Virus record (IMG/VR): IMGVR_UViG_3300034374_009254
Location: 37,259-101,258 of that record
From: a virus
Length of the DNA stretch: 64,000 nucleotides
Direction: 5' to 3' (one strand)
The position numbers were made by a program, and so were the translations under genes. Shown here piece after piece: positions 1 to 64,000 of this stretch. The notes below the pieces were generated by a model that saw only the letters and a list, made by a program, of their open reading frames with translations, did not search any database and was not told where the DNA came from. The first letter of the stretch is position 1; the number at the start of each line of letters is the position of its first letter.

Positions 1-412
1 TTAACTCATTTCCATTTGCATCTGTAAAACGATTTAAGTAAGAACTAGGAGTATCCGGATCAATACAAAATTGATGCTCATACTGAACATTATTTAAGGT
101 ATTTGCTCCGTGGCCTCCTTCGTAATGCCAGCAATACATTGTTTCGTCTGCAAGAACTTGACACATCGGAGTACCCGCGCGAAGAGTATATCCGTTACCG
201 TCTGTATTTCGAGTATAATTCGAAGAGTCATTATAGCCCATTTGTGCTTTCTTTTCAGACGAGGCCCTCATCTGAATAGTTCCATTAAAAATCGGAGCAA
301 GAGTAGTTTTGTCATAAGCATCGTGGTCCAAATAGATAGTATTCTTTCCAGGCCTTGGGTCCTCAAAAATTGTACAAACTCTAAAGGATCGTGCGTCTTT
401 AATCTTTGCCAT
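1..412 (-). CDS. Hypothetical protein near the tail fibres, C-terminus cut by the window edge
   Basis: The frame runs from an ATG at 412 to the left edge without a stop, so only the first 137 residues are visible. The start has a good ribosome site (AAGGAGAAAAACTG before the ATG) and follows the 76-residue gene by 12 bases. The protein begins MAKIKDARSFRVCTIFEDPR and contains four cysteines and an aromatic segment MYCWHYEGGHG. I do not recognise the family. Its place at the end of the fibre cluster suggests a virion or receptor-binding protein. No signal peptide or membrane segment is visible. Confidence 0.7.
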   Translation of the reverse strand, partial: MAKIKDARSFRVCTIFEDPRPGKNTIYLDHDAYDKTTLAPIFNGTIQMRASSEKKAQMGYNDSSNYTRNTDGNGYTLRAGTPMCQVLADETMYCWHYEGGHGANTLNNVQYEHQFCIDPDTPSSYLNRFTDANGNEL

Positions 413-424
413 CAGTTTTTCTCC

Positions 425-655
425 TTAGGCCTGAGCTTGATACCAAGCTACTACTTCATTGAGGTCTGTCCAGTCTGCACGACTGCCATCATCTTGAGTT
501 TTCCAAGGTTGTAAGACCACAGATGTGTGATTATTTTCAGAATCTACTACAAAAATTTCTGCAACTCCGTCTGTAAGAGTTGCGTGAAAATTTTCAGTAA
601 CGTCAACAGGGTTTCCATCTTCATCTGGAACCTGTATAATTTTTGTAAAATCCAT
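425..655 (-). CDS. Small acidic hypothetical protein of the tail-fibre cluster
   Basis: This 76-residue acidic protein (begins MDFTKIIQVPDEDGNPVDVT, ends WYQAQA) lies between two structural genes with gaps of about 11 bases and an AAGGAG ribosome site. It has no cysteine, membrane segment or clear motif. The content suggests a small beta-rich domain with a C-terminal helix (DLNEVVAWYQAQA). Its position suggests a fibre accessory or chaperone, but nothing in the sequence proves this. Confidence 0.65.
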   Translation of the reverse strand: MDFTKIIQVPDEDGNPVDVTENFHATLTDGVAEIFVVDSENNHTSVVLQPWKTQDDGSRADWTDLNEVVAWYQAQA

Positions 656-666
656 AGATTATCTCC

Positions 667-2433
667 TTAAGTTCTCTTGTGGATAAATTGTAAATATAAA
701 TCTGAGCCAATAGCACTTGTACCAACATTTGTGATATCGACAGTTAAGTAGTCTCCTTCAGCCATTGTCAAAGTAGGATTGCTAACTGTTCCACTTGTGT
801 TTCCTGCAGAAACAGTTACTGTTTGAGCCGATGTTCCGTTTTTCTTTACATCTGCTACAACATCAGCATCCGCTAGACCCCCTAACTTCGCATTTATTTT
901 ACTAACTTCCAGATTGAATGGTGCATACCATCTTTTAGTCCCTGTTCCAACCTCTAAAGACCCGATTTTATGCATATTTATTGCTAACGGCGTATTATCT
1001 CTAACAGTTGCAGGTAAAGACGTCGTTGTTGCAAATTGAGTTGTATTTGTTTCTACAATTTTTTCAATTTTTGCTTGAAATTGAACAGTATCATCTAGAT
1101 ATTCTCCCATATCTTTTACTTTGAATTTGTCCGTTGTGGCATCATATACAAGACACAAGTTTCCAATATCTGCAACAGTAGGAACTGGCTTAACTTCTAC
1201 TGGAGTAACGTGTCCTTCTTGATCATGTTGAAAAAATAATCTATAGTTTCCATTTTCGTAAGTCTCTACTTCGAGAGGCTTAATATTTATTTGCCCTCGC
1301 ATAGCAGAATGATTACCGCACTGATAGTACAAAGTATCCGGCGCGTCGCTTGGAACTACAAATACTAAAGTTCCACTTTCGTTTCTGGAGCCTGTTACAC
1401 CGCTTGTATACTCTCCTATATAACTTCCTGCTGAAAAATTTGTTCCATCATCTGTTGTTAAGTAGAAAGGATGGCCCGAAAGAGAAGCGTCTAAATTGAA
1501 AGTATAAGTTCCTCCCTTGTAAAGAGGGCCAAGAGTAGGATTGTTTCCAGAAGCAGTTCCACTAAAGGTGTAGTACCCTGTCGTTGCAAATTCAACATCA
1601 TAAGTTACAGTGGGAGCAGTAAGAGTAGGTGCTGTAATTGTTGAGGGTACAGCAATAACAAGTCTTTGAACTTCAGTAGCTTGTCCTCCATTTATTGCAG
1701 GATTTGTAACTCCTGTAACATTAAGTGTGGAAGTAGACCAACTTACATTATTATCTGTGCCTGCACCTTCAATCCACTTTAAATAAATTTTATGAGTTTG
1801 AGTCATACTACCATGAAGGTCGTGTGCCGCAAAATTATTTACTGTATAAGTTCCCTGATTATATAAAGGTACTACAGATTGCTGTTGATTTTCAATCTTT
1901 GTTCTAGCATAAGCTACTGTTCCTGCATCCCAAGTCCATAGCCAATCTGCCCCATGGCCTGCCGTAGGATCGTCTACATTAATTGTAAATGTTTCTGGAG
2001 TAATTGAAAGGTCTACTTCAAAACCTGGATTAGTTGCTAAATCTTGTTGTACTTGAGTAAAATTAACGGCACCTGCTGTAGTTGCTGTAGTAGTAGTTTT
2101 TCCATCTTGAGTTACAACTAAAGCTGTAGGGTTTGGAACTTCTGTAGTAGGTGGAGGAATAATTGCAATATTACCATTTGTTTCATCTGTTGTAATTTTT
2201 GCATCCCCGAGATTAATTGTTCCCGCAGATACATACAAGTCTCTCCACTTATTTGTAGAAGACCCCAGATCATAAACTTCATTTCCTACAGGAAGCCAAT
2301 GTTGTCCAACATTTACAGGCAGTCCTTCTGGATCTGGAGTCCAAGCGCCCACAGTAGAGTCATAAGTAAATGTCTTACCTCCTGAGGTATGTGTGTCGCC
2401 GTTATTTGGACTGTCTGGAAAATTTATTGCCAT
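667..2433 (-). CDS. Tail fibre / tip protein with plastocyanin-like domain
   Basis: A 588-residue virion protein. Residues 1-35 carry a short module (MAINFPDSPNNGDTHTSGG..) that also begins three other proteins in this cluster. Residues about 50-75 have the fibre motif YDLGSSTNKWRDLYVS. Around residues 290-385 is a cupredoxin-like segment with HPFYLTTDDG and ending YYQCGNHSAMRG. The spacing Cys-x2-His-x2-Met resembles the ligand loop of blue-copper and CuA proteins. The C-terminal 150 residues look like a beta-rich fibre tip. It sits between two other fibre genes with about 10-base gaps. A fibre role is likely; metal binding is inference. Confidence 0.75.
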   Translation of the reverse strand: MAINFPDSPNNGDTHTSGGKTFTYDSTVGAWTPDPEGLPVNVGQHWLPVGNEVYDLGSSTNKWRDLYVSAGTINLGDAKITTDETNGNIAIIPPPTTEVPNPTALVVTQDGKTTTTATTAGAVNFTQVQQDLATNPGFEVDLSITPETFTINVDDPTAGHGADWLWTWDAGTVAYARTKIENQQQSVVPLYNQGTYTVNNFAAHDLHGSMTQTHKIYLKWIEGAGTDNNVSWSTSTLNVTGVTNPAINGGQATEVQRLVIAVPSTITAPTLTAPTVTYDVEFATTGYYTFSGTASGNNPTLGPLYKGGTYTFNLDASLSGHPFYLTTDDGTNFSAGSYIGEYTSGVTGSRNESGTLVFVVPSDAPDTLYYQCGNHSAMRGQINIKPLEVETYENGNYRLFFQHDQEGHVTPVEVKPVPTVADIGNLCLVYDATTDKFKVKDMGEYLDDTVQFQAKIEKIVETNTTQFATTTSLPATVRDNTPLAINMHKIGSLEVGTGTKRWYAPFNLEVSKINAKLGGLADADVVADVKKNGTSAQTVTVSAGNTSGTVSNPTLTMAEGDYLTVDITNVGTSAIGSDLYLQFIHKRT

Positions 2434-2443
2434 TGTTTACTCC

Positions 2444-3658
2444 TTAAGGTAGATCAGCTCCATAATACTGAATACTATCTTTGGTGCCATCTTGTGCTGT
2501 AATAAAATACATTCCTGAAAATGTATCTAAATTATAAGTTCCTGCTGAAACATCTTTTCGATATACATTTACCGCACCTTGTCCAGGTATAGCATCAGAA
2601 GAAAGAGTTGCATGGGAAGTATATGTATTTATATCAGATACTGCATTCCAAGAAGAATCGTTTCTTAATAGCCAAATTCTAACCGGGCCATCAAAAGTTA
2701 TAGATCCTGCATCCGCTTGGCCACTATTTACATCTGTAGTACCCCAAGCCCCTTCTAAATATGGAGCAAGCGTAGATAAATTACTTGCATAAGCGACCCA
2801 GTTACCTCCATTTGCAGTTAGTGTTAAGCCGTCTGTTATTTTTGCCATCGGAGCTAGAGAATGATGTTGCCAATTAGTAATATCTGCAACAATAAAGCTC
2901 AAACTGAAGTCTACAAAACGAGTTGTAATTCTTGCTCCATCCGACGCACTTAAACGTGCTCGAAAAGTTCCTGCATTTGCTTTTGTAGTAGTTGGCGTAA
3001 AAGTATATACACCGGTACTTTGATTTATAGTTGTATCTGCACTAAGCTGGGAAGGTCTTGCATTATTCGCAGTTTTATAAGCAATTCCATAAGTAATATC
3101 AAAACCTTCGGGGTCTTGTGCCACCATTGTAACTGTACTTGTAGTTCCATCACTATTTAATTCTTGTGTAGTAGGCGGCTCTGTAGTAATTACAGGACTT
3201 TCATCATTTCCTGCAGCTATTCGATCCCACTCTGTACCATCCCATACATAAAGTGTTTTTGTATCAGAAGTAAAAGCAAAATCTCCTACAGTATTTCCGC
3301 TAGTAGGAACTGCTGCAAAATTTGCATAAGCAGTTACAGAAGAACCATCAGCACCATCAGCACCATCAGCACCATTGGCTCCTGCGGGTCCTGCAGGTCC
3401 TGCGGGTCCAGATACACCTACCCATTGACTTGAAGATCCGTCACTATAGTAAACATAAAGACTACTAACATCTGTACGATACCACAAGTCTCCCGCTTTT
3501 GGATTTAAAGGAGCAGTATCAGAAGAAGTAACTGTCGCGGGCAAAACTCCTACAGCAGTATCCTTCCATACTCCTTTTGTCGAGTTATAGGCATACGTTA
3601 CACCATTTAGTGTAAATGTATCTCCGTTACTCGGACTATCTGGAAAATTATATGCCAT
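2444..3658 (-). CDS. Tail fibre protein with short collagen-like segment and cadherin-like domain
   Basis: A 404-residue protein. It starts with the shared module (MAYNFPDSPSNGDTFTLNG), followed by GDLWYRTDVSSLYVYYSDGSSSQWV, a small domain recurring in this cluster. A short collagen-like run ([19 protein letters not shown]) lies near residues 85-107, and a copy of the domain GDFAFTSDTKTLYVWDGTEWDRI follows. A region with TTEPPTTQELNSDGT and DPEGFDITYG resembles bacterial Ig or cadherin-like repeats; near copies occur in the next two genes. The C-terminus is unrecognised. Fibre or receptor-binding function is inferred from modules and place. Confidence 0.75.
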   Translation of the reverse strand: MAYNFPDSPSNGDTFTLNGVTYAYNSTKGVWKDTAVGVLPATVTSSDTAPLNPKAGDLWYRTDVSSLYVYYSDGSSSQWVGVSGPAGPAGPAGANGADGADGADGSSVTAYANFAAVPTSGNTVGDFAFTSDTKTLYVWDGTEWDRIAAGNDESPVITTEPPTTQELNSDGTTSTVTMVAQDPEGFDITYGIAYKTANNARPSQLSADTTINQSTGVYTFTPTTTKANAGTFRARLSASDGARITTRFVDFSLSFIVADITNWQHHSLAPMAKITDGLTLTANGGNWVAYASNLSTLAPYLEGAWGTTDVNSGQADAGSITFDGPVRIWLLRNDSSWNAVSDINTYTSHATLSSDAIPGQGAVNVYRKDVSAGTYNLDTFSGMYFITAQDGTKDSIQYYGADLP

Positions 3659-3667
3659 TTTTACTCC

Positions 3668-4969
3668 TTATACAAATGTGATCGTGCAAGATCCGTTACT
3701 ATTTGCGGTTCCTCCACTTGTTGTAGTGCTTCCATTAGTAACTACATTTGAATCAAAATATCCTGAGCCACCCGCTCCTCCAGACCCTGCGTCGGGAAAT
3801 ACAATAGCTCCCCCGCCTCCGCCATAGTAGCCACCACCCCCACCTCCAGCTCCGCCGCCCGAAGGAAAGAAGCAACCTATGCCGCCATTTCCAAATCCCG
3901 GGCCAGAGTTTGCCGGATTGGGATTAGTATAACCTCCTCCCGATGAAGTTCCTGCAGGTGCCGCACCACCATTTCTTCCGGATCCAGGATTTCCATTGTA
4001 TCTATTACCTCCAGCACCTCCACCTGCACCGGTTTGAGTACCTCCTCCCGCTGGAGTATCATTTGAGTTGGTGCTAGTGTCACTACCAGCACCTCCTGTA
4101 GTGCCTCCACCCCCGCCGGTTTGAGTGCCTCCATTCATGCTACCGCCACCACCACCAGCTACCATTATAGGAACTTCTCCAGAACCGTAAGTACCTGTGT
4201 AAATGCCAGTACCTTCTCCGCCATTTCCTCCATATCTTGAATCTGTGCCATTATTACCTTTAGCCCCTACTAAAAGATTAATACTTGAATTCGCAGCAAG
4301 AGTATATCTACCTGATGTAAGCCCTCCTGCACCCCCGCCTAACCCATCGCTACTTCTACCTCCACCTGCTCCACCTTCTAAATCAAAATCTAAATCAAAA
4401 TCAGCGGCAGTATTATTACTTAAAGTATAAACGGTATTAGCTGCAAATCCTGTTACACTTCCTGATGTAAAAGTTGTATTTCCACTTACTGCAGGAGATA
4501 CTGTAAGTGTAGCAAAAGCAAGATATACAGTCGACGTTGTTCGTACTACTTTTCTTCCATCGTCTGCTTTAATTCTTAGTGTAAAGTTTCCCGCATTAGC
4601 AGAATTTGTAGATGGTGTAATTGTAAAAGTTCCATCATTATTATTTACAATTGTTGCTTGTGACTGATCTGCTGGAAGCACGTCATAGCTATATGTTACA
4701 GGAAACCCTTCTGGGTCCGAAGCCGCTACCGTAACTGTAGTAGCTGTACCATCAGATGCAAGAACATAAGAAGATTGTGCTTCTGTAGTAAAAATTAGAC
4801 CTGCATCAGGACCAGAAGCTACACGATCCCACCTACTACCTTTCCAAACATGCAAAGTTCCTGTTGCTTGATCTACAATAATTTCACCTGTATTACCGCT
4901 TGCAGGAAAACTTGCAGAGTTTGCAAAACTTTTTTTACCTCTTGCTTTTATGTCTGAATAGTTTGCCAT
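3668..4969 (-). CDS. Glycine-rich tail adhesin-like protein (paralogue A)
   Basis: A 433-residue protein. It starts MANYSDIKARGKKSFANSAS, followed by the small VWKGSRWDRV domain and an Ig or cadherin-like domain (DPEGFPVTYSYD). About 170 residues from residue 215 are extremely Gly-rich (GGAGGG, GGGGGGYYGGGGG), and the protein ends GSCTITFV. Such regions can pack as polyglycine-II helix bundles, as in gp38-type adhesins of T-even phages; that similarity is compositional. The start codon overlaps the stop of the upstream paralogue (TAATG), which suggests translational coupling. I propose a distal adhesin. Confidence 0.7.
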   Translation of the reverse strand: MANYSDIKARGKKSFANSASFPASGNTGEIIVDQATGTLHVWKGSRWDRVASGPDAGLIFTTEAQSSYVLASDGTATTVTVAASDPEGFPVTYSYDVLPADQSQATIVNNNDGTFTITPSTNSANAGNFTLRIKADDGRKVVRTTSTVYLAFATLTVSPAVSGNTTFTSGSVTGFAANTVYTLSNNTAADFDLDFDLEGGAGGGRSSDGLGGGAGGLTSGRYTLAANSSINLLVGAKGNNGTDSRYGGNGGEGTGIYTGTYGSGEVPIMVAGGGGGSMNGGTQTGGGGGTTGGAGSDTSTNSNDTPAGGGTQTGAGGGAGGNRYNGNPGSGRNGGAAPAGTSSGGGYTNPNPANSGPGFGNGGIGCFFPSGGGAGGGGGGYYGGGGGAIVFPDAGSGGAGGSGYFDSNVVTNGSTTTSGGTANSNGSCTITFV

Positions 4970-6219
4970 TATGGTACCGGTGTCATCACAATTTTGCCGC
5001 CTGCTTGTTCTGCTCCTCCCGCCGTGTTAGAAACTGAAGTTGCTCCATTTCCTATAAAACCGGAGCCACCGCCACCGCCTGCACCACCCGCAGAAGCGCC
5101 TCCGCCTCCACCGCCGTAGTAGCCTCCGCCACCACCACCTTGCCAGCCGTCTCCACCTTTGTATCCTCCTCTACCTCCAGGAGCCCATCCATCACCTCCT
5201 GGACCATTTGTAGAGTTATAGAATCCATTGCCTCCTTGTCTAAAAGAGCCCGCGCTACCGCTTCCACGATCGCCAGATCCTCCACCGCCTCCAGCAGTTT
5301 GAGTACCTCCACCGCCTCCGTATGCGTTCCAACCACTTACTTTTGTTCCGCCACCGCCCGAGTCACCTCCTCCATTACCTCCTGTAGTATTACCACTACC
5401 GCCACCACCACCGCCTACGATATATGGAGTATCTGCATTTGTACTACTATAAACTGCAGAAGCCCCTCCTCCAGACCCCGTACCAGGCGCAGCAGCTCCT
5501 ACACGTAATTTAATGGATCCGCCCGCAGGAATAGAATAAGTAGCAATAGCACGACCTCCCGTACCGGCAGAACTGCCACCTTGAACATGTCCTGAACCTC
5601 CTTGTACATCAAACTGAAGTACGACAGCATTAGTATTATTATTTGTAACTGTGTATTCTTGGGTTGTATCAGTCAAAGAAATTGAAGCTGCTCCATTAAC
5701 TGAGTCCCAGCTACTAGCTCCATCTATAGAGGGGCTGAAGTCAAGAAGGCCAGAATAGAAAGATAAATTCATAGTGCTTGTTTTTGAAGATACATTCACA
5801 CCGTCACTTGCTTTAAATCTTAAACTAAACGTGCCGGCATCTGCCTCCGTAGTAGTAGGTGTTACAGTAAAGGTTCCACCGCTATTTGTGATTGTAGCCT
5901 GTGCTTGATTACTTGGAACAGTATCATGTGAATATGTTATTGGAAATCCTTCTGGATCAGTCGCAGCAACAGTAATCACTGTTGCAGTACCGTCATCATT
6001 TAAGTCATAACTTGCAGCGGGTTCTGTTGTAAACTCTGGAAGTTCGTCTGCTCCAGAAGCTACACGATCCCACTCTGATCCATCCCAGACATAAATACCT
6101 CCAGTATCTAAAGCAAGTACAAGGTCTCCTGCACTATTTCCACTGGAAGGAAACGCAGCAAAGTTTGCATAAGATTTAACTATTGCTCCGCTTGCTTTTA
6201 CGTCAGAATAATTTGCCAT
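4969..6219 (-). CDS. Glycine-rich tail adhesin-like protein (paralogue B)
   Basis: A tandem paralogue of the downstream gene, about 416 residues. I chose the ATG at 6219 (MANYSDVKASGAIVKSYANF) rather than the in-frame ATG at 6240. It matches the paralogue's start and forms a TAATG overlap with the stop of the giant fibre gene. Domains run in the same order: N-terminal module, VWDGSEWDRVASG domain, DPEGFPITYSHD cadherin-like domain, then about 190 Gly-rich residues (GGGGGSG, GGGGGGYYGGGGGG). The C-terminus GGKIVMTPVP differs from its paralogue. Probably a structural adhesin. Confidence 0.7.
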   Translation of the reverse strand: MANYSDVKASGAIVKSYANFAAFPSSGNSAGDLVLALDTGGIYVWDGSEWDRVASGADELPEFTTEPAASYDLNDDGTATVITVAATDPEGFPITYSHDTVPSNQAQATITNSGGTFTVTPTTTEADAGTFSLRFKASDGVNVSSKTSTMNLSFYSGLLDFSPSIDGASSWDSVNGAASISLTDTTQEYTVTNNNTNAVVLQFDVQGGSGHVQGGSSAGTGGRAIATYSIPAGGSIKLRVGAAAPGTGSGGGASAVYSSTNADTPYIVGGGGGGSGNTTGGNGGGDSGGGGTKVSGWNAYGGGGGTQTAGGGGGSGDRGSGSAGSFRQGGNGFYNSTNGPGGDGWAPGGRGGYKGGDGWQGGGGGGYYGGGGGGASAGGAGGGGGSGFIGNGATSVSNTAGGAEQAGGKIVMTPVP

Positions 6220-9200
6220 TATCGCTCCGTCATTACCCAACCTTGAGTAGCATTATAGTATACTAATCCAAAGGCTGCTCTATCTACATCAATTGTTAAA
6301 TCTGTTGCGCTACCTTCAATATTATGTCCATTTCGTGCTATTGTAATATTATTTGTTGCCGCATTTCCAGTACCATCAATAATTCTTATTTCATCGCCAA
6401 GTACTGCAGCTACAGGAAGTGTAACTGTTACTGCAGTTGAAGTATCTACAATCAACCTGTCTCCAGCTTCTGCAGTATAGGCTGCTGTTTTCTCTGCCCA
6501 AGTACTACTACTTCCACCCCCAGAAGGATTAGTTTTTACCCATTGAGTAGATGAACCATCATCAATGTATACATACAAGAAAAGATCGTCATCGTCAAAC
6601 CACAGGTCCCCTGCCGTTGGCGAAGTAGGTGCGGTATTCCCTACAGTTACAGAGGCACCACCACTTGAGCCTCCTGAGCTACCGCCCGCTCCAGAGGGAT
6701 TAGTTTGTACCCATTGATTTGATGTGCCGTCATTGTAGTATACATATAATACTAAATCTACATCGTCAAACCATAGATCTCCTGCGGACGGACTACTCGG
6801 AGCTGTTCCTGATACGGTTACAGAAGCTCCGCCTCCGCCTCCAAGTCCTGAGATTGCAGCTTGAACAAACGCAGTAGTTGCAATTTGAGTTGTATTCGTA
6901 CCACTTGTAGCAGTAGGTGCAGTAGGTGTCCCTGTCAGTGCAGGATCTGCAAGAGGTGCTTTTAAAGCTAGATTATTTGTTACTGTTGTAGAAAAGTTTG
7001 CATCATCCCCCAAAGCTGCTGCAAGTTCATTGAGAGTGTCTAAAGCTCCTGGCGCTGAATCTATAAGATTTGCAATTTCTGTATCTACATAGGAAACAGA
7101 AGCAGCATCAGTAATACCATAACCTGCCAAGGTAGTAGGAGTACCTGTAAGGCTACTCCAAGCTCCGTCAAAAATTTGAGAGTTATTTGCAAGTTCTACC
7201 CAGTTACCTGCATGAGCAAAATAGGCTTTTCCTGTTCCATGAACGTGTGCAAACATACCATGATAGGTTGATGCACTTGGTAAGTCTCCTGTAGTTGCAA
7301 ACATATTTGCATAGTACGCCTTACCTGTAGTAATAAAATCGTTGCTACCAATATCTATATCTAATAAAGTACTAGCACCATCTGTAATACCATATCCTGC
7401 AAGAGTAGTGGGCTTTCCAGTAATTGTACTAAATGTTACGGGCTTATCAAATGTGCCTCTAGAATCTGATACCTGTATGGAAGTTGCATTGAGTGCTTTA
7501 CCAGCAATAACAGTACTAACAGTAGTAGAAATAGTGCCGTTATCTTGTACATACATTGTTGTATCAGGAGTAAGCGATGAGTGTACATCACTAATTGCTC
7601 CAGCAAGCATTACAGTTACTGTATCGCCATCTGCAACAGTTGATTGTGCAATTCCTAAGTAAGAATCTTTTGTACTTGCAGCAGAAGTACGGAAAAACGA
7701 AGTATAGATATTACTATTATTACTAGGATAAGTGTCCCTATCGCTAGATACCATTGCAAGATAGCCCGCAGGATCATTCTCCCCCGCAGGGAATCTTAGC
7801 GAAGCACTACCATAATCTCTTGTTACTACTAGAGTAGCTCCTAGCTCATTTGCAAATACCCCAGAAGTCGAAACAGATGCTAAAGCTCTATGAATAGTTC
7901 CATCATCATATTTTGTAAGAATACCAAACTTATCATCTGTTTTTGAACACTTTATTGTATGCTCTAAGATATAATAATTTGCATTATTATTTCCAGGCCC
8001 CATACTAAGTACATTTGATTCTGCGTTTGAAGCAAATGCAAAAGTACTTCCATTAAAAGTAGAGCTTCTCATCATTAAATCGACAGGAGCCCCTACATAC
8101 CAATAATTTCTTCGGCTAGAAATGAGCATTTCAGAGCCTACGTGGTAGAATATTTGATTTCCGTTAGTTGCCCAAGTCGTATTTGTTGCAGCAGTAGACC
8201 AAGTAATACTTGTTCCAGAAATTGTACCAATCGAGTATGTTACAGTTCCTCCAGAAAGAGAAGCTGCAACCAATTTATTATAAAGTTTTGACCACTCAAA
8301 AGCTCCATAAGCTGGAGTAAGACCAATTGCTATTGCGCTACCAAAAGTAATTGTAGTTCCTGATACTGTTACAAAATGACAGTCAGAACCATTTAATGCA
8401 ATTAAATCACCAGTTTCAGTAGTAATAATTTTACTATACGCACCCACATTATTTGCGGGACCTATAGATAAAGTTCCTGAACTATTTGTAACAATATAAG
8501 AATTCGTTCCAACTTTAAGAATACCTGTTGAAGTCCCATTAATATGAAAATACTTATCAGGAGTAAGACTAGATAAAAGAGTTTGAGGAGTTCCAGGACT
8601 AAAAGTTAGAGTAGCAAGATTTGTATTCCAAATTACACCTACAGTTTGACCACTAGTATTCTGATAAAATTGTTGGTATACTCCGTCTTGATCGTTGTAA
8701 TCAAGAGCATCTTTTTGAGTATAATAATGAGTAGTGCTACTACTATTTGCCAATTGCGCATGAGCGCCTGCTACAGGCGCTGTAGCTACTGCCGTTACCT
8801 CTCCAGTAGTTGCTCCAAGAGTTACTGCAGTTCCAGAAGTAATTGCACCATCTGCAATAAAATCTATTTGAGAGTCTCCGCCTGATGTACTAAATCCTGC
8901 GATCTCTCCTTGTACAAATGCAGTTGTTGCAAGTTGTGTGCTACTATCTCCTGTTGTTGCCGTCGGGGCTGCGGGAGTACCTGTAAATGTTGGAGAAGCT
9001 AAAGGTGCAGCATCTGTGATACCATATCCTGAAAGAGTAGTAGGAGTACCTGTTAGTGAGCTAAACGCTGCGTCAAAAGTACTGTAGTCAGTGCCTGCCA
9101 CCGCTGCACTAATATTTCCTGCTCCGTCTGCTTTTACAATGCCATTAATTGCACCGACTACAGGATCAGTTTCTGTATAACTTGTGAGATAGCTACTTAA

Positions 9201-10964
9201 ATCGGCGGGAGTAAATGTAAATACGCCCGTAGTATTATTATATGATAATCCACCGTTAGAATTTGGAGTGCCAGTAGTTACACTAAAACTATTAAGACTA
9301 GCATTTCCAAAACTAGAAGTATCTGCAGGAGTAAAGGTAAATACACCTGTAGTATTATTATAGCTAAGGGCGCCTCCTGAAGATGCACTCACAGTACTTA
9401 CACTTAAATCCGTAAGTTCAATATCATTTGCCACTGCGGTCTGTACAAACTCCGTTGTAGCAATTTGAGTAGTGTTTGTTCCACTTGTTGCTGTCGGAGC
9501 TGTTGGAGTACCTGTTAATGCAGGATCTGCTAAAGGAGCTTTGGTTGCTAAACTATTTGTAACTGTAGTTGCAAAATTTGCATCATCATTTAATGCTGCG
9601 GCTAATTCATTTAAGGTATCTAAACTTGTAGGCGCAGAGTCTACAAGATTTGCAATTTCGGTATCAACATATAGCTGAGTTGCATAAGTGCTTAAATTAA
9701 CAGGAGTAAAGTCAAATACGCCTGTAGATGAGTTATATGATAAAGCATTCGTTCCTGCTGCTAACGTATTAACAGAAAAATCTTGTAGTTCTGTTTTTGT
9801 ACTAGAAAGAGCATATAAATCTATAGTAGAAGTTGAGTATAAGAATAGTGTTGAAGCTGACTGTGCTACACCTATTTTTACATCATTATCAAATTGTCTA
9901 CTATTACGAAGAGTTCCTGTTACTCCAATAAATACTTCATCTCCTGCAGTCAGCCCAGAGAGTCCAGTAACTGGACCTGAAATAATAACTTCTACAGAGT
10001 TGCCTGTAGATGCTGTAGAATTTGCAAAACCTATGAAAGTATCATTAGAAGTACTTATTGTAGAAACAGTACCATCACTGTTTAAAACAAGAGCATCTTT
10101 AGCCGTAATATTTCCAGATGCAGTTAAAGACGTTTTTAAAGAGCGATTAGGTCCAGAGGTAGTAGCCCCCACACCTTTATCTAGTTCTGTTGAAATTAAG
10201 TTTCGTGGTACTACACTATCATCATCACCAATTGATGAATTTACAGGAAGTACTAAACCACCTGCAGTACCTTGAGAAAGACCTGCGGTACCAATAAAAA
10301 CAGTATTATTTGCAAAGTGGCCTTCCTTAAAAGGCTTAGCTGCTGTACCAATTGTTGAATTTAACCCTACAGGAATTATAGAATTAACATACAAAGTATC
10401 CCAAGGACTAGTACTATTACCTAAGTTATTTACAGCATTAACATTAGAGCTAAGAGGTGATACATCTCCTACAACATTTTCTAGATGATATGTTACATAG
10501 CCTGAAGTAACTATTGTTGATGTATTAGCTTGGGCTTGCGTATAGCTTAGTGATTGTATATACTGTGGTACAGTAAAAGTATTAGAAGCGGATAAATCAG
10601 CTTTAGTAGCTAGGTCAGCAAAAAGTGCTGCATTTCCCAGTTGAGAATCATTTTGAACACTTAAAATAGGAGCAACTACGTCCTGAACAAACTGTGTATT
10701 AGCTATACTAATACTATCGTCTGAGGCCGCAATTGTCCTATTTAAAGTTGCATTTCCTGTTAATGAAGGGGCTGCCAATGGTGCCAGAGTAGCACTTGCA
10801 TACTGCTCAAATTGAATAATGGCTTCTTTTAAGTTGATAAAATTTGTATCAACTTCTAAAACAGAAAGCAGTCTGTTAACAGCATTCGAGCTGCTACCAT
10901 CACTATACGATTGAGCAGTATCTTTTGTTACAATAACAATGTTAGTGCCGATATGTGCAGACAT
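6219..10964 (-). CDS. Giant tail fibre protein with repeated shaft motifs
   Basis: A 1581-residue protein and one of the largest in the window. It has repeated fibre-shaft motifs: several copies of PTTLAGYGITDAA, of TAPTATSGTNTTQIATTAFVQ, and of YVDTEIANLVDSAPTSLDTL. These are well known in long, trimeric phage tail fibres. The C-terminal 250 residues hold two copies of the GDLWFDDVDLVLYVYYNDG domain and a tip reading ITIARNGHNIEG. The first 40 residues (MSAHIGTNIVIVTKDTAQSY) probably attach to the tail. It is followed by two adhesin-like genes through a TAATG overlap, so shaft and adhesins are probably made together. Confidence 0.85.
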   Translation of the reverse strand: MSAHIGTNIVIVTKDTAQSYSDGSSSNAVNRLLSVLEVDTNFINLKEAIIQFEQYASATLAPLAAPSLTGNATLNRTIAASDDSISIANTQFVQDVVAPILSVQNDSQLGNAALFADLATKADLSASNTFTVPQYIQSLSYTQAQANTSTIVTSGYVTYHLENVVGDVSPLSSNVNAVNNLGNSTSPWDTLYVNSIIPVGLNSTIGTAAKPFKEGHFANNTVFIGTAGLSQGTAGGLVLPVNSSIGDDDSVVPRNLISTELDKGVGATTSGPNRSLKTSLTASGNITAKDALVLNSDGTVSTISTSNDTFIGFANSTASTGNSVEVIISGPVTGLSGLTAGDEVFIGVTGTLRNSRQFDNDVKIGVAQSASTLFLYSTSTIDLYALSSTKTELQDFSVNTLAAGTNALSYNSSTGVFDFTPVNLSTYATQLYVDTEIANLVDSAPTSLDTLNELAAALNDDANFATTVTNSLATKAPLADPALTGTPTAPTATSGTNTTQIATTEFVQTAVANDIELTDLSVSTVSASSGGALSYNNTTGVFTFTPADTSSFGNASLNSFSVTTGTPNSNGGLSYNNTTGVFTFTPADLSSYLTSYTETDPVVGAINGIVKADGAGNISAAVAGTDYSTFDAAFSSLTGTPTTLSGYGITDAAPLASPTFTGTPAAPTATTGDSSTQLATTAFVQGEIAGFSTSGGDSQIDFIADGAITSGTAVTLGATTGEVTAVATAPVAGAHAQLANSSSTTHYYTQKDALDYNDQDGVYQQFYQNTSGQTVGVIWNTNLATLTFSPGTPQTLLSSLTPDKYFHINGTSTGILKVGTNSYIVTNSSGTLSIGPANNVGAYSKIITTETGDLIALNGSDCHFVTVSGTTITFGSAIAIGLTPAYGAFEWSKLYNKLVAASLSGGTVTYSIGTISGTSITWSTAATNTTWATNGNQIFYHVGSEMLISSRRNYWYVGAPVDLMMRSSTFNGSTFAFASNAESNVLSMGPGNNNANYYILEHTIKCSKTDDKFGILTKYDDGTIHRALASVSTSGVFANELGATLVVTRDYGSASLRFPAGENDPAGYLAMVSSDRDTYPSNNSNIYTSFFRTSAASTKDSYLGIAQSTVADGDTVTVMLAGAISDVHSSLTPDTTMYVQDNGTISTTVSTVIAGKALNATSIQVSDSRGTFDKPVTFSTITGKPTTLAGYGITDGASTLLDIDIGSNDFITTGKAYYANMFATTGDLPSASTYHGMFAHVHGTGKAYFAHAGNWVELANNSQIFDGAWSSLTGTPTTLAGYGITDAASVSYVDTEIANLIDSAPGALDTLNELAAALGDDANFSTTVTNNLALKAPLADPALTGTPTAPTATSGTNTTQIATTAFVQAAISGLGGGGGASVTVSGTAPSSPSAGDLWFDDVDLVLYVYYNDGTSNQWVQTNPSGAGGSSGGSSGGASVTVGNTAPTSPTAGDLWFDDDDLFLYVYIDDGSSTQWVKTNPSGGGSSSTWAEKTAAYTAEAGDRLIVDTSTAVTVTLPVAAVLGDEIRIIDGTGNAATNNITIARNGHNIEGSATDLTIDVDRAAFGLVYYNATQGWVMTER

Positions 10965-10995
10965 TAAAAACCCCTATATTAACTTACTTTGTAAA

Positions 10996-12489
10996 TTACG
11001 GCGTGTCTTTCAATTGTACAGACCAAGTAATTTGCAGAGTATCATCAGTTGCTTTATTTACTACGTTGAATGTGGTACGACACAGCATAGTTTGACTAAT
11101 AGCACCCTTAGTAGAACCTGGAGCGTTAAGAGTAACGATTGAGCCTCCCAAAGTATTAGTTTGTGCTGTACCTGTTCCGCCGCTTGGAAGAAGGGGTGGA
11201 TCAAATGAAGTTAAGTCTGCATTGGTATTAGCATCTACATCAGGCTCCAGAGCATTAAAAATACCTGCTTCTACGATTGGGCACTCGGTGCCTCCACCTG
11301 TAAAAGTTGTGCCAGTCGGAGCAGGATTCTGCTCTTTAAAAGTAGCTACGTATACAATACGAGTACCGGTCTTTTTAGTACCTGCAACAGCATTCGGAGG
11401 GCTAGTATTTGTGGGATCCGAAGTGTCAACAGGACTAGGCTGAGAACCATAATCATTTTCACTAGTTGGGTACCCTTCAGGATCTACACCTTGGTCAATT
11501 ACAACACTACTACCCGCAACAGTACCTTGGAATACTCCGTCAACAGAAGTACCAAATTGAACAAAAGGATCACCATATGCAATATCTACAGGTACATCGT
11601 CTGCGTCTCCAAAAAATGGGGGCACTGGATCACTGGTGCCATTAATACCAGCATCTCCCTGATTGTAGTAGCCTCCAATAATGCCTCGAGTAGGAATGTT
11701 TCCAGATCCACCAAGATCTGCAGAATTAACACCAGTTACATCCCCCGCGCCACTCCAGCTAACTGTAGATTCTACAACTCCTGTTGATGGATTCAAACGA
11801 CCAACCTGACTTTGAATAGGTGTAAACGTTAATGTTACAGGGGTGCCTGCAGTAGCAAATGCAGAGTTAGTGGTATCAATAGTAGCGTCCAAAGTAAACT
11901 CCAACAGACCGTCAGAATTAATATTTTTTGCAAGAATTTTTGTCCCGTCGGGAAAAGCTTTAGTGCCTCCTGACGTAGTATCGCTTACTGTCATAATTGC
12001 GTCACCAATGTTACCACCTGGCGCACGGATATATCTAGCATTGTAAGCATCTGATCCTTGGTTGGTTGTAGGGGCAATAGTAAGAGTTGTGCCTGAAGCT
12101 CTCAGATATGGAGCAGGAAGCGTGTCTGCAAAGTCTACAGTAAAAGTTGCATACTCTGCATTAAAAGACGTATCTCTTTTAACTTGTACACGAAGCCCTT
12201 CTTCAAATTCCAAGGCACGATCAGTTGCACTAGTGGTAGTAAATGAACCTACATTACCACCTCTACTTGCGTCTGCTTGGCCTGAGCCAATCGCCATATG
12301 GCTCATCATTCGAGGAATAACATGGCTTCCTCGAATATCTTGTTTTGGGTCTATTAAACGGCCGACAATATGGGCCAAACCGTAGTTTGTTACCATATTT
12401 CGAATAGTTTTATGTTGTTTTACTCGACCCGCGTTATCTCTCAAAACGAGATTGACAATTCCCTTGATTTGAGCACTGTCTTTTTGCAT
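10996..12489 (-). CDS. Virion structural protein of the tail-tip cluster
   Basis: A 497-residue protein that begins MQKDSAQIKGIVNLVLRDNA and contains the conserved-looking stretch MVTNYGLAHIVGRLIDPKQD. The rest is rich in Thr, Gly and Pro and looks beta-structured. The last 60 residues (CRTTFNVVNKATDDTLQITW) resemble domains of marine-phage tail-tip proteins, but I cannot name the family. It lies between the giant fibre gene and the 1472-residue gene, with short gaps. A baseplate or fibre-base role is inferred from position. Confidence 0.7.
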   Translation of the reverse strand: MQKDSAQIKGIVNLVLRDNAGRVKQHKTIRNMVTNYGLAHIVGRLIDPKQDIRGSHVIPRMMSHMAIGSGQADASRGGNVGSFTTTSATDRALEFEEGLRVQVKRDTSFNAEYATFTVDFADTLPAPYLRASGTTLTIAPTTNQGSDAYNARYIRAPGGNIGDAIMTVSDTTSGGTKAFPDGTKILAKNINSDGLLEFTLDATIDTTNSAFATAGTPVTLTFTPIQSQVGRLNPSTGVVESTVSWSGAGDVTGVNSADLGGSGNIPTRGIIGGYYNQGDAGINGTSDPVPPFFGDADDVPVDIAYGDPFVQFGTSVDGVFQGTVAGSSVVIDQGVDPEGYPTSENDYGSQPSPVDTSDPTNTSPPNAVAGTKKTGTRIVYVATFKEQNPAPTGTTFTGGGTECPIVEAGIFNALEPDVDANTNADLTSFDPPLLPSGGTGTAQTNTLGGSIVTLNAPGSTKGAISQTMLCRTTFNVVNKATDDTLQITWSVQLKDTP

Positions 12490-12500
12490 TTTAAAATCTC

Positions 12501-15500
12501 CTAAAAACTGGCGGATTTGCCATCTTCGCTGACATAAGGCTCCAAAAAGTATGAAGCGCAGTACACGGGTATAAAGGCGGATCCAGGGTCAGCAACCTCG
12601 ACCGTTTCCGTATGTGTTCTATCAAAATGTCTCAGCTGTTGTACAAATGTATTGTCTGTCGCTGAATTTTCTGAAGCTATAAATATTGGAGAAAGTGTTT
12701 CTCCAGGTACTGGAGTCTGTTTGTCAACAAGAGTTAAATAACTAGCTTGTTGCCAGCTAGTACCGCTACCATTTCCTACTTGACTATTGCTTATATTTCC
12801 TGATGTCAAGACTCCCGAACCATAATAAAGAATTACATATAAGTGATCGTTAGAGCCTTTCAGTAGTTTAAGGCGGGGGTTACTTGCGTATCCTGGGCCG
12901 CCTCCGGGATTATTTATATTATAGTTTATATCTCCCGCATAAATGGCCTCTATATTACCTAAGTTTCTCCACCTAAATTCAGACTGTAATCCACTAGGTA
13001 TATTATACGTTGGATAGAGTATATAATCATTTATTAAACCTCCATTAACTGTATCTTCATATGTAAAATTTCCTGCAGAAGGTCTAGTTGGGTCGGTTCT
13101 ATTAGTTAAAGGCTGTATAAATCCATTTTGCCCATAAGAACCTAAAATATTAGAAATAGATATATCTATATCAGTAACTAGTACCCAATATCCTGCAACA
13201 GAGTTCCACAAAAAAGCAGTTTTAGTGGCAGAATTATAATAGTAAGGAGTGGAAAGAGTACTACCGTCATGCGCTAAATAACTACCTTTCCAAAAAAATC
13301 CAGTACTATAATTAAAGCTCCCTAAAGTTGAAGTACCAGGGCCATAGCCTGGTCGCTGCCAGCTTTCAAGAACATTGTTTGGAGTATAAGTATTATAAGC
13401 TGTATACGTATACCCCCCTACATCCGTTCTACGATTAACTAAAATACTTTCTGAAGCATATAAATTTTTACCCCATCTACGAAGTTGATATAATGATGAA
13501 GGAGCTTCTTTATTTAAATTTATAAGTGCCCCTGAGCTATCAAAGTCAGGAATAATTTCATATAAACTAACTTCACCGTCATTAATATAGGTTTCTCGAG
13601 CTTTTGAAACTTTTTCATTTCCTATATAAAAACGATCTGAAACTATAGGAGAACTACCTGATATAACTAAAGGAAAGTCTTGAAAGTTTAAAGTTTCGTT
13701 AGGGGCGCCTTCAATTCCTTCAATTAATTGTTGAACTTGATTTATTATTAACTTTCTACTAGAATTTTTAAAGTTCTTTCCTACAGTTTCCAATTTTACG
13801 TCATACAAATAATTTCCAAGTGCATCATGTATTGGACCTATATAAGACAATAAAATATCGTCTTTTTGTACTCGATTAGGAGTCATTTTAACATCAGAAG
13901 TTCCGTCTGCCCCGCTTCTTCTACTTCTAACAAATCCTGTATCTAAGGGAAAGCGAGGAAGTGCATATGATATATTTGTAAGAATACTTTTTTCAGCAAA
14001 TGAAGATTCTGCACCTCCAAATAGTCCTTCAATATATTGATTATCAAAAGGATTTAAAAATGTTTTTCTATGGTAATTTGAAAAGTGTTTACTTATAGTT
14101 TCTAATTTTACGTCATATAAATAATTTCCTAATGCATCATTTACAGGACCTACATACCCCGCTCTTAAGAAACTCTTTATAGGTCCACGAGTTTCTTTTA
14201 ATATAACATCTTCTGGTGTTCCGACAGGATTTTGAAGATAGGGGTAGAAAAATGCACCTACTCTATCCGTTTGTACGCTTGTGTTCCCAGAACTCGATAT
14301 TAAAGGCGGCGTTACTTTTATTCCTGCATTGTTTGATAAAAACGGCGTTAGTGATCGACGCTTCTGAAAAGTTCCTCCAAGTAGTCCTAAACGCGCTAGT
14401 TTTTGAAATACAGTAATTCCCGAGTATCTTAATCTACCTTTATTATACCCCGATTGATATTTAACGCCCTGAGAATTTATTAAGTATCTGGGAGCTCTTG
14501 AGTCATTTAAGTCTCTATTAGTAAACTCTCTATAAAATAAGACTCTTTTACCTTGGGCATCCTTTGTAGGAAAATAACTATAGGGTCCAGAAAACCAAGT
14601 TTGAAACGGGTTTGTCCAATATCTATATCGAGTTTTATAGCCTGTTCCCATAAAGCTATAAAAATCTCCCTCTAAACTATATTCCGCATCTGCAACTAAA
14701 GCGTAATCTTCCCTTCTTCCACTGTCTGCTTGAAACCAAGCTAACTCTCTATTTGGAAGAGTTGGAAATGTGTTTGTTCCGTCTATCCAATGTCCTGCTC
14801 CGTACATAGAGCTTATATTAGGATATGTAGGTTGATATACTGGAGGAACCCAAACACCCGAAGAATTCCAATAGCCTCCTTGAGTTTGTTTTAGCTGATG
14901 TTTATAAAAAGTATTCCAAGCTCTCTCATAGTAAGAATCTGTTACTTGGTTAAAACTAGTATGCGATTTAATTTTTGGAGCGCCGGGAGTTCTTGCAGAG
15001 ACTCCTGACTGTTGAAAATCCGTTATAAATTCTACCGGTAGATCTTTGTTTATAAAGTATTTTTCTTTTCTTACTTCTTCAAAATGTAATCTATCTTTAA
15101 ACGTTTTTGTTGCGGAACTAAGCTGAGGTAGCTTATCCGTAAGTTCTACTTCAGATAAAGGATTTTTTCCTGGCCCTAAATCTACAAAACCTAAAGTGTG
15201 TCTCGGTGCAGCTGGTACGCCAGGATGGGGGCGAGTCTGCGGATATCTTCGTACAGTAATCCCTACTTCTTCTTGGGTTTCGTCTCTGATACCCTGTATG
15301 GATAATAAAGGATTGTGAGGATTAACTTCTAAAACTCTGTGCGAATTTGCTATTGTCTTCTTCTGTGAACTTACAAAATTTATTCTATCAGTATTTAGAA
15401 GAGCATCTGAAAAAACTAAAGCATCTTCTTTTACAAATGCATCTTCACTTTTTAAGCCAAGAGTCGCTCCCAGTTTTACAAAATTAAATAAAGGATCTGC

Positions 15501-16919
15501 AGCTCTTTCTGCTTGTACTGCAACAATAAAATCTAACCCGGGCTTTTGAGCAACTCTACCATCTCCAAAGGGATCTACTAGTTGCGTAGCATGTCTTGCA
15601 AATTTATTAAATAGCCAAGGAGCATCATCTTCTTGATAAATTTTATCGCTTAAAAGATGACTTTTTGCTGAAAGAATAGAATCTAAAGTTTTTAAGTTAT
15701 CTTGTACAGGCTTATGAGACTGTTTAAGAATTAATTTAAACTTTCCTGGAACAGATTGAGCATATACAATATTTTTGTTAGTAGTACCAGCACTACTAAT
15801 AGCATTTATATTTAACTGCTTTCCAAATAACCAAGTTGCAGTATCTAGTGTGCGAAGCCTATCTTGCTGTATATCTGTAACTTTTGATATTGATGCTATA
15901 CTGTCCGAGCTAGAAACTTTATCTTGCTTTAATTTACCTATTAAAGTGAATTTAACAAAATTTAGTAAAGGATTAGTAGCCGCACTATTTCTTGCTGTAG
16001 TAGTGTAAAAAATATCTTTACTGGGAGTATTAGCATTTGTATTAAATTGTTTTCCAATTGTTTTATCTTCTTCTTGAGATGTAAATACTTTATCTTTAGG
16101 ATCTACAATTCTACTTATAATAAAGTTTTCGACAGAAGAAGCTCCTTGTTGTATAGGAGCACGGAAAAGAAGAGTATTAATTCTTTCATCTAAAAATTCT
16201 ACAATGTGATCGAAGCCCGGCTTTTGAGGTACACTACCATCACCAAAAGGGTCTACTAACTGCGTCTCATGAGGAGCTGTAATAGCTTGGACGCGTTTAA
16301 TAGAATCTTCTAAAAATACTAAATCTCTTGGATTAGTATACCTATAGATATTTGGAACTTCTAATACTCTTGCTGCATCAAATTGAGGACGATTTCTTAT
16401 TAAAATAAAGTCTATTTGTTCGTCAAAAAACTCTACAATAAAATCAAAATCTGATTTTTCATCCTTAGTAGCGTGTCGAGCTGTTATGTCAGGCAGTCTT
16501 TTGGACACCCGATCGCTTGTAAACAAAAGTTCATTTTTTGTTTTAACTTTAGGAGTAACTATAGAATCTGAAAACAGTATGTTTTCTTGCGGCAGTCGTC
16601 TACGAAGGTGAAAATAATCAAACTTTTCTACAGTAAGTAGCTCTTCATCTTCACTAAGAGCTGGCTGCTTAGATACTAACTCAGGAGTAATTAATACTTC
16701 ATTGAACTTTCGTCTATAGTGTACAATTTTTGCAAAAACATCCTCTTGAAATACTTCATCCAAGAGAAAAAATCGTAAAAGCTGTTCGTGAGTAATTCTT
16801 ACATCTAAAAAAGATAGAAGAGATACCGAAGCAGCATCGATTTCTATAGCAGTATCGCTAGTATCTGCTATTAATAAAGAGTTCTCTATTAAAGAATCTA
16901 TGCGAAACTTTCCGCTCAT
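12501..16919 (-). CDS. Very large unrecognised tail-tip protein with internal duplications
   Basis: A 1472-residue protein. The N-terminal half is charged and has degenerate repeats around QLVDPFGDG(S/R)V(P/A)QKPG(F/L)D and FIVEFFDEQIDFILIR. The middle holds two long copies of the block GP(V/I)(N/H)DALGNYLYDVKLET, separated by about 115 residues. The C-terminal third is aromatic and Asn-rich (GYWVLVTDIDISISNILGSY) and reads like a receptor-facing domain. The start overlaps the upstream gene's stop by ATGA. I do not recognise the family; tail tip or side fibre is inferred from context and size. Confidence 0.7.
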   Translation of the reverse strand: MSGKFRIDSLIENSLLIADTSDTAIEIDAASVSLLSFLDVRITHEQLLRFFLLDEVFQEDVFAKIVHYRRKFNEVLITPELVSKQPALSEDEELLTVEKFDYFHLRRRLPQENILFSDSIVTPKVKTKNELLFTSDRVSKRLPDITARHATKDEKSDFDFIVEFFDEQIDFILIRNRPQFDAARVLEVPNIYRYTNPRDLVFLEDSIKRVQAITAPHETQLVDPFGDGSVPQKPGFDHIVEFLDERINTLLFRAPIQQGASSVENFIISRIVDPKDKVFTSQEEDKTIGKQFNTNANTPSKDIFYTTTARNSAATNPLLNFVKFTLIGKLKQDKVSSSDSIASISKVTDIQQDRLRTLDTATWLFGKQLNINAISSAGTTNKNIVYAQSVPGKFKLILKQSHKPVQDNLKTLDSILSAKSHLLSDKIYQEDDAPWLFNKFARHATQLVDPFGDGRVAQKPGLDFIVAVQAERAADPLFNFVKLGATLGLKSEDAFVKEDALVFSDALLNTDRINFVSSQKKTIANSHRVLEVNPHNPLLSIQGIRDETQEEVGITVRRYPQTRPHPGVPAAPRHTLGFVDLGPGKNPLSEVELTDKLPQLSSATKTFKDRLHFEEVRKEKYFINKDLPVEFITDFQQSGVSARTPGAPKIKSHTSFNQVTDSYYERAWNTFYKHQLKQTQGGYWNSSGVWVPPVYQPTYPNISSMYGAGHWIDGTNTFPTLPNRELAWFQADSGRREDYALVADAEYSLEGDFYSFMGTGYKTRYRYWTNPFQTWFSGPYSYFPTKDAQGKRVLFYREFTNRDLNDSRAPRYLINSQGVKYQSGYNKGRLRYSGITVFQKLARLGLLGGTFQKRRSLTPFLSNNAGIKVTPPLISSSGNTSVQTDRVGAFFYPYLQNPVGTPEDVILKETRGPIKSFLRAGYVGPVNDALGNYLYDVKLETISKHFSNYHRKTFLNPFDNQYIEGLFGGAESSFAEKSILTNISYALPRFPLDTGFVRSRRSGADGTSDVKMTPNRVQKDDILLSYIGPIHDALGNYLYDVKLETVGKNFKNSSRKLIINQVQQLIEGIEGAPNETLNFQDFPLVISGSSPIVSDRFYIGNEKVSKARETYINDGEVSLYEIIPDFDSSGALINLNKEAPSSLYQLRRWGKNLYASESILVNRRTDVGGYTYTAYNTYTPNNVLESWQRPGYGPGTSTLGSFNYSTGFFWKGSYLAHDGSTLSTPYYYNSATKTAFLWNSVAGYWVLVTDIDISISNILGSYGQNGFIQPLTNRTDPTRPSAGNFTYEDTVNGGLINDYILYPTYNIPSGLQSEFRWRNLGNIEAIYAGDINYNINNPGGGPGYASNPRLKLLKGSNDHLYVILYYGSGVLTSGNISNSQVGNGSGTSWQQASYLTLVDKQTPVPGETLSPIFIASENSATDNTFVQQLRHFDRTHTETVEVADPGSAFIPVYCASYFLEPYVSEDGKSASF

Positions 16920-17284
16920 GTATAATCATCCCGCACCTGTATAGTAATTTGTTCAAAAGTTGTATAAACTTCTGTCAAAGGATTATTACTCTCATCGACG
17001 CCTGCGGGTACAATAAACTCTACCTCTGCTTCATAAAAATCATCGTCTACATCGGCATGAGTTAAAAAAGGCTTCAAATTAAAAACATATTGGCCTTGAG
17101 TATCTGTAGATTTAAATTCGTCTGCCGCAACACTCACAATTGCAGTAGGAGTATCTTTTCGTCGAATATTTAAAAATACATTAGCAGAATCAGTGACAAA
17201 CCTGTCATTGTTTTCATTTTTAACAATAACTACAGTTAAATCAGGTCCTGTATCGTTTTTAACAAGTGTCACTAATCTATTCAT
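16916..17284 (-). CDS. Small beta-rich tail-tip protein
   Basis: A 122-residue protein (MNRLVTLVKNDTGPDLTVVI..) with the look of an Ig-like or baseplate-upper-protein N-terminal domain: VFLNIRRKDTPTAIVSV and GQYVFNLKPFLTHADV followed by YEAEVEFIVPAG. It overlaps the 1472-residue gene by ATGA. It is the first gene after a consensus promoter, with a leader of about 50 nt that contains a CTTCTT/AAGAAG hairpin (17298-17313). The exact family is not certain; a linker for the large downstream protein is plausible. Confidence 0.65.
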   Translation of the reverse strand: MNRLVTLVKNDTGPDLTVVIVKNENNDRFVTDSANVFLNIRRKDTPTAIVSVAADEFKSTDTQGQYVFNLKPFLTHADVDDDFYEAEVEFIVPAGVDESNNPLTEVYTTFEQITIQVRDDYT

Positions 17285-17340
17285 TGGAAGGGCGCTAACT
17301 TCTTATTTAAGAAGGCTTTTTTTAAATATTCTATGGTATG

Positions 17341-17369
17341 ATTATAACAAAGCATACCTGCCTTGTCAA
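17341..17369 (-). promoter_or_regulatory. Consensus sigma-70 promoter for the distal tail-fibre genes
   Basis: On the minus strand TTGACA (17364-17369) is followed by exactly 17 bases and TATAAT (17341-17346), a perfect consensus. An A-tract (ACAAAAAATATATC) lies just upstream. The predicted start is near 17334, serving the gene at 17284 and those after it. Confidence 0.85.
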
Positions 17370-17397
17370 GATATATTTTTTGTAAGGGTATTAGTAG

Positions 17398-17622
17398 TTA
17401 AGAAAATGCAATGTCGCATACAGCACGTACTTTTTCATCTCGTTGAGAATAATCATCCTCGGCATAAATTACATAACGATGAAAAGAAGAAGAAAGTAAA
17501 TTACCATCTTCTAAAATTTTTGTTTTTTCTCTTACTTGAACAGCGACTATAGTATTAAAGGACTCATCTTGAGTTTCTACAATCTCTATTCTATCAACCA
17601 CTGTCTGTTTAGTTAACGCCAT
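17398..17622 (-). CDS. Small hypothetical tail-cluster protein
   Basis: A 74-residue protein that starts MALTKQTVVDRIEIVETQDE and continues VQVREKTKILEDGNLLSSSF with HRYVI. It lies 12 bases after the fibre gene, with ribosome site GGAG. The composition suggests a compact beta-strand protein. Similar-looking small proteins sit beside tail-fibre genes in marine phages, but the role is not known to me. The next promoter follows its stop, so it probably ends one transcription unit. Confidence 0.65.
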   Translation of the reverse strand: MALTKQTVVDRIEIVETQDESFNTIVAVQVREKTKILEDGNLLSSSFHRYVIYAEDDYSQRDEKVRAVCDIAFS

Positions 17623-17634
17623 TTTTTACTCTCC

Positions 17635-20600
17635 TTATGTCGTTTGATAAGCTATTCCAAATGATAAACCAGTATTGGTTCCTAGCATAGATCCTGGTAC
17701 GGCTGTTGGAGACCCCGATGCGGTATTATACTCTAAATATAAAGTGCTTGTCCCCGCTATAGCGGTTACATAAATACTTGCCCCAGAAACACTAGTAGCA
17801 GAATTCGTTATTCTTACAGGAGCAGTGCCGGATCTACCTATAGCAAAGGGTAGCCCTGTTATTGGAATGGCACCAGCTGTACTAGTACCTATATTAAATG
17901 CAGACACACTAACATGAACCAACTTTCCTGTTTTTACGTAGTATTGAGTTCCTCCAGAATTTCCCGCGATAGTACAAGTCCAAGTTCCAGATTCTACTAC
18001 ATCCAGATCCGATTGCGGAACGTTTTCAAAAGCACTGTTTCCGCTATCGTAAACAAGAACATCCCCTTGAGTTGCACCAAGAATATTTACATCTGTTAGT
18101 CCAGCAAGAGTTTGTCCTGCACTTGCTTGATTTACCCAAGTAAAGTCGCTAGTAGTTCCATCCCAAGCTAAAATTTGTCCAGATGTTGCACTAGAGGTAT
18201 TTAGTCCATAAGGCAGCACACTGTCTACTTCATTTCTAAAATCATTTGATGAGATATCTATATGATAAAAGGGAAGGTGGCGAGAATGCCACTCATTACC
18301 GTCCCAAGATAAAACGTGGTAGGTACCACCGGTATCTACAGCGGAGTCTACATTACTTAAACTACCTAATGTTATGCTGGTGCCGGGAGCTTGAGCCACC
18401 CATTTGCTGTCTATAGACCTCCAAGTTAATACATCGCCATTTGATCTACCTCCTACTGCCGTATCTGCTAAGTTAAATAGATAAAGCATTTGAGGTTCCC
18501 ACTCACTATTTGTGGCATCCCATTTTAAAACAGAGTCAGAAGAAAAAGGAACATTACTACTAACATCCCCTAGATCTCCTAAGTTAAAAGTACTAAAAGC
18601 TTTATTTTGCCACTCTCCGGCTGTAGTATCCCAAAGCAGTAATTCATTATCTGTCGCTGGAGGGTTAGGGCTATATGCTACATCATTAAAGGTAGCTATA
18701 CTTGGCTGTGCATTTACCCAGCCTCCTGTGGGCCCTTGGTAGAAAAGGTAACTACCGGACTGAATACTTGTTATTGTTACATCAGTAAGTCCTGCGACGT
18801 CAAGAGTAGCCTGTACATTTAAGTTACCTGTTCCTATTATAGAATTTCCATTAATTGTATATACATCTGTAAGGTACCCCGCACCATTTGTTAATTGATT
18901 ATTATTTGTAGGTATACTTGGTAAATTACTTAAATCATTATAATTACCTGTAGTAGCTACAGTTGCAAAACTCCCTGAAGTTAAAAATCCTGAATCATTA
19001 GTTAAGTCACTAGTTTTTGTAGGTATAGTTGGTTTATTACTTAAATCATTATAGTTGCCTGAAAAAAGCAAATTAGTAGTATCAGTTAGATCACTAACAT
19101 CACTAGGTATTTGTGCACTTGTAATAAACCCAGAGTCATTTGTTAAATCACTAGTTTTTGTCGGTATGCTTGGTTTATTAATTAAATCATTATAAGAGCC
19201 TGATGTTGCTACTGCATGAAGATTTGGAGTACCATTTAAATCACTATAATTACCACTTGTGGCTACTGCATGAAGGCTGGTCGAAGTAACATAGTTTGCA
19301 TCATTAGCTAGAACAGAAACATTATCCCCCGGCTGTACTGCGGAATCTGCTTTTGCTCCTTGAGCTGCGGTAGCAGCATCGGTAATCCCATAACCTGCTA
19401 AAGTTGTGGGAGTATTAGTTAAGTCAGAAAATGCTACTGTTCCAGGACCCCAATTTGTACCATCATATTTTAAAAGTTTATTCGCGGTAGCCCCAGTAGA
19501 AACATTTGTTAAACTTTCTAACGTATAATCAATATAGCTTAATTTTGTACCATCATGCTGTAAAATTTGAGTGCTAGAACCTCCTGCTACTTTCAGTCCT
19601 CCTGTTCCTATATCTGCGGCGTTTGCAAATAATTCTCCCCATCTTTTAGCTGAACTACCAATATCATAACTATTTGCTGTAGTAGGAATTAAATTTTCTT
19701 CAATTTCCGCATTAAAAGTAACTACATCGGTAGAAGAAGTTCCAAGTAAAACATTTTCTCTTAAATGAGTAGAGCCATAAACAGATAGACCATCAGCAAC
19801 TGTCCATTGAATATTAGATTCCCATGCAGGCCCCGTACCTCCAGATCCATCTGGTAAAGAAGAAGCAATATTATATTGAATTGCTGCAAAAGCTCCGTCA
19901 AGAGTAATACCTCCTCCTTGTGCTGCTGCAGCATTTCCTGCACCATCTGCAAGAACTATATTTTTATCGTCTACAGTCATAATAGTACTATTTACTTCTG
20001 TTGTAGTACCATCTACTTGTAAATTTCCTGCAATAATTACAGTACCCGTATCGTCTCCATGAACTGCTGGGTCAATTACAAAGTTAGCAGGACCTCTTAG
20101 CCAGCCTCTTAATTCTAAATTATTCATTTTAGAATTAATGTCTGTACCATCGTAAGTTATAAAGTCTCCTGCTGCTGGATCTCCTATAGCTACTTTATGT
20201 AAACCGTCTGTAGGATCTACGCCGAACCAAAAACCGGTACCAACACCGTAATCAGTCATTCCCCCACGAATACTTCCTCCAGCTACGTCAATTCCGGCAT
20301 TTGGACCATTTATTGTAATTCCATCACTTGTTCCTGTTTCTGCTTGCTGCTGAGGATTTAAATTAGAAACAGCGCCTATAAAGGAACGATTTAGTATAAA
20401 GTTTAATACGTAAGGTGGCCCATCAGGACCTCTAAGAACTTGTGCAAGAACAGCGTCATTAGAATAGTTAGGACGATAAACAGCTCTATAAGCTGCTTGA
20501 ACTTGAAGTTCGGTTTCAAAAGAACGATCTAAAGTAACTTGGGTATCACTGTTAATTTCTATTACTTTGGCCCCTAATCCTAAGTATTCGTCATTAATAG

Positions 20601-21315
20601 AGCCTACAGGAAAAGTTACAGTATCATTAACTTTAAGAGATTGTCTAAACCCTGAACCTGTCATTATACCGTCAGTTGATACCGCAACATTTCCAATGCT
20701 AAGCCAATTACTGCTATGATCCATAGCACGCGTGCCATCCCCCATAAATCTCCAAAACGGTAATGTTGGCATTGCATGTTTGTCCCACTCCACTAAATGA
20801 ATGGTTCTATACTGCGCTTGAAATAGTATATAAAGTTCGCGTGTCTCGTCAGGAACTACTCCATCTAAGTTTACTACTTGAGGCTCTGATACTGTGATTG
20901 CATTTTGAGGATTTACTATTGAAGATATATTAACAGGATAGCTTTCAAAAGTGTAATCAAATTCGTCAAAATCTTCTGTAGGTTGAGGATTTAAAACGGT
21001 TCCTTCATAAGTCCAGCCGTCAGGATATAACTCTGCTACTAAATCTCTTAAGAAAGGCCAATTTATTAAACCCCTATACCTACTAGATACAGGATCTCCT
21101 GCTCCTTCCTCTGTACTTTGAGTTTCATCGGCTCTAAAGGAATTGACTGTATCTGCATTAAAACTAGCATATGCACCTTTGGGCATACCATCATGAATAC
21201 GAGGGCCTATAAGAGTAAACTTTTGCCCATCTCTATTTATCCGTACTGTTTTAAATTCAGAATAGTTTCCTTTATGAGAAACACTTCTTACTTTAAATGT
21301 AATTTCTTCTGACAT
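17635..21315 (-). CDS. Large tail fibre protein with tandem linker repeats
   Basis: A 1226-residue fibre. The N-terminal part (MSEEITFKVRSVSHKGNYSE) probably docks on the J-like hub. The middle has the motif YDIGSSAKRWGELFANAADI. Residues about 640-850 are built of repeats such as SGNYSDLNGTPNLHAVATSG and NKPSIPTKTSDLTNDSGF, typical of long fibre shafts. Several LADTAVGGRSNGDVLTW-like domains follow, then a C-terminal tip. Its ATG overlaps the stop of the J homologue (TAATG), consistent with a fibre attached to the central tip. Confidence 0.85.
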   Translation of the reverse strand: MSEEITFKVRSVSHKGNYSEFKTVRINRDGQKFTLIGPRIHDGMPKGAYASFNADTVNSFRADETQSTEEGAGDPVSSRYRGLINWPFLRDLVAELYPDGWTYEGTVLNPQPTEDFDEFDYTFESYPVNISSIVNPQNAITVSEPQVVNLDGVVPDETRELYILFQAQYRTIHLVEWDKHAMPTLPFWRFMGDGTRAMDHSSNWLSIGNVAVSTDGIMTGSGFRQSLKVNDTVTFPVGSINDEYLGLGAKVIEINSDTQVTLDRSFETELQVQAAYRAVYRPNYSNDAVLAQVLRGPDGPPYVLNFILNRSFIGAVSNLNPQQQAETGTSDGITINGPNAGIDVAGGSIRGGMTDYGVGTGFWFGVDPTDGLHKVAIGDPAAGDFITYDGTDINSKMNNLELRGWLRGPANFVIDPAVHGDDTGTVIIAGNLQVDGTTTEVNSTIMTVDDKNIVLADGAGNAAAAQGGGITLDGAFAAIQYNIASSLPDGSGGTGPAWESNIQWTVADGLSVYGSTHLRENVLLGTSSTDVVTFNAEIEENLIPTTANSYDIGSSAKRWGELFANAADIGTGGLKVAGGSSTQILQHDGTKLSYIDYTLESLTNVSTGATANKLLKYDGTNWGPGTVAFSDLTNTPTTLAGYGITDAATAAQGAKADSAVQPGDNVSVLANDANYVTSTSLHAVATSGNYSDLNGTPNLHAVATSGSYNDLINKPSIPTKTSDLTNDSGFITSAQIPSDVSDLTDTTNLLFSGNYNDLSNKPTIPTKTSDLTNDSGFLTSGSFATVATTGNYNDLSNLPSIPTNNNQLTNGAGYLTDVYTINGNSIIGTGNLNVQATLDVAGLTDVTITSIQSGSYLFYQGPTGGWVNAQPSIATFNDVAYSPNPPATDNELLLWDTTAGEWQNKAFSTFNLGDLGDVSSNVPFSSDSVLKWDATNSEWEPQMLYLFNLADTAVGGRSNGDVLTWRSIDSKWVAQAPGTSITLGSLSNVDSAVDTGGTYHVLSWDGNEWHSRHLPFYHIDISSNDFRNEVDSVLPYGLNTSSATSGQILAWDGTTSDFTWVNQASAGQTLAGLTDVNILGATQGDVLVYDSGNSAFENVPQSDLDVVESGTWTCTIAGNSGGTQYYVKTGKLVHVSVSAFNIGTSTAGAIPITGLPFAIGRSGTAPVRITNSATSVSGASIYVTAIAGTSTLYLEYNTASGSPTAVPGSMLGTNTGLSFGIAYQTT

Positions 21316-24300
21316 TAATCAAATCCTGGAAAGTTTATTGACTTTTCTGTGGTGGTTACAGGAGACACTACTGTATCTGCAGTATGTACTATTTCAAAAT
21401 GACTAATCCATTCGTCATTTTCTGGTCTATCCCACGATAATAAAATTTCAGAGAATGGAGTAGCTTGAGGGCCTTCAAATGAGGCGTGCAGATTTTTAAC
21501 TGAAGGAATGACATCAGGCTCTTTTTCTGCATAAGCACTAGGGGGTATAGCTCCTAAGTCATATTCTTTTTCTATTTCTCCGAATTTTTGATTATAGTGC
21601 TCCACGGCCGTTACAGCAAATATATTTTTAGATTCTTTTGCTATATCTAAAACTTTATACGTTTTTGCTGACCCTAATATTTCGGCCCCGTCTGAATTTA
21701 TTTCTCGTATAGACCAAATTAAATTTGCTCGAGGAACCTTATCTAAACTACTAGCTAAGTTAATGGACGATGTTGTAACTGTCCCGGGGTTAGTTATATC
21801 TACTTTTTGCACATAAGTTGCAGAATGCCAAGACATTTGAAGTAATGTATCTCCAGCAGAACTAGAAAATGCATTTGAAGCTTTACTCTCACTATCTAGA
21901 CTTGTTAAAATATAGTCTTTGCCATTAAAAACATAAGCTTCTGGTATTCTATCGTTAGTATTATAAGTTGTTCCATTTATAGCAATTGATTGAGCTCCGG
22001 TATAAAAAGCCGCGGGCTCTGTAATTACTAGGTACATTTCATAGTCACTTGTAGAATTAAAAGTTATCTCTCTGTCTAAAACTAAAGAATTAAGAGTCCC
22101 TCCACTACTAAGTCTTCCGCCATACGAAATTCCATATCGATCTCCATCTTGTACTGTTATTACGTCCCCTGGCCTTATGAAAGCACTACCAAAAGACGTC
22201 TTAAATGTAACGACTTCTCTTTGATTCTGTGCCGTCCATAGTTTCCACTTTCCCATTCGTATTGCTTGACTTTCAGAAGTACAACCAAAGGCTACTACTT
22301 CTTTTGTCCTAATTTGTCCAGTTTTTGCAATATCTGATTTGTCTTCTATAAGTAGAGGGACTAGCTCATAGTTTGCAGCAGGGTCATTCCAAGTTACAAT
22401 TATTTGATTAAATTTTGTATTCTCAGGAGTTCCTTCATACGCAAAACGCCCATCAATAACATTAGCTTTTGTAAAGTTATAAACGGGATCAGAAGGAACA
22501 TCTTGTACTAAACTTATTTGACCGTCTAGCCAATAAATTATAGAGGCAAAATTGGTTGCCATATCTTTCAATACTTTATAAATTTCGATCGGCTTAGTAA
22601 GAAGTACATTCATTCTATACCGAGGTTCTAATAATTCTGCCGTTCCTTCCATATCAGAAGGAGCGCTATCTGTAGGACGTATGTACCTAAATTCTGTTCC
22701 CACATTTCCATCAGGAGCTCCTATGTCTGTCCAAGGTATTGCTCCTGTTGTTTTAATTCTATAAAACTCTCCTGTTTTAAAACTAGTAAAACCTGCAATT
22801 TTACCTGTACCTACTAGCTCATCACAATATCTAGCAATTCTATATAAAGAGTACTTATCGATATCAAACTCAGAAATGTACTGTCCGGCACCATACCTAT
22901 TATTTGTTACTATATCATAAAAACACCAAGCAGGATTATCAGTATAGTGTAAAACTTTTTTAAAGTTTCCTCCCCAAAAATTTTCATACTCGGCTTTGCC
23001 CGTATGAGAGTACTCCCGAGGAGTGTAAGATTCGGGAATTTTTACTAACATTCCGCGCATTTCATAAGTTCTTCTGGGAGCTTTATTATACTGTTTAGAA
23101 TTAAAAATTGTATTTACTAGTGCTGTGTATGGGTAGGTGAATTTATCTTTTATGACACATTGAATTTTACTAATTACCGATTCTGCAACCGTATAATAGT
23201 CTGTCTTATCATCTTCACTGCCTGCCGATCTTCCAGTTGAGTAAACAGGTAGCCCTGCACTTCTAGTTTGTCTAGCTACTTGTAGTACAAAAGTATCAAA
23301 AGGTCTGAAACTTTCTAAGTCTATAATATGTTCATAAGAAATTCCTGCTCTTGTTCTTCCCCAATGTCTAACAGAATTTCCAAATAAATCAACCCAAGGT
23401 CCTGTAATTCCATTTGTTGTAAATTTTATTCTAAATTTGTATATAGCATAACAAGTCAATAGACTTCCATCCTCTTGATTCATTGTATGTAATCCTTGAG
23501 GGTAGGTAATCATTAAAGAAATTTGATCCATTTCGTTTATTTTTGCATTATTTGCAAAAGCACTTGATGGAATATCTGTAGGATTATTTACAGTATGTGC
23601 GTTTAACTCCAGCTGACCTAACCCTGTTCTATTTACATATCCATTTTCTGGATCGATATTAGGAAGCCCGTGTATATCAAAAATTGTTATTGATTCATTG
23701 GTATTTTTGCCGTAGTCTGAAAGAGTAGGATTATTAGGATCTGGGGCTAATATTTTTAAGTCTGTGGTAATTCCTCCTAAATTTCCTTCTGTAACTACGG
23801 CCGCCCCTACAGTGCCTACTTCTGATAAAGGCTCTTGTATCAAATAGCCCCTACGTTCTTGCGAATAAAGCCCTTCTACTTTTAAAAAATTACCCGCAGT
23901 TCTCCAGCCTCCAGACTGTCGATTATAGTAGTCTACCCAAGCGTCTTTTTCGTCGGGCAATAAATAATTTGGTGCATCGTCTACAGTAACTTCATCTGGT
24001 AATTCTATCTGGGATTCTTCTTCGAAATTAAACTGAAGAGAGCTTGTAATTGAAAATATATAATTTCCTGGTTGTGGTTCGTTTTCGGTTACAACACTTT
24101 TGTTGTTAGGAATACTAGCAAGAGCAAACTTTTTAGCAATAAATAGTTTATACTTTTGGGGGTAAATGGCAACATAAGGATTTTTTGGTTCAAATATAAT
24201 AGTATTTGCAATAGCATATACAGTCTGGCCCCCCATAACACTACCAGCATCTGCTGCTACTAAAAAGGCGCGCGAATTTTCATCATTTAAGGTAATCCAC

Positions 24301-24812
24301 CTTTGTATATCTCCGCTTAAATTATTTGCTGCATCAGCTGTAATTCTTACTTGATTATTTGCATCTCTTACAGTAGATGTAATATCTAAGTCATCTACGA
24401 ATAAATAATCAAATAAAATTATACTTTTTCCGGTTGCATAGTAATCTCCGGTACTGGTATCAATCATATAATCTGGTAGCGTACTCCCACTTGATAAAGT
24501 TCCATTTTTACCAGAAAATGCAATTCTAGTACTAGGATCTATAGCGGAGCCTAATACTCCTTGGGGAGGAATATATCCTAAATATTTTGCATCTTTTACA
24601 GGAACATCATCAAAATAAATAGACCCTGTTCCATTTACCAAACCTGCTACTGGGCCTTCACATATAGCATCAGTAATAGAAATATTTTGTATTACTGTGC
24701 CTGACCCAGTTTGAGTAAATACTCTTTCTGTTTGATTTACATTACCTGAATTATTTGGTCCGCCAATACCTAAATTAAATAGGTAATTCGCACCCCCGAT
24801 ACCATCTGGCAT
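21315..24812 (-). CDS. Central tail tip protein, lambda gpJ-like (host specificity)
   Basis: A 1165-residue homologue of the siphophage central fibre J. Seen: the N-terminal DAICEGPVAGLVNG segment, RTYEMRGMLVKIPESYTPRE, and the diagnostic TDNPAWCFYDIVTNNRYGAG stretch near residue 630. A beta-sandwich hub and fibronectin-like C-terminal domain (ILLSWDRPENDEWISHFEIV) follow. In lambda J forms the tail tip and contacts the receptor. It is in the expected place after I, with an AAGGAG ribosome site. It is slightly longer than lambda J (1132 residues). Confidence 0.92.
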   Translation of the reverse strand: MPDGIGGANYLFNLGIGGPNNSGNVNQTERVFTQTGSGTVIQNISITDAICEGPVAGLVNGTGSIYFDDVPVKDAKYLGYIPPQGVLGSAIDPSTRIAFSGKNGTLSSGSTLPDYMIDTSTGDYYATGKSIILFDYLFVDDLDITSTVRDANNQVRITADAANNLSGDIQRWITLNDENSRAFLVAADAGSVMGGQTVYAIANTIIFEPKNPYVAIYPQKYKLFIAKKFALASIPNNKSVVTENEPQPGNYIFSITSSLQFNFEEESQIELPDEVTVDDAPNYLLPDEKDAWVDYYNRQSGGWRTAGNFLKVEGLYSQERRGYLIQEPLSEVGTVGAAVVTEGNLGGITTDLKILAPDPNNPTLSDYGKNTNESITIFDIHGLPNIDPENGYVNRTGLGQLELNAHTVNNPTDIPSSAFANNAKINEMDQISLMITYPQGLHTMNQEDGSLLTCYAIYKFRIKFTTNGITGPWVDLFGNSVRHWGRTRAGISYEHIIDLESFRPFDTFVLQVARQTRSAGLPVYSTGRSAGSEDDKTDYYTVAESVISKIQCVIKDKFTYPYTALVNTIFNSKQYNKAPRRTYEMRGMLVKIPESYTPREYSHTGKAEYENFWGGNFKKVLHYTDNPAWCFYDIVTNNRYGAGQYISEFDIDKYSLYRIARYCDELVGTGKIAGFTSFKTGEFYRIKTTGAIPWTDIGAPDGNVGTEFRYIRPTDSAPSDMEGTAELLEPRYRMNVLLTKPIEIYKVLKDMATNFASIIYWLDGQISLVQDVPSDPVYNFTKANVIDGRFAYEGTPENTKFNQIIVTWNDPAANYELVPLLIEDKSDIAKTGQIRTKEVVAFGCTSESQAIRMGKWKLWTAQNQREVVTFKTSFGSAFIRPGDVITVQDGDRYGISYGGRLSSGGTLNSLVLDREITFNSTSDYEMYLVITEPAAFYTGAQSIAINGTTYNTNDRIPEAYVFNGKDYILTSLDSESKASNAFSSSAGDTLLQMSWHSATYVQKVDITNPGTVTTSSINLASSLDKVPRANLIWSIREINSDGAEILGSAKTYKVLDIAKESKNIFAVTAVEHYNQKFGEIEKEYDLGAIPPSAYAEKEPDVIPSVKNLHASFEGPQATPFSEILLSWDRPENDEWISHFEIVHTADTVVSPVTTTEKSINFPGFD

Positions 24813-24828
24813 AAATTTACTCCTTTAC

Positions 24829-25665
24829 TTAATACTCAAATCTTGGAATAATACTTCGGTCCAAATCAGGCCCACTGGGTGGACGGGTCGGTTGAGTATC
24901 TCCACCATCACCCCCTCCATCAGTTCCTCCGCCATTGCCGCCATCTGTATTTCCGTTATAATTATCTGTGCCTTCCTCATTTGTATTATCGGTATTTGGT
25001 GTGGCAGCGTTTAAAGGGTCTCTATGAACAAATACAGCAGCTGCATTAGCAGTTTGAAAACTAATTGGCCTCCCTGATATTCTTAACTGCCCGTAAAGCA
25101 CCGGGACAGGATCTCCTTCAGCAATTACTTGTCCCGACCCCTGAAAAAGATAAGTATCCTCTTTTGATGCGCCACCATTATCTGTCGCAGGATCAGGCAT
25201 CATCATTTCAGTTAATCCCTGCATTAAAAGTGCTCCCCCAAGAACTGCAAGTCCTAAAGCAGCACCTATTGCTAATCCACTAGCTCCTCCTGCCATAACG
25301 GTTGCAAATAATGTTTTTCCTGCTGCCGCCCCTAAAAACTGCATTCCTGGAACGAATAAAAGTGCTACCATCAAGAAGCCTACAATTGCTTTTACAACTC
25401 CTCCAGAACCTGCTGGTATAGCACGAATTGTCATTGCGCCTGTATCATAGTGAAGCAAAAGCTCGGTCTCATCAGTAATAGGTGTATCATCTACTTCGCA
25501 AACAAATTCTATACCTTTTTCCGAAGATTCTATTAAATATGGACGAAGCTCTGGAAAATTACAATCAAGGCATTTAACAACATCTTGGAAAGAAGATACG
25601 TCCATAGTAAATTCTTTTCCGAACTTTTCGCCTATATCCCCTTCTAAATATATTTTACGCATCAT
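24829..25665 (-). CDS. Tail assembly protein, lambda gpI-like
   Basis: A 278-residue protein. The N-terminus is ubiquitin-like (IYLEGDIGEKFGKEFTMDV). A long hydrophobic, Gly/Ala-rich segment follows at about residues 85-150 (AIVGFLMVALLFVPGMQFLG). The tail-assembly motif EGDPVPVLYGQLRISG is near residue 185, and a Gly/Asn-rich linker closes the protein. This matches lambda gpI, needed for tail-tip assembly. Two adjacent ATGs are possible (25665 and 25662). The start lies inside the end of the K gene. The order K-I-J is as in lambda. Confidence 0.88.
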   Translation of the reverse strand: MMRKIYLEGDIGEKFGKEFTMDVSSFQDVVKCLDCNFPELRPYLIESSEKGIEFVCEVDDTPITDETELLLHYDTGAMTIRAIPAGSGGVVKAIVGFLMVALLFVPGMQFLGAAAGKTLFATVMAGGASGLAIGAALGLAVLGGALLMQGLTEMMMPDPATDNGGASKEDTYLFQGSGQVIAEGDPVPVLYGQLRISGRPISFQTANAAAVFVHRDPLNAATPNTDNTNEEGTDNYNGNTDGGNGGGTDGGGDGGDTQPTRPPSGPDLDRSIIPRFEY

Positions 25666-26347
25666 ATCTATAAACTCCTACAATTGTGGGGGCCCATCTT
25701 GGAAACAAAGATTCTCGGCAAGAAAGACGATGTACTGCATGGTGAAAAAACATATCCTTGCCTATATAAACTCCGCAATGATTTGGTACATCTGACTCCA
25801 TTTGAAAAATTAATACATCATTTATCTGTAATTCTTTTTTATCTACGCGTTTTCCTCCCCATTGCTTTGCCATATCATCAGTAAAATAATTTAAATCTTC
25901 TTTCTTCCACCAATTTTCTTCAAACAAAGCTCTAGGAGGGATTTCTATATTTTGAGTTTTTAAATAGTCTCTAATAGCTTCGAAACAATCCATTACTCCA
26001 AATTTATATTCTCTACCTATTAAAGGAAATGCTTTTGTGGTTGGTTCTACTATATTTAAATTCATTTCCGAATCAAAAATATAGTAAGGTATTCCCGTAC
26101 TGTTACATCCGTTTATATCAGATTCACTAGGTTCATTACTAGTATTTATATGGTTATGAACTATTCCTAAAATATCTGCTTTTTTAATTACATTTAAATA
26201 ATCTTTTGAACACATTATAAAATCTTGATTATTTGTAGCAATATTTTTACAGGGAAACCATTGTTTTTTTCCTTCAACAATTCCTATAATTCCGCAGCCT
26301 TCTTTAGGATATTCTTTTGCAAAATGTTCTTGTATTTCATCTATCAT
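25655..26347 (-). CDS. Tail tip peptidase, lambda gpK-like (JAMM plus NlpC/P60)
   Basis: A 230-residue, two-domain protein. Residues 1-80 are a JAB/MPN metalloprotease with E16 and a full JAMM signature: H64-x-H66, then seven residues, S74-x2-D77. Residues about 110-230 are an NlpC/P60 cysteine peptidase with C121 (GVMDCFEAIRDYL) and H190 (NHCGVYIG). The family cuts peptidoglycan or tail proteins during assembly or DNA entry. All catalytic residues appear intact. It overlaps L by ATGA and I by 11 bases. Confidence 0.92.
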   Translation of the reverse strand: MIDEIQEHFAKEYPKEGCGIIGIVEGKKQWFPCKNIATNNQDFIMCSKDYLNVIKKADILGIVHNHINTSNEPSESDINGCNSTGIPYYIFDSEMNLNIVEPTTKAFPLIGREYKFGVMDCFEAIRDYLKTQNIEIPPRALFEENWWKKEDLNYFTDDMAKQWGGKRVDKKELQINDVLIFQMESDVPNHCGVYIGKDMFFHHAVHRLSCRESLFPRWAPTIVGVYRYDA

Positions 26348-29067
26348 TTAAATTTATTTGTTCCTATAAATCCGCCAAAAGGAAGAGGCAAATAAGTGTC
26401 TAAAACTCCAGGGGTACTAGTTGCTTGAAACCGAACTTTACAAGAGTTTACTCGTTTTCCACAAACATCTATTCTCTTCCAAACGCCTTTTTGAGTATTT
26501 GGATTTCTACCCTTGCTCGGATTAGTTGCCTCCCAAATTCTTATATATCCATCTCCATTATAACCATCAGTAAAACTTATTTCAGTACCTTTTAGTATCG
26601 GGCCAAGAAATGCACGACTAAATGTAATTTTATATTCATATGATAAAACAGTATTACCAGAGGTCATCCCGGGAGTAAGTGTAACATTAGTTACAAGACC
26701 TGGAGAATTTAAAGTACTAGGTATTAAATAATAATTATTTATTTTTGCTAGTATCTGTGCCGCATCGTCAGCTTCCATCCAGTCTCTATTGTACGCAATA
26801 TATAAATCAAAATCTCCAGCATTAGCATTTTTGACTACTTTACTATTATAAGTTGTAGGAATATATACTGCGCTTGCTCCAGTAATAGTTTTTACTCTGT
26901 CGCCCTCTACATAGGATGTTGTTGGGCTCCAGTCAGGAAATGTTGCTGCACCTACTATTAACTCATCATTTTCATCAAAAAATAAGTTACCTCTACTATT
27001 TAAAGGAAAGGTGCACCCTCCTTGACCATTTTCAAAAAAGCCCTGATACTTCCAAGGACAGTATTTACCAATAATATACCTGTTAGGTAGTTTAAACCCT
27101 TCCAGATCTAAAGGACTGGCAAGTTCTAAAGCCATTAAAGGTCCTGTTTCTTGAGCTACTCTATTTATATAATAGGAAGCTTTTGGAAATTCTGTAGGGC
27201 GTTCAGGCAGCTGTCCTTCATTGTAAGTATACTTTAATAGTGTAGTTCTGTATGTTACTTTGCTACCTACTAGATCTTGAGCACTAAAAATACCTTCAGA
27301 CTCTAAAATATTTATAAGTAATTCTTCGTCTCTTGTACCATCTCCGTCATTCATAACGGTTCTTGCAATTCCAGGTATATTTGCTAAAGTTAAAGTGGGT
27401 CTTGAGGAAGCTCCGCTACTTTTAACATCTATACCTTCTATCATTATAGGCATAGCTACATATTCATTTAGTACAGATCCTTTGGAGTCTGGAAAATATA
27501 TATTGTCTAAAGAGCTCTCGTCGAATCCATTGTACAAAAATGCCATGTTTCCTGAAGGTAATTGAATTTCAAATAATTCAATAAAATTATCTCCAATATC
27601 CTGATCTTGTACTACCTCTATTAAATTTAGTCTGCCATCCTTTTGAACATATCCACTAATAGTCCAAGTATAGCTTGAAGAAGGGCTAAATGTGGGATTA
27701 GAGTTTGATCTAAATTCAACTTCGAATGTTGATTCTTCAGTACTGTTAAGAAAAGTGATATCAAAATAAGTAATAGTTGTTCCCGTTAAGGGAGAAACAT
27801 CTGCATTTGTAGTACTTATAACATCTATTACTCTATACGGATCATTTGGATCATTTTCTAAAATTACCCTAATTACATCCTTTTTATATACTAAAAAGTC
27901 ATTATAATTTAAAATATCAGGAGTTAATGTTAGAGAATATATGGAGGGTGCGCCGGTATTTTCGTCGTCTCCTCCTCCGGGTGGAAATGCTGAAATAGCT
28001 AGAGAATTACTAGTTATGAACTCACTGTATCCATCTCCGTCTGTAAAACTAATTGTTAAAGATAAAGAAGTTCCTAAGTCATAAGCAACTGTTGTATATG
28101 TAGCTGCATTTGCTCCTGTTATGGGGTAGCCGTTTCTATTCCATTGATATTCAAAAGTACCTAGTCCGTTACTGTCTGCAATATTTTCCGTATGAGAAAA
28201 CTCATATCCAAATCCTACTTGATTTCCATCAATTGTAACTGTGCCAGTTGCAGCAACATTGGGGGGTACATACTCTTCTACCTCAAAAGTAATTTCATCA
28301 ATAAAAGTATTCCAGCCCCCAGTAGTAGAGGCAGAAGCAGTTCCATTAACAAATTGCGGAGTAGTATTATAATGATGAAGTTTTAGAAAATATCTTCCTG
28401 GAGGACACGATGCAGTTGGTTGAATTTGTACAGCAGTAGTAGTGCTTGTTATAGATACTTGCCCGCTCGTATTTACAAAATAACTAGGATCGATTAAAGT
28501 ATTTGAGCCGCCTCCACTTACAATTCTCCACTGAAAAGTTTCAGGAGTAGCTACAGGAGCATCAGAAACATGATAAGGAGTCCAAGTACCTGCTACATAA
28601 GGAACAAGACTGGTAGGGGCAGATATATTAATAGTTCCACTAGCTCCCTGAAGAATACTAGTTCCTGCAGAATTACCATCCCAGCCAAGAGTAGAAGGAA
28701 GCCATAAAATTCTAACAGAAGCTTGCGCTTTAGTAGTTAACTCATTTCCCGTAGTTGCAGCAGTAAAAAAGTACCACCTAGCATAATGATCATTATTATC
28801 AAAATTGGTATAAGTCCAAGTTTTATCTTTCTCATTATGATCTAACCACGGAGGATCTGGATCTGGATCATTAGCTGTAGGATCTGAGTTAGGAGAACGT
28901 ACATAACGTATTTCTTTAACAATAGCGCCTTCAGTTCCTGTGTATTCTGTTTGTACATTGATAGTGTCTCCGACTTTTGCAATAATTGCGTAGTTATCAG
29001 ATACATCTGTAGTCGGGGGAACATACCCGGGACTATTTAACTCAATGTAATAATCAAATTGACTCAT
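26344..29067 (-). CDS. Minor tail protein L with long Ig-like N-terminal extension
   Basis: A 907-residue protein. The C-terminal 400 residues correspond to lambda gpL (MPIMIEGIDVKSSGASSRPT; PLMALELASPLDLEGFKLPN). They end with four cysteines, C670, C685, C869 and C876, in the contexts KYCPW, GGCTF, DVCGK and NSCKVRF. Lambda L binds an iron-sulphur cluster with equivalent cysteines. The first 480 residues have no counterpart in lambda L (232 residues) and contain Ig-like repeats and a Pro/Gly linker (AFPPGGGDDENTG). It lies between M and K, overlapping K by ATGA. Confidence 0.88.
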   Translation of the reverse strand: MSQFDYYIELNSPGYVPPTTDVSDNYAIIAKVGDTINVQTEYTGTEGAIVKEIRYVRSPNSDPTANDPDPDPPWLDHNEKDKTWTYTNFDNNDHYARWYFFTAATTGNELTTKAQASVRILWLPSTLGWDGNSAGTSILQGASGTINISAPTSLVPYVAGTWTPYHVSDAPVATPETFQWRIVSGGGSNTLIDPSYFVNTSGQVSITSTTTAVQIQPTASCPPGRYFLKLHHYNTTPQFVNGTASASTTGGWNTFIDEITFEVEEYVPPNVAATGTVTIDGNQVGFGYEFSHTENIADSNGLGTFEYQWNRNGYPITGANAATYTTVAYDLGTSLSLTISFTDGDGYSEFITSNSLAISAFPPGGGDDENTGAPSIYSLTLTPDILNYNDFLVYKKDVIRVILENDPNDPYRVIDVISTTNADVSPLTGTTITYFDITFLNSTEESTFEVEFRSNSNPTFSPSSSYTWTISGYVQKDGRLNLIEVVQDQDIGDNFIELFEIQLPSGNMAFLYNGFDESSLDNIYFPDSKGSVLNEYVAMPIMIEGIDVKSSGASSRPTLTLANIPGIARTVMNDGDGTRDEELLINILESEGIFSAQDLVGSKVTYRTTLLKYTYNEGQLPERPTEFPKASYYINRVAQETGPLMALELASPLDLEGFKLPNRYIIGKYCPWKYQGFFENGQGGCTFPLNSRGNLFFDENDELIVGAATFPDWSPTTSYVEGDRVKTITGASAVYIPTTYNSKVVKNANAGDFDLYIAYNRDWMEADDAAQILAKINNYYLIPSTLNSPGLVTNVTLTPGMTSGNTVLSYEYKITFSRAFLGPILKGTEISFTDGYNGDGYIRIWEATNPSKGRNPNTQKGVWKRIDVCGKRVNSCKVRFQATSTPGVLDTYLPLPFGGFIGTNKFK

Positions 29068-29591
29068 GGTTCATAAACTCGTCTAAATTCTGCGGTTAGA
29101 GAATGATAACTATGGTACAAATATTTTATATTATATCCCTCACACACTACTTTTATAGTTTGATTTCCATCATACTCTGGAATAATTATATCAAAGTTTT
29201 TTGCTTGATGTACATCTAGAAACTTTGCTATAAGATTAATATCTTCTTTAGTTCTATTAGAAAAAGATACTCCAAACATATCTCTTTTAGAGTTTGTTCC
29301 ATCTATAGCTCTTTGTTCATATCCATCTCCAAATTTTGCGGTCAAAATATTAAAATTTGAAGCCCTACTTAAACCCCTATCAAAAGTATAGAAAGAATCT
29401 GTAAGAGGAACTCCTCCAGATATAGCATCTGCAGGAACTTTTAGTATAAATATCTCTCCATAAGAGGATGTCCCTCCTGCAGTCCCGGGATCAATGCTCC
29501 ATGCTCCTATTACGGCATTATATACATATGTTACTCCATTGTATGTATAAGTATCGCCATTTGAAGGACTACCTGGGAAATCTGCTGCCAT
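29064..29591 (-). CDS. Minor tail protein M-like with added N-terminal module
   Basis: A 175-residue protein. Residues from about 80 match the phage minor tail family of lambda gpM (TAKFGDGYEQRAIDGTNSKR, then DMFGVSFSNRTKED). The first 35 residues (MAADFPGSPSNGDTYTYNG) are instead the module that begins two fibre genes of this cluster. Such a fusion onto M is unusual and may display or dock a fibre at the tail tip. The start codon follows AAGGAG, and the stop overlaps the L start. Confidence 0.85.
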   Translation of the reverse strand: MAADFPGSPSNGDTYTYNGVTYVYNAVIGAWSIDPGTAGGTSSYGEIFILKVPADAISGGVPLTDSFYTFDRGLSRASNFNILTAKFGDGYEQRAIDGTNSKRDMFGVSFSNRTKEDINLIAKFLDVHQAKNFDIIIPEYDGNQTIKVVCEGYNIKYLYHSYHSLTAEFRRVYEP

Positions 29592-29601
29592 TTAAGTCTC
29601 C

Positions 29602-32600
29602 TTAATTATCCTCAAGAGCTGCAATAGCTGCTTGAAAAGCCCCATAATCTGGAGAAGCCGCTGCAATTTCTTTCAACTTTGCTGTAGAGATGAGTCGAGT
29701 AGAGGTGCTGGGTGCCCCTCCTGCTTGGTGTTGAGCTACTTTTATATTTCCACTATCAGAGTAAATTGTATTATCTGACAAGTATAAATGTCTTATCTTA
29801 TATTCAGCAGACCCTAAATCATATTGAGCATTTGTATCCGGGATTAAGCTTCCTGACATTCCTAAAGCAGGAAGATTCCCTGTTAAAGCCGATGCATCTA
29901 TAGTTGTGCCTGCTTTAATTATTTGGGTGACTTCCGAAATTGGAGACCGTTTTAAGTTAAAAGTATATACATATACATTTGAGCCGGGCACTGTATCAAC
30001 AGGTATTTCCCAATCATAATAATAATTAGGATCTCCTGCAAAACTTACTGCTGTAAAAGTGGCAGCGCCAGTTGCTTTCAATGTTGTATTTGCTGGGAAG
30101 TTGCCGTTGGCATCAGTTTCACCAGATATCGCGGCACCAGTTAGCAGCTCGAAAGAATCATCTTTTTTAATTGATGCAAATTTTTCATTAAAAGGAGATT
30201 CTGTTGGAGCTCCAGGCCCATTAGTTCGTATAACTAATTTATTTCCTGTTTGCCAATCTACATAAGCAACTCCTCCTGTGCCTTCACCTCCAAAGTCCAT
30301 AGTTTCGCCAAGAACAAGTTGTCCTGACGAATCTGTGCTTAAAGTTTGATCGCCCATAAAAATGGTATTATTATCTAAGTACAAATATCTCCATTTTTGG
30401 GTAGCACTTCCTAAATCGTAACTTACACTGGTTGAGGGAAGGAAATGAGTATCTAACCGTAAGTTATTATTAGAATCAAAATCTAAAGTGCTAGTTCCAT
30501 CTGTAATGCTAGAACTACTGCCGCCCGACCCTGCATCACTCGTATAAATTGTTCCTGCCATTGCGGAGTGGTTTTCGTCCACATAATAGAGAGTAGAAGG
30601 AGCATCTAAAGGTACAGTAAATGAAACCCTATCTCTATCCGCTCCATTATTTGTTACTCCATCTGTAGCCCCTAAAACATTTGCCGCATCATAAGCCCCT
30701 GAAGTACTTTGAATCCATAAAGGATGTCCACTGCTTAGTTCAAAATTTCCAAAATCTGCATAGACTTCTGTAGAATCTCCTGAATTATTTCCAAGGTCAA
30801 GTACTCCTAAAAGAGCTACCCACCGATACTGTCCTGTGGTTGTAAAAGTATAACTATACGAAGTAGCAGAACTACTCGTGCCAATGTAGTATCCTTCGCT
30901 ATTTTGAGGATAGGCTCGATAAAAGCCTCCATTTGTTATATCTACTAGCCAAAATTGTGCGCGTACTTCTTTTTCACTAGTTCTTTCATGATAAGAATTG
31001 ATTTTTTCCCAAGTAAGTACATATCCTTCTTTTACATTAAAAGTAGGGGAAGCTGTATAAGCTTTTCTATACCAGTTACTAGACAACAGAAAGTATGTTT
31101 TTGTATAAAGCCTTACATAATTTCCCGCTCCTGCAGCTGTAAATACATAAACACCTTGAGTTGTAGTTTGTGAGTTTCCTTCAAACTGTGTATCTGTATG
31201 CGCTTGGGCTGGAAAAGTTTGACCATTTATACTATCCGCAGAAGTAATATAGTTACTGCTAGAAAAGGCCCAGCCGTCTGAACTGGTAATAGGACTTAAA
31301 CTGTCAAAATCACCCGGATCAAAATAATATGTTATACCCTTTTGAAGATATAGATCAGGATTTGTTCTTGCAACGGGAAATCCTGCCCCTGAGAAAGAAA
31401 AAGCAGAAGGAGTTCCACTAGTATAAGTAGGCTCGACATCAAATACAATTGAACTTGCACCATCAGCACCATCAGCACCATCTACTCCATTTACGCCGCG
31501 TAAATCTCCTGTGCTAAAACCTAGTCCATCATCAGAAGTAAATGTTACAGTACCTGTACTTATATCGTAAGAGCCCCCAGTAAACCCGGTGCCATCAGTT
31601 CCATTAGTACCATCTGCTCCATCAACTCCATCAGCACCATCTGCTCCAGCAGGTCCCGTAGCCCCAGTAGGGCCAGTAGGACCAGTGGGACCAGTGGGCC
31701 CTTGCGGGCCTACCACTGTTCCGGCATTAATAGTTGTACTATCTGCAAGAGTAAGAATTAAATCATCATTTGCATTTACTGTCGCTGAAGAAATACCTCT
31801 ATTTCCATCGCCACGTAAATCTCCTGTGCTAAAACCTAGTCCATCATCAGAAGTAAACGTTACGACTCCTGTTGAAACAGTATAACTACCTCCAGTAAAC
31901 CCTGTTCCATTAGTACCAGCAGGGCCGGTAGGTCCTGTCGCTCCTGTCGCTCCTGTGGGTCCAACCACCGGTCCGGCATTAATAGTTGTACTATCTGCGA
32001 GAGTAAGAATTAAATCATCATTTACATCTACTATTGCTGAAGAAATACCTCTATTCCCATCACCGCGTAAATCTGCAGTACTAAATCCTAGACCATCATC
32101 AGAGCTAAAGGTTACAATACCTGTTGAAGCAGTATAGCTACCTCCAGTAAATCCTAACCCTTGATTACCTTGTGGCCCTGTTAATCCTACAGGTCCGGCG
32201 GGACCTTGAGCACCATCTAGACCATCTGCTCCTTGAGGTCCTTGAGGGCCGGCGGGGCCTTGAATACCTGTAGCACCAGTAGGCCCAGCAGGTCCGACAG
32301 GTCCGGTAGGTCCAGTATTTCCTGTATCCCCTTTCTCTCCTTGAGGTCCCACAGGGCCTTGAGCACCCGTTTGTCCTTGAGGGCCATCATTTCCTGTAGG
32401 ACCCGTGGGTCCAATAGGTCCTTGAGGTCCTTGAGGGCCAGTATTTCCTATTGGTCCAGTTGGTCCAGCAGGTCCAGTCGCTCCTGTAGCACCAACAGGT
32501 CCAGCAGGTCCAGCAGGTCCAGTAGCTCCTGTTTCGCCTGTATCTCCTTGAGGGCCATCATTTCCTATTGGGCCGGCAGGTCCTTGAGGTCCTTGAGGTC

Positions 32601-33378
32601 CGGCGGGGCCAGTACTTCCTATTGGTCCAGTTGGTCCAGCAGGTCCCGTAGGTCCAGTTGGTCCAGCAGGGCCCGTGGGTCCTGCGGGTCCAGTAGCTCC
32701 TATATCTCCTGTATCTCCTTGAGGCCCATCATTTCCTATCGGTCCTTGAGGTCCGGCGGGACCAGTTAATCCAATAGGCCCAGTGGGTCCCGCGGGTCCA
32801 ATAGGTCCAGTAGGTCCAGTAGGTCCAGCAGGTCCTTGAGGGCCTTCTGGGCCTTCTGCACCATCATTTCCAGCAGGTCCTTGAGGGCCGGTAGGTCCAG
32901 TAGGGCCAGTTACAGAAGCTCCTGCGGGTCCAGTAGCTCCTTGAGGGCCATCATCACCTTTATCTCCTTGAGGCCCGACAGGGCCATCGGGTCCAATAGG
33001 TCCTTGAGGCCCAGTTAATCCAATAGCCCCAGTATCACCTTTATCTCCTTTAGGCCCAGTAGGTCCGGTAGCTCCAACTGGTCCTTGAGGGCCGGTTGTA
33101 CCTATACCAATAGGTCCTTGTGGTCCTTGTGGTCCTTGTGGTCCTGTAAGACCTTGAGGTCCAGTAGGTCCAGCTACTCCAGCAGGTCCTGAAGTACCGG
33201 TGGGGCCTGTGGGTCCTGCGTCTCCTGTCTCACCTTTTAATCCTGTGGGGCCAGTAATTACCCATTGCTGAGTATTTCCATCATCATAATAGATATACAT
33301 TCGAAGATTTACGCTATCAAACCATAAATCTCCATCACTTGGATTACTAGGCGCTGCTGCTGAAACTGTTGCTGCCAT
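29602..33378 (-). CDS. Collagen-like tail fibre with degenerate plastocyanin-like domain
   Basis: A 1258-residue protein. Residues 1-45 carry a [20 protein letters not shown] domain. Residues about 46-405 are nearly uninterrupted Gly-X-Y repeats ([10 protein letters not shown]), with further short Gly-X-Y runs near 475 and 560-640. These are separated by repeated blocks [17 protein letters not shown] domain near residues 700-945 ends [12 protein letters not shown], where an Asp replaces the cysteine of the related domain in the 588-residue fibre. The C-terminus has two [16 protein letters not shown] motifs. It is inserted between tape measure and M. Probably a trimeric fibre. Confidence 0.85.
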
Positions 33379-36300
33379 TTACGCTGCTCCGTAGGGGCTT
33401 AAAATGCCGCCTGCTCTTTTTTGATTTTGAAGTTCTCTCTGTACCGCTGCTGCAACTGCAGTTCCTAACTGATTTGCATCTTGTCCGTTGCTACTTTGAG
33501 TTCTGCTTCCAGCTCCAGAGTTATCCATACTAATATTTACGGTTACATTATTATTTTGGCCACCGCCACCTTTCATCTCTACAGGTATTTCTCTGCCGTT
33601 TGGTAATGGTACTACTGCTTCTGTTCCGTGCATGATTACAGGATACCCTGCATTCGGCCCTTTAAAGACACCTCCGATTGCTGCCATTTGAGGTGCTTCT
33701 GTATAGCCTCCATATCTGTAACCTCGTGGCTTGACGATTCCACCGTATCTCATCTTTGGACCGCTTGGGGACGCAACTCCACCATCTGCCATTCCCATTG
33801 CTGCCATAATTGCTCTTTGAATAAGAAGTTTAATTATTATTCTCATAATGTCGGCAATCATTGCTTTTGCCATCTCGCCAAAAGCTTGTTTTACTGATTT
33901 AGTCCCATCCATAATAGACATAAAGGCATCTGTGAAGCCTGAAGTAAGAGTATCAGGCATATTAGCCATGTACTCATTCAACTCACCGTCTCCAAAAGTA
34001 TCATTTAATTTCTGCTTCATTATCTCTAGCTGTTCATTTGCAGCCGCAAGTCCATCACTCACCTCGGAACTTGCTAAAGTTTTCGCAGTATCTCTCATAG
34101 AGCCTTCACCAGTGTCTCCATAAGCGTCTGCTTGTGTTTCTAGCCTGCCGGCCATTTCGTTTGTTCTTGTAACTAGAGAATCTTGAGAGGGATCTTGCTT
34201 ATCCTGTCTTAATGCTTCTGATCGTTCCAAAGCTAGTCGTCGAAGTCTTGTTGCTTCAAGATCTGTTTGTAGCGCTAAAAGATCGTATTCTAAATCAATT
34301 GCTTGATTTTTTGCTGCTAGTTGCGCTGCGGACTGTTGCTCCATTCTAGCTATTAAAGCTTCCTGTGCTGCTATTTGGTCTTTTAGAGTTAGTCCTTCAT
34401 TAATAAAGCCTCCCTGCATAGGAGTTCGACTTCTTTCTCTGCTTGCTGCATTTATTTCTCTTTGAAGTTGCTTATCCTTAAGATCTGCAATATTTTGCTC
34501 CATCTGTAGACGCTTACTGATAACATCATTTAGAGTTTTTGCTACTTGTGTTAATTGTATTTCTTTTTGCAATAAATCTGCTTGTTGATCAAGGTCTCGT
34601 AATTTCATTGCAACCGTTTCTTGTTCTTGTTTTATTTCAAGAATAGCTTTTTCTTTCTCAATTTGCTGTTCTAGTGCATATATTACTTCATCTCTCGCAG
34701 CTACTTCGTCTGCATTTAATAAAGCTCGAGTTTTTTGTAAGTATCTCAATTCATTTTCTTTAAGAGCAATTGAAGCCATTGCGGCTAGTTCATCGTCTAA
34801 AAACTTTTGTCTAGCCTGTGCGAATCTATCTAACATTCCTGCTGTTTTTTCACGCCTAATAGCATCTTCGTTACCCAAGCGTATAGCGTCTCTTCTATTC
34901 GAAATTTCGTCTTGCACAAATGCTAAGAATTGGTCGTTTGTCATACCCATTTTTTCGGAGAGAGCATCTAAATCTTTTTGAAGTTTTTCGGATAAAGCTC
35001 CTGGGCCTATCTTATTTTGAGCATCTTTGAGTGTCTTTTGAATTTGTAATATTTTCATTGAAAGAGACGCAGGATCGCTAGGATCTCGCATTGCATCCTC
35101 AAGGCCGGTTAGTTGTTCTTCAAAAGACGTTAAAGTCCCTAAGCTATCATTTGCAGCACTTTGTAATTCTGCGAAAGATTCTGCCCAAGTATTTATAGGC
35201 TGCTGAAGTATTTGAGCAACTCTAGGAGAGACAGTGGCTAGCTTTTCTAACTCGGGATTTAGCTTCTTCAAAAGTTTGTTAGCTTCGTCTGTTGCACCAC
35301 TAGCCTGCATACGGGCAATATCGGTAACTTTCTCCATTATACTTTCTAAGGGAAGAGTTGCCATGGCAGTTATTCTCATACGATCTTGTTTTGCAAAAGC
35401 TTCTAAAGCATCTTTATCGTCACCTGCCTTTAATGAATTGAATCCTTGCTTTTGAACTTTGTTCATGCCTTTTACAATTCCATCAATATCTCCCGACATA
35501 TTTTTAATAGCGTCTCCTGCGCTGTCTGCAGCAGATTTTAATTCTTTATGTTTTTCTATTAAAACTGAAGTTTGAGCTAAAGCTTTTCCAAGGTCTGAAT
35601 TTTTATAGGTATCTTCCATACCAAAAAACTTTGCTACCTTTCTGAACATGCCGTCTAATGCTTGGGTAAACTCCATAGCAAGACTACCAAATATTTGAGC
35701 CAGTCCAACTACGGATAGAATTCTTACTACTTTCATGAAAGCATTTCCAACTGCATTTGCCATATTTATCATAGCAGTTGTAGCTGTTCTGGTTGCAGCT
35801 ACCAAGCCTGACAGCATAATTTTTCCAAACGTCTGAATATTTTTAAAACTTAACTTCCATCGACCTTCTGTAATCTTGACCCTACTATCTATCTTGGCAA
35901 ACGCCGAGTTCATTTCTTGAACTACTGAAATATGTACACCCTTAAATACTCCGGACATTACTCTACCAGAAGCATCAACATTTTGCTCTGCTTTTTTCAA
36001 GAATCTTTTTAAGTTGGCTTGATCTACTTTTGCAAGACTATCTATTCCCCCTGCAGCTACTTTTTTCAACAATGCACTACTTGAGCCTTGGTCTAAAGCT
36101 TTTTGTGCAGATCCTTGAAGAGTTTTTTTGGCGGCCTCTTTTAGTTTTTTCTGGGCTGCTTCGGAACGCTCAATTTGAGTTCGATAAGCTTCCATGTCAT
36201 TTTTTGCCTGAGTCGCAGCCTTGCTATGGGAAGCCGCCCAGTCATCAACTTTTGCTTGAAGTCCTGATAAATTAAACGCCGCTTTTAAAATAGATAAAGA

Positions 36301-37182
36301 AAATAGTCCAAAAACTGTAATAGTAGCTGCAATATTATTAGAAATAATATCAGCTATTCCTGATATTACAGGTAAGAATTTTTGAGTGACTGTCTTAATT
36401 AAATCTTCAAATGCTTTATCTAACTTAATGAACGGGTTGGCCGCCGCTTCATTTTGAAAAATTTCATCTAATTGTCTTTGAGTTTCTAATAAGACTGCTT
36501 GGCTTCTTTGCGCCTCAGTTAGAGCTTTAGCTTCTAGACCTAATGCATCTGCGTAGCTTTTAGTTGCTCTTTCCAGTCTTAAAGTAATTCCTAATTCGTC
36601 TAAAAGTTCAGGTTCTGCTTTAGATACGCCTCGTACCAGTCTATCAAAAGCATCTGCAAAATCTCTACCAAGAGCTACAGAGGCTCTCATTGCACCCTCT
36701 GCTAATTTATTTAATTGCTCTGGAGAAAACCCTTTTGCTGTACCAATAGCAGCAGCTTGAGCAGCTTCTCTGAAACCTAACATTCCTTGGCTTGCTTCTC
36801 TTAATCCGTTAGTAACAGAAGCCATTGCAATACCTGTTGTTTGTGCAAAAGAAAGTTGACTTTTTTCCAAGTTTTCTAGTTGAGACGCATTTTTAAAAAA
36901 GTTAAATGCAGCACTTAATGCAAATAAGTTAGCTGCAAGAGTTGCATACGCAGGAACAAGGCCCCCAGTTATGCCTTGAGCCATCTTAGAAAAGTTTTTT
37001 GTACTATTTGAAGAAGTACGTGCAGTCCCTTTTAGCTGTCTTTCAGCATTTCTAGAACTAGTTTCTAATCCTTCTGTTGCTGCATCTGCTCCTTTTAAAG
37101 CTTTTTCTAGCTTTTTAGCAGAGACCGTGGCTTTTTGCATTTTGCCATTGACTTCAATATCAATTTGTATTTTTTTCGCCAT
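33379..37182 (-). CDS. Tail tape measure protein
   Basis: A 1267-residue tape measure protein; length sets the tail length, and it enters the tube lumen. Seen: a basic N-terminus (MAKKIQIDIEVNGKMQKATV), several hydrophobic helices (residues about 85-115 and 290-310), long charged coiled coils from 590 to 1000, and a C-terminus with GGVFKGPNAGYPVIMHGTEA, typical of lambda gpH-like proteins. It directly follows the tail chaperone genes with a TAATG overlap, the usual place. The size would imply a tail of roughly 190 nm if about 0.15 nm per residue holds. Confidence 0.93.
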   Translation of the reverse strand: MAKKIQIDIEVNGKMQKATVSAKKLEKALKGADAATEGLETSSRNAERQLKGTARTSSNSTKNFSKMAQGITGGLVPAYATLAANLFALSAAFNFFKNASQLENLEKSQLSFAQTTGIAMASVTNGLREASQGMLGFREAAQAAAIGTAKGFSPEQLNKLAEGAMRASVALGRDFADAFDRLVRGVSKAEPELLDELGITLRLERATKSYADALGLEAKALTEAQRSQAVLLETQRQLDEIFQNEAAANPFIKLDKAFEDLIKTVTQKFLPVISGIADIISNNIAATITVFGLFSLSILKAAFNLSGLQAKVDDWAASHSKAATQAKNDMEAYRTQIERSEAAQKKLKEAAKKTLQGSAQKALDQGSSSALLKKVAAGGIDSLAKVDQANLKRFLKKAEQNVDASGRVMSGVFKGVHISVVQEMNSAFAKIDSRVKITEGRWKLSFKNIQTFGKIMLSGLVAATRTATTAMINMANAVGNAFMKVVRILSVVGLAQIFGSLAMEFTQALDGMFRKVAKFFGMEDTYKNSDLGKALAQTSVLIEKHKELKSAADSAGDAIKNMSGDIDGIVKGMNKVQKQGFNSLKAGDDKDALEAFAKQDRMRITAMATLPLESIMEKVTDIARMQASGATDEANKLLKKLNPELEKLATVSPRVAQILQQPINTWAESFAELQSAANDSLGTLTSFEEQLTGLEDAMRDPSDPASLSMKILQIQKTLKDAQNKIGPGALSEKLQKDLDALSEKMGMTNDQFLAFVQDEISNRRDAIRLGNEDAIRREKTAGMLDRFAQARQKFLDDELAAMASIALKENELRYLQKTRALLNADEVAARDEVIYALEQQIEKEKAILEIKQEQETVAMKLRDLDQQADLLQKEIQLTQVAKTLNDVISKRLQMEQNIADLKDKQLQREINAASRERSRTPMQGGFINEGLTLKDQIAAQEALIARMEQQSAAQLAAKNQAIDLEYDLLALQTDLEATRLRRLALERSEALRQDKQDPSQDSLVTRTNEMAGRLETQADAYGDTGEGSMRDTAKTLASSEVSDGLAAANEQLEIMKQKLNDTFGDGELNEYMANMPDTLTSGFTDAFMSIMDGTKSVKQAFGEMAKAMIADIMRIIIKLLIQRAIMAAMGMADGGVASPSGPKMRYGGIVKPRGYRYGGYTEAPQMAAIGGVFKGPNAGYPVIMHGTEAVVPLPNGREIPVEMKGGGGQNNNVTVNISMDNSGAGSRTQSSNGQDANQLGTAVAAAVQRELQNQKRAGGILSPYGAA

Positions 37183-38020
37183 TAGCCTTTTACATTATGG
37201 GTGTAATTTTTTCCACCGCCTGCTTGTGTTTGTCGCTCTGCTTGTTTTCTTTGTTTTTCTGCTTTATCTAACTTTTCTGAAACTATAATAGTTTCATACA
37301 TTTTCATAAAATATAAAACCGTTGTTCGATTTTCTACTTGGTACATATCGAATAAAAATGCTATTCCTTCCCAGACTTTTCCCAAATAAGTGCCGCTCAT
37401 GCCTTCGTAGCGATCGGGTAGTAGCCCTAATATAAAAAATGCCACTTGAACTTCCTCTGGAAAATCAGAGAGTTCGAGCGGCATTTTAGCAGGATCAGGT
37501 TCTTGACCTAGTTGTTCACAAATTGTAAGATATTTTTCAACATCTATCTTAGAATCTGTTTGTTTTGCATGACGTTCTAGTAGCTTTTGTATTTCTGCTA
37601 CTTGTTCCCAGTAAAATTTTCAAGGTCACCAACAACCTCGGTAATCCATGTATCAAAATCTCCAGAGTTCTTCATAAGAAGCTCTGCGTTGTCTTGTGTA
37701 AAAGGGAGTTCATCATCAGGGTCAAGCTCTGCCACATCTACCAAAAGAAGCTCTTCTAGGTATCGAAATTTGAGGCCCGACCAGCCTTTAATAACACCTT
37801 TTACATACTCAACTAGAAATAAATCTTCGTTCAGCTCTTCTTCGGGCTGACGAGTCTTACGATTAAACTTAGTAGTAACACAACGTTTACGAAGTTTAAG
37901 AAGCTCTTCTCGAGCTAAATAAGTAACATCTACTGTGAAATCCGGGAACCCGGGGAAATCCATAGTAACTGTTTTGCTTGGAGTCATTAGACTCGACAGA
38001 GAAATTGGGGAATCACTCAT
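37182..38020 (-). CDS. Tail assembly chaperone, long form by -1 frameshift (G-GT type)
   Basis: The short chaperone frame shifts by -1 at a slippery heptamer (37613-37619) into a downstream frame that is open from there to 37182. This gives about 279 residues: 136 from the first frame plus 143. The extension reads YWEQVAEIQKLLERHAKQTD and then EQLGQEPDPAKMPLELSDF. It includes the ATG at 37484 that would otherwise look like a separate 100-residue gene. In lambda the analogous G-T product binds the tape measure. The extension's stop overlaps the tape-measure start (TAATG). Confidence 0.85.
37579..37619 (-). promoter_or_regulatory. Programmed -1 ribosomal frameshift signal
   Basis: The minus-strand heptamer A AAT TTT (37619 to 37613) is in the X XXY YYZ phase with the short chaperone frame. 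Ten bases downstream is a 6-bp hairpin, AGTAGC (37602-37597) with GCTACT (37584-37579). Its first arm contains the zero-frame TAG stop. The -1 frame is open through to the tape measure gene. Slippery site, spacer and stem fit known tail-chaperone frameshift signals. Confidence 0.85.
37598..38020 (-). CDS. Tail assembly chaperone, short form (gpG-like)
   Basis: A 140-residue protein (MSDSPISLSSLMTPSKTVTM, continuing DFPGFPDFTVDVTYLAREEL). It has the basic segment KLRKRCVTTKFNRKT and an acidic C-terminus (VAELDPDDELPFTQDN). Its position directly before the tape measure and the frameshift site near its 3' end identify it as the G-type chaperone. It is the first gene after a strong promoter at 38066-38094. 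The short form should greatly outnumber the frameshifted form. Confidence 0.85.
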   Translation of the reverse strand: MSDSPISLSSLMTPSKTVTMDFPGFPDFTVDVTYLAREELLKLRKRCVTTKFNRKTRQPEEELNEDLFLVEYVKGVIKGWSGLKFRYLEELLLVDVAELDPDDELPFTQDNAELLMKNSGDFDTWITEVVGDLENFTGNK

Positions 38021-38065
38021 TAAATACGACCTCTTGTAAAAGAATATTTTATTTTTGAATTATAA

Positions 38066-38094
38066 GTATAATATATTATACCATAAATGTCAAG
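38066..38094 (-). promoter_or_regulatory. Sigma-70 promoter for tail chaperones and tape measure
   Basis: Minus strand: TTGACA (38089-38094), 17 bases, TATACT (38066-38071). An A/T tract CAAAAATTTTTC precedes the -35. It lies between the tail tube terminator and the chaperone start at 38020. Confidence 0.8.
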
Positions 38095-38110
38095 AAAAAT
38101 TTTTGAAAGG

Positions 38111-38133
38111 TTAAAAGGGGCCGAAGCCCCTTT
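38111..38133 (-). terminator. Rho-independent terminator after the tail tube gene
   Basis: On the minus strand the stem AAAGGGGC, a TTCG tetraloop and GCCCCTTT are followed by TTAA. It begins 8 bases after the tail tube stop. It separates the abundant tube transcript from the chaperone and tape-measure unit, which has its own promoter. Confidence 0.85.
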
Positions 38134-38141
38134 AGCAAAGA

Positions 38142-39443
38142 TTACGCTGAATAAACGTAAGTGACTGTAGCTTCGTCTGCTGCATCCAAGCTGGAAGGCA
38201 GTGCATGCCAATTTGTTTCGAGAGAAATAACATCTTCGATTCCGTGAGTTGGAATTTCAAGATGACAGTTATCAAAATTAAATTCGACACGAGGCGCCAA
38301 AGAGCCTCCTACAGAAAATGCAAGATCAAATCGGTTACTAGTAACTCCTGTCGAAGCTGACAAATCTCGGAAAAGCTCTGCACTTGTATGTAGGGTACCG
38401 CTTCCTGCATTAGCAGTCAAACCTGCGTCAGTTTTTAGCCCGGAATCATCTAAGTAACAAGTGAATGATCCAGAAATTGATCTAGTGCCTGTAACGTGGC
38501 CGATTGGAACATTAACTCGACACAACTCCTCTGGAGTTAGGAAAGTAATATTGTTCTCGAATGTAATACTTCCGCCTGTAAGAGTAAGGCTGTAAGTATC
38601 ATCATACTCGTTTGGAGCGCCGGGATCTTGGTCTACATTTGCAGTAGTTACTGCAAGAGTTGTGAGACGGTTTTTAATAAAGTTATCCGTTGAAGTAGTA
38701 CCAACTTTGAGAGCGCTAGAAGCATTAAATGCAGTGTCATAAATAGTAGAGCCAGTTGTGGACATTGCTATCTGCTCTAAAAGAGTTCCGAAACCGCTCC
38801 AAGTAATTTGAGTGATTCCATCAATATCAAATTCAACCGTTGCTGAATTTACAACACAATTTGACATTTTGTATACAGTTTGTCCATTAGGACTTGCAAA
38901 AGCTGCATCATTTGCTCCTGGTGCACAACCACCAAGGACAAAATAAAGATTAAAAGTACCTAATTCAACTGTATTTGAATCTTCAAAGTCAAATGTTGCG
39001 GATACAGGTGCAGACGTGCTTCTTGTTACTCCTGCATTACCAGTATCTGACAAACGACGCCAATCTCCAGGGGTCGTAGTAGGGGTTGGCTGTGCAACAA
39101 AGTACGTGTTTCCAATAAAACTAGCCCATAAAGCTTCTTCTACTGCACCTGCTATACTAGTGGGTCGAGCATACGTAGTGAAACTCCACTCCGCGGGTTC
39201 TAAAGCATCATTGAACATTGCTCTACCTCTACGAGTTTCGAGCGCTGTATTTTTTGCCATTTCATTCAGAGTAATCTCTGAAGTTGCAACAGACTGACTA
39301 AAAGAAAATCCATCTAGTACAGGAATCTGCCAAAGATGAACATTATTATCAGCAGTTCCGCTGACTAAAGCTTGTAAATTTGTTTGATCTTTTTCAAGAT
39401 AAACATGAGTATTTCTACTCAGTTGTAAATTTGCCGCTGGCAT
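38142..39443 (-). CDS. Major tail tube protein
   Basis: A 433-residue protein that begins MPAANLQLSRNTHVYLEKDQ and ends ADEATVTYVYSA. The early stretch IPVLDGFSFSQSVATSEITL and the later beta-rich repeats (ISGSFTCYLDD, NCHLEIPTHGIEDVISLETN) fit tail tube proteins of marine siphophages. It is longer than lambda gpV (246 residues), so one or more added surface domains are likely. It has a strong ribosome site (ATAGGAGAAAACT) and its own terminator, consistent with high expression. It lies between tail terminator and chaperone, as expected. Confidence 0.82.
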   Translation of the reverse strand: MPAANLQLSRNTHVYLEKDQTNLQALVSGTADNNVHLWQIPVLDGFSFSQSVATSEITLNEMAKNTALETRRGRAMFNDALEPAEWSFTTYARPTSIAGAVEEALWASFIGNTYFVAQPTPTTTPGDWRRLSDTGNAGVTRSTSAPVSATFDFEDSNTVELGTFNLYFVLGGCAPGANDAAFASPNGQTVYKMSNCVVNSATVEFDIDGITQITWSGFGTLLEQIAMSTTGSTIYDTAFNASSALKVGTTSTDNFIKNRLTTLAVTTANVDQDPGAPNEYDDTYSLTLTGGSITFENNITFLTPEELCRVNVPIGHVTGTRSISGSFTCYLDDSGLKTDAGLTANAGSGTLHTSAELFRDLSASTGVTSNRFDLAFSVGGSLAPRVEFNFDNCHLEIPTHGIEDVISLETNWHALPSSLDAADEATVTYVYSA

Positions 39444-39506
39444 AGTTTTCTCCTATGTAGCTTGAAAAGACTTGGACGTGAATCCTTTGATTCGTGCCAG
39501 TATTTT

Positions 39507-39974
39507 CTAATATCGAACCTCTAATAGCATTTCTCCCACTCCTAAAGGTTCAAGTACTCCTTCATCAGTGTCTATACTGACAATAGAAATTTGGTGGGTG
39601 TATTGTGTATTTCCAGTAGGCTGTTGATTATCAATATATTCTAGCCTACTATTATCTTCGATTACAGTTTCTACATCCTCTAATAGTTTTTCCAATGCTT
39701 CTACAGCATCTTCTTCATTTACGTAGCAACGAATGGTTACACTTAAAAATCTATCTCGGTAACCCCCTCCTTGGTACTCTCGGGTCTCACTTCCGGCATT
39801 TAAATGAATAGCAGGAAACTCAGTTACTTCATCCCAAAATTTTAATCGAGGGTGTACATTATTAAAAACATTAGTATGAAAGCCTCCGTTTGCATCTATA
39901 GCTTTTAGTTTATCCACCAAAGCATTTATAATTGCCATTCGGCGAGTACTATAGCGTCTAGCATGGTTGGTCAC
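39507..39974 (-). CDS. Tail terminator / completion protein
   Basis: A 155-residue protein with RRMAIINALVDKLKAIDANG, EFPAIHLNAGSETREYQGGG and FLSVTIRCYVNEEDAVEALE. The pattern and size fit the tail terminator family (lambda gpU-like and related minor tail proteins) that caps the tube and joins it to the head. Upstream lies the 431-residue neck-region protein, downstream the tube. Assignment rests mainly on order, length and fold-like pattern. Confidence 0.7.
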   Translation of the reverse strand: MTNHARRYSTRRMAIINALVDKLKAIDANGGFHTNVFNNVHPRLKFWDEVTEFPAIHLNAGSETREYQGGGYRDRFLSVTIRCYVNEEDAVEALEKLLEDVETVIEDNSRLEYIDNQQPTGNTQYTHQISIVSIDTDEGVLEPLGVGEMLLEVRY

Positions 39975-41270
39975 TTACATTCTCCTTGTATAGAATCTCC
40001 CGATTGCCATGCCTGCAGCAATTTCTCTAATAGACTTATCAATTAAGCGTCTAGGGTCTCTTTCTTGGGTTCCCCTGCTATTTCCTAATTCATATACTTG
40101 ATATGGATCTCTTTGATACGTATATCCAATACTTGGAAATCCTTGTCTTGTTTGACTAATATCCGTTATTCTAACACTACTAGCAAATCTGCCTGTTTGG
40201 TACTGTAGTGCGGGAGGTTGCATATTTTTTGCTACAACTTGTGGTAATTTTTGATTTAAAACCCCTATAAAAGTTGCTATAGAATAGTCGGACTTTTTTA
40301 CAGGAGCTTTTCGTTTTTTTGCTGGTTTTCCTTTGGTTACAGGTAGTATTTTTGCATTTTTTCTAAGAGTACTAGATTTTCGTTGACTTGTTTTTGAAAC
40401 CTTTTGTTTTTTAACATTTATTTTTTTTATTTTTACATTACTTCCTGTAAAAGCATTCTCTACTGCATTTATAACTAAATTTATTGTATTCTTTTCTACC
40501 TCTTCAACGAAAGAGTCAGAGCTTGATAAAGTTGCTACAGACTCTAGTTTGCCTATTGCTTTTTCTAAATCTACTAAAAGTTGTTCCTTTATTTTTCTTT
40601 CTTGTGTTCGTCCTTTTAGCCTATTTGCAAAAGAAGATTCTAAAGAAACTACTATTGTTTTTCGTCTGTTGTCTTTTTTTAAAACAAAAATATTTTCTAA
40701 TTCTGGTATTTTTGGAATATTAGGGGGCAGCTCCCCATGTCCTAATAATTCATCATAAATTCTTTCTTTAATATTCGAAGTTTGTTCTCCGTGTCCTATA
40801 TCTAAAAAAGAAGTATCTTTTAAAGTAGTTCCTTTTTTAGTATAAATTTTTCTCATATCTGATAAAAATTTGGTATTTGCACCAGAATAAAAATCTTTTA
40901 CAAGTCTGAAAGTATCTCCTACAGTTGTTCCTCTTAAATTAACATAAGTTGCTATCAACTCCATTGTAATTAAAACATATTTAGAAGAAACTCTTTTTGA
41001 ATGAACAACTAAAAATTTATTGGACTCTGCTTTTTTTGCTAAATTTTGTACACTTGTAAAAAAATCGTCCGTAGCTTTTCGTATTGCTTCTCTACTATTT
41101 AAAATCCCATCTTGCTCTGCTTGAACTACTACTTGATTGTAAAGACCTTCTTTAGTTATAAACAAAGTGTGGGGTTTTCTATTAGTTACTGTATTTCTAT
41201 ATGTTTGGCTAGATTTTTGCATTTCGGCTTCTAACTTTCTTAAAAACCCTAGTAAATTTTTTCCAGCCAT
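39975..41270 (-). CDS. Neck / head-tail joining protein with C-terminal gp10-like region
   Basis: A 431-residue, strongly basic protein. The C-terminal 90 residues (LQYQTGRFASSVRITDISQT, QGFPSIGYTYQRDPYQVYEL) resemble the HK97 gp10-type head-tail joining family. The N-terminal 300 residues are helix-rich and Lys-rich (KKINVKKQKVSKTSQRKSST), with no homologue I can name. It overlaps the adaptor stop by one base and abuts the tail terminator gene. A neck role is inferred from the C-terminal domain and gene order. Confidence 0.65.
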   Translation of the reverse strand: MAGKNLLGFLRKLEAEMQKSSQTYRNTVTNRKPHTLFITKEGLYNQVVVQAEQDGILNSREAIRKATDDFFTSVQNLAKKAESNKFLVVHSKRVSSKYVLITMELIATYVNLRGTTVGDTFRLVKDFYSGANTKFLSDMRKIYTKKGTTLKDTSFLDIGHGEQTSNIKERIYDELLGHGELPPNIPKIPELENIFVLKKDNRRKTIVVSLESSFANRLKGRTQERKIKEQLLVDLEKAIGKLESVATLSSSDSFVEEVEKNTINLVINAVENAFTGSNVKIKKINVKKQKVSKTSQRKSSTLRKNAKILPVTKGKPAKKRKAPVKKSDYSIATFIGVLNQKLPQVVAKNMQPPALQYQTGRFASSVRITDISQTRQGFPSIGYTYQRDPYQVYELGNSRGTQERDPRRLIDKSIREIAAGMAIGRFYTRRM

Positions 41271-41860
41271 TAGAAGTTTTTATACAAATCTAGTACGCGT
41301 TTGATATGATCGGGAAAAGCTACGCTACTATCTTGACGAGCAGATTGTGGATTTTGCAGTGTAGCTCCAGCAAGCGTTCGTCTTTCTTTGTATTCGTCTC
41401 TTGCATAATATGTTACAAGATCAATTACTGCAAGTTTTAAATCAAGAGGAGTAGATTGATAGCCTGCTCGATACGTAACTTGAACAGCCCCGGGACCTCG
41501 TGCCCAGTGTTTTTCTGCCCCAGTAGAAGATATACGAAAAATACTATCAGTATCCATATCTAAGTAATAATCTTCATTTACTGTTAAAGTCTGGTAGGCT
41601 GAAGATAAGTTGTCTCTTTCTTCTACAAGACTAACAGAAACTAAAGGAGTTTCTGTTAGCTGTATTATATCTGTACCCCATTTGTGGTGAAAAGTCTCTA
41701 CTTTATTAACATTATAAAAGTCTAAGAAACTTGTTGCACAATAAGTTTTTACTAATACACTCACTGAAGAAATTAGTCGCTGAAGATTATAGTCATCTTT
41801 CGGATTGGAAATTCTTTCCATATCCTTGTATTCTTGTAATGTAATTAAATCTTTAGCCAT
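41270..41860 (-). CDS. Head-tail connector (adaptor) protein, gp6-like
   Basis: About 196 residues from the ATG at 41860 (MAKDLITLQEYKDMERISNP). I prefer it to the in-frame ATG at 41941 because the latter would translate through the terminator hairpin that follows the capsid gene. Seen: LQRLISSVSVLVKTYCATSF, then the aromatic beta region and LKLAVIDLVTYYARDEYKER. This is the helical bundle pattern of HK97 gp6 / SPP1 gp15 connectors, which form a ring under the portal. No clear Shine-Dalgarno precedes the start. Confidence 0.75.
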   Translation of the reverse strand: MAKDLITLQEYKDMERISNPKDDYNLQRLISSVSVLVKTYCATSFLDFYNVNKVETFHHKWGTDIIQLTETPLVSVSLVEERDNLSSAYQTLTVNEDYYLDMDTDSIFRISSTGAEKHWARGPGAVQVTYRAGYQSTPLDLKLAVIDLVTYYARDEYKERRTLAGATLQNPQSARQDSSVAFPDHIKRVLDLYKNF

Positions 41861-41871
41861 AAGTATATAAG

Positions 41872-41898
41872 TAAAAACTTGGGGAGGCGAACCTCCCC
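41872..41898 (-). terminator. Terminator after the capsid gene
   Basis: Minus strand: a GGGGAGG stem, TTCG loop, CCTCCCC, then AAGTTTTT. It begins about 19 bases after the capsid stop and can uncouple abundant capsid mRNA from the connector genes. Some read-through must occur, since no promoter is visible before 41860. Confidence 0.85.
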
Positions 41899-41916
41899 AC
41901 GTTCCAAACCCTGATA

Positions 41917-43356
41917 TTAGGAGAGTTTGATAGCCATACAAGCAGGGTTGTTAGTAGTACCGCCAAACATACGGTCAAAACCGAGTGACTGGCTAGCAAC
42001 TACCAAGCGACGCTGTTCGCGCACTTCGTAATCCTGCTCAACATTAACGCCGCGGAGACGCGGAATAACAAAGTTAGCAGTGTTAACTGCATAAGCAATG
42101 TCATCACCAACAGCATTAGTAGTAGCAAAGTTGTCGGAAATCAGTACGGGCGAGCCATATACTGAACCGATAGCACCAACCAGCTTGGTTGCTACATCAG
42201 AACCGACATCCGTGATGTCTGCAAAACCTGCGTCTGCAATCAGGTCATAGTAACGCTCTTGTGAAACGACATACGTGACGTCAGAAGGCGACAGACCAAA
42301 CTTACCCATACCGGAACGTGCTTCCAGAAGAGCAGCAGCAGTCAAAGAACCTGTAGCAGCAGCAACAGCATTAGCAGTGCTAAGAGTTACTGCAGTAGCA
42401 AAGTTTGCAAGACCTCTAATGAGAGGAGTAGTGTTACCGTTCAGAATCATTTCATCTACTGCACGAGCGTGAGCACGGGCAACATTCTCGGTCATCATGG
42501 GAAGAAGATTTACAAGAATCTCTTCATCAATGTGATTGTCGAGGAACGTGGTAGAAATCATACGATGAGCGGTAAGTACGATTTGACCTACGTCAAACGT
42601 ACCTGCAGTACCGGTACCATTTACACCATCATTAGTTACACCAGTCGTAGAACCGGTGAAACGAGCATTCTCACCACCTTGAGAGAAGACAGCCTTTGAG
42701 GTGTCACTCTGCAGAGGAAGAATCATAGACTGAGAGTTCATGTTCAGCTCACGGAAAGCTTGTGCCAGACGATACTGGAATTGAACTTCTTTTTCAAGAG
42801 CAGTCTGTACGCTAGTAGCGATGTTGGGCTGAGTGCCGGGATTACCTGAGTTGGGGTAGTCCATACCAGCCTTCTCAAGAGTTTCACGACCATACTTGGT
42901 GTCCCAACCTTTTTGAGTGAATACACCCAGCATATGGGCATACATCAACTCTTTTGAGTGCTTTTCGAGATCTGCTGAAGAGGCACGGTCAGCGAATACA
43001 CGCTTAGACTCACGCATCTTATCGAGCTCTTCACTCTTCTCTTCAAGGTCACGCTTATATTGAGCGATAACCTCTGCCATATTGGCATCTTTTTCAGCCA
43101 GCTTAGCTTCAACATCGGCCATCAAACGATCAGCGCCTGACTCGACACCAACCTTAATAGCTGTTTGAACTTCAGCTTCTTGCTGAGCTTTGGCTTGGGC
43201 TTCTGCCTGGGCCTTCTCAGTGGCTTCTTGTGCTGCCTTCTCATCGGCAGCTTTTTGCTCGGCTTGCTTCATTGCAATTTTAGCAGCAGTTTCCTCTGCT
43301 ACCTTCTTAGCAAAAGCTTCCAAGTCGACTTCGGGAGTTTTTACTTCTTCCGACAT
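41917..43356 (-). CDS. Major capsid protein from an internal start within the fusion
   Basis: In frame inside the fusion, the ATG at 43356 (MSEEVKTPEVDLEAFAKKVA) follows a good Shine-Dalgarno AGGAGA with a spacing of about 6 bases. This would yield a 479-residue scaffold-plus-capsid protein without the protease, allowing many capsid chains per protease. Similar nested arrangements exist in phages where protease and scaffold or capsid share a frame. The coding signal is direct; use of the start is inferred. Confidence 0.65.
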   Translation of the reverse strand: MSEEVKTPEVDLEAFAKKVAEETAAKIAMKQAEQKAADEKAAQEATEKAQAEAQAKAQQEAEVQTAIKVGVESGADRLMADVEAKLAEKDANMAEVIAQYKRDLEEKSEELDKMRESKRVFADRASSADLEKHSKELMYAHMLGVFTQKGWDTKYGRETLEKAGMDYPNSGNPGTQPNIATSVQTALEKEVQFQYRLAQAFRELNMNSQSMILPLQSDTSKAVFSQGGENARFTGSTTGVTNDGVNGTGTAGTFDVGQIVLTAHRMISTTFLDNHIDEEILVNLLPMMTENVARAHARAVDEMILNGNTTPLIRGLANFATAVTLSTANAVAAATGSLTAAALLEARSGMGKFGLSPSDVTYVVSQERYYDLIADAGFADITDVGSDVATKLVGAIGSVYGSPVLISDNFATTNAVGDDIAYAVNTANFVIPRLRGVNVEQDYEVREQRRLVVASQSLGFDRMFGGTTNNPACMAIKLS

Positions 43357-43971
43357 TTTGATCTCCTGTTTAACGGAATTGTCCGCTTCGTCCGGTGTTT
43401 CACTAGCTACAGATGATTTTTCATCCTTAGCCAGAGACTGACCGGCTAGATCTACACGATTGGTGAAAGTTTTCTTAAAATCATTGTATTCTTCCATAGA
43501 ATCAAATGATTTTGCCAGAGAAAAAGTTGCTGCTTGGTTACAAGGTACCGATACAACTGATACTTCGAACAATTCAGCATCCTTAATCTTTAATCCGTCA
43601 GTTTCCGTTATATAATCAGCATCCTTGACTCGGAAACCAACAGAAAAAGCTCCAAGAATGCCTTCTTTTACTAATTGCGCCACATGATCTGGCGCAGATT
43701 TAGAAATTTTTGCTTTGAGTTCCAGGCCATTTTCTGTCACTTTAAGACCTGTTGCTCTGCCAATCGGCTTATTATAATCGTGATTAAAAAGAATGATTGG
43801 ATTCTTTTCAAAATTTCGAAGCCCACCTTTTGTCCATGCTTCTGCCATAATGACATCGTTTGCACGATCCTCATCATGAGTACTTGCCATACCGCAGATA
43901 TGAACGCCTCCGTCTTCATCTTCATGAAGAGCTTTAAAAGTGGACGTAAAATTAAAAACCTTATTTATCAT
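41917..43971 (-). CDS. Fused prohead protease - scaffold - major capsid polyprotein
   Basis: A 684-residue fusion. Residues 1-150 are an HK97-type (S78) prohead protease with H64 (ILFNHDYNKPIG), S110 (GAFSVGF) and a Glu pair (AELFEVSVV). Residues about 206-320 are an Ala/Glu/Lys-rich coiled coil that resembles the scaffolding delta domain (KVAEETAAKIAMKQAEQKAA). Residues about 325-684 are an HK97-fold major capsid protein (LNMNSQSMILPLQSDTSKAV; RLRGVNVEQDYEVREQRRLV). In HK97 these are separate genes. An internal ribosome site before M206 could also make capsid alone. It overlaps the next upstream gene by 11 bases. Confidence 0.9.
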   Translation of the reverse strand: MINKVFNFTSTFKALHEDEDGGVHICGMASTHDEDRANDVIMAEAWTKGGLRNFEKNPIILFNHDYNKPIGRATGLKVTENGLELKAKISKSAPDHVAQLVKEGILGAFSVGFRVKDADYITETDGLKIKDAELFEVSVVSVPCNQAATFSLAKSFDSMEEYNDFKKTFTNRVDLAGQSLAKDEKSSVASETPDEADNSVKQEIKMSEEVKTPEVDLEAFAKKVAEETAAKIAMKQAEQKAADEKAAQEATEKAQAEAQAKAQQEAEVQTAIKVGVESGADRLMADVEAKLAEKDANMAEVIAQYKRDLEEKSEELDKMRESKRVFADRASSADLEKHSKELMYAHMLGVFTQKGWDTKYGRETLEKAGMDYPNSGNPGTQPNIATSVQTALEKEVQFQYRLAQAFRELNMNSQSMILPLQSDTSKAVFSQGGENARFTGSTTGVTNDGVNGTGTAGTFDVGQIVLTAHRMISTTFLDNHIDEEILVNLLPMMTENVARAHARAVDEMILNGNTTPLIRGLANFATAVTLSTANAVAAATGSLTAAALLEARSGMGKFGLSPSDVTYVVSQERYYDLIADAGFADITDVGSDVATKLVGAIGSVYGSPVLISDNFATTNAVGDDIAYAVNTANFVIPRLRGVNVEQDYEVREQRRLVVASQSLGFDRMFGGTTNNPACMAIKLS
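43356..43367 (-). promoter_or_regulatory. Internal ribosome binding site for capsid protein
   Basis: Minus strand AGGAGA at 43367-43362, then TCAAA and ATG at 43356. It lies within the protease-capsid frame and fits the boundary between the protease and the coiled-coil scaffold. Confidence 0.65.
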
Positions 43972-44263
43972 CTTTTTTACTCTCTACTTTCTTAGCAGGT
44001 TCTTTTGGAGCTTCTTTTTTAGGCTCTTCTTTTTTAGGCGCTGCTTTCTGCTTGGGAGCAAATACTGATTTATCCATAACTCTAACGGAATGAACAGCAG
44101 TTCTCCAGTTATAAAAAGATTTTTGAATTTGCTTAGGAGTTACAGGCTTATCAACAATGTTGCAATAGCTTTTGTAGTCAATATCCTCTGGGAGTCCCCA
44201 ATCTTTAAATTGCTGTATTAATATCTTATTTACAGCTTGTCTTAATCTGTTTCGTGAAGCCAT
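43961..44263 (-). CDS. Small hypothetical protein with Lys/Pro/Glu-rich tail, between portal and capsid
   Basis: A 100-residue protein. The N-terminal half is helical (MASRNRLRQAVNKILIQQFK, then DWGLPEDIDYKSYCNIVDKP). The C-terminal third is a low-complexity KKEEPKKEAPKEPAKK tail. It overlaps the capsid fusion by 11 bases and touches the portal stop. No known motif is visible. A head-assembly accessory role is possible from position only. Confidence 0.65.
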   Translation of the reverse strand: MASRNRLRQAVNKILIQQFKDWGLPEDIDYKSYCNIVDKPVTPKQIQKSFYNWRTAVHSVRVMDKSVFAPKQKAAPKKEEPKKEAPKEPAKKVESKKDDK

Positions 44264-45459
44264 TAGTCATCATCTCCATTTTCAGTAGGTCGACCACCTT
44301 GTGATGGATCTACTGCGCTGCCAGCTATATTTTGAGGTACGCGAATTTCATCTGCATCAGGCAGTTCATCAAAATTCATAGCAACTCTAGCTTCGTTAGG
44401 TGTTATAATTCCTGCATTTACAAGGGAAGTGTAAAAAGTTGCTTGGTCTCTCAGCTCAGGCTGTAGAGCAGGAATATCTGTAATATCTTCTCCAATATCA
44501 AATCCAAAAAATCGAGAATAAGCTTTATTTGTTTTCTTGACGATAGGAAGAATTGTTTCTAAATAGTACATTCGCATATTTGGACGAATGTTTGCATTAT
44601 TACCGGAGTCCATAAGTAACGGAGGAACTCCCAATGCTTTTAATATAATCTTTTCATTTTCAGAAATAGCTTGTTGAAAGTCTAATTCTCTAAAATTAAT
44701 TTTAGAAAGCTCGTCTACTTCAATACCACCATCTAGCACTAAAGGACGCTTGCCACCTGCGTCTGGACGGTATCGTGCTGTCCAAGATTGTATCATTCTT
44801 TCTTTATTTTTCTCAGAAAGAGTATTTGGAGATTTAATTACAAGTCCCGGGACTGCGCCGTTTCTAAAAAAGTTATCTTGAAAATCCCGCATACTTCTCA
44901 TGAGACGCATTGTTCGAAGTGCGGGCTTTAATCTGGATACGCCTCGATAAATAGAATAAAAAGAATTTTCTTTTACGTGAATAATCTCACTTGGAGAAAA
45001 TTTTTGCTCATTACCGTCAAAGCTGTAATGGTCTATGAAAGTCTTTTTACTTGCATGAATTGTCATCTTACTAGCAGGCAAATGGTATAAATGTACACCA
45101 TCATAATAAATAAATATATTGCCGTCTAGAATGTAATCAGTAAAAAGATTTCGTCGAAAAGAGGAAATATCTTGAAAAGGGTTTGGCTCTTGGTTAAGTA
45201 GCTTTGCTATACGAGAGCCTTTTATTCCTTTTATAACTCCTTGTATGGGCATTTGCTCATGAACAACTGCATCAATTTCAGCACAATCATCTACAAGAAT
45301 ATTTACTCCACGATTTACAATCTCTAAATCTTCGTAGGCTCTTTCGTAACTATACGTATACTCCTTGCTTGGCTCGGTAGTTTTTTCGTAGTATGGCTGT
45401 ATTGGATTCAGTTTTTCTTCTGTATCCTTTTTTCCAAATCCAAAGTTATACCATGCCAT
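44263..45459 (-). CDS. Portal protein, HK97 family
   Basis: A 398-residue portal, typical length for the HK97 family. Recognisable stretches: RAYEDLEIVNRGVNILVDDC, FTDYILDGNIFIYYDGVHLY, YRGVSRLKPALRTMRLMRSM, and EKIILKALGVPPLLMDSG, the conserved C-terminal half. Residues near the end (NAGIITPNEARVAMNFDELP) match the usual portal clip or crown pattern. It forms the dodecameric DNA channel and binds the terminase. It overlaps the HNH gene by 14 bases. Confidence 0.92.
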   Translation of the reverse strand: MAWYNFGFGKKDTEEKLNPIQPYYEKTTEPSKEYTYSYERAYEDLEIVNRGVNILVDDCAEIDAVVHEQMPIQGVIKGIKGSRIAKLLNQEPNPFQDISSFRRNLFTDYILDGNIFIYYDGVHLYHLPASKMTIHASKKTFIDHYSFDGNEQKFSPSEIIHVKENSFYSIYRGVSRLKPALRTMRLMRSMRDFQDNFFRNGAVPGLVIKSPNTLSEKNKERMIQSWTARYRPDAGGKRPLVLDGGIEVDELSKINFRELDFQQAISENEKIILKALGVPPLLMDSGNNANIRPNMRMYYLETILPIVKKTNKAYSRFFGFDIGEDITDIPALQPELRDQATFYTSLVNAGIITPNEARVAMNFDELPDADEIRVPQNIAGSAVDPSQGGRPTENGDDD

Positions 45460-45850
45460 GTTTAGTTCTCTGTATCTCTACCCAATTTTTCTGCTTGTCT
45501 GCAGTTGCTAAAGAAGGGTTTCGCCCGTATATACCATGAAGTTGTACATGATGATTATGGCACAGTGTTACGGTATGCTCGTAAAGTTCTGCCCAGTTAT
45601 CTTCTATGAATTCATCTCGCCAAATGACTATATATTCGTCAATGTAATGCTCTGGGCGAGCTTTTTGTTTTTCTTGTAACCACTTCCTTAAAAGTGGCGT
45701 TAACGTATAAAAATGGTGAAAGTCTAGTGTAGTTGATTGACCACAAATATAACATTCAGTGTCTTTTTCGTATAGAGATTTTGCTTTATCTCGTATGTAT
45801 TTTACAGGGTCTCTTTTTAGCCTTGAACTTTTCTTTCGGGCCTTTTTCAT
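45446..45850 (-). CDS. HNH endonuclease of the packaging module
   Basis: A 134-residue protein with a very basic N-terminus (MKKARKKSSRLKRDPVKYIR). It has an HNH motif with zinc cysteines: CYICG at about 37-41, LDFHHFYTLTPLL and CHNHHVQLHGIYG near 105-117. HNH proteins beside terminase and portal (as HK97 gp74) help the large terminase cut DNA. The gene lies between TerL and portal and has its own consensus promoter only 15 bases before its ATG. Confidence 0.88.
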   Translation of the reverse strand: MKKARKKSSRLKRDPVKYIRDKAKSLYEKDTECYICGQSTTLDFHHFYTLTPLLRKWLQEKQKARPEHYIDEYIVIWRDEFIEDNWAELYEHTVTLCHNHHVQLHGIYGRNPSLATADKQKNWVEIQRTKHGMV

Positions 45851-45864
45851 ATTTTTATACCAGA

Positions 45865-45893
45865 ATTATATAACGGGAAGGATAATTTGTCAA
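45865..45893 (-). promoter_or_regulatory. Consensus promoter for HNH, portal and capsid genes
   Basis: Minus strand: TTGACA (45888-45893), 17 bases, TATAAT (45865-45870), preceded by CAAAAATAATG. The predicted start near 45858 leaves only about 8 nt before the HNH ATG. Confidence 0.85.
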
Positions 45894-45915
45894 ACATTAT
45901 TTTTGAAAAGGTGTC

Positions 45916-47220
45916 TTAAAAACTAGTTGAAGAAGTTTCAAAAGAATATAATCCGTATCGTAAAGCATCTGCCATATGAGATGCCATATTATGCCGAGGT
46001 TTTTCTTTTGCTAAGTTAGGATTAGGGTCCCACTGGTATTGATCCAAAGAAGCAATTACTTCTTTGCAGTTCTGATCTACAATAAGTTTATCATTATCCA
46101 CTATACGTTCAACATGAGCAATTCCATCAAGTACGGATTTTTTAGCATTATTAGTACTTATATCATATTGCTGTGCAAAGTCAAATCGAGTTTGCTGAGC
46201 GGCAGAATCTATAAATATAAAATCAATGTTCCACTTATGCTGTAAACGAGAAATTTCTGCTGCATGCTGCTCTGTTGTTCTTTCACTGTTCATGTACTCA
46301 TCAAGTACGTAATATGTTTCTGTTTCCCAATCATATCCAATTACACAAAAAGCAGTAGGGTCTCTGTACCCTACGTCAAGCCCTGCAATAATTTCCATCC
46401 GAGACGTGTCAAGCTCTTCTAGATTTGCGATACACTCTTCGTGATTGAAATTCCATATCTGGCCTTCATAAGTATTAAAGTCGGCTTCATATTCTTGCTT
46501 AAACTCAGCTTCGGACATACTTTTTCGAGCTTCCGCAATATCCGTTTCAGACATTCTCGGATTATCTCTATAAGTTGCTCGTATTGAGGCCCATTCGGAA
46601 AATTCATCACTAAATCCTCTGTGAAAGAACTTTGCAAACCAATTGTTCTTTCCTCTCGGTGTAGATATAAAAATTGCCTTAGAATTGTCTTTGTCAAGAG
46701 TAGGACGAAGTGCTACATTAAAAGCGTCTTCTCCATCTGCTAGAGCCGCTTCGTCAAAAATAATTAGATCATAAGAACGACCAACACAAGAATCTACTTG
46801 GTTTACAGAACCCATACGAATTGTAGATCCGTTAGTAAGTTCAATAACTTTATCTTTTGCGTTGTCTTTTGCTACCTCTAAATCAAAATGTTTAATTAGT
46901 TGTCTTTGTAAGTCGAAAGAAATCTGAGACAAGGAGTAATTGGGAGACATGATTAGAATATTAGATCCAGGTACTAAAGAAACTAGTTGCCCGATAATAT
47001 TCGCTATATATGTTTTTCCTTGTCGCCTTGAAATTGAAGCAACAACGAAGCGATACTTATTATTATTTATCGCATTTATAATTGCCATCTGAGAGGGCAG
47101 AGGACTTACGCCGAGTAGTTCAAGATATTGAGCTACTGGTAGTTTGAGAAATCTTGTCTCAGATTGTGAATCGACTAATTTTTCTGAAATTATATCAGCT
47201 CGGCTAACTTCTACTGCCAT
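45916..47220 (-). CDS. terL: Terminase large subunit
   Basis: A 434-residue packaging ATPase-nuclease. Walker A is SRRQGKT at 64-70. Walker B is YDLIIFDEAAL near residue 155, followed by the coupling motif AIFISTPRGKNNWFAKFF. The nuclease acidic motif GLDVGYRDPTAF lies near 275, with later acidic residues at FIDSAAQQ and near the C-terminus (HMADALRYGLY). It pumps DNA into the prohead through the portal. Its stop is followed by a promoter for HNH and portal; its start lies 3 bases after the o-spanin stop. Confidence 0.95.
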   Translation of the reverse strand: MAVEVSRADIISEKLVDSQSETRFLKLPVAQYLELLGVSPLPSQMAIINAINNNKYRFVVASISRRQGKTYIANIIGQLVSLVPGSNILIMSPNYSLSQISFDLQRQLIKHFDLEVAKDNAKDKVIELTNGSTIRMGSVNQVDSCVGRSYDLIIFDEAALADGEDAFNVALRPTLDKDNSKAIFISTPRGKNNWFAKFFHRGFSDEFSEWASIRATYRDNPRMSETDIAEARKSMSEAEFKQEYEADFNTYEGQIWNFNHEECIANLEELDTSRMEIIAGLDVGYRDPTAFCVIGYDWETETYYVLDEYMNSERTTEQHAAEISRLQHKWNIDFIFIDSAAQQTRFDFAQQYDISTNNAKKSVLDGIAHVERIVDNDKLIVDQNCKEVIASLDQYQWDPNPNLAKEKPRHNMASHMADALRYGLYSFETSSTSF

Positions 47221-47222
47221 AG

Positions 47223-47597
47223 CTACTGGCCTTCTACTTTGGTGGCTTCTCTATAATAAATAATTATTTCTTTTTGCTGCCGTATATATCTTCGCAGTTC
47301 TTGAAGATTATAAGCCATATTCTCATAGTCTTGAGGAGTTAGCCCAAAAATTACAAAAGTACCATCTTGCATTTTTGAAATTCTTTCAATTTGCTCCTCA
47401 AGATTTTTTTCTGTGACTACAAAAAATTCTACTTCCTGCAAATCTATTCTTTTTGGTAATTGTGGCTGATAGATTTCCAGTGTTTTATATTCTGTAACTG
47501 TTTTTATAATCGGCTCGGGGGTTGGTAGAGGCTCAGATTTTAGAAAAGAACACCCCGATAAAAATCCTATCATCAAAAAACTAATTGCTATCCGCAT
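47223..47597 (-). CDS. Outer-membrane spanin lipoprotein (Rz1-like)
   Basis: A 124-residue protein with a lipoprotein signal: MRIAISFLMIGFLSGCSFLK has lipobox LSGC with Cys16. A Pro-rich stretch (LPTPEPIIK) follows, and then QPQLPKRIDLQEVEFFVVTE. Together with the overlapping upstream gene it fits an o-spanin, which fuses inner and outer membranes in Gram-negative lysis. It is longer than lambda Rz1 and out of the embedded arrangement. A Gram-negative host follows if this is right. Confidence 0.75.
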   Translation of the reverse strand: MRIAISFLMIGFLSGCSFLKSEPLPTPEPIIKTVTEYKTLEIYQPQLPKRIDLQEVEFFVVTEKNLEEQIERISKMQDGTFVIFGLTPQDYENMAYNLQELRRYIRQQKEIIIYYREATKVEGQ

Positions 47598-48003
47598 TTT
47601 CTACCTCTACACTATCTTGCTCTATGGCTTCAAACACTTCTTTTGTGCCTTTATTTATTCGTGGTTCTATAAGTCCGGGCTTTACTCGAGCTAACTTAGT
47701 TAAACTGTGTCTTTTAAAAATAGAAAGATAGTCGTCCATGTCTGCTTGCATTTCGTTATTTTTTTCGGTTAAGTCATTAACTGCTTGCAGTTGAATTTGT
47801 AAGTTTTGTTCTGAACGCTCTCTTGCAGCTTTTTCCGCTTCGAAGGCTGCATCCAGTTTTGCAGCATTTTCTTTTAGCACTACTACATTTACTTCAAGTC
47901 TTGCAATTTTTGCCTCTGCTTTACTGACTGTAGTAGTATGATAAGCATATGCTCCGCCTGCTACAACAAGAATTAAAGGCATTGCTTTTATGAGTCCTAA
48001 CAT
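47581..48003 (-). CDS. Inner-membrane spanin (Rz-like)
   Basis: A 140-residue protein. It has an N-terminal membrane anchor (LIKAMPLILVVAGGAYAYHT), then a long periplasmic coiled coil with heptads (KIARLEVNVVVLKENAAKLD; EKAARERSEQNLQIQLQAVN). This is the standard i-spanin plan. Its 3' end overlaps the o-spanin start by 17 bases. The C-terminal part (RVKPGLIEPRINKGTKEVFE) is less typical and may contact the partner. Confidence 0.8.
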   Translation of the reverse strand: MLGLIKAMPLILVVAGGAYAYHTTTVSKAEAKIARLEVNVVVLKENAAKLDAAFEAEKAARERSEQNLQIQLQAVNDLTEKNNEMQADMDDYLSIFKRHSLTKLARVKPGLIEPRINKGTKEVFEAIEQDSVEVENADSN

Positions 48004-48269
48004 TAGTATACTTTCCTTAAATCGTATCCAACAGGGTTTACAACTTTAATTTCATGTTTTACGCCCTCTAAGTCAACAAATATTAAATGGGTAGTACTTA
48101 TTTTTTTAAGTTCTTTTGCACGATAAGTTTTTGGGTTAGTTGACTCTAGTCTTGTACCGTCCACTAAAAAACGAGTTTCACCAGGGAAAAATACAGTAAG
48201 CTCCCACTCTTCTCGAATGAGAGTTAACCACCAATGTTTAATCTTTTGGATCATGTTTACGATGTCCAT
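48003..48269 (-). CDS. Small hypothetical protein upstream of the spanins
   Basis: An 88-residue protein with a Trp-rich amphipathic start (MDIVNMIQKIKHWWLTLIRE), then beta-strand-like YRAKELKKISTTHLIFVDLE and EIKVVNPVGYDLRKVY. It overlaps the i-spanin start by one base and the DUF1353 gene by 32 bases. A second ATG at 48254 is possible. The family is unknown to me; membrane association is suggested by the N-terminal helix. Confidence 0.65.
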   Translation of the reverse strand: MDIVNMIQKIKHWWLTLIREEWELTVFFPGETRFLVDGTRLESTNPKTYRAKELKKISTTHLIFVDLEGVKHEIKVVNPVGYDLRKVY

Positions 48270-48813
48270 TCCATGCTACAAAACCTCCGAGCCTTAATGC
48301 CCAGTATGCCAAATAATTCAATAGTTTAAAACCGTTCTGCTCAATACAAATGTCTCGAAAAAGTTTGTCCATCCATTTTTGAGTTTGAGGCCCAATAACG
48401 GTACGGTCACCTTTCATAAGTGTCCCATACTTATAGCCATAATCGTGAACAAGACCGCCCATAAGAAGGACTCCAGTGGGCGATAACCACATTGCGAGAA
48501 ACTTAGGTACTGATGCACCATCAAATTGGAAACCTTTGGGAATAACATATCTTTCTCCGTCTAGAGAGAAATGAAAGTCGTCACAAATTTCCCAATGTCT
48601 TACACCAAGTAGCCACATCCAGATTGCTTTCCAAAATCCTTTATCTGCTGTTTCTATTTTTAGGGGCTTCATGTGCGGCATTTCTGAGTATTCAAAGTTT
48701 ACTCGTTTCTCTCCTTGACCATCAAAAATACTTGCAATAAAACCAATTATAATAAGTGTTATAACAATAGTCCACTGCCAAAAGGTTACTGCAAGATCAA
48801 GTATGAGGTCCAT
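48238..48813 (-). CDS. DUF1353-type protein with N-terminal membrane helix
   Basis: A 191-residue protein. Residues about 10-35 form a membrane segment (TFWQWTIVITLIIIGFIASI). The C-terminal domain has the DUF1353 pattern: IPKGFQFDGASVPKFLAMWL, then GLVHDYGYKYG with a conserved His-Asp. DUF1353 proteins occur in many phages near lysis genes, and no activity is firmly established. In this block with holin-like and spanin genes a lysis or exclusion role is plausible but unproven. Confidence 0.75.
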   Translation of the reverse strand: MDLILDLAVTFWQWTIVITLIIIGFIASIFDGQGEKRVNFEYSEMPHMKPLKIETADKGFWKAIWMWLLGVRHWEICDDFHFSLDGERYVIPKGFQFDGASVPKFLAMWLSPTGVLLMGGLVHDYGYKYGTLMKGDRTVIGPQTQKWMDKLFRDICIEQNGFKLLNYLAYWALRLGGFVAWNGHRKHDPKD

Positions 48814-49140
48814 TTACTTTTTACCACTCCAGGCTTGTGCTCCGAAGAATGCAGCAACTAGACCAGCAACTGCGACAAAATATGTGGGAGCCATGTCTCC
48901 AAGAATTGCTGCGGCTTTATCAAGTTCAATAAAATCAGTTACAACAACCATTCCAGGGTACATCAACATTCCAAACAGAGCAAACCAAGTCATGTTTCTC
49001 TGAGCATCTCGCATTGCATCTGCATCTTCAAGCTCTTTTCGCTTGAACTCCATATACATTGCATGCTCTTCTGGATCTACCTTGCCATCTCCATTTGAAT
49101 CTGCTGGATGATACCCGTTTTTCTCTAGTTCTTCGTCCAT
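48814..49140 (-). CDS. EF-hand membrane protein, possible holin
   Basis: A 108-residue protein. Residues 14-25 form a perfect 12-residue EF-hand loop (DSNGDGKVDPEE: Asp1, Asn3, Asp5, Gly6, Asp9, Glu12). A charged helix follows, then two hydrophobic segments (MTWFALFGMLMYPGMVVVTD and APTYFVAVAGLVAAFFGAQA) and a short basic tail. Size, two membrane segments and neighbours suggest a class II-like holin with a calcium-binding cytoplasmic domain. Calcium control is an inference. Confidence 0.7.
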   Translation of the reverse strand: MDEELEKNGYHPADSNGDGKVDPEEHAMYMEFKRKELEDADAMRDAQRNMTWFALFGMLMYPGMVVVTDFIELDKAAAILGDMAPTYFVAVAGLVAAFFGAQAWSGKK

Positions 49141-49148
49141 ATTAGTTT

Positions 49149-49928
49149 TTAGTTATCTTTCAAGATAATATCAAAAATGGCGCCGCCACCTACATTATTC
49201 TGTGAAAGAGCTTTGACTTCTATATCAGTCTTTTCTTCAAATTTTAAAGGTACGGGATAATCATAATTAAATCCAGAAGCAAATACTCCAAATTGTCCTT
49301 TTACATTGAACGCCCCACCAAAAGGTCTTGCATACAACCTAAAGAGTGCATCATTATTTGCATCAATAGATCCATTTACTTTAAGTAAATAACCTGTCTT
49401 ACCTGCAGGAATTGTATACAAGGCCATAAGAGTCTGACCTGCTCCTGCTTTTATAATTGCTTCGTCCGTGCTTCCGTTTTGAATACGAATTTCATCAAAG
49501 TTTGTTAAGCCCGTATTTGCAGTAACCATTCGTGCTCGAAAAACTCGAACAAATTGAGCCGTTGAAGCAGGTCCTCCAATAGTTAAAGTTTCAGTTACAG
49601 GATTGTAATTTTGATCTAGTCCTTGTACTTCTACAGTACCGCCATCATCAGTAGCAGGAGTATCCGAAACAGCACTTACAACTGCTGCAGCACTGTATGC
49701 ATAATCTGTAGTTCCATCCCAAATTGTTTGAAAAGTGTTTGGAATACTATCTCGATATCCAAACTTATTAATATGAGAAAAACCTACTACATTTCCTTCT
49801 GCAATTGGAATATTTGCAGAAGCTCCAAAACTACTGATTAAGTTTGCGTCTTTGTCGGCAAGTGTTACTACTTGTAGTGGATGGGTAGTTGCACCCTTTG
49901 TTGGAATTGTATAAGTTTTATTCATCAT
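49149..49928 (-). CDS. Virion structural protein (capsid decoration-like)
   Basis: About 259 residues. It starts at 49928, where ATG overlaps the upstream stop (TGATG); an ATG 3 bases on is equally possible. Recognisable stretches: GFSHINKFGYRDSIPNTFQT, TVEVQGLDQNYNPVTETLTI and IKAGAGQTLMALYTIPAGKT. Proteins with these features occur in virions of marine podo- and siphoviruses; their place in the particle is not known to me. It is separated from the other head genes by the lysis and TerL block. Confidence 0.65.
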   Translation of the reverse strand: MMNKTYTIPTKGATTHPLQVVTLADKDANLISSFGASANIPIAEGNVVGFSHINKFGYRDSIPNTFQTIWDGTTDYAYSAAAVVSAVSDTPATDDGGTVEVQGLDQNYNPVTETLTIGGPASTAQFVRVFRARMVTANTGLTNFDEIRIQNGSTDEAIIKAGAGQTLMALYTIPAGKTGYLLKVNGSIDANNDALFRLYARPFGGAFNVKGQFGVFASGFNYDYPVPLKFEEKTDIEVKALSQNNVGGGAIFDIILKDN

Positions 49929-50230
49929 CACCACTTTACCTTATTCGCCCAGTAGGCGGCAGACATTTTGCCCTTTGCAATATTCTTTGCATGACGAGCT
50001 TTGAAAGAACGACGACGAGCAGCATATGCTTTGCTCTCACCTTTTTTCTTTGGAGAACCTTTTACGCCTTGCTGACCAAATCGAATAGTTTTAATCTTGC
50101 TGCCAACTTTTGCGACAACAACATGAGATTTTTTTGCATGACCTGGAGTTCTCTTGGGCTTATTAAAAGCAGAGACTCCAGCTCTTTTGAGAGCGGGATG
50201 TTTTTTTCTACCGCCTTTTCGTTTTTTCAT
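49928..50230 (-). CDS. Small, very basic conserved phage protein
   Basis: A 100-residue protein with about a third Lys/Arg. It begins MKKRKGGRKKHPALKRAGVS and ends SFKARHAKNIAKGKMSAAYW. The core VGSKIKTIRFGQQGVKGSPK then KKGESKAYAARRRSFKARH looks like a conserved phage family that I recall from several marine phages without a known role. The basic composition suggests nucleic-acid binding or capsid-internal packing. It overlaps the previous stop by ATGA and the next start by TGATG. Confidence 0.7.
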   Translation of the reverse strand: MKKRKGGRKKHPALKRAGVSAFNKPKRTPGHAKKSHVVVAKVGSKIKTIRFGQQGVKGSPKKKGESKAYAARRRSFKARHAKNIAKGKMSAAYWANKVKW

Positions 50231-50415
50231 ATTATATAATCTAAATAACGGATATTTGTGCTTTGATCGAGTTTACCGTTCTTGTCATAAGTTATGACAG
50301 TATAGATTGTATCTGTTACTTTATATTTTGCATCGGGAGCTTTGGCAATGGATTGTACGGTGTAATCTTTTTCATAAGAAGTAGGTACAGTAGCAGCTAT
50401 AGAATTAACTTCCAT
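50227..50415 (-). CDS. Small hypothetical protein
   Basis: A 62-residue protein from the ATG at 50415 (MEVNSIAATVPTSYEKDYTV). I chose it because GGGAG lies 7 bases before it. The in-frame ATG at 50454 would lie inside the basic gene just upstream. Content is beta-like (YKVTDTIYTVITYDKNGKLD). It forms an ATGA overlap with the next gene. No family is recognised. Confidence 0.6.
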   Translation of the reverse strand: MEVNSIAATVPTSYEKDYTVQSIAKAPDAKYKVTDTIYTVITYDKNGKLDQSTNIRYLDYII

Positions 50416-50416
50416 T

Positions 50417-50590
50417 CTACTTCTCCCGTTTTTTGGCCCCGCGTTTGATATCATTACGAGTTGCAGCTGAAAGAGGTTTAGCTGTCCTCTTCTTCCTCGT
50501 CGAGGTCTTCTTCCTCGTCGTTGATCTCCTCTTCGTAGTCGTCGAGCCAGTCTTTCTTCTCGTCGACTTTTTCCTGCGTCTTACTGCCAT
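50417..50590 (-). CDS. Small Arg/Lys-rich protein overprinted on the acidic gene
   Basis: A 57-residue protein (MAVRRRKKSTRRKTGSTTTK ... ending RNDIKRGAKKREK) in a second frame over the 3' part of the acidic gene. GAG-GAA-GAA codons in one frame read as AGG-AAG-AAG in this one. The start has a purine-rich site (GAAGAGAACGGGG), and its stop lies one base before the next ATG. The C-terminal PLSAATRNDIKRGAKKREK lies mostly beyond the overlap, which argues for real coding. Probably binds nucleic acid. Confidence 0.7.
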   Translation of the reverse strand: MAVRRRKKSTRRKTGSTTTKRRSTTRKKTSTRKKRTAKPLSAATRNDIKRGAKKREK

Positions 50591-50702
50591 CCCCGTTCTC
50601 TTCCCAGTATTTCATTAACTGGCTGCGGCTTTTGAATCTAGCAATTTCTTCATTCTTATCATCCATAAGAATCCAAGCCCTATTTTTATAAGCTATGTTC
50701 AT
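50478..50702 (-). CDS. Small protein with extreme acidic tail
   Basis: A 74-residue protein. The first 35 residues (MNIAYKNRAWILMDDKNEEI, then ARFKSRSQLMKYWEEN) look like a small folded domain. The last 35 are almost all Asp/Glu (EEEINDEEEDLDEEEEDS). The 3' half overlaps the basic 57-residue gene in another frame. An acidic, DNA-mimic-like tail is suggestive, but no function is known. It follows the 32-residue membrane protein by one base. Confidence 0.65.
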   Translation of the reverse strand: MNIAYKNRAWILMDDKNEEIARFKSRSQLMKYWEENGDGSKTQEKVDEKKDWLDDYEEEINDEEEDLDEEEEDS

Positions 50703-50703
50703 T

Positions 50704-50802
50704 TTATTCGCCCTTATTTAGGTCTACGAGGTTGTGACCCCACTTGGCCCATGCAATATGTGCAAACCAGCCAATAACTGCTCCAATTAGTATGTCAATC
50801 AT
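50704..50802 (-). CDS. Tiny single-span membrane protein
   Basis: A 32-residue protein, MIDILIGAVIGWFAHIAWAK plus a short polar tail ending LNKGE. It is one hydrophobic helix with a Gly-x3-Gly spacing. The start overlaps the preceding stop (ATGA) and the stop precedes the next ATG by one base. The tight fit in the run of genes supports coding. A holin-accessory or antiholin role is possible; there is no direct evidence. Confidence 0.55.
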   Translation of the reverse strand: MIDILIGAVIGWFAHIAWAKWGHNLVDLNKGE

Positions 50803-50894
50803 TTCATGCTCCTCTTTTTCTTCTTGCCGCGCTTTTTTGCAGCTTTCGATGGTCTACCACGTTTTTTACCGTAAGTTCCTTTACCGTAAGGCAT
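50799..50894 (-). CDS. Tiny basic protein
   Basis: A 31-residue protein that starts MPYGKGTYGKKRGRPSKAAK and ends with a Lys/Arg run. The Gly-Lys-Lys-Arg-Gly-Arg-Pro stretch resembles AT-hook-like, DNA-binding segments. It overlaps the next gene by ATGA and lies 9 bases after the previous stop. Short genes of this type occur in many phages with unknown function. Confidence 0.55.
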   Translation of the reverse strand: MPYGKGTYGKKRGRPSKAAKKRGKKKKRSMK

Positions 50895-50903
50895 TGTTTT
50901 CTC

Positions 50904-51092
50904 TTATGGAAGATAATCCCATTCTTGCATATAACAATTATGCTGTTGACTTTTTACCCAACATAGTTCTTGAATAAGTCGATTATACCATTGCTTATCG
51001 TACTCATCCGAAGCTTTATTCATATCTTGCTTTAATTGCGAGATACGAACATTAATATACTTATCAATGTCTTTTGGCCTATTTCTTTTCAT
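50904..51092 (-). CDS. Small charged helical protein
   Basis: A 62-residue protein (MKRNRPKDIDKYINVRISQL, then ELCWVKSQQHNCYMQEWDYL). It is predicted mostly helical with two cysteines. It overlaps the upstream coiled-coil membrane gene by 4 bases (ATGA). It is not recognised; its place in the packaging and lysis block is the only context. Confidence 0.6.
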   Translation of the reverse strand: MKRNRPKDIDKYINVRISQLKQDMNKASDEYDKQWYNRLIQELCWVKSQQHNCYMQEWDYLP

Positions 51093-51292
51093 TCGAGTAA
51101 CAATGATACAATTACACCTGCCAAAAATAGAATCATGCTTCCTGCGCCTACAAGAAGTCGACTCTCCATTCGAGATAATGTCTCTTCAATTTCTTCAAGT
51201 CGATTGAAGGTAGTTTTCCACCTTTCTTCGCACTGAGCTTCATGAGTAGACATTTCTTTTTCAATTGCTACAACTCGATCTTCTATATCCAT
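51089..51292 (-). CDS. Coiled-coil protein with C-terminal membrane anchor
   Basis: A 67-residue protein: a charged coiled coil (MDIEDRVVAIEKEMSTHEAQ, RLEEIEETLSRMESRLL) followed by one C-terminal membrane helix (GAGSMILFLAGVIVSLLLE). This architecture resembles XhlA-type haemolysin or holin accessory proteins of phages. It overlaps both neighbours by one or four bases. The lysis role is inferred. Confidence 0.65.
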   Translation of the reverse strand: MDIEDRVVAIEKEMSTHEAQCEERWKTTFNRLEEIEETLSRMESRLLVGAGSMILFLAGVIVSLLLE

Positions 51293-51717
51293 TATTTTAG
51301 TAGTGTAAGAATAAGAAACAATGTAGGCACAAAAAGTGCTATTCCACAGATAAAGTATACTACGTACAACGCAAGTTGAGCATAGTATGCTCGCTTTTCA
51401 CGTTCCTCTCTTTCTCTTTGCTCTCGTTCTTCTTTGGCTTTCTTTTGAAACTGAAGCCAGTCATCCCACATTCCTGGACGACCCGCCCAGATCATATGCT
51501 CTTTAAGATGTTCTTCCATCTCTTTGATTTTTTCAAGCTCCATGAAAGCTTGTAAATCACTTTTGTATCCATTTTTATTGGATTTTCTCTGTAGTTCAGT
51601 TTTGCTATCAAAGAACTTAGAAACGACTCCAGCTATATCATACAGCTCTTTACCGTTTCCAATTGCTTCTTTTATTACGCCAAACGCAGCATTCGCCATC
51701 GCAATTTCTGCGAGCAT
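51292..51717 (-). CDS. Coiled-coil membrane protein of the packaging/lysis block
   Basis: A 141-residue protein. The Ala-rich N-terminus (MLAEIAMANAAFGVIKEAIG) is followed by the charged segment FMELEKIKEMEEHLKEHMIW and AGRPGMWDDWLQFQKKAKEE. Then come a Glu/Arg coiled coil and a C-terminal membrane hairpin (ALYVVYFICGIALFVPTLFL). I recall similar proteins as common in marine phages but know no role. It lies 16 bases after the small terminase gene. Confidence 0.65.
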   Translation of the reverse strand: MLAEIAMANAAFGVIKEAIGNGKELYDIAGVVSKFFDSKTELQRKSNKNGYKSDLQAFMELEKIKEMEEHLKEHMIWAGRPGMWDDWLQFQKKAKEEREQREREEREKRAYYAQLALYVVYFICGIALFVPTLFLILTLLK

Positions 51718-51733
51718 TGAAGTTCTCTAAGGA

Positions 51734-52195
51734 TTAGTCCTCCTTGAGTAGTTTCTCCATCAGCTTTCCGTAATTACCTTGGCCAAATGGCAAACCCTCA
51801 GTATTGATTTGTACATTGTTTTGAGTTCTTACGTTTGAAGTCTCTGCTTTCACCATTTCGGCTTGAGCTTTGATTTCATCCATTCTCATACGATGCGCCA
51901 TCTGAAGTAAGTCTGCCAAGTCTTTACTTGAGTATACTCCGGTTTCTTGCGCCTCCTCTAATTTTGATTTAATGATTTCGTCAAGGGCTGTAGCAATATT
52001 ATTCTTGTTACGAAACCCCATGTCTAAGTATACAGTATCTATATACTTTTTTACTTCTCGCTTATTAAGTATATCAACAACTTTATTTTCAGGAACGGCT
52101 AAATACTCGCACACTGCACGAATATTTCCAAATTGCAAATAGCAATTTGCCACTTCCAACCCTTCTGGAGAGATTGTTGTTAATTCCTTACTCAT
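51734..52195 (-). CDS. Probable terminase small subunit
   Basis: A 153-residue protein. Residues about 10-55 look like a helix-turn-helix (VANCYLQFGNIRAVCEYLAV). Helices follow, including KDLADLLQMAHRMRMDEIKA, and a C-terminus VQINTEGLPFGQGNYGKLME. This fits small terminases that recognise viral DNA and feed it to TerL. TerL is 4.5 kb downstream with lysis genes between, as in T7-like phages. The promoter's TATAAT ends 5 bases before the ATG, so the mRNA should be leaderless or nearly so. Confidence 0.65.
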   Translation of the reverse strand: MSKELTTISPEGLEVANCYLQFGNIRAVCEYLAVPENKVVDILNKREVKKYIDTVYLDMGFRNKNNIATALDEIIKSKLEEAQETGVYSSKDLADLLQMAHRMRMDEIKAQAEMVKAETSNVRTQNNVQINTEGLPFGQGNYGKLMEKLLKED

Positions 52196-52200
52196 TTTTA

Positions 52201-52229
52201 ATTATACCTCTAAGGGGATGTTTTGTCAA
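52201..52229 (-). promoter_or_regulatory. Consensus promoter placing the start site on the small terminase ATG
   Basis: Minus strand: TTGACA (52224-52229), 17 bases, TATAAT (52201-52206). The ATG at 52195 begins 5 bases after the -10. The predicted transcription start therefore falls on the start codon itself. Confidence 0.85.
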
Positions 52230-52317
52230 GGTTTAAATTTCGGTAGTATTTCCATAGTTTGTACGCATAGTTTGCGTGCATAGGACAGTGTTTAGGGTTG
52301 TACTTAACATAAGACAT
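52210..52317 (-). CDS. Tiny hypothetical protein downstream of the methyltransferase-like gene
   Basis: A 35-residue protein (MSYVKYNPKHCPMHANYAYK, LWKYYRNLN...). It starts 7 bases after the methyltransferase-like stop; GGGGA lies upstream. I prefer this start to a longer in-frame reading that would overlap the methyltransferase. It ends inside the next promoter. It is rich in Tyr and His with one Cys, with no known family. Confidence 0.5.
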   Translation of the reverse strand: MSYVKYNPKHCPMHANYAYKLWKYYRNLNLDKTSP

Positions 52318-52324
52318 AAATTCT

Positions 52325-52924
52325 TTAAGATCCCCACTGATCTGCCATTGCTGCGGCAATTCCAAAGAACGTGATAGATCGTTCTTTGCCCTGTCCTCCT
52401 CCGAACTTGTCATATCCAGTATCTCCTTGGTTGCCCCATCTTGGCTTACCATTTACTATTCGAGGTTCAACATACCCCGTAGGTTGTAAGGGTGCCAAGC
52501 CCCTCAGCCACAAACCCGTTTTCTTTGACGCATCTTCTTCGTAGTTATAGGGCTGGACGTATTGGGGCTTTGGCATAAAATCGAGGCGGGTATTAATGCA
52601 ACCCACCGGGTTCTCAATGCACATTTTTTCTACGGGAGCTTCCCATAGTTTTGTAATAAATTTTAAGGCTTCTTCTGTTTTTTCCGCTCTTCCCGGGACT
52701 TTGTTGTTCCAATGTAGTCCAGAAGAAGCCAGATAGGTGCAAGGAGGGTGCAAAATAGCAATATCCCAGTCATTGTTATATAGTACATCTAGTACGTCTC
52801 CTTGGTAGTGAACGCCATGAGGACTCTCGCTAGGCAAGAGATCGCAAGAAACAGCATCGTGCCCCATTGCATTGAAACAATCTCGCACGGTTCCTGAAAA
52901 CTCACACCCTACTAATACTTTCAA
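52325..52924 (-). CDS. DNA cytosine methyltransferase-like protein
   Basis: A 199-residue protein with TTG as the likely start. KVLVGCEFSGTVRDCFNAMG resembles the cofactor motif I of C5-methyltransferases. ILHPPCTYLASSGLHWNN carries the catalytic-type Pro-Cys. ENPVGCINTRL follows, and the C-terminus ends GIAAAMADQWGS. It is shorter than true C5 enzymes and lacks a visible target-recognition domain. Such proteins are frequent in phages; activity is unproven. It overlaps the upstream 59-residue gene. Confidence 0.75.
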   Translation of the reverse strand: MKVLVGCEFSGTVRDCFNAMGHDAVSCDLLPSESPHGVHYQGDVLDVLYNNDWDIAILHPPCTYLASSGLHWNNKVPGRAEKTEEALKFITKLWEAPVEKMCIENPVGCINTRLDFMPKPQYVQPYNYEEDASKKTGLWLRGLAPLQPTGYVEPRIVNGKPRWGNQGDTGYDKFGGGQGKERSITFFGIAAAMADQWGS

Positions 52925-53081
52925 TTCTAATCACCGTTGATTTTAAAACGTCTTCGAAAGAGCCATCGCTTTTGAGAATAATCAGACGATCGCTACTACC
53001 ATTATTTAATTCTTTTGGCATTGCACCAGTTACTTCAAGTGTATGCCCTTTTGTCCAATGTTTGTAAATTACTTTTACCAT
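52902..53081 (-). CDS. Small hypothetical protein, first gene of the minus-strand unit
   Basis: A 59-residue protein (MVKVIYKHWTKGHTLEVTGA, RLIILKSDGSFEDVLKSTVI). The ATG has GAGG 8 bases upstream and lies about 19 nt after the predicted start of the promoter at 53107-53136. Its last 23 bases overlap the methyltransferase-like gene. It looks like a small beta-barrel; no family is recognised. Confidence 0.65.
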   Translation of the reverse strand: MVKVIYKHWTKGHTLEVTGAMPKELNNGSSDRLIILKSDGSFEDVLKSTVIRIESISRV

Positions 53082-53106
53082 GTGTACCTCTGTGAGATTA
53101 TGCTAT

Positions 53107-53136
53107 ATTGTATCCCGAAAGAGCACCAAATGTCAA
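53107..53136 (-). promoter_or_regulatory. Promoter for the rightmost minus-strand genes
   Basis: Minus strand: TTGACA (53131-53136), 18 bases, TACAAT (53107-53112), with CAAAAATAAGCC upstream. It starts the small gene at 53081 and the methyltransferase-like gene. Confidence 0.75.
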
Positions 53137-53159
53137 GGCTTATTTTTGGTTAGGTGTTC

Positions 53160-53188
53160 AAAAAACCCCAAAGTTTTACGTGTGGGGT
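53160..53188 (-). terminator. Minus-strand intrinsic terminator
   Basis: ACCCCA and TGGGGT form a 6-bp stem with a 12-base loop, followed by TTTTTT on the minus strand. It would stop transcripts arriving from the right, including any from the promoter array at 55.8-56.1 kb. Confidence 0.65.
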
Positions 53189-53195
53189 AGCGCGC

Positions 53196-53214
53196 GCAAA
53201 TGAGAATCATTCTC
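53196..53214. promoter_or_regulatory. Fur-box-like inverted repeat
   Basis: GCAAATGAGAATCATTCTC matches the 19-bp Fur consensus at 15 of 19 positions by my alignment and contains the inverted repeat GAGAAT-C-ATTCTC. It lies between the divergent units. Host iron regulation is possible, but the site may equally be an RNA hairpin. Confidence 0.4.
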
Positions 53215-53241
53215 GTCTAGAAACCGCCCACCCCGGCCTGG

Positions 53242-53270
53242 CCTATAGCACAGACCCGGCCCGGCGTCAA
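53242..53270 (-). promoter_or_regulatory. Weaker minus-strand promoter before the candidate attenuator
   Basis: TTGACG (53265-53270), 17 bases, TATAGG (53242-53247), with ACAAAAAAATTGC upstream. The -10 is imperfect, but the layout matches the other promoters here. Confidence 0.5.
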
Positions 53271-53274
53271 GCAA

Positions 53275-53303
53275 TTTTTTTGTGAAATATTCACATAAAA
53301 AAA
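53275..53303. repeat. Inverted repeat with flanking T and A tracts
   Basis: A run of T, then GTGAA-ATA-TTCAC, then a run of A: together a long, nearly perfect inverted repeat. It lies between the two divergent promoters and could be an operator or cruciform. The tract order is wrong for a terminator on either strand. Confidence 0.55.
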
Positions 53304-53329
53304 GCTGTACTTTTGGGCACGGGTTCGGT

Positions 53330-53360
53330 TATAATCTTTTCATCGGATGGGGATTGGCCC
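53330..53360 (+). promoter_or_regulatory. -10 element and shared leader of the GC-rich cassette
   Basis: TATAAT (53330-53335) has no good -35, so an activator may be needed. The predicted +1 is 53342, exactly at ATCGGATGGGGATTGGCCC. A near-identical leader begins the transcript of the zinc-ribbon gene at 55441. Confidence 0.6.
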
Positions 53361-53386
53361 TGTCCCTTTTTAAAAGGTAGCATCTT

Positions 53387-53680
53387 ATGTCTAACTACAC
53401 TGATAAAATGGTCGCGGCGATTCGCTCTGCGGCTCCTCTTAACCTCGCCAAAGCTAAGGCACTTGCCGAGCAATTCGGGAGCGTATCACATCGCTCGGTC
53501 ATTAGCAAGGCGCAAAGCCTCGGCGTTGAATACGTCAAGGCCGCTCCCGCCGCGCGTCAGCCTCGCGGCATCACTAAGGCGGAATATCTAGCCGCCATTC
53601 GCAAGGGTTTAAACCTTGCTGATCGCGAAGGCGATCTAACCAAGGCGGAGCTTTCCGCCGTGTTGCAGGCTATCGCATGA
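53387..53680 (+). CDS. Small HTH-type protein, GC-rich paralogue (copy 1 of 3)
   Basis: A 97-residue protein. It starts MSNYTDKMVAAIRSAAPLNL and has a helix-turn-helix-like core (AKALAEQFGSVSHRSVISKA). A link YVKAAPAARQPRGITKAEYL follows, and a C-terminal helical piece (LTKAELSAVLQAIA). It shares this order with the proteins at 57074 and 59756: YT..M, LA..F, RS(V/I)I.K, V.Y.K, then a C-terminal helical domain. It is probably a DNA- or RNA-binding regulator. It is more GC-rich than its paralogues, which suggests a separate origin. Confidence 0.75.
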   Translation: MSNYTDKMVAAIRSAAPLNLAKAKALAEQFGSVSHRSVISKAQSLGVEYVKAAPAARQPRGITKAEYLAAIRKGLNLADREGDLTKAELSAVLQAIA

Positions 53681-53874
53681 TAGCCTTTGCCGCTTGGATC
53701 GGGGCCGCTTGCATGATGGCGGCCCCTTTCATCATCGACACGAGCGCGGGAAAATATCTTGCGATTGTCGGTTTGGCATTATTAACATTGCAAGCGATTG
53801 CCAATCGGTGCTATAATCTGGTCTTGCTTAACATCGTTGGTATCGGAGGATATTTTTATGCGCTTTATCTATGA
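53677..53874 (+). CDS. Small membrane protein
   Basis: A 65-residue protein made almost wholly of hydrophobic segments: MIAFAAWIGAACMMAAPFII, then YLAIVGLALLTLQAIANRCY and LVLLNIVGIGGYFYALYL. Three short membrane helices are likely. It overlaps the previous stop by ATGA and the HAD gene by 17 bases. Function is unknown; an inner-membrane target is likely. Confidence 0.65.
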   Translation: MIAFAAWIGAACMMAAPFIIDTSAGKYLAIVGLALLTLQAIANRCYNLVLLNIVGIGGYFYALYL

Positions 53875-54331
53875 TTTAGATCACACTGTGATCGACTCGT
53901 CACATCGTCAGCTTACACTTGCTGACGGCTCACTCGATCTGGATCACTGGATCGAAAACAACACGCCCGAAAAAATCGCGCGTGACCGACTGCTACCGCT
54001 TGCCCGTCACTGGCGAGCGCAACGCGAACGCGGCTGTGAGATCGTGGTCTGCACTGCTCGCGTTATGGGTGCGGCAGATTACGAATATCTGCGCGCAAAT
54101 AACCTCGAATGGGATGCTTGCCTATCGCGCCCACTCGGTAACACTAACCCAGACGGCGAGCTAAAATTTGCACTATTGCAAAAATACGCTCGCGCAAAGA
54201 CTCACTCATGGGCTAGGTTTTGCAAATTTAGCCTAATGATAGATGACAATAAAAACGTCATCTCTTACTTGACTGCTCGCGGCTTGCGGGTTTATAATGC
54301 ACTTGAAATTAACGCGAGGTTAGCGGCATGA
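53858..54331 (+). CDS. HAD-family phosphatase
   Basis: A 157-residue protein from the ATG at 53858, which follows GGAGGA by 7 bases; a longer reading from 53798 lacks a site. HAD motif I is FIYDLDHTVIDSS with D6 and D8, motif II is VVCTARVMG, and the late acidic motif IV is LMIDDNKNV. It is short, so it has little or no cap domain, like nucleotide or polynucleotide 3'-phosphatases. Substrate is unknown. It overlaps the next gene by ATGA. Confidence 0.8.
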   Translation: MRFIYDLDHTVIDSSHRQLTLADGSLDLDHWIENNTPEKIARDRLLPLARHWRAQRERGCEIVVCTARVMGAADYEYLRANNLEWDACLSRPLGNTNPDGELKFALLQKYARAKTHSWARFCKFSLMIDDNKNVISYLTARGLRVYNALEINARLAA

Positions 54332-54837
54332 TAATTCGATCTACTGACTCAATCCCAGAAATCACCCCGATCTCTGGCATGGCTTGGCACTACGTTTGGG
54401 AATTGCTCGAATTTGGTGTTTTCAAAAACGGCTACGCTCGACACGCCTACAAGAACGGCAAGCATGGCGGCATTGAGCGTGTGCGCTGGTGTTTGCAAGA
54501 TTGCGAGGACGCTTTCGGCTACAATCGCGGAGAGCTTCACGCTCGCATCTGGCGGATGCGTTTGGGCGACAACGAAACGGTGCTCGCGGCAGAGCAATTT
54601 GTTCACTCACGCGAGGCAAACCGCGAGGACAAAGCCATGCTGTATGACAAGCGTTGGCTTGACGTTGGCGGTAAATCGGAATTTTATTTCTGTGACCAAA
54701 AAACTGCGTTGACTCGCTACGCCAATAGCTACCGCAAAACCAATCTGGCAATCGGTGCGGCGGTGCGTGATTTCAAACGCGCAAAGGGAATCCACGGCTG
54801 TCCCTACCCTGTTGACTATGAGGAGGTTTTAGCATGA
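54328..54837 (+). CDS. Hypothetical protein of the PPK2 cassette
   Basis: A 169-residue protein starting MIIRSTDSIPEITPISGMAW. It is rich in Trp, Tyr, Arg and Cys (CLQDCEDAF; FYFCDQKTALTRYANSYRKT). It is probably a soluble, helical protein. It overlaps the HAD and PPK2-like genes by ATGA on each side, so the three are surely co-expressed. I do not recognise the family; a partner in a phosphate or nucleotide step is a guess from context. Confidence 0.65.
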   Translation: MIIRSTDSIPEITPISGMAWHYVWELLEFGVFKNGYARHAYKNGKHGGIERVRWCLQDCEDAFGYNRGELHARIWRMRLGDNETVLAAEQFVHSREANREDKAMLYDKRWLDVGGKSEFYFCDQKTALTRYANSYRKTNLAIGAAVRDFKRAKGIHGCPYPVDYEEVLA

Positions 54838-55433
54838 AAAACCTACAAGCAAAACTAAACCGGCTCGCGGAGAATCTCTCCGCTCCGGTTGCGGTAATTT
54901 TAGAAGGGCGAGACACTGCGGGCAAATCCTCGACCATTCGAGAATTGACCCACTACCTGCCGCCCGATCTTTATAGCGTTTGCCTTTCGCACAAACCTAG
55001 CAAACGCGCAATGTCATCATGGCTGGCATATTGGGAAACCAAACTACCAAAGCAAAACCAAATCGTGTTTTTTGATCGCTCTTGGTATTCTCGCGCGATG
55101 GTGCAACATATCAACGGATGGTGTACACCGAAACAATACGAGATTTTTATGCGCGACCATAAAAATTGGGAAGCTAATCAGCCGGTGCGCTTGATTAAAT
55201 TTTGGCTTTCGATTTCGGAAGATGAACAAAAACGCCGAATCGAAATGCGAAAAAATTCTCCGCTGACTTATTGGAAATTTTCGCCCAACGATGAAAATGC
55301 GCTTTCACACTATGACAGAATGAGCATTTTGAAAGAGCGCGTTATTGATTCCGATTGGCACACAATTAATTTTGAAAATAAACGCGCGGGAATAAAAAAA
55401 TTGCTTGACACATTATGCCGCGATCTGGCATAA
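54834..55433 (+). CDS. Polyphosphate kinase 2 (PPK2)-like kinase
   Basis: A 199-residue P-loop kinase. Walker A is EGRDTAGKSS (24-33), matching the PPK2 form EGxDxAGKG. Walker B is FFDRSWYSRAMV (79-90), with the PPK2 hallmark FDRSWY. The lid region has FWLSISEDEQKRRIEMRKNS and then YWKFSPNDENALSHYDRMS. PPK2 enzymes move phosphate between polyphosphate and nucleotides. It is shorter than cellular PPK2 (usually 230-300), mostly at the N-terminus. Ligand residues appear intact. In phages this family is unusual. Direction and substrate cannot be told. Confidence 0.85.
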   Translation: MKNLQAKLNRLAENLSAPVAVILEGRDTAGKSSTIRELTHYLPPDLYSVCLSHKPSKRAMSSWLAYWETKLPKQNQIVFFDRSWYSRAMVQHINGWCTPKQYEIFMRDHKNWEANQPVRLIKFWLSISEDEQKRRIEMRKNSPLTYWKFSPNDENALSHYDRMSILKERVIDSDWHTINFENKRAGIKKLLDTLCRDLA

Positions 55434-55460
55434 TGTTTTTATCGACTCGGGGATTGGCCC
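55405..55460 (+). promoter_or_regulatory. Promoter and shared leader of the zinc-ribbon gene
   Basis: TTGACA (55405-55410), 18 bases, CATAAT (55429-55434), overlapping the PPK2 stop. The predicted +1 at 55441 begins ATCGACTCGGGGATTGGCCC, matching the leader at 53342 (identical GGGGATTGGCCC core and ATCG start). Confidence 0.7.
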
Positions 55461-55479
55461 CATTTAAGGAGAGCGAAAA

Positions 55480-55695
55480 ATGTCTGCACAATACTCTAGC
55501 CACGTTACTCAGGAAGACCTTTTCGACTTGGCGGCTTACCGTCACTTTGACACTTGCCGGAGCTGTGGCAAGACCTGCCCTGCCGCTAACTACTACGAAG
55601 GGCGCGTTTGCCACGTTTGCTACAACGAAGACCTAGACTTTTGGTCAGCTTGGGACTGGAGGTTCGAGTGGGAGTGGAGCCGAAAAGCCAAGTGA
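55480..55695 (+). CDS. Small zinc-ribbon protein
   Basis: A 71-residue protein (MSAQYSSHVTQEDLFDLAAY). It has CRSCGKTC and, 18 residues after the first pair, CHVC, giving a CxxC...CxxC zinc ribbon. The C-terminus is Trp-rich and acidic, then basic (DFWSAWDWRFEWEWSRKAK). A ribosome site AAGGAGAG lies upstream. It is probably a nucleic-acid- or protein-binding adaptor. It ends 3 bases before the parS-like palindrome. Confidence 0.75.
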   Translation: MSAQYSSHVTQEDLFDLAAYRHFDTCRSCGKTCPAANYYEGRVCHVCYNEDLDFWSAWDWRFEWEWSRKAK

Positions 55696-55697
55696 CG

Positions 55698-55713
55698 TGT
55701 TCCACGTGGAACA
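55698..55713. promoter_or_regulatory. parS-like centromere site
   Basis: A perfect 16-bp palindrome TGTTCCACGTGGAACA. It differs from the bacterial parS consensus TGTTTCACGTGAAACA only by the symmetric C/G pair, a variant also found at natural parS sites. No T-run follows, so it is not a terminator. No parA or parB gene is seen in this window. Confidence 0.7.
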
Positions 55714-55750
55714 ACGCTAGGCCACGACCCTACCTGCCTTCGGCCAGGAC

Positions 55751-55772
55751 CAAGCGACCAAGCGGTCGCTTG
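55751..55772. repeat. Strong 9-bp inverted repeat with 4-base loop
   Basis: CAAGCGACC-AAGC-GGTCGCTTG, followed by ACAATTTTGG. It may end the cassette transcript, though the T-run is short. A 14-bp palindrome GGCGCGGCCGCGCC follows at 55781-55794. Confidence 0.6.
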
Positions 55773-55836
55773 ACAATTTTGGCGCGGCCGCGCCAGTAGT
55801 AGTTCGACGACGACTTTTTTTGGTGTACCGCGCGCC

Positions 55837-55865
55837 AGAATAAGTGCAAACGCGACCAATGTCAA
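55837..55865 (-). promoter_or_regulatory. Minus-strand promoter of the array (fourth)
   Basis: TTGACA (55860-55865), 17 bases, TATTCT (55837-55842), preceded by AATCGTGCAAAAAAGAC. It is the weakest of four similar promoters. Confidence 0.6.
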
Positions 55866-55930
55866 GTCTTTTTTGCACGATTGGATAAAATTTTTTTAAA
55901 TTGTTTTGGTCTTATAAAAGCGCCGCGCCG

Positions 55931-55959
55931 ATTATACAGTGCGGGGTCAATGCTGTCAA
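55931..55959 (-). promoter_or_regulatory. Minus-strand promoter of the array (third)
   Basis: TTGACA (55954-55959), 17 bases, TATAAT (55931-55936), preceded by AATTGTGCAAAAAGTAC and followed by CGGCGC. It is almost a copy of the first. Confidence 0.75.
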
Positions 55960-56029
55960 GTACTTTTTGCACAATTGCCCAAAATAATTCGACGCGCTGG
56001 TCTCTGCTAGACCCCGTGCCCACCCTGGT

Positions 56030-56058
56030 AGTATACGCGCAAGGCCCGGAATTGTCAA
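56030..56058 (-). promoter_or_regulatory. Minus-strand promoter of the array (second)
   Basis: TTGACA (56053-56058), 17 bases, TATACT (56030-56035), preceded by AATTGCCGCAAAAAGTTC. The early transcript holds a GGTCT/AGACC hairpin. Confidence 0.7.
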
Positions 56059-56113
56059 GAACTTTTTGCGGCAATTGTGCAAGATTTTTAAAAGCGCGAG
56101 CCTGGCGGCGCCG

Positions 56114-56142
56114 ATTATACAGTAGTGCGCCGACGATGTCAA
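56114..56142 (-). promoter_or_regulatory. Minus-strand promoter of the array (first)
   Basis: TTGACA (56137-56142), 17 bases, TATAAT (56114-56119), preceded by AATTGTGCAAAAAGTAC and followed by CGGCGC, as in the third. Confidence 0.75.
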
Positions 56143-56175
56143 GTACTTTTTGCACAATTCGTGAAAATAAATCGC

Positions 56176-56204
56176 TTGACTAGTCTCTGCGGGGACGGTA
56201 TAAT
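56176..56204 (+). promoter_or_regulatory. Plus-strand promoter before a hairpin
   Basis: TTGACT (56176-56181), 17 bases, TATAAT (56199-56204). The predicted +1 is 56211, the first base of a terminator-like hairpin. Confidence 0.7.
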
Positions 56205-56210
56205 TAGCGC

Positions 56211-56246
56211 AAATTGTAGAAACCTGGGGCATCCCCGCGACAATTT
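56211..56246 (+). ncRNA. Candidate minimal hairpin RNA
   Basis: From the predicted start, AAATTGT (56211-56217) pairs with ACAATTT (56240-56246), with GGGG-CAT-CCCC nested inside, and the RNA ends in a T-run. Promoter and terminator thus abut, giving a roughly 36-nt RNA or an early stop. Read-through would reach the gene at 56401. Confidence 0.4.
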
Positions 56247-56345
56247 TTGATAATTTTGGTAGATTCGAGAAAATAATTCTTGACACGATTAGGTCGTGTG
56301 CGGCCCCCCGGAATTCGCTTGCGTTGGGGTTACGACAAAAAAGAT

Positions 56346-56374
56346 TTGACATTTGTAACCGAAGCGAGTATAAT
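56346..56374 (+). promoter_or_regulatory. Consensus promoter for the 56.4 kb genes
   Basis: TTGACA (56346-56351), 17 bases, TATAAT (56369-56374), preceded by CGACAAAAAAGAT. A GGAGG ribosome site and ATG at 56401 follow. Confidence 0.85.
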
Positions 56375-56400
56375 ATGTACCATAAATCGGAGGAATATAC

Positions 56401-56589
56401 ATGACTGATGTACAATTCGAAGCCTTTAGCTTATACGCAGGTATGCGCTATGACGGTATGTCTAAGCTGGATGCATTTATGTACACCATACGGTGTCTGC
56501 TTCCAGAAGAGGACTACCCTAACGGATACGATGATAGTGCGATTGAATTATACTCTTGGCTTCGACAAAAGGTAAAACTGGATGACTAG
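56401..56589 (+). CDS. Small acidic hypothetical protein
   Basis: A 62-residue acidic protein (MTDVQFEAFSLYAGMRYDGM, YPNGYDDSAIELYSWLRQKV). It has a strong GGAGGA site and its own consensus promoter. Helical; no motif. It overlaps the metalloprotease-like gene by 8 bases, so the two are coupled. Typical of early phage genes of unknown role. Confidence 0.7.
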   Translation: MTDVQFEAFSLYAGMRYDGMSKLDAFMYTIRCLLPEEDYPNGYDDSAIELYSWLRQKVKLDD

Positions 56590-57016
56590 AATAAAAGTAA
56601 AAGCAAAAAAGCAATGGTCAATGGCTGAAAGACAATTAGCCAAAAAAGCCATTGAATTTGCACTGGATGAGCTTGATTTACGAGTAACCCCAGTACCAAT
56701 TGATATTCGACTAAAAGGTAAGTCGGAAACAGATTTCGGTGATTCTATTGACCTGGATCACAAAATTGTAGTAAGATTACACAAAAATGATAACTGGTTG
56801 TCTACTTTGTTTCATGAGCTGGAACACGCACGCCAGTACATTTACTGCGAGCTTGAGTTAGAACACGACCATGCTATTTGGCAAGGTACTTTATCAAAGC
56901 GCAACGAAAAATGCTGGGATGAGTATTGGAACTCTCCGTGGGAAGTAGCTGCAAGGGAAAAAGAAGAAGAATTATTTGCAGCTTTCCAAAAAAATCTCTT
57001 GACATCATCCTCATAA
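56582..57016 (+). CDS. Zinc metallopeptidase-like protein (HExxH)
   Basis: A 144-residue protein. The N-terminus is basic (MTRIKVKAKKQWSMAERQLA). Near residues 77-82 is the zincin motif HELEHARQ, giving H-E-x-x-H. The C-terminal PWEVAAREKEEELFAAF offers a conserved Glu as third ligand. The layout recalls SprT-like or phage zincin families, but the closest match is unclear. Overlap with the upstream gene suggests coupling. The end holds the -35 of the next promoter. Confidence 0.75.
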   Translation: MTRIKVKAKKQWSMAERQLAKKAIEFALDELDLRVTPVPIDIRLKGKSETDFGDSIDLDHKIVVRLHKNDNWLSTLFHELEHARQYIYCELELEHDHAIWQGTLSKRNEKCWDEYWNSPWEVAAREKEEELFAAFQKNLLTSSS

Positions 57017-57027
57017 ACTTGTATAAT
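56999..57027 (+). promoter_or_regulatory. Consensus promoter for HTH copy 2
   Basis: TTGACA (56999-57004), 17 bases, TATAAT (57022-57027), preceded by CCAAAAAAATCTC. It overlaps the end of the metallopeptidase-like gene. Confidence 0.85.
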
Positions 57028-57073
57028 ATATTTTCAAAAGTGGTAAAACATTTAATTTTTAGGGAGAATTTTA

Positions 57074-57403
57074 ATGACTGATATGACTGCAAAGGCTTCG
57101 GCCAACTACACTCAAGAAATGGTTGACACCATCTCTTCTGACTACTCTGCTAACCCTACTCGTGCTACTGTTGATGCGCTTGCTGACAAGTTCGACAAGA
57201 CTCCTCGTAGTATCATCGCTAAGCTCTCTGCTTTGGGCATCTATGTCAAGGCTGAGCGTGTAACCAAGCGCGGTGAGCCGATTGTTCGCAAGGACGAGTT
57301 GGTTGCTCAGGTTCAGGCAAGCCTTGGTTTCGAAGTACCCTCTTTGGTCAAAATGACTAAGGTTGATCTTCAGAACCTCATCAGCTTCTTCGAAGCAGCT
57401 TAA
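57074..57403 (+). CDS. Small HTH-type protein (copy 2 of 3)
   Basis: A 109-residue protein (MTDMTAKASANYTQEMVDTI). The helix-turn-helix-like core is LADKFDKTPRSIIAKLSALG, followed by IYVKAERVTKRGEPIVRKDE and a C-terminal helical part (VKMTKVDLQNLISFFEAA). A strong promoter, the ribosome site AGGGAGAA and a terminator frame it as a single-gene unit. The codons look optimised (many Ala GCT, Lys AAG), unlike its neighbours, so it may be highly expressed. Probably a nucleic-acid-binding protein. Confidence 0.8.
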   Translation: MTDMTAKASANYTQEMVDTISSDYSANPTRATVDALADKFDKTPRSIIAKLSALGIYVKAERVTKRGEPIVRKDELVAQVQASLGFEVPSLVKMTKVDLQNLISFFEAA

Positions 57404-57409
57404 TTTTCT

Positions 57410-57429
57410 AGGGCCTTCGGGCCCTTTTA
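57410..57429 (+). terminator. Terminator after HTH copy 2
   Basis: AGGGCC-TTCG-GGCCCT followed by TTTA. It has the same UUCG-loop design as the tube and capsid terminators. Confidence 0.85.
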
Positions 57430-57444
57430 CTTCAGGGCTTTGTA

Positions 57445-57612
57445 ATGTACATAGTATTTTGTGTATTATCAGGTAAACCAGACTGGGTAAGCACTTGGCT
57501 GGAATACTACGATGCTTACAGGGAAGCAGAGTCCTTAAATAAAAGGGATTACAAGGCATTTTACTACGTAAGATATAAGGAGAAATTTAATGGCAAAGAC
57601 ACTTATCTTTGA
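57445..57612 (+). CDS. Small hypothetical protein
   Basis: A 55-residue protein (MYIVFCVLSGKPDWVSTWLE, YYDAYREAESLNKRDYKAFY). The ribosome site is weak (CAGGGCTTTGTA). The frame overlaps the next gene by 23 bases and contains its AAGGAG. Residue use is protein-like, with aromatic-rich helices. No family recognised. Confidence 0.55.
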   Translation: MYIVFCVLSGKPDWVSTWLEYYDAYREAESLNKRDYKAFYYVRYKEKFNGKDTYL

Positions 57613-57805
57613 CCCCGCTTTGACTCGAAAGTTCAAAGCCAATGCCGCTATGAAAGGCAAGAAAGTGACTTCTCACGGTGCATTTCGTGCGAAGCGTAAG
57701 CCTAACTCACCTGTGATTCAGCGTGCTGAGCGAGCAAAGGCTGCTGCAGTTTTTGGCAAAGACCCGGGATTTAAGTCCGAAATCTATGGTATCGAGGTAG
57801 AGTAA
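57590..57805 (+). CDS. Small basic hypothetical protein
   Basis: A 71-residue protein (MAKTLIFDPALTRKFKANAA, SHGAFRAKRKPNSPVIQRAE). AAGGAG lies 8 bases before the ATG. Lys/Arg/Ala-rich, probably nucleic-acid-binding. Its last base is shared with the next start (TAATG). No known family. Confidence 0.65.
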   Translation: MAKTLIFDPALTRKFKANAAMKGKKVTSHGAFRAKRKPNSPVIQRAERAKAAAVFGKDPGFKSEIYGIEVE

Positions 57806-57930
57806 TGTGGGGATTTGTTGTAGTTCTTGCATTATGGATGACATACGTCGAAACTGAAATGCCAAACAGAGTGCACGAATGTGAATTTGATAACTCTTGC
57901 GGATTGCAAGAAGAAGAGGAAGCAGCATAA
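57805..57930 (+). CDS. Tiny membrane-anchored acidic protein
   Basis: A 41-residue protein: one N-terminal membrane helix (MWGFVVVLALWMTYVETEMP), two cysteines (CEFDNSC) and a Glu-rich tail. It is joined to the preceding gene by TAATG and to the next by TAATG. The tight coupling supports coding. Function unknown. Confidence 0.55.
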   Translation: MWGFVVVLALWMTYVETEMPNRVHECEFDNSCGLQEEEEAA

Positions 57931-58019
57931 TGAGTAGAGAAGAACAAGACGCAGTGTACAATTTTGTAGGATTTTGTTCAGCTTGTGCGATATTATTATT
58001 TATTATAATAAGTGCGTAG
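57930..58019 (+). CDS. Tiny membrane peptide
   Basis: A 29-residue peptide (MSREEQDAVYNFVGFCSACA, then ILLFIIISA): a polar head and one membrane helix. The ATG overlaps the previous stop. The stop region contains the TAGGAG ribosome site of the next gene. Function unknown. Confidence 0.5.
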   Translation: MSREEQDAVYNFVGFCSACAILLFIIISA

Positions 58020-58029
58020 GAGTTACAAA

Positions 58030-58239
58030 ATGCACATGATTCAAGAAGTATTAAGTCCCGGGAGATACAAGTATAAAGTGTACAATGCTCGGGGCGCGCT
58101 TTTGTTTGTAGGAGAAAGTGCTAGTATTGCACAAAGTATCTATCAACAAGGCAAAGCAAAGGAATTGGAGGCAGAAAAAAATGCTAGATTATCAAGAAAT
58201 GATCGCAGTAACAGATCGAGCGACATCAGTGAAGGTTAA
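58030..58239 (+). CDS. Small hypothetical protein
   Basis: A 69-residue protein from the ATG at 58030 (MHMIQEVLSPGRYKYKVYNA), chosen because TAGGAG lies 8 bases before it. The first half is beta-like (ARGALLFVGESASIAQSIYQ); the second is charged and helical. It overlaps the next gene by 59 bases. Unrecognised. Confidence 0.6.
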   Translation: MHMIQEVLSPGRYKYKVYNARGALLFVGESASIAQSIYQQGKAKELEAEKNARLSRNDRSNRSSDISEG

Positions 58240-58396
58240 CCCTGACGGGTCTAGCTATACTTATACTAATATTGAGAGTATCCGTAGCGAGCTATGGCAT
58301 AACTGGGCTCTAAATTACTTAGAGATTGAACAGAACATTGAGTCTATGCGACGCCAGGGCCTGCTTGTAGATTACTCGGAAGGAGCGAATAATTAA
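58181..58396 (+). CDS. Small hypothetical protein
   Basis: A 71-residue protein from the ATG at 58181 (MLDYQEMIAVTDRATSVKVN), with GGAGG about 10 bases before it. Contains SYTYTNIESIRSELWHNWAL and EQNIESMRRQGLLVDYSEG. It overlaps the upstream gene and joins the next by TAATG. No known family. Confidence 0.6.
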   Translation: MLDYQEMIAVTDRATSVKVNPDGSSYTYTNIESIRSELWHNWALNYLEIEQNIESMRRQGLLVDYSEGANN

Positions 58397-58575
58397 TGGA
58401 AATAAAAGAAGTTGAATCAGTAACAGTTCAATTCTGTGCAAACGGATGCGTGTTAGAGTTTAGCGCAAGAATTGATGGCGAGTGGACTACTAGAAAAGAA
58501 CTTTTTATAGTAGGAGACGAAGCTGATATGTTTGCACGAATTGCACACTTGCAGGTAATACATCGTGGAGCTTAA
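58396..58575 (+). CDS. Small hypothetical protein
   Basis: A 59-residue protein (MEIKEVESVTVQFCANGCVL, EWTTRKELFIVGDEADMFAR). The start is coupled to the previous stop (TAATG). It looks like a small alpha/beta domain with two Cys. It overlaps the next, GTG-started, gene by 11 bases. Confidence 0.55.
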   Translation: MEIKEVESVTVQFCANGCVLEFSARIDGEWTTRKELFIVGDEADMFARIAHLQVIHRGA

Positions 58576-58756
58576 AGATAGTGCGGAAAATGTAGCATTT
58601 CGTATACGCACTTTTTGTATGTACGAAGCTGACGTAGAAAAGTTCGAACCCAAACTTCATATGAACAATGATGGGCTCGTACTGGAGTACAATGAGAAGA
58701 GTACTGGGTATAAAAGATTTGAAAAAATGTGTGGGGTAACGAAAAATAATTCTTGA
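58565..58756 (+). CDS. Small hypothetical protein, GTG start
   Basis: A 63-residue protein beginning at GTG 58565 (MELKDSAENVAFRIRTFCMY, KFEPKLHMNNDGLVLEYNEK). There is no strong ribosome site, so coupling to the previous gene is likely. The 3' end contains the -35 of the large RNA promoter. Not recognised. Confidence 0.55.
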   Translation: MELKDSAENVAFRIRTFCMYEADVEKFEPKLHMNNDGLVLEYNEKSTGYKRFEKMCGVTKNNS

Positions 58757-58782
58757 CATTTTGTGGTCACTTCTTGTATAAT
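58753..58782 (+). promoter_or_regulatory. Promoter of the large noncoding RNA
   Basis: TTGACA (58753-58758), 18 bases, TATAAT (58777-58782), preceded by CGAAAAATAATTC. The predicted start is about 58789. Confidence 0.85.
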
Positions 58783-58788
58783 ATCTTC

Positions 58789-59347
58789 TTAAATGGTGAG
58801 GAATCGCCAAAAGTTTGAGGGAAGTCAGGGACGCCATTAGTGTTGCTACCCACTATGCGATAAGACAGTAAAGATCCCGGTAAAAGTTAACTCGGCCTAT
58901 CCGGAGCCCTCATCATTATCCATCTACAGTTGTTGACCAGTCCACCGACGGGTGAGAGGGCATCTATCTGTAGATCAGCCAGCCTGAAGCTAGAATTCAG
59001 GTAGTGCAAGGGACGCACTCGTTAGTTCCCCGCCCTACGCCGAGGTTGTCTGTCGGTGTACGTTCGGAAGGCGTATAACTTCTGTCCAGTTACCAGTTGG
59101 TGCGATTTGTATTCTGGGGTATCAAAAACAAAAACGCGGTGAAGTTGTAATCTGCAGTACAGCTTCAGGTATGTGAGGAGGGGGTGCATATCACTTTAAC
59201 TATAGGAGGAAGTCCTGTAAGTAGCAAATCGCGATAGAGCGTCGAAAACTCTCATGGCTACTTAAAGGCACTATATAGCCTAGTGGCAGTTCGCGGCTCT
59301 AAACCTAACTGTAAAATCCCTGCATAGAAATATGTGGGGATTTTTTT
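58789..59347 (+). ncRNA. Large structured noncoding RNA (about 560 nt)
   Basis: A gene-free transcription unit with its own promoter and a strong terminator. Visible helices: 58794-58798 with 58805-58809; 58922-58929 with 58968-58975; 58983-58988 with 58996-59001; 59003-59007 with 59015-59019; 59036-59043 with 59053-59060; 59140-59149 with 59158-59167; 59201-59207 with 59213-59219. The 8-bp pairing 59102-59109 with 59225-59232 crosses 59219-59224 with 59258-59263, making a pseudoknot. No ORF of note with a ribosome site. Size and phage context recall the GOLLD and ROOL classes of ornate phage RNAs, but I cannot confirm either. It is not tmRNA. Confidence 0.75.
59315..59347 (+). terminator. 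Terminator of the large noncoding RNA
   Basis: A 12-bp stem (59315-59326 with 59331-59342, two G-U pairs), a GAAA tetraloop and seven T. A stable, well-formed intrinsic terminator. Confidence 0.88.
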
Positions 59348-59367
59348 ATGCCTTCAGAAAATTTTTC

Positions 59368-59396
59368 TTGACATTTTTTGGCAGGTGCGATATAAT
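59368..59396 (+). promoter_or_regulatory. Consensus promoter for the coiled-coil / HTH copy 3 unit
   Basis: TTGACA (59368-59373), 17 bases, TATAAT (59391-59396), preceded by AGAAAATTTTTC. It lies just after the large RNA terminator. Confidence 0.85.
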
Positions 59397-59418
59397 ATGT
59401 GGTTCTGAGGAGAATTTT

Positions 59419-59763
59419 ATGAGTGATAATATTATTGAATTTCCAGTACACCTTACAGCGGGGTCTCAACGAACCAGAAATGAACTGGCAGACATGGGAC
59501 ACAGTCTCGAGCGAGTGTATGAAAGCCTGGAGGAAGCAATGACTGCAATGTCAGAGATGGAAACAGCAATTAAAGAGCTGGAAAATCGTTACAATGAGAA
59601 ATTGCTGGAACTTGCGGAACAGGTGGGAATTGAAAACCTTACAATTGATGATGTAAAGTACGCAACCAATATCGGGGTCGGTACGGGGTCGCGGGAGTTT
59701 ACATTTGAGTTGGAAGACGGAAAGATGTTTAAATTCGTACTAGAGGAAGATCCGAATGAGTAA
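59419..59763 (+). CDS. Coiled-coil hypothetical protein
   Basis: A 114-residue protein from the ATG at 59419 (MSDNIIEFPVHLTAGSQRTR), which has GAGGAGA 6 bases before it. A long coiled coil (ERVYESLEEAMTAMSEMETA) is followed by LAEQVGIENLTIDDVKYATN and a small beta domain. It shares 8 bases with the HTH copy 3 gene, so the two are probably partners. No family recognised. Confidence 0.7.
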   Translation: MSDNIIEFPVHLTAGSQRTRNELADMGHSLERVYESLEEAMTAMSEMETAIKELENRYNEKLLELAEQVGIENLTIDDVKYATNIGVGTGSREFTFELEDGKMFKFVLEEDPNE

Positions 59764-60070
59764 TTATTCAGAAAACGAAGTAAAAGAGATGCTAGAAGTT
59801 TACACTGCAAATCCGTGCAGAGAAAGTGTAAACGAACTGGCAGAAAAAATGGGTCGAAGTGTAAAGTCAATTATAGGAAAGCTCTCGCGTGAGGGAGTTT
59901 ATAGGCGAGAGAAGTACTTGACTAAAACTGGAGAAAACCCTGTCACAAAAGTAGAAATACTAGAAGAAATTGCAGAAAAACTTGATCTAGACGTGACCAA
60001 GTTATCAGGATTGGAGAAGGCTCCTAAGCCAGTTTTAAAATTATTGGCAGAACGTGTTGGATTAAGTTAA
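59756..60070 (+). CDS. Small HTH-type protein (copy 3 of 3)
   Basis: A 104-residue protein (MSNYSENEVKEMLEVYTANP). The core LAEKMGRSVKSIIGKLSREG aligns with copies 1 and 2. The link VYRREKYLTKTGENPVTKVE follows, then a C-terminal helical part (LEKAPKPVLKLLAERVGLS). It overlaps the coiled-coil gene by ATGAGTAA. It is AT-rich, unlike copy 1, so the family has diverged within the genome or came in more than once. Confidence 0.8.
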   Translation: MSNYSENEVKEMLEVYTANPCRESVNELAEKMGRSVKSIIGKLSREGVYRREKYLTKTGENPVTKVEILEEIAEKLDLDVTKLSGLEKAPKPVLKLLAERVGLS

Positions 60071-60477
60071 AATCACGCTCTTATTATTTGCGTTTGGGCA
60101 AAATTGTGTTTGCTTTAGACGGAATTGTAGTAAAGCAGTTTGAATGTTTAGACCCGCTTTAGTTATATTTAATTATCGGGGTCATTAGCGATTAGGTCAG
60201 AATGTAATCCAAATTGAAATTGAATTAGCGGGGATTTCAATAGTCAATATGCAACAACGAGCTAATCTTGTGGTTTTACCACCGGATGCTCCCTTAATTC
60301 CGCATCCGAGGTAATAGCACAAATAACTCTATGCACAATGACTATTTTTTGGTTAGATAGAATAGTGACTGACCTTATTGTCTATCAATTTATGATATAT
60401 TTTACCACACTTTTTGCAAAAACACAACAACTATTTTTCCCAGGTATCGCTTTTCTGGACTGGGATGGAGATCTAAT
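60071..60477 (+). other. Gene-free, hairpin-rich stretch of unknown role
   Basis: No convincing gene on either strand. Visible inverted repeats: ATTGAAAT (60213-60220) with ATTTCAAT (60234-60241); GTGGT-TTT-ACCAC (60270-60282); CGGATGC (60283-60289) with GCATCCG (60302-60308). A CCAG/CTGG hairpin precedes the gene at 60478. It is AT-rich at its right end. It may be a second noncoding RNA, a long leader or an origin; no clear promoter is seen. Confidence 0.5.
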
Positions 60478-60678
60478 ATGTATATACTAAAAGATGAGAA
60501 AAACATACACGGCGTATTCAGTAATGAATCTTACGCTACCCTGGCTTCACGTTTTGTGCAGGCCGAACACGGCCCCGGGCCTTATCCAGAACTACGAATT
60601 GTACACGTTCATCCAGATACAATTCGTAAAGTAGATATTCGTACTCTACTTCGATTTTATGAAAGTGCGGAAAAATAA
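60478..60678 (+). CDS. Small hypothetical protein
   Basis: A 66-residue protein (MYILKDEKNIHGVFSNESYA, ELRIVHVHPDTIRKVDIRTL). GGAG lies 7 bases before the ATG. An alpha/beta look with several His. It ends one base before the next start. Family not recognised. Confidence 0.6.
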   Translation: MYILKDEKNIHGVFSNESYATLASRFVQAEHGPGPYPELRIVHVHPDTIRKVDIRTLLRFYESAEK

Positions 60679-60679
60679 A

Positions 60680-61441
60680 ATGAGAACAGAGATATTAGTA
60701 GATGGACAAGTTCTTTCTATCGAAGATGCCCACGGAACAGTTACAGATGACTTTGGGTATTCGTGGGTTTGTGTAAAAGGAGAGGAAAAAGCTTGGCATT
60801 ATAGAGTTCCTCCTGGAATGAGACATACACAACAAGAGTATGACGAATTTTTAGAACGAGCTCAAATGAGTAAGTGGCATAAAGAAATGCAACAGATGAT
60901 GACAAAGGGTTATCCACACGGAAGGCTTGAGTATTATCGTCCAGAAATTGACAGAAGAGCAGACTTTATGTTAGGAACTAGAGTATGGGAATTTCAGTAC
61001 TCAGATCTAACAGAAGACGTAATTATGGGCAGAACAGAAGATTGGAACAGTTTAGATTTTGATGTTACTTGGGTTTTGCATACAGATTTGTTAAGTCCAA
61101 TTAAGTATCAGCCCCGACTTATGTGGCACGGGGAGTGTATCTCAACTGCAAATTTTCCTACAAAAACTTTATGTAAATGGTTTAAGCCTTTAGAGTTAAA
61201 TGCTGTTGTAATGAGCGTTCAGCCTTTGTTTCAGTGGGGAGGGCACGGAACCGACAGCTATGGTCGTCCAGGCCTACGCATACGAAGTGATGCTAAAGAC
61301 TTTATACCAAAAACCGGAGAAGACGCTTTATATAGGTTTTATAACGCATCTTATAATAAAGAATATAAAAGCTATATTGTTTTAGGAGGTGTAACATTTA
61401 ATTGGGTGCATGCTTTTAAGGCAGAAAGGGGAAGAATGTAG
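60680..61441 (+). CDS. Hypothetical protein
   Basis: About 253 residues from the ATG at 60680 (MRTEILVDGQVLSIEDAHGT), one base after the previous stop; an in-frame ATG at 60659 is possible but overlaps. Rich in Trp and Tyr (DDFGYSWVCVKGEEKAWHYR; TWVLHTDLLSPIKYQPRLMW). No membrane segment or known motif. Its position after the structured stretch gives no functional clue. A promoter follows its stop. Confidence 0.65.
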   Translation: MRTEILVDGQVLSIEDAHGTVTDDFGYSWVCVKGEEKAWHYRVPPGMRHTQQEYDEFLERAQMSKWHKEMQQMMTKGYPHGRLEYYRPEIDRRADFMLGTRVWEFQYSDLTEDVIMGRTEDWNSLDFDVTWVLHTDLLSPIKYQPRLMWHGECISTANFPTKTLCKWFKPLELNAVVMSVQPLFQWGGHGTDSYGRPGLRIRSDAKDFIPKTGEDALYRFYNASYNKEYKSYIVLGGVTFNWVHAFKAERGRM

Positions 61442-61464
61442 TAGTGAGCAAAGAAAAAAAGTTC

Positions 61465-61494
61465 TTGACAAGTTTGGTACCAAAATGTTACAAT
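61465..61494 (+). promoter_or_regulatory. Promoter for the exported protein gene
   Basis: TTGACA (61465-61470), 18 bases, TACAAT (61489-61494), preceded by AAAGAAAAAAAGTTC. Confidence 0.7.
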
Positions 61495-61585
61495 TTTGTT
61501 ACAAAATGATATTTTTCATTTTAAAACTTACTAAATTTGTCGTGAGACAACGGAAATCGTCGTGATGACGAATAGGAGAAAACGT

Positions 61586-61828
61586 ATGAAATATTTTATA
61601 GCAGCACTGTGCCTAGTGTTTGCCGGGGCAGCATACGCAGACAAAGAACAAGCAGTAGTAGTTCGGGATAAGAATAATAATTTTTATGTAGTAGTGTATG
61701 ATTGTGGAACACCAGCAGTAAGAGCATGGCTTCGAGGAGCCGCAGAAGTCGGAGAGATTATTCGTATTCGCGATAAACGAGATCGAACAAGACTCTGTAC
61801 TATTACAGATGTAAAAGAACTAGCATAA
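61586..61828 (+). CDS. Small exported protein
   Basis: An 80-residue protein from the ATG at 61586, chosen because AGGAGAA lies 6 bases before it and a signal peptide starts there: MKYFIAALCLVFAGAAYADK, with likely cleavage after AYA. The mature part is about 62 residues (VVVRDKNNNFYVVVYDCGTP, IIRIRDKRDRTRLCTITDV) with two Cys. A periplasmic role is likely; function unknown. It ends at a bidirectional terminator. Confidence 0.7.
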   Translation: MKYFIAALCLVFAGAAYADKEQAVVVRDKNNNFYVVVYDCGTPAVRAWLRGAAEVGEIIRIRDKRDRTRLCTITDVKELA

Positions 61829-61830
61829 AG

Positions 61831-61854
61831 AAAGGGGCATTGCGCCCCTTTTTT
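61831..61854. terminator. Bidirectional terminator
   Basis: AAAGGGGC-ATTGC-GCCCCTTTTTT serves the plus-strand exported protein gene. Its complement has TTTC after the stem and can serve the converging minus-strand MazG-type gene. Confidence 0.75.
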
Positions 61855-62233
61855 AATAGAGTATCTTTTTTAGATCTGGAGCAAAGAAATTTGGTCCTTT
61901 TACAACTTTACCATCAAAGCGTTTGATAGGCTTACCATCTTCTCCTAGCTTGCTCATATTGCTTTCGTGTACTTCTACGAAGCAAGCATCAAGATCAATG
62001 CCAAAAGCATGACCGGCTCCGTAAACCACGTAGAGCAAATCTGTAAGAGCATCAGCAATTTCAATAATGTCTTTCGCACCCATAGCTTCATGTAGCTCCT
62101 CCAATTCTTCTCTGATAAGTTCGTGCCGGAGCGCTCTTGTTTCCGGGTCACGAAGAGTGGGGTTACTGTGTACATCTTGTTCAAACGCGTGCATGAACTC
62201 GGCGACGAGTTCGAAGTTTGTTTTGTTCTGCAA
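61853..62233 (-). CDS. MazG-type nucleotide pyrophosphohydrolase
   Basis: The all-alpha NTP pyrophosphatase pattern is clear: LIREELEELHEAMGAKDIIE and IADALTDLLYVVYGAGHAFG give the EExxE and ExxD metal ligands. The family's C-terminal VHESNMSKLGEDGKPIKRFD also follows. The start is uncertain. I give the TTG at 62233 (QNKTNFELVAEFMHAFEQ..., about 126 residues) because GGGAG lies upstream. The frame is open to an ATG at 62323, but that would lie deep inside the bS21 gene. It probably cleans nucleotide pools or alters alarmone levels. Confidence 0.82.
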   Translation of the reverse strand: MQNKTNFELVAEFMHAFEQDVHSNPTLRDPETRALRHELIREELEELHEAMGAKDIIEIADALTDLLYVVYGAGHAFGIDLDACFVEVHESNMSKLGEDGKPIKRFDGKVVKGPNFFAPDLKKILY

Positions 62234-62399
62234 TTCTTCTTTTCTCCCTTGCTTTAGCTGATAATTTTGCCTTCGATCTTGCAATGGAAGGCTTTTCAAA
62301 ATACTGTTTTTCTTTGTAGTCAAAAAGTTTGTCTGCGTATTTACGTTTAAAAACTTTTAAAGCTGCATTCACATTGTTGTTCCTTACTTTTACGGACAT
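62181..62399 (-). CDS. rpsU: Ribosomal protein bS21 homologue
   Basis: A 72-residue protein with the bS21 pattern throughout: SVKVRNNNVNAALKVFKRKY, KEKQYFEKPSIARSKAKLSA and KAREKRRIAEQNKLRTRRRV. The length equals cellular bS21 (about 70). bS21 sits by the anti-Shine-Dalgarno end of 16S rRNA and is loosely bound, so a phage copy could exchange into host ribosomes. It has no visible Shine-Dalgarno. It lies between a SANT-like gene and the MazG-type gene, overlapping the latter. Confidence 0.92.
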   Translation of the reverse strand: MSVKVRNNNVNAALKVFKRKYADKLFDYKEKQYFEKPSIARSKAKLSAKAREKRRIAEQNKLRTRRRVHARV

Positions 62400-62415
62400 A
62401 AGTTAAGTTTATAGA

Positions 62416-62556
62416 CTACAAAGAGCCTCTTTTTATGAAAAGATCGTATTTCATCTCTAAAAAATCACCAAAATCAGTGGTGATATAGTGAGTTGAAGTA
62501 CGCCACATTTCCTCTAGCTCAACTAGAAAAAACTCTAAAAACTGATCGAAATTCAT
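62416..62556 (-). CDS. Small hypothetical protein upstream of bS21
   Basis: A 46-residue protein (MNFDQFLEFFLVELEEMWRT, THYITTDFGDFLEMKYDLFI). The ATG overlaps the previous stop (ATGA). Acidic and aromatic; probably two helices. It ends 16 bases before the bS21 ATG, so bS21 may be translated by coupling or re-initiation. Family unknown. Confidence 0.6.
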   Translation of the reverse strand: MNFDQFLEFFLVELEEMWRTSTHYITTDFGDFLEMKYDLFIKRGSL

Positions 62557-62735
62557 GCCTCTAGCCTCTTAAAGTACCAACCTCGTTTTTGTAGGTAATG
62601 AGCTTGCGAAGCTATCGCAGTCAGAGTTCGAGATGGCAACAATTCCTGTAGTTTTTCTTTATCTACAGTATAATAATTTTGACGAAGTAATTCTCGTTCT
62701 CGAATACTCCAGGGTTTTCTTTCATATTTTTTCAT
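62553..62735 (-). CDS. Small SANT/Myb-like HTH protein
   Basis: A 60-residue protein. MKKYERKPWSIRERELLRQN then LLPSRTLTAIASQAHYLQKR fits a Myb/SANT-like or homeodomain-type HTH (W..RE...L......L...LP.RT..AI..QA..L). It is probably a DNA-binding regulator of this minus-strand unit. The promoter's TATAAT ends 6 bases before its ATG, so the mRNA should be leaderless. Confidence 0.75.
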   Translation of the reverse strand: MKKYERKPWSIRERELLRQNYYTVDKEKLQELLPSRTLTAIASQAHYLQKRGWYFKRLEA

Positions 62736-62741
62736 CCTAGT

Positions 62742-62770
62742 ATTATAGTGGAAAACTGTAAAAAAGTCAA
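62742..62770 (-). promoter_or_regulatory. Promoter of the bS21 / MazG unit, start site on the ATG
   Basis: Minus strand: TTGACT (62765-62770), 17 bases, TATAAT (62742-62747), preceded by CAAAAAAAGTAC. The predicted +1 is 62735, the A of the ATG. Confidence 0.82.
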
Positions 62771-62801
62771 GTACTTTTTTTGACCACCCCTAAAATACTT
62801 C

Positions 62802-62830
62802 TTGACTTTAACTCCTTTCTCTGGTATAAT
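62802..62830 (+). promoter_or_regulatory. Promoter of the tmRNA-containing operon
   Basis: TTGACT (62802-62807), 17 bases, TATAAT (62825-62830). Divergent from the bS21 promoter, 31 bases away. Confidence 0.82.
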
Positions 62831-62886
62831 TGTTGTCATAATGAGAAGTATACCTAGACAATTTTGTTTGGGCAAAGGAGATCCTC

Positions 62887-63033
62887 TTGATAACTACTAC
62901 TGAATTTGCAATTTTTATTTTTTGCCTTCTTGGGTGTGGAATACACTCTTGGAAGTTAGGAAAATCACAAGGAGTAGAGGCTACCGTCCAGTACATGATT
63001 GATACGGGAGTACTCGAAGTAGAAGATGAATAA
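62887..63033 (+). CDS. Small membrane protein, TTG start
   Basis: A 48-residue protein starting at TTG after AAGGAGATCCTC. The membrane helix EFAIFIFCLLGCGIHSWKLG is followed by KSQGVEATVQYMIDTGVLEV and an acidic end. The pattern of a membrane anchor plus GVEATVQYMIDTGVLEVE recurs in marine phages, role unknown to me. It is the first gene of the tmRNA operon and ends directly before the tmRNA acceptor piece. Confidence 0.65.
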   Translation: MITTTEFAIFIFCLLGCGIHSWKLGKSQGVEATVQYMIDTGVLEVEDE

Positions 63034-63091
63034 TTCGTTGAAGTAATAAACTAACGGTTGGACTCGGGTGCAATTCCCGACAGCTCCACCA
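63034..63091 (+). ncRNA. ssrA: Permuted tmRNA, acceptor (3') piece
   Basis: The segment ends with a T-arm (stem TCGGG 63064-63068 with CCCGA 63076-63080, loop TGCAATT), then CAGCTCC (63081-63087) and ACCA. CAGCTCC pairs with GGGGCTG at 63244-63250, the same acceptor stem as E. coli tmRNA. ATAAACTA (63047-63054) can pair with TAGACTTAT of the coding piece as part of helix P2. It lies upstream of the coding piece, so the gene is circularly permuted. The exact 5' end is unknown. Confidence 0.8.
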
Positions 63092-63104
63092 TAAGGAGTT
63101 TTAT

Positions 63105-63276
63105 AATGCGTATACCAATGAAAGGTGGTGATGAGTTTGATGGACTGTCTCGACGTTCTAAAAGATTTTTTCTTTGGAGAGCCGGAGAAAGAAAGAGCCT
63201 CAAGAGAAAGTACAATAAACGACGCAGAAAGACTTTTTATGATGGGGCTGATACAGACTCGACAGGCGTACAGTAG
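63105..63276 (+). CDS. Small basic protein inside the tmRNA intervening segment
   Basis: A 56-residue protein (MRIPMKGGDEFDGLSRRSKR, WRAGERKSLKRKYNKRRRKT). TAAGGAG lies 7 bases before the ATG. The MKGGDE..DALTR...RPGERK..K..YN.R pattern is one I recall from small proteins of several phages. It starts 14 bases after the tmRNA CCA end and its last 33 bases overlap the 5' end of the tmRNA coding piece. Processing of the tmRNA and translation of this gene therefore compete for the same RNA. Confidence 0.75.
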
Positions 63277-63415
63277 ACTTATGGAGAATTCGTGCGGAAG
63301 CTACGTTAACGCAACAAACTTAATAAATGCCAACGACGACATTTATGCACTTGCTGCCTAATTAAAGGTAAGCGGGGTGGGAGGAGCCTGGCAACAGAAA
63401 TCCTCAAGCTACTCC
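63244..63415 (+). ncRNA. ssrA: Permuted tmRNA, coding (5') piece with tag reading frame
   Basis: It begins GGGGCTGATACAGACTCGAC, matching the tmRNA 5' end (acceptor strand, then the conserved GAnUCGACagG loop). A tag frame starts at about 63311 (GCA) and encodes ATNLINANDDIYALAA then TAA (63359-63361). The end ANDDIYALAA closely resembles the E. coli tag ANDENYALAA. After the stop, 63374-63385 pairs with 63401-63415 (GGGGTGG-GAGGA with TCCTC...CTACTCC), a likely end structure. It tags stalled proteins and frees ribosomes. Confidence 0.85.
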
Positions 63416-63429
63416 AAAGGAGGAGAAAT

Positions 63430-63822
63430 ATGAAGAAACTTTTAGCGGGGTTTGCACTTCTCGGCCTTTCAGCCGGAATCGGTGCAGAAACTGTAATTAA
63501 CTATGATGATGGCTCTACCTACACTTTGGAAGAGAATCAAGAAATTTATATCAGTACGCCGAACAGTGCTTTATTTAAGCGGCAGCTCATGAAAAATAAG
63601 GACACTTTTTTTCGTGTTCAAGAGCCTTGGACAAAGCGTGACTATGTGCCTGATCCAGACGGAACTGATACTATGGTCGTAGGCTCACACGAATGGTGTA
63701 AAGCATACAAGCCTTGGCACGAAGGTCTTACGTTTAACATGATTTCATGGCAACGTGCTTGTGATACCAACAACGATGGTGTGTATGATGAGGACGACGA
63801 CAGATGGCCTGACGAAGGCTAA
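63430..63822 (+). CDS. Exported protein with C-terminal EF-hand-like segment
   Basis: A 130-residue protein. The signal peptide is MKKLLAGFALLGLSAGIGAE, with cleavage likely after GIGA. The mature part has YDDGSTYTLEENQEIYISTP, two Cys (HEWCKAYKPW, RACDTN) and ends DTNNDGVYDEDDDRWPDEG, an EF-hand-like calcium loop (D-x-N-x-D-G-x-x-D). GGAGGAG precedes the ATG. Periplasmic; function unknown. It is followed by a terminator. Confidence 0.75.
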   Translation: MKKLLAGFALLGLSAGIGAETVINYDDGSTYTLEENQEIYISTPNSALFKRQLMKNKDTFFRVQEPWTKRDYVPDPDGTDTMVVGSHEWCKAYKPWHEGLTFNMISWQRACDTNNDGVYDEDDDRWPDEG

Positions 63823-63828
63823 ATTACT

Positions 63829-63848
63829 GGGGGCTTCGGTCCCCTTCT
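63829..63848 (+). terminator. Terminator of the tmRNA operon
   Basis: GGGGGC-TTCG-GTCCCC with one G-U pair, followed by TTCT. UUCG loop as in the other terminators here. Confidence 0.75.
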
Positions 63849-63908
63849 AAAATCGCATTACTGAAAAGGATGCAAAGCGTGTACCGAAAGGGCACAGGAG
63901 AAAAAACC

Positions 63909-64000
63909 ATGACAAAGCAAAATTTATTGAATATTAACGACTTTCACAAGTTCTTTTTGGGACTTGATCTTCATCCAGATTTCTTTTCAAACTCCCCCAT
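63909..64000 (+). CDS. Unidentified protein, cut by the window edge
   Basis: Only about 30 residues are visible (MTKQNLLNINDFHKFFLGLD, LHPDFFSNSP...). CAGGAG lies 9 bases before the ATG. The start INDF..FFLG.D is faintly like the N-terminus of phage Hsp20-type chaperones, but too little is visible to name it. Confidence 0.55.
   Translation, partial: MTKQNLLNINDFHKFFLGLDLHPDFFSNSP

What the first reader, a model, noticed from the sequence alone, without database searches (positions are those of the whole stretch)
63034..63415. Phage-encoded circularly permuted tmRNA with a protein gene in its intervening segment
The acceptor half (T-arm, CAGCTCC, ACCA at 63088-63091) lies upstream of the coding half (GGGGCTG at 63244 with GACTCGACAGG, and a tag frame ending ANDDIYALAA then stop). 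The two halves restore the standard GGGGCUG/CAGCUCC acceptor stem only if the gene is permuted. The 152-base spacer carries a good ribosome site and a 56-residue gene (63105-63276) whose end overlaps the tmRNA 5' end. Two-piece tmRNAs are known in Alphaproteobacteria and a few other lineages. A phage copy whose spacer is a protein gene would be a new arrangement as far as I know.
Basis: partly seen in the sequence, partly recalled or inferred. Interest (0 to 1): 0.9.

Follow-up and report, generated by a model that had tools for sequence, protein, structure and literature searches.

The report
Small phage gene inside split tmRNA
This phage carries a tmRNA (the RNA that rescues stuck ribosomes) whose two halves are encoded in swapped order, and the stretch between the halves, which mature tmRNA lacks, holds a real small protein gene; many other viral sequences do the same with unrelated genes, so this stretch looks like an exchangeable gene slot that databases have overlooked.

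Summary
ARAGORN and Rfam (RF04321 117 bits, RF01849 93 bits) find a permuted tmRNA: acceptor half ends in CCA at 63091, coding half starts at 63244, tag ANDDIYALAA, 152-nt intervening segment (IVS). Phage permuted tmRNAs are already known. A protein gene in the IVS seems unreported, and it is not peculiar to this phage: among viral IVSs of at least 96 nt I found 15 unrelated small-gene families under protein-level selection, and an unannotated ORF in cultured phage Melnitz. Mature tmRNAs 92-100% identical carry unrelated IVS genes, so the IVS behaves as an exchangeable slot, closed by a covarying ~11-bp helix that here buries the ribosome-binding site. Of 385 alphaproteobacterial genomes, one has an IVS this long, with no gene. 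Best reading: one transcript is first an mRNA, then a tmRNA precursor. About half of these genes would lose their stop codon on processing. Processing and translation are untested.

The parts
63032..63091 (+). tmRNA acceptor piece (T-arm 63064-63080, acceptor 3' strand CAGCUCC 63081-63087, discriminator plus CCA 63088-63091); the alpha model and ARAGORN extend it upstream to 62982-62999
63092..63243 (+). intervening segment (IVS), 152 nt, absent from mature tmRNA
   Evidence: between CCA and the first G of the coding piece; same 150-164 nt length in relatives
63092..63102 (+). 5' strand of the IVS-closing helix (UAAGGAGUUUU), contains the Shine-Dalgarno
   Evidence: fold z -3.5; covariation over 129 IVSs
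63229..63239 (+). 3' strand of the IVS-closing helix (AAGACUUUUUA)
63093..63098 (+). Shine-Dalgarno AAGGAG of the nested gene, 7 nt before its ATG
63106..63276 (+). nested protein gene, 56 aa MRIPMKGGDEFDGLSRRSKRFFLWRAGERKSLKRKYNKRRRKTFYDGADTDSTGVQ, pI about 11, phrog_16066-like; last 10 codons and stop lie in the tmRNA 5' piece
   Evidence: pN/pS 0.27 in frame vs 1.44 and 1.60; PHROG hit E 1.7e-4; nested and free-standing homologues
63244..63408 (+). tmRNA coding piece (acceptor 5' strand GGGGCUG 63244-63250, 3' end to 63408 by RF01849, 63452 by ARAGORN)
63329..63361 (+). tag reading frame ANDDIYALAA and stop
62887..63033 (+). upstream 48-aa ORF with one hydrophobic stretch, ending at the start of the acceptor piece (probable operon neighbour)
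   Evidence: no family match above cut-off
63430..63822 (+). downstream 130-aa ORF with signal-peptide-like N-terminus (probable operon neighbour)
   Evidence: no family match

Best explanation
The locus is a functional-looking, phage-encoded permuted (two-piece) tmRNA gene whose intervening segment holds a small protein gene. The IVS serves as a cargo slot: because it is removed from mature tmRNA it can carry, lose or exchange small genes, provided each cargo brings its own closing helix. The transcript is used twice. While it is being made, ribosomes can start at the Shine-Dalgarno just after CCA and make the 56-aa basic protein. Once the end of the IVS is transcribed, the closing helix forms, buries that Shine-Dalgarno and brings the two acceptor strands together, and host tRNA-processing enzymes (RNase P at 63243/63244; 3' processing at 63091) release the two tmRNA pieces. 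Shown computationally: permuted tmRNA, protein-level selection on the ORF, recurrence with unrelated genes, cargo exchange, covarying closing helix. Inferred: order of events, mutual exclusion of translation and processing, the enzymes involved, and the protein's function (possibly RNA or translation related, since it is strongly basic and some free copies sit in phage tRNA clusters).
For: tmRNA. Same nesting in relatives with compensatory acceptor change. Selection on the ORF: mean pN/pS 0.27 vs 1.44 and 1.60. Free-standing homologues elsewhere, so it is a gene family and not IVS sequence that happens to be open. Generality: 420 ARAGORN-confirmed viral permuted tmRNAs with a defined IVS; 25 IVS ORF clusters among IVSs of 96 nt or more, 15 of them (103 loci) with pN/pS below 0.5 and below both other frames. 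Cultured phage Melnitz carries an unannotated IVS ORF. Cargo exchange: L381 and L408 have identical mature tmRNA over 235 nt but unrelated IVSs and ORFs; L111 (this gene family) and L157 (another) are 92% identical; L167 (gene) and L700 (71-nt IVS, no gene) 99.6%. Closing helix: 8.95 of 10 positions pair on average vs at most 6.90 in 200 re-pairings, with position +5:-9 found as GU, GC, CG, UA and AU; precursor fold z -3.47. Bacterial control: 183 of 385 alphaproteobacterial genomes have a 15-45 nt IVS; 2 match a 138-168 nt spacer, one of them apparently not a tmRNA and the other repetitive without an ORF.
Against: No RNA-seq, proteomics or processing data. No SmpB in the 101-kb record, so it must use the host's, or the record is incomplete. 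The closing helix also occurs in IVSs without a gene and in some bacterial IVSs, so it was not evolved for the gene. In the largest family (42 members) the Shine-Dalgarno lies at about +33, outside the helix, so burial of the start is not general. Pairs of sequences in the selection and helix tests are not independent.
Confidence: 0.72

Rival explanations
1. Self-limiting nonstop switch. Processing of the precursor cuts the nested mRNA before its stop codon, so ribosomes still on the IVS reach a nonstop end and are rescued by the same tmRNA, which tags the product for degradation. The protein would accumulate only when tmRNA maturation or activity is insufficient, like ArfA.
For: In this family all 8 sampled nested copies run past the IVS end without a stop; 8 of 15 selected families and 69 of 149 IVS ORFs of 30 codons or more do so. 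The arfA mRNA of E. [quoted passage not shown]
Against: The other 7 selected families stop inside the IVS, so it is not a general property. Only about 4-5 codons separate the conserved core from the IVS end in this family, so lack of a stop there is not surprising. The protein has no ArfA match in Pfam.
Confidence: 0.25
2. The tmRNA is a decaying remnant and only the small gene matters; the IVS is just where the gene happens to sit.
For: The contig has no SmpB; near relatives of the window tmRNA are few.
Against: Acceptor stem, G3-U70, T-arm, CCA, tag frame ending in LAA and stop are all intact here and in diverged relatives with compensatory changes. L381 and L408 show the opposite pattern: identical tmRNA, different genes.
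Confidence: 0.06
3. The IVS ORF is not translated; the IVS is only a structural spacer and the open frame is a by-product.
For: Many shorter viral IVSs (51-95 nt) have the helix but no ORF.
Against: Protein-level purifying selection in 15 families, Shine-Dalgarno at the right distance, homologues outside tmRNA genes.
Confidence: 0.04
4. The IVS cargo is a selfish mobile element comparable to intron-encoded homing endonucleases.
For: Near-identical tmRNAs with and without cargo, and with different cargo.
Against: Products are 30-75 aa; the 10 other families tested have no match above a Pfam cut-off and no PHROG match; no endonuclease-like signature; exchange can be explained by ordinary phage recombination across the conserved tmRNA halves.
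Confidence: 0.08

Closest known systems
Permuted (two-piece) tmRNA, Rfam RF04321 / RF01849
   Same: Gene order, acceptor stem, T-arm, encoded CCA, tag frame, Rfam scores above gathering
   Different: IVS of 152 nt with a selected protein gene; IVSs in the bacterial genomes sampled are mostly far shorter and the few long ones lack a clear gene. PMC11915505 mentions a tRNA gene in one IVS and a repeat in another; I found no mention of a protein gene
ssrA of Methylophilales phage Melnitz (MZ577097, PMC9004378)
   Same: Phage permuted tmRNA; its 142-nt IVS also holds a 54-aa ORF that runs into the tmRNA 5' piece
   Different: Unrelated gene; the record annotates only the tmRNA there, and the paper passages read discuss a glutamine riboswitch but not this ORF
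Group I intron tmRNA genes with homing endonuclease genes
   Same: Protein gene inside a segment removed from mature tmRNA
   Different: Intron splicing in the T-loop versus IVS excision at the acceptor ends; endonucleases versus many unrelated tiny proteins
ArfA regulation
   Same: Possible loss of the stop codon by RNA processing, which would couple expression to tmRNA activity
   Different: No sequence relation found; regulation here is untested
phrog_16066 small basic phage proteins
   Same: Core G-G-D-E-Y-D and K-R-K-Y-N-K-R conserved
   Different: Function unknown; free-standing copies end in their own tail, nested copies end in a tail encoded by tmRNA sequence

Membership tests
Permuted tmRNA (RF04321, RF01849) | Acceptor half upstream of coding half; covariance score above gathering | tested here: met
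   117.3 vs 47 bits and 92.7 vs 50 bits; ARAGORN permuted call
Permuted tmRNA (RF04321, RF01849) | Acceptor stem with G3-U70, T-arm, CCA end | tested here: met
   sequence 63064-63091 and 63244-63250; compensatory acceptor in L017
Permuted tmRNA (RF04321, RF01849) | Tag frame ending in a degradation signal | tested here: met
   ANDDIYALAA stop; relatives ANDDVYTLAA, ANDDIYQLAA
Permuted tmRNA (RF04321, RF01849) | Cleavage of the precursor into two pieces | not testable with these tools
   needs RNA end mapping
Permuted tmRNA (RF04321, RF01849) | Works with SmpB | tested here: inconclusive
   no SmpB in the own record; host SmpB could serve
phrog_16066 | Profile match | tested here: met
   E 1.7e-4, profile positions 10-42 of 53; free-standing relatives match the same profile
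ArfA ribosome rescue factor | Pfam family match | tested here: not met
   no Pfam family up to E 1
ArfA ribosome rescue factor | Nonstop mRNA and repression by tmRNA | not testable with these tools
   ORF stop lies 3' of the predicted processing site; no expression data
Homing endonuclease cargo | Endonuclease domain in the inserted gene | tested here: not met
   this gene: no Pfam match up to E 1, only PHROG 16066 of unknown function; 10 other IVS families: no match above a Pfam cut-off, no PHROG match

The most novel reading that the evidence does not exclude
Phage permuted tmRNA genes are dual-use transcripts: each first serves as mRNA for an exchangeable small gene in the IVS, and its maturation into tmRNA ends that translation (burying the start site and, in about half of the families, cutting off the stop codon so that late products are tagged by the very tmRNA released). 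Production of the small protein is thus wired to tmRNA maturation.
Probability: 0.25. Interest if true: 0.88.

Novelty: new variant of a known kind. Interest (0 to 1): 0.78.

Why it matters
tmRNA is among the best-catalogued bacterial RNAs, and the spacer of its permuted form has been treated as discarded sequence. If viruses repeatedly use it as a slot for small genes under selection, there is an overlooked set of phage small proteins hidden under tmRNA annotations (as in Melnitz), a new example of one transcript acting as both mRNA and stable-RNA precursor, and a possible reason why the permuted form suits marine phages. It also gives a testable link between expression of a phage protein and ribosome rescue.

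Tried and rejected
Close cultured relatives of the window tmRNA: only a 36-base match to Brevundimonas phage Bajun. Function of the nested protein: no Pfam match above cut-off, no PDB sequence match, AlphaFold2 model of moderate confidence (pLDDT 77, two helices) with no Foldseek hit in PDB. General linkage of the family to tRNA clusters: some free copies lie within tRNA clusters (L020, L055, L056, L063, L074) but most have no tRNA within 1.5 kb, so only suggestive. A second long frame that ends in the tag and runs upstream through the IVS (63125-63361) is interrupted in L003 and L007, and the non-ORF frames show pN/pS above 1, so I treat it as chance. Short hairpin between CUCC of the acceptor and GGAG of the Shine-Dalgarno: no better than shuffles (z about -0.5 or weaker). 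Helix as a gene-specific feature: rejected, it occurs in most viral IVSs over 50 nt regardless of ORF. The founding papers on two-piece tmRNA (PMC16621, PMC516066) are not held, so prior description of the helix or of IVS ORFs there cannot be excluded.

Full report
The observation. Reading the sequence, ARAGORN and Rfam agree that 62982/62999 to 63408/63452 is a permuted tmRNA. The acceptor half ends in CAGCUCC-A-CCA at 63091, the coding half starts with GGGGCUG at 63244, and the tag is ANDDIYALAA. RF04321 scores 117.3 bits against a gathering score of 47, and RF01849 92.7 against 50. The spacer of 152 nt is exact. The ORF begins at 63106, one base later than stated. It has 46 codons in the IVS and 10 codons plus TAG in the tmRNA 5' piece, with AAGGAG at 63093-63098.

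The ORF is a gene. A search of viral contigs with the 56-aa protein found 8 loci. Six have the complete nested layout with intact permuted tmRNA, one is cut by a contig end inside it, and one (L009) encodes a free-standing 48-aa homologue with no tmRNA. A profile search added a more diverged nested type (L017/L018, tag ANDDNYYGDYALAA, acceptor GGGGGCG/CGCCUCC, a compensatory change) and many free-standing relatives. Over 7 distinct nested copies, mean pN/pS of the IVS part is 0.27 in the ORF frame and 1.44 and 1.60 in the other two. The family matches phrog_16066 (unknown function), is strongly basic and was found in only 4 contigs of a genome collection, all from metagenome-assembled genomes. 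In L027/L028 the same gene sits just upstream of a permuted tmRNA with a very short IVS.

It is one case of a wider pattern. ARAGORN confirmed 420 as permuted with a definable IVS. ORFs longer than expected from shuffled sequence were found in 0, 2, 22, 54 and 44% of unique IVSs in the length classes 5-50, 51-95, 96-137, 138-168 and 169-205 nt. Clustering the ORFs of IVSs of 96 nt or more gave 25 clusters of two or more. Fifteen of these (103 loci) have informative divergence with pN/pS below 0.5 and below both other frames. They include small membrane proteins (42 members, MKNPLV...), MKYKIVVK..., VDNKLKEL..., MNWDWHWI... and others; ten tested had no match above a Pfam cut-off and no PHROG match. 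The cultured phage Melnitz, whose permuted ssrA is published (PMC9004378), has a 54-aa ORF in its 142-nt IVS; its record annotates only the tmRNA there. An ORF of the same cluster is in L106.

The IVS behaves as a slot. Comparing mature tmRNA parts, L381 and L408 are identical over 235 nt but carry unrelated IVSs with different ORFs. L111 (the window's gene family) and L157 (another gene) are 92.3% identical with IVSs that do not align. L167 (gene) and L700 (71 nt, no gene) are 99.6% identical. In these examples each cargo has its own complementary IVS ends.

The closing helix. Over 129 unique IVSs of 138-199 nt, IVS position +1 pairs with -5, +2 with -6 and so on for about 11 pairs. The fraction paired at the first nine positions is 0.78-0.95. 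The sum over ten positions is 8.95 against a maximum of 6.90 in 200 random re-pairings of 5' and 3' ends; +5:-9 occurs as GU, GC, CG, UA and AU. UGAU precedes the first G in most. In the window the helix is UAAGGAGUUUU (63092-63102) with AAGACUUUUUA (63229-63239); the whole precursor folds with z -3.47 and contains this helix. The 5' strand contains the Shine-Dalgarno. The helix is present in most viral IVSs longer than 50 nt with or without an ORF, so it is a general precursor feature; some bacterial IVSs show it too by eye, while 15 sampled bacterial IVSs had 0-6 pairs in this register.

Bacterial control. In 385 alphaproteobacterial genomes, 183 match the 15-45 nt spacer pattern and 2 the 138-168 nt pattern. 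One of the two (G041) does not look like a tmRNA; the other (G120) has a repeat-rich IVS with no ORF. A covariance search of 289 genomes gave mostly spans consistent with IVSs under 100 nt (not all matches were listed). This control covers one class only.

Mechanism. The best-supported model is a transcript used twice: translation from the start site just after CCA while the RNA is being made, then closure of the helix, hiding of the start site, and excision of the IVS by tRNA-processing enzymes. PMC3985003 names RNase P and tRNase Z as probable processors of permuted precursors. Everything after 'the ORF is under selection and the helix covaries' is inference. In 8 of the 15 families, including this one, the ORF runs into the tmRNA 5' piece, so processing would remove its stop codon and make the remaining message a substrate for the tmRNA just released. 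The other 7 stop inside the IVS, so this cannot be the general reason for the arrangement, but it may be a real switch in those that have it. [quoted passage not shown] no sequence relation was found.

What is known. Phage permuted tmRNAs are known: PMC9004378 lists 53 two-piece tmRNAs in phage genomes. PMC11915505 reports one IVS with a tRNA gene and one with a repetitive element, and homing endonuclease genes in group I introns of tmRNA genes, but no IVS protein genes in the passages found. Searches of open-access papers found no description of protein genes in the IVS. The library lacks the founding two-piece tmRNA papers, so the claim of novelty is limited to what could be searched.

Limits. 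Most long-IVS loci are predicted viral contigs; Melnitz is the only cultured confirmation found. The pattern scans require CTCCACCA and GGGG..TCGAC and were capped. Sequence pairs in the selection and pairing statistics share ancestry. No expression data exist here.

Noticed in passing
L339 (MZ577097.1 45512-47025), IVS ORF at record 46096-46257: Cultured Methylophilales phage Melnitz has an unannotated 54-aa ORF under its tmRNA annotation.
   Followed up: yes
L027 and L028, 1501-1919: A free-standing homologue of the nested gene lies directly upstream of a permuted tmRNA with a minimal IVS (tag ANDDYYEEYALAA), a likely alternative arrangement of the same pair.
   Followed up: partly
L020, L055, L056, L063, L074: Free-standing homologues of the nested protein lie inside or beside phage tRNA gene clusters.
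   Followed up: partly
L340 (Rhodobacter phage RcXuper OP186293.1, about 3300-3540): Apparent permuted tmRNA with a 109-nt IVS, without annotation in the stretch fetched and without a clear IVS gene.
   Followed up: partly
L333 (G001:C55:122809-123109): A Hyphomicrobiaceae MAG carries two permuted tmRNA genes; the second has a 115-nt IVS with a 31-aa ORF and might be of phage origin.
   Followed up: no
viral and bacterial IVSs, last four bases: UGAU directly before the first G of the coding piece is nearly invariant in long viral IVSs and could pair with parts of ACCA, making an almost continuous helix of about 22 bp over the processing sites; why this is kept is unexplained.
   Followed up: partly
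window 45916-47220: The phage terminase is closest to T5-like phages (50.8% identity to Pectobacterium phage My1), so probably a T5-like siphovirus of an alphaproteobacterial host.
   Followed up: partly
L342 (G120:C33) and L341 (G111:C7): Rare long IVSs in alphaproteobacterial genomes, made of repeat-like sequence rather than genes.
   Followed up: partly
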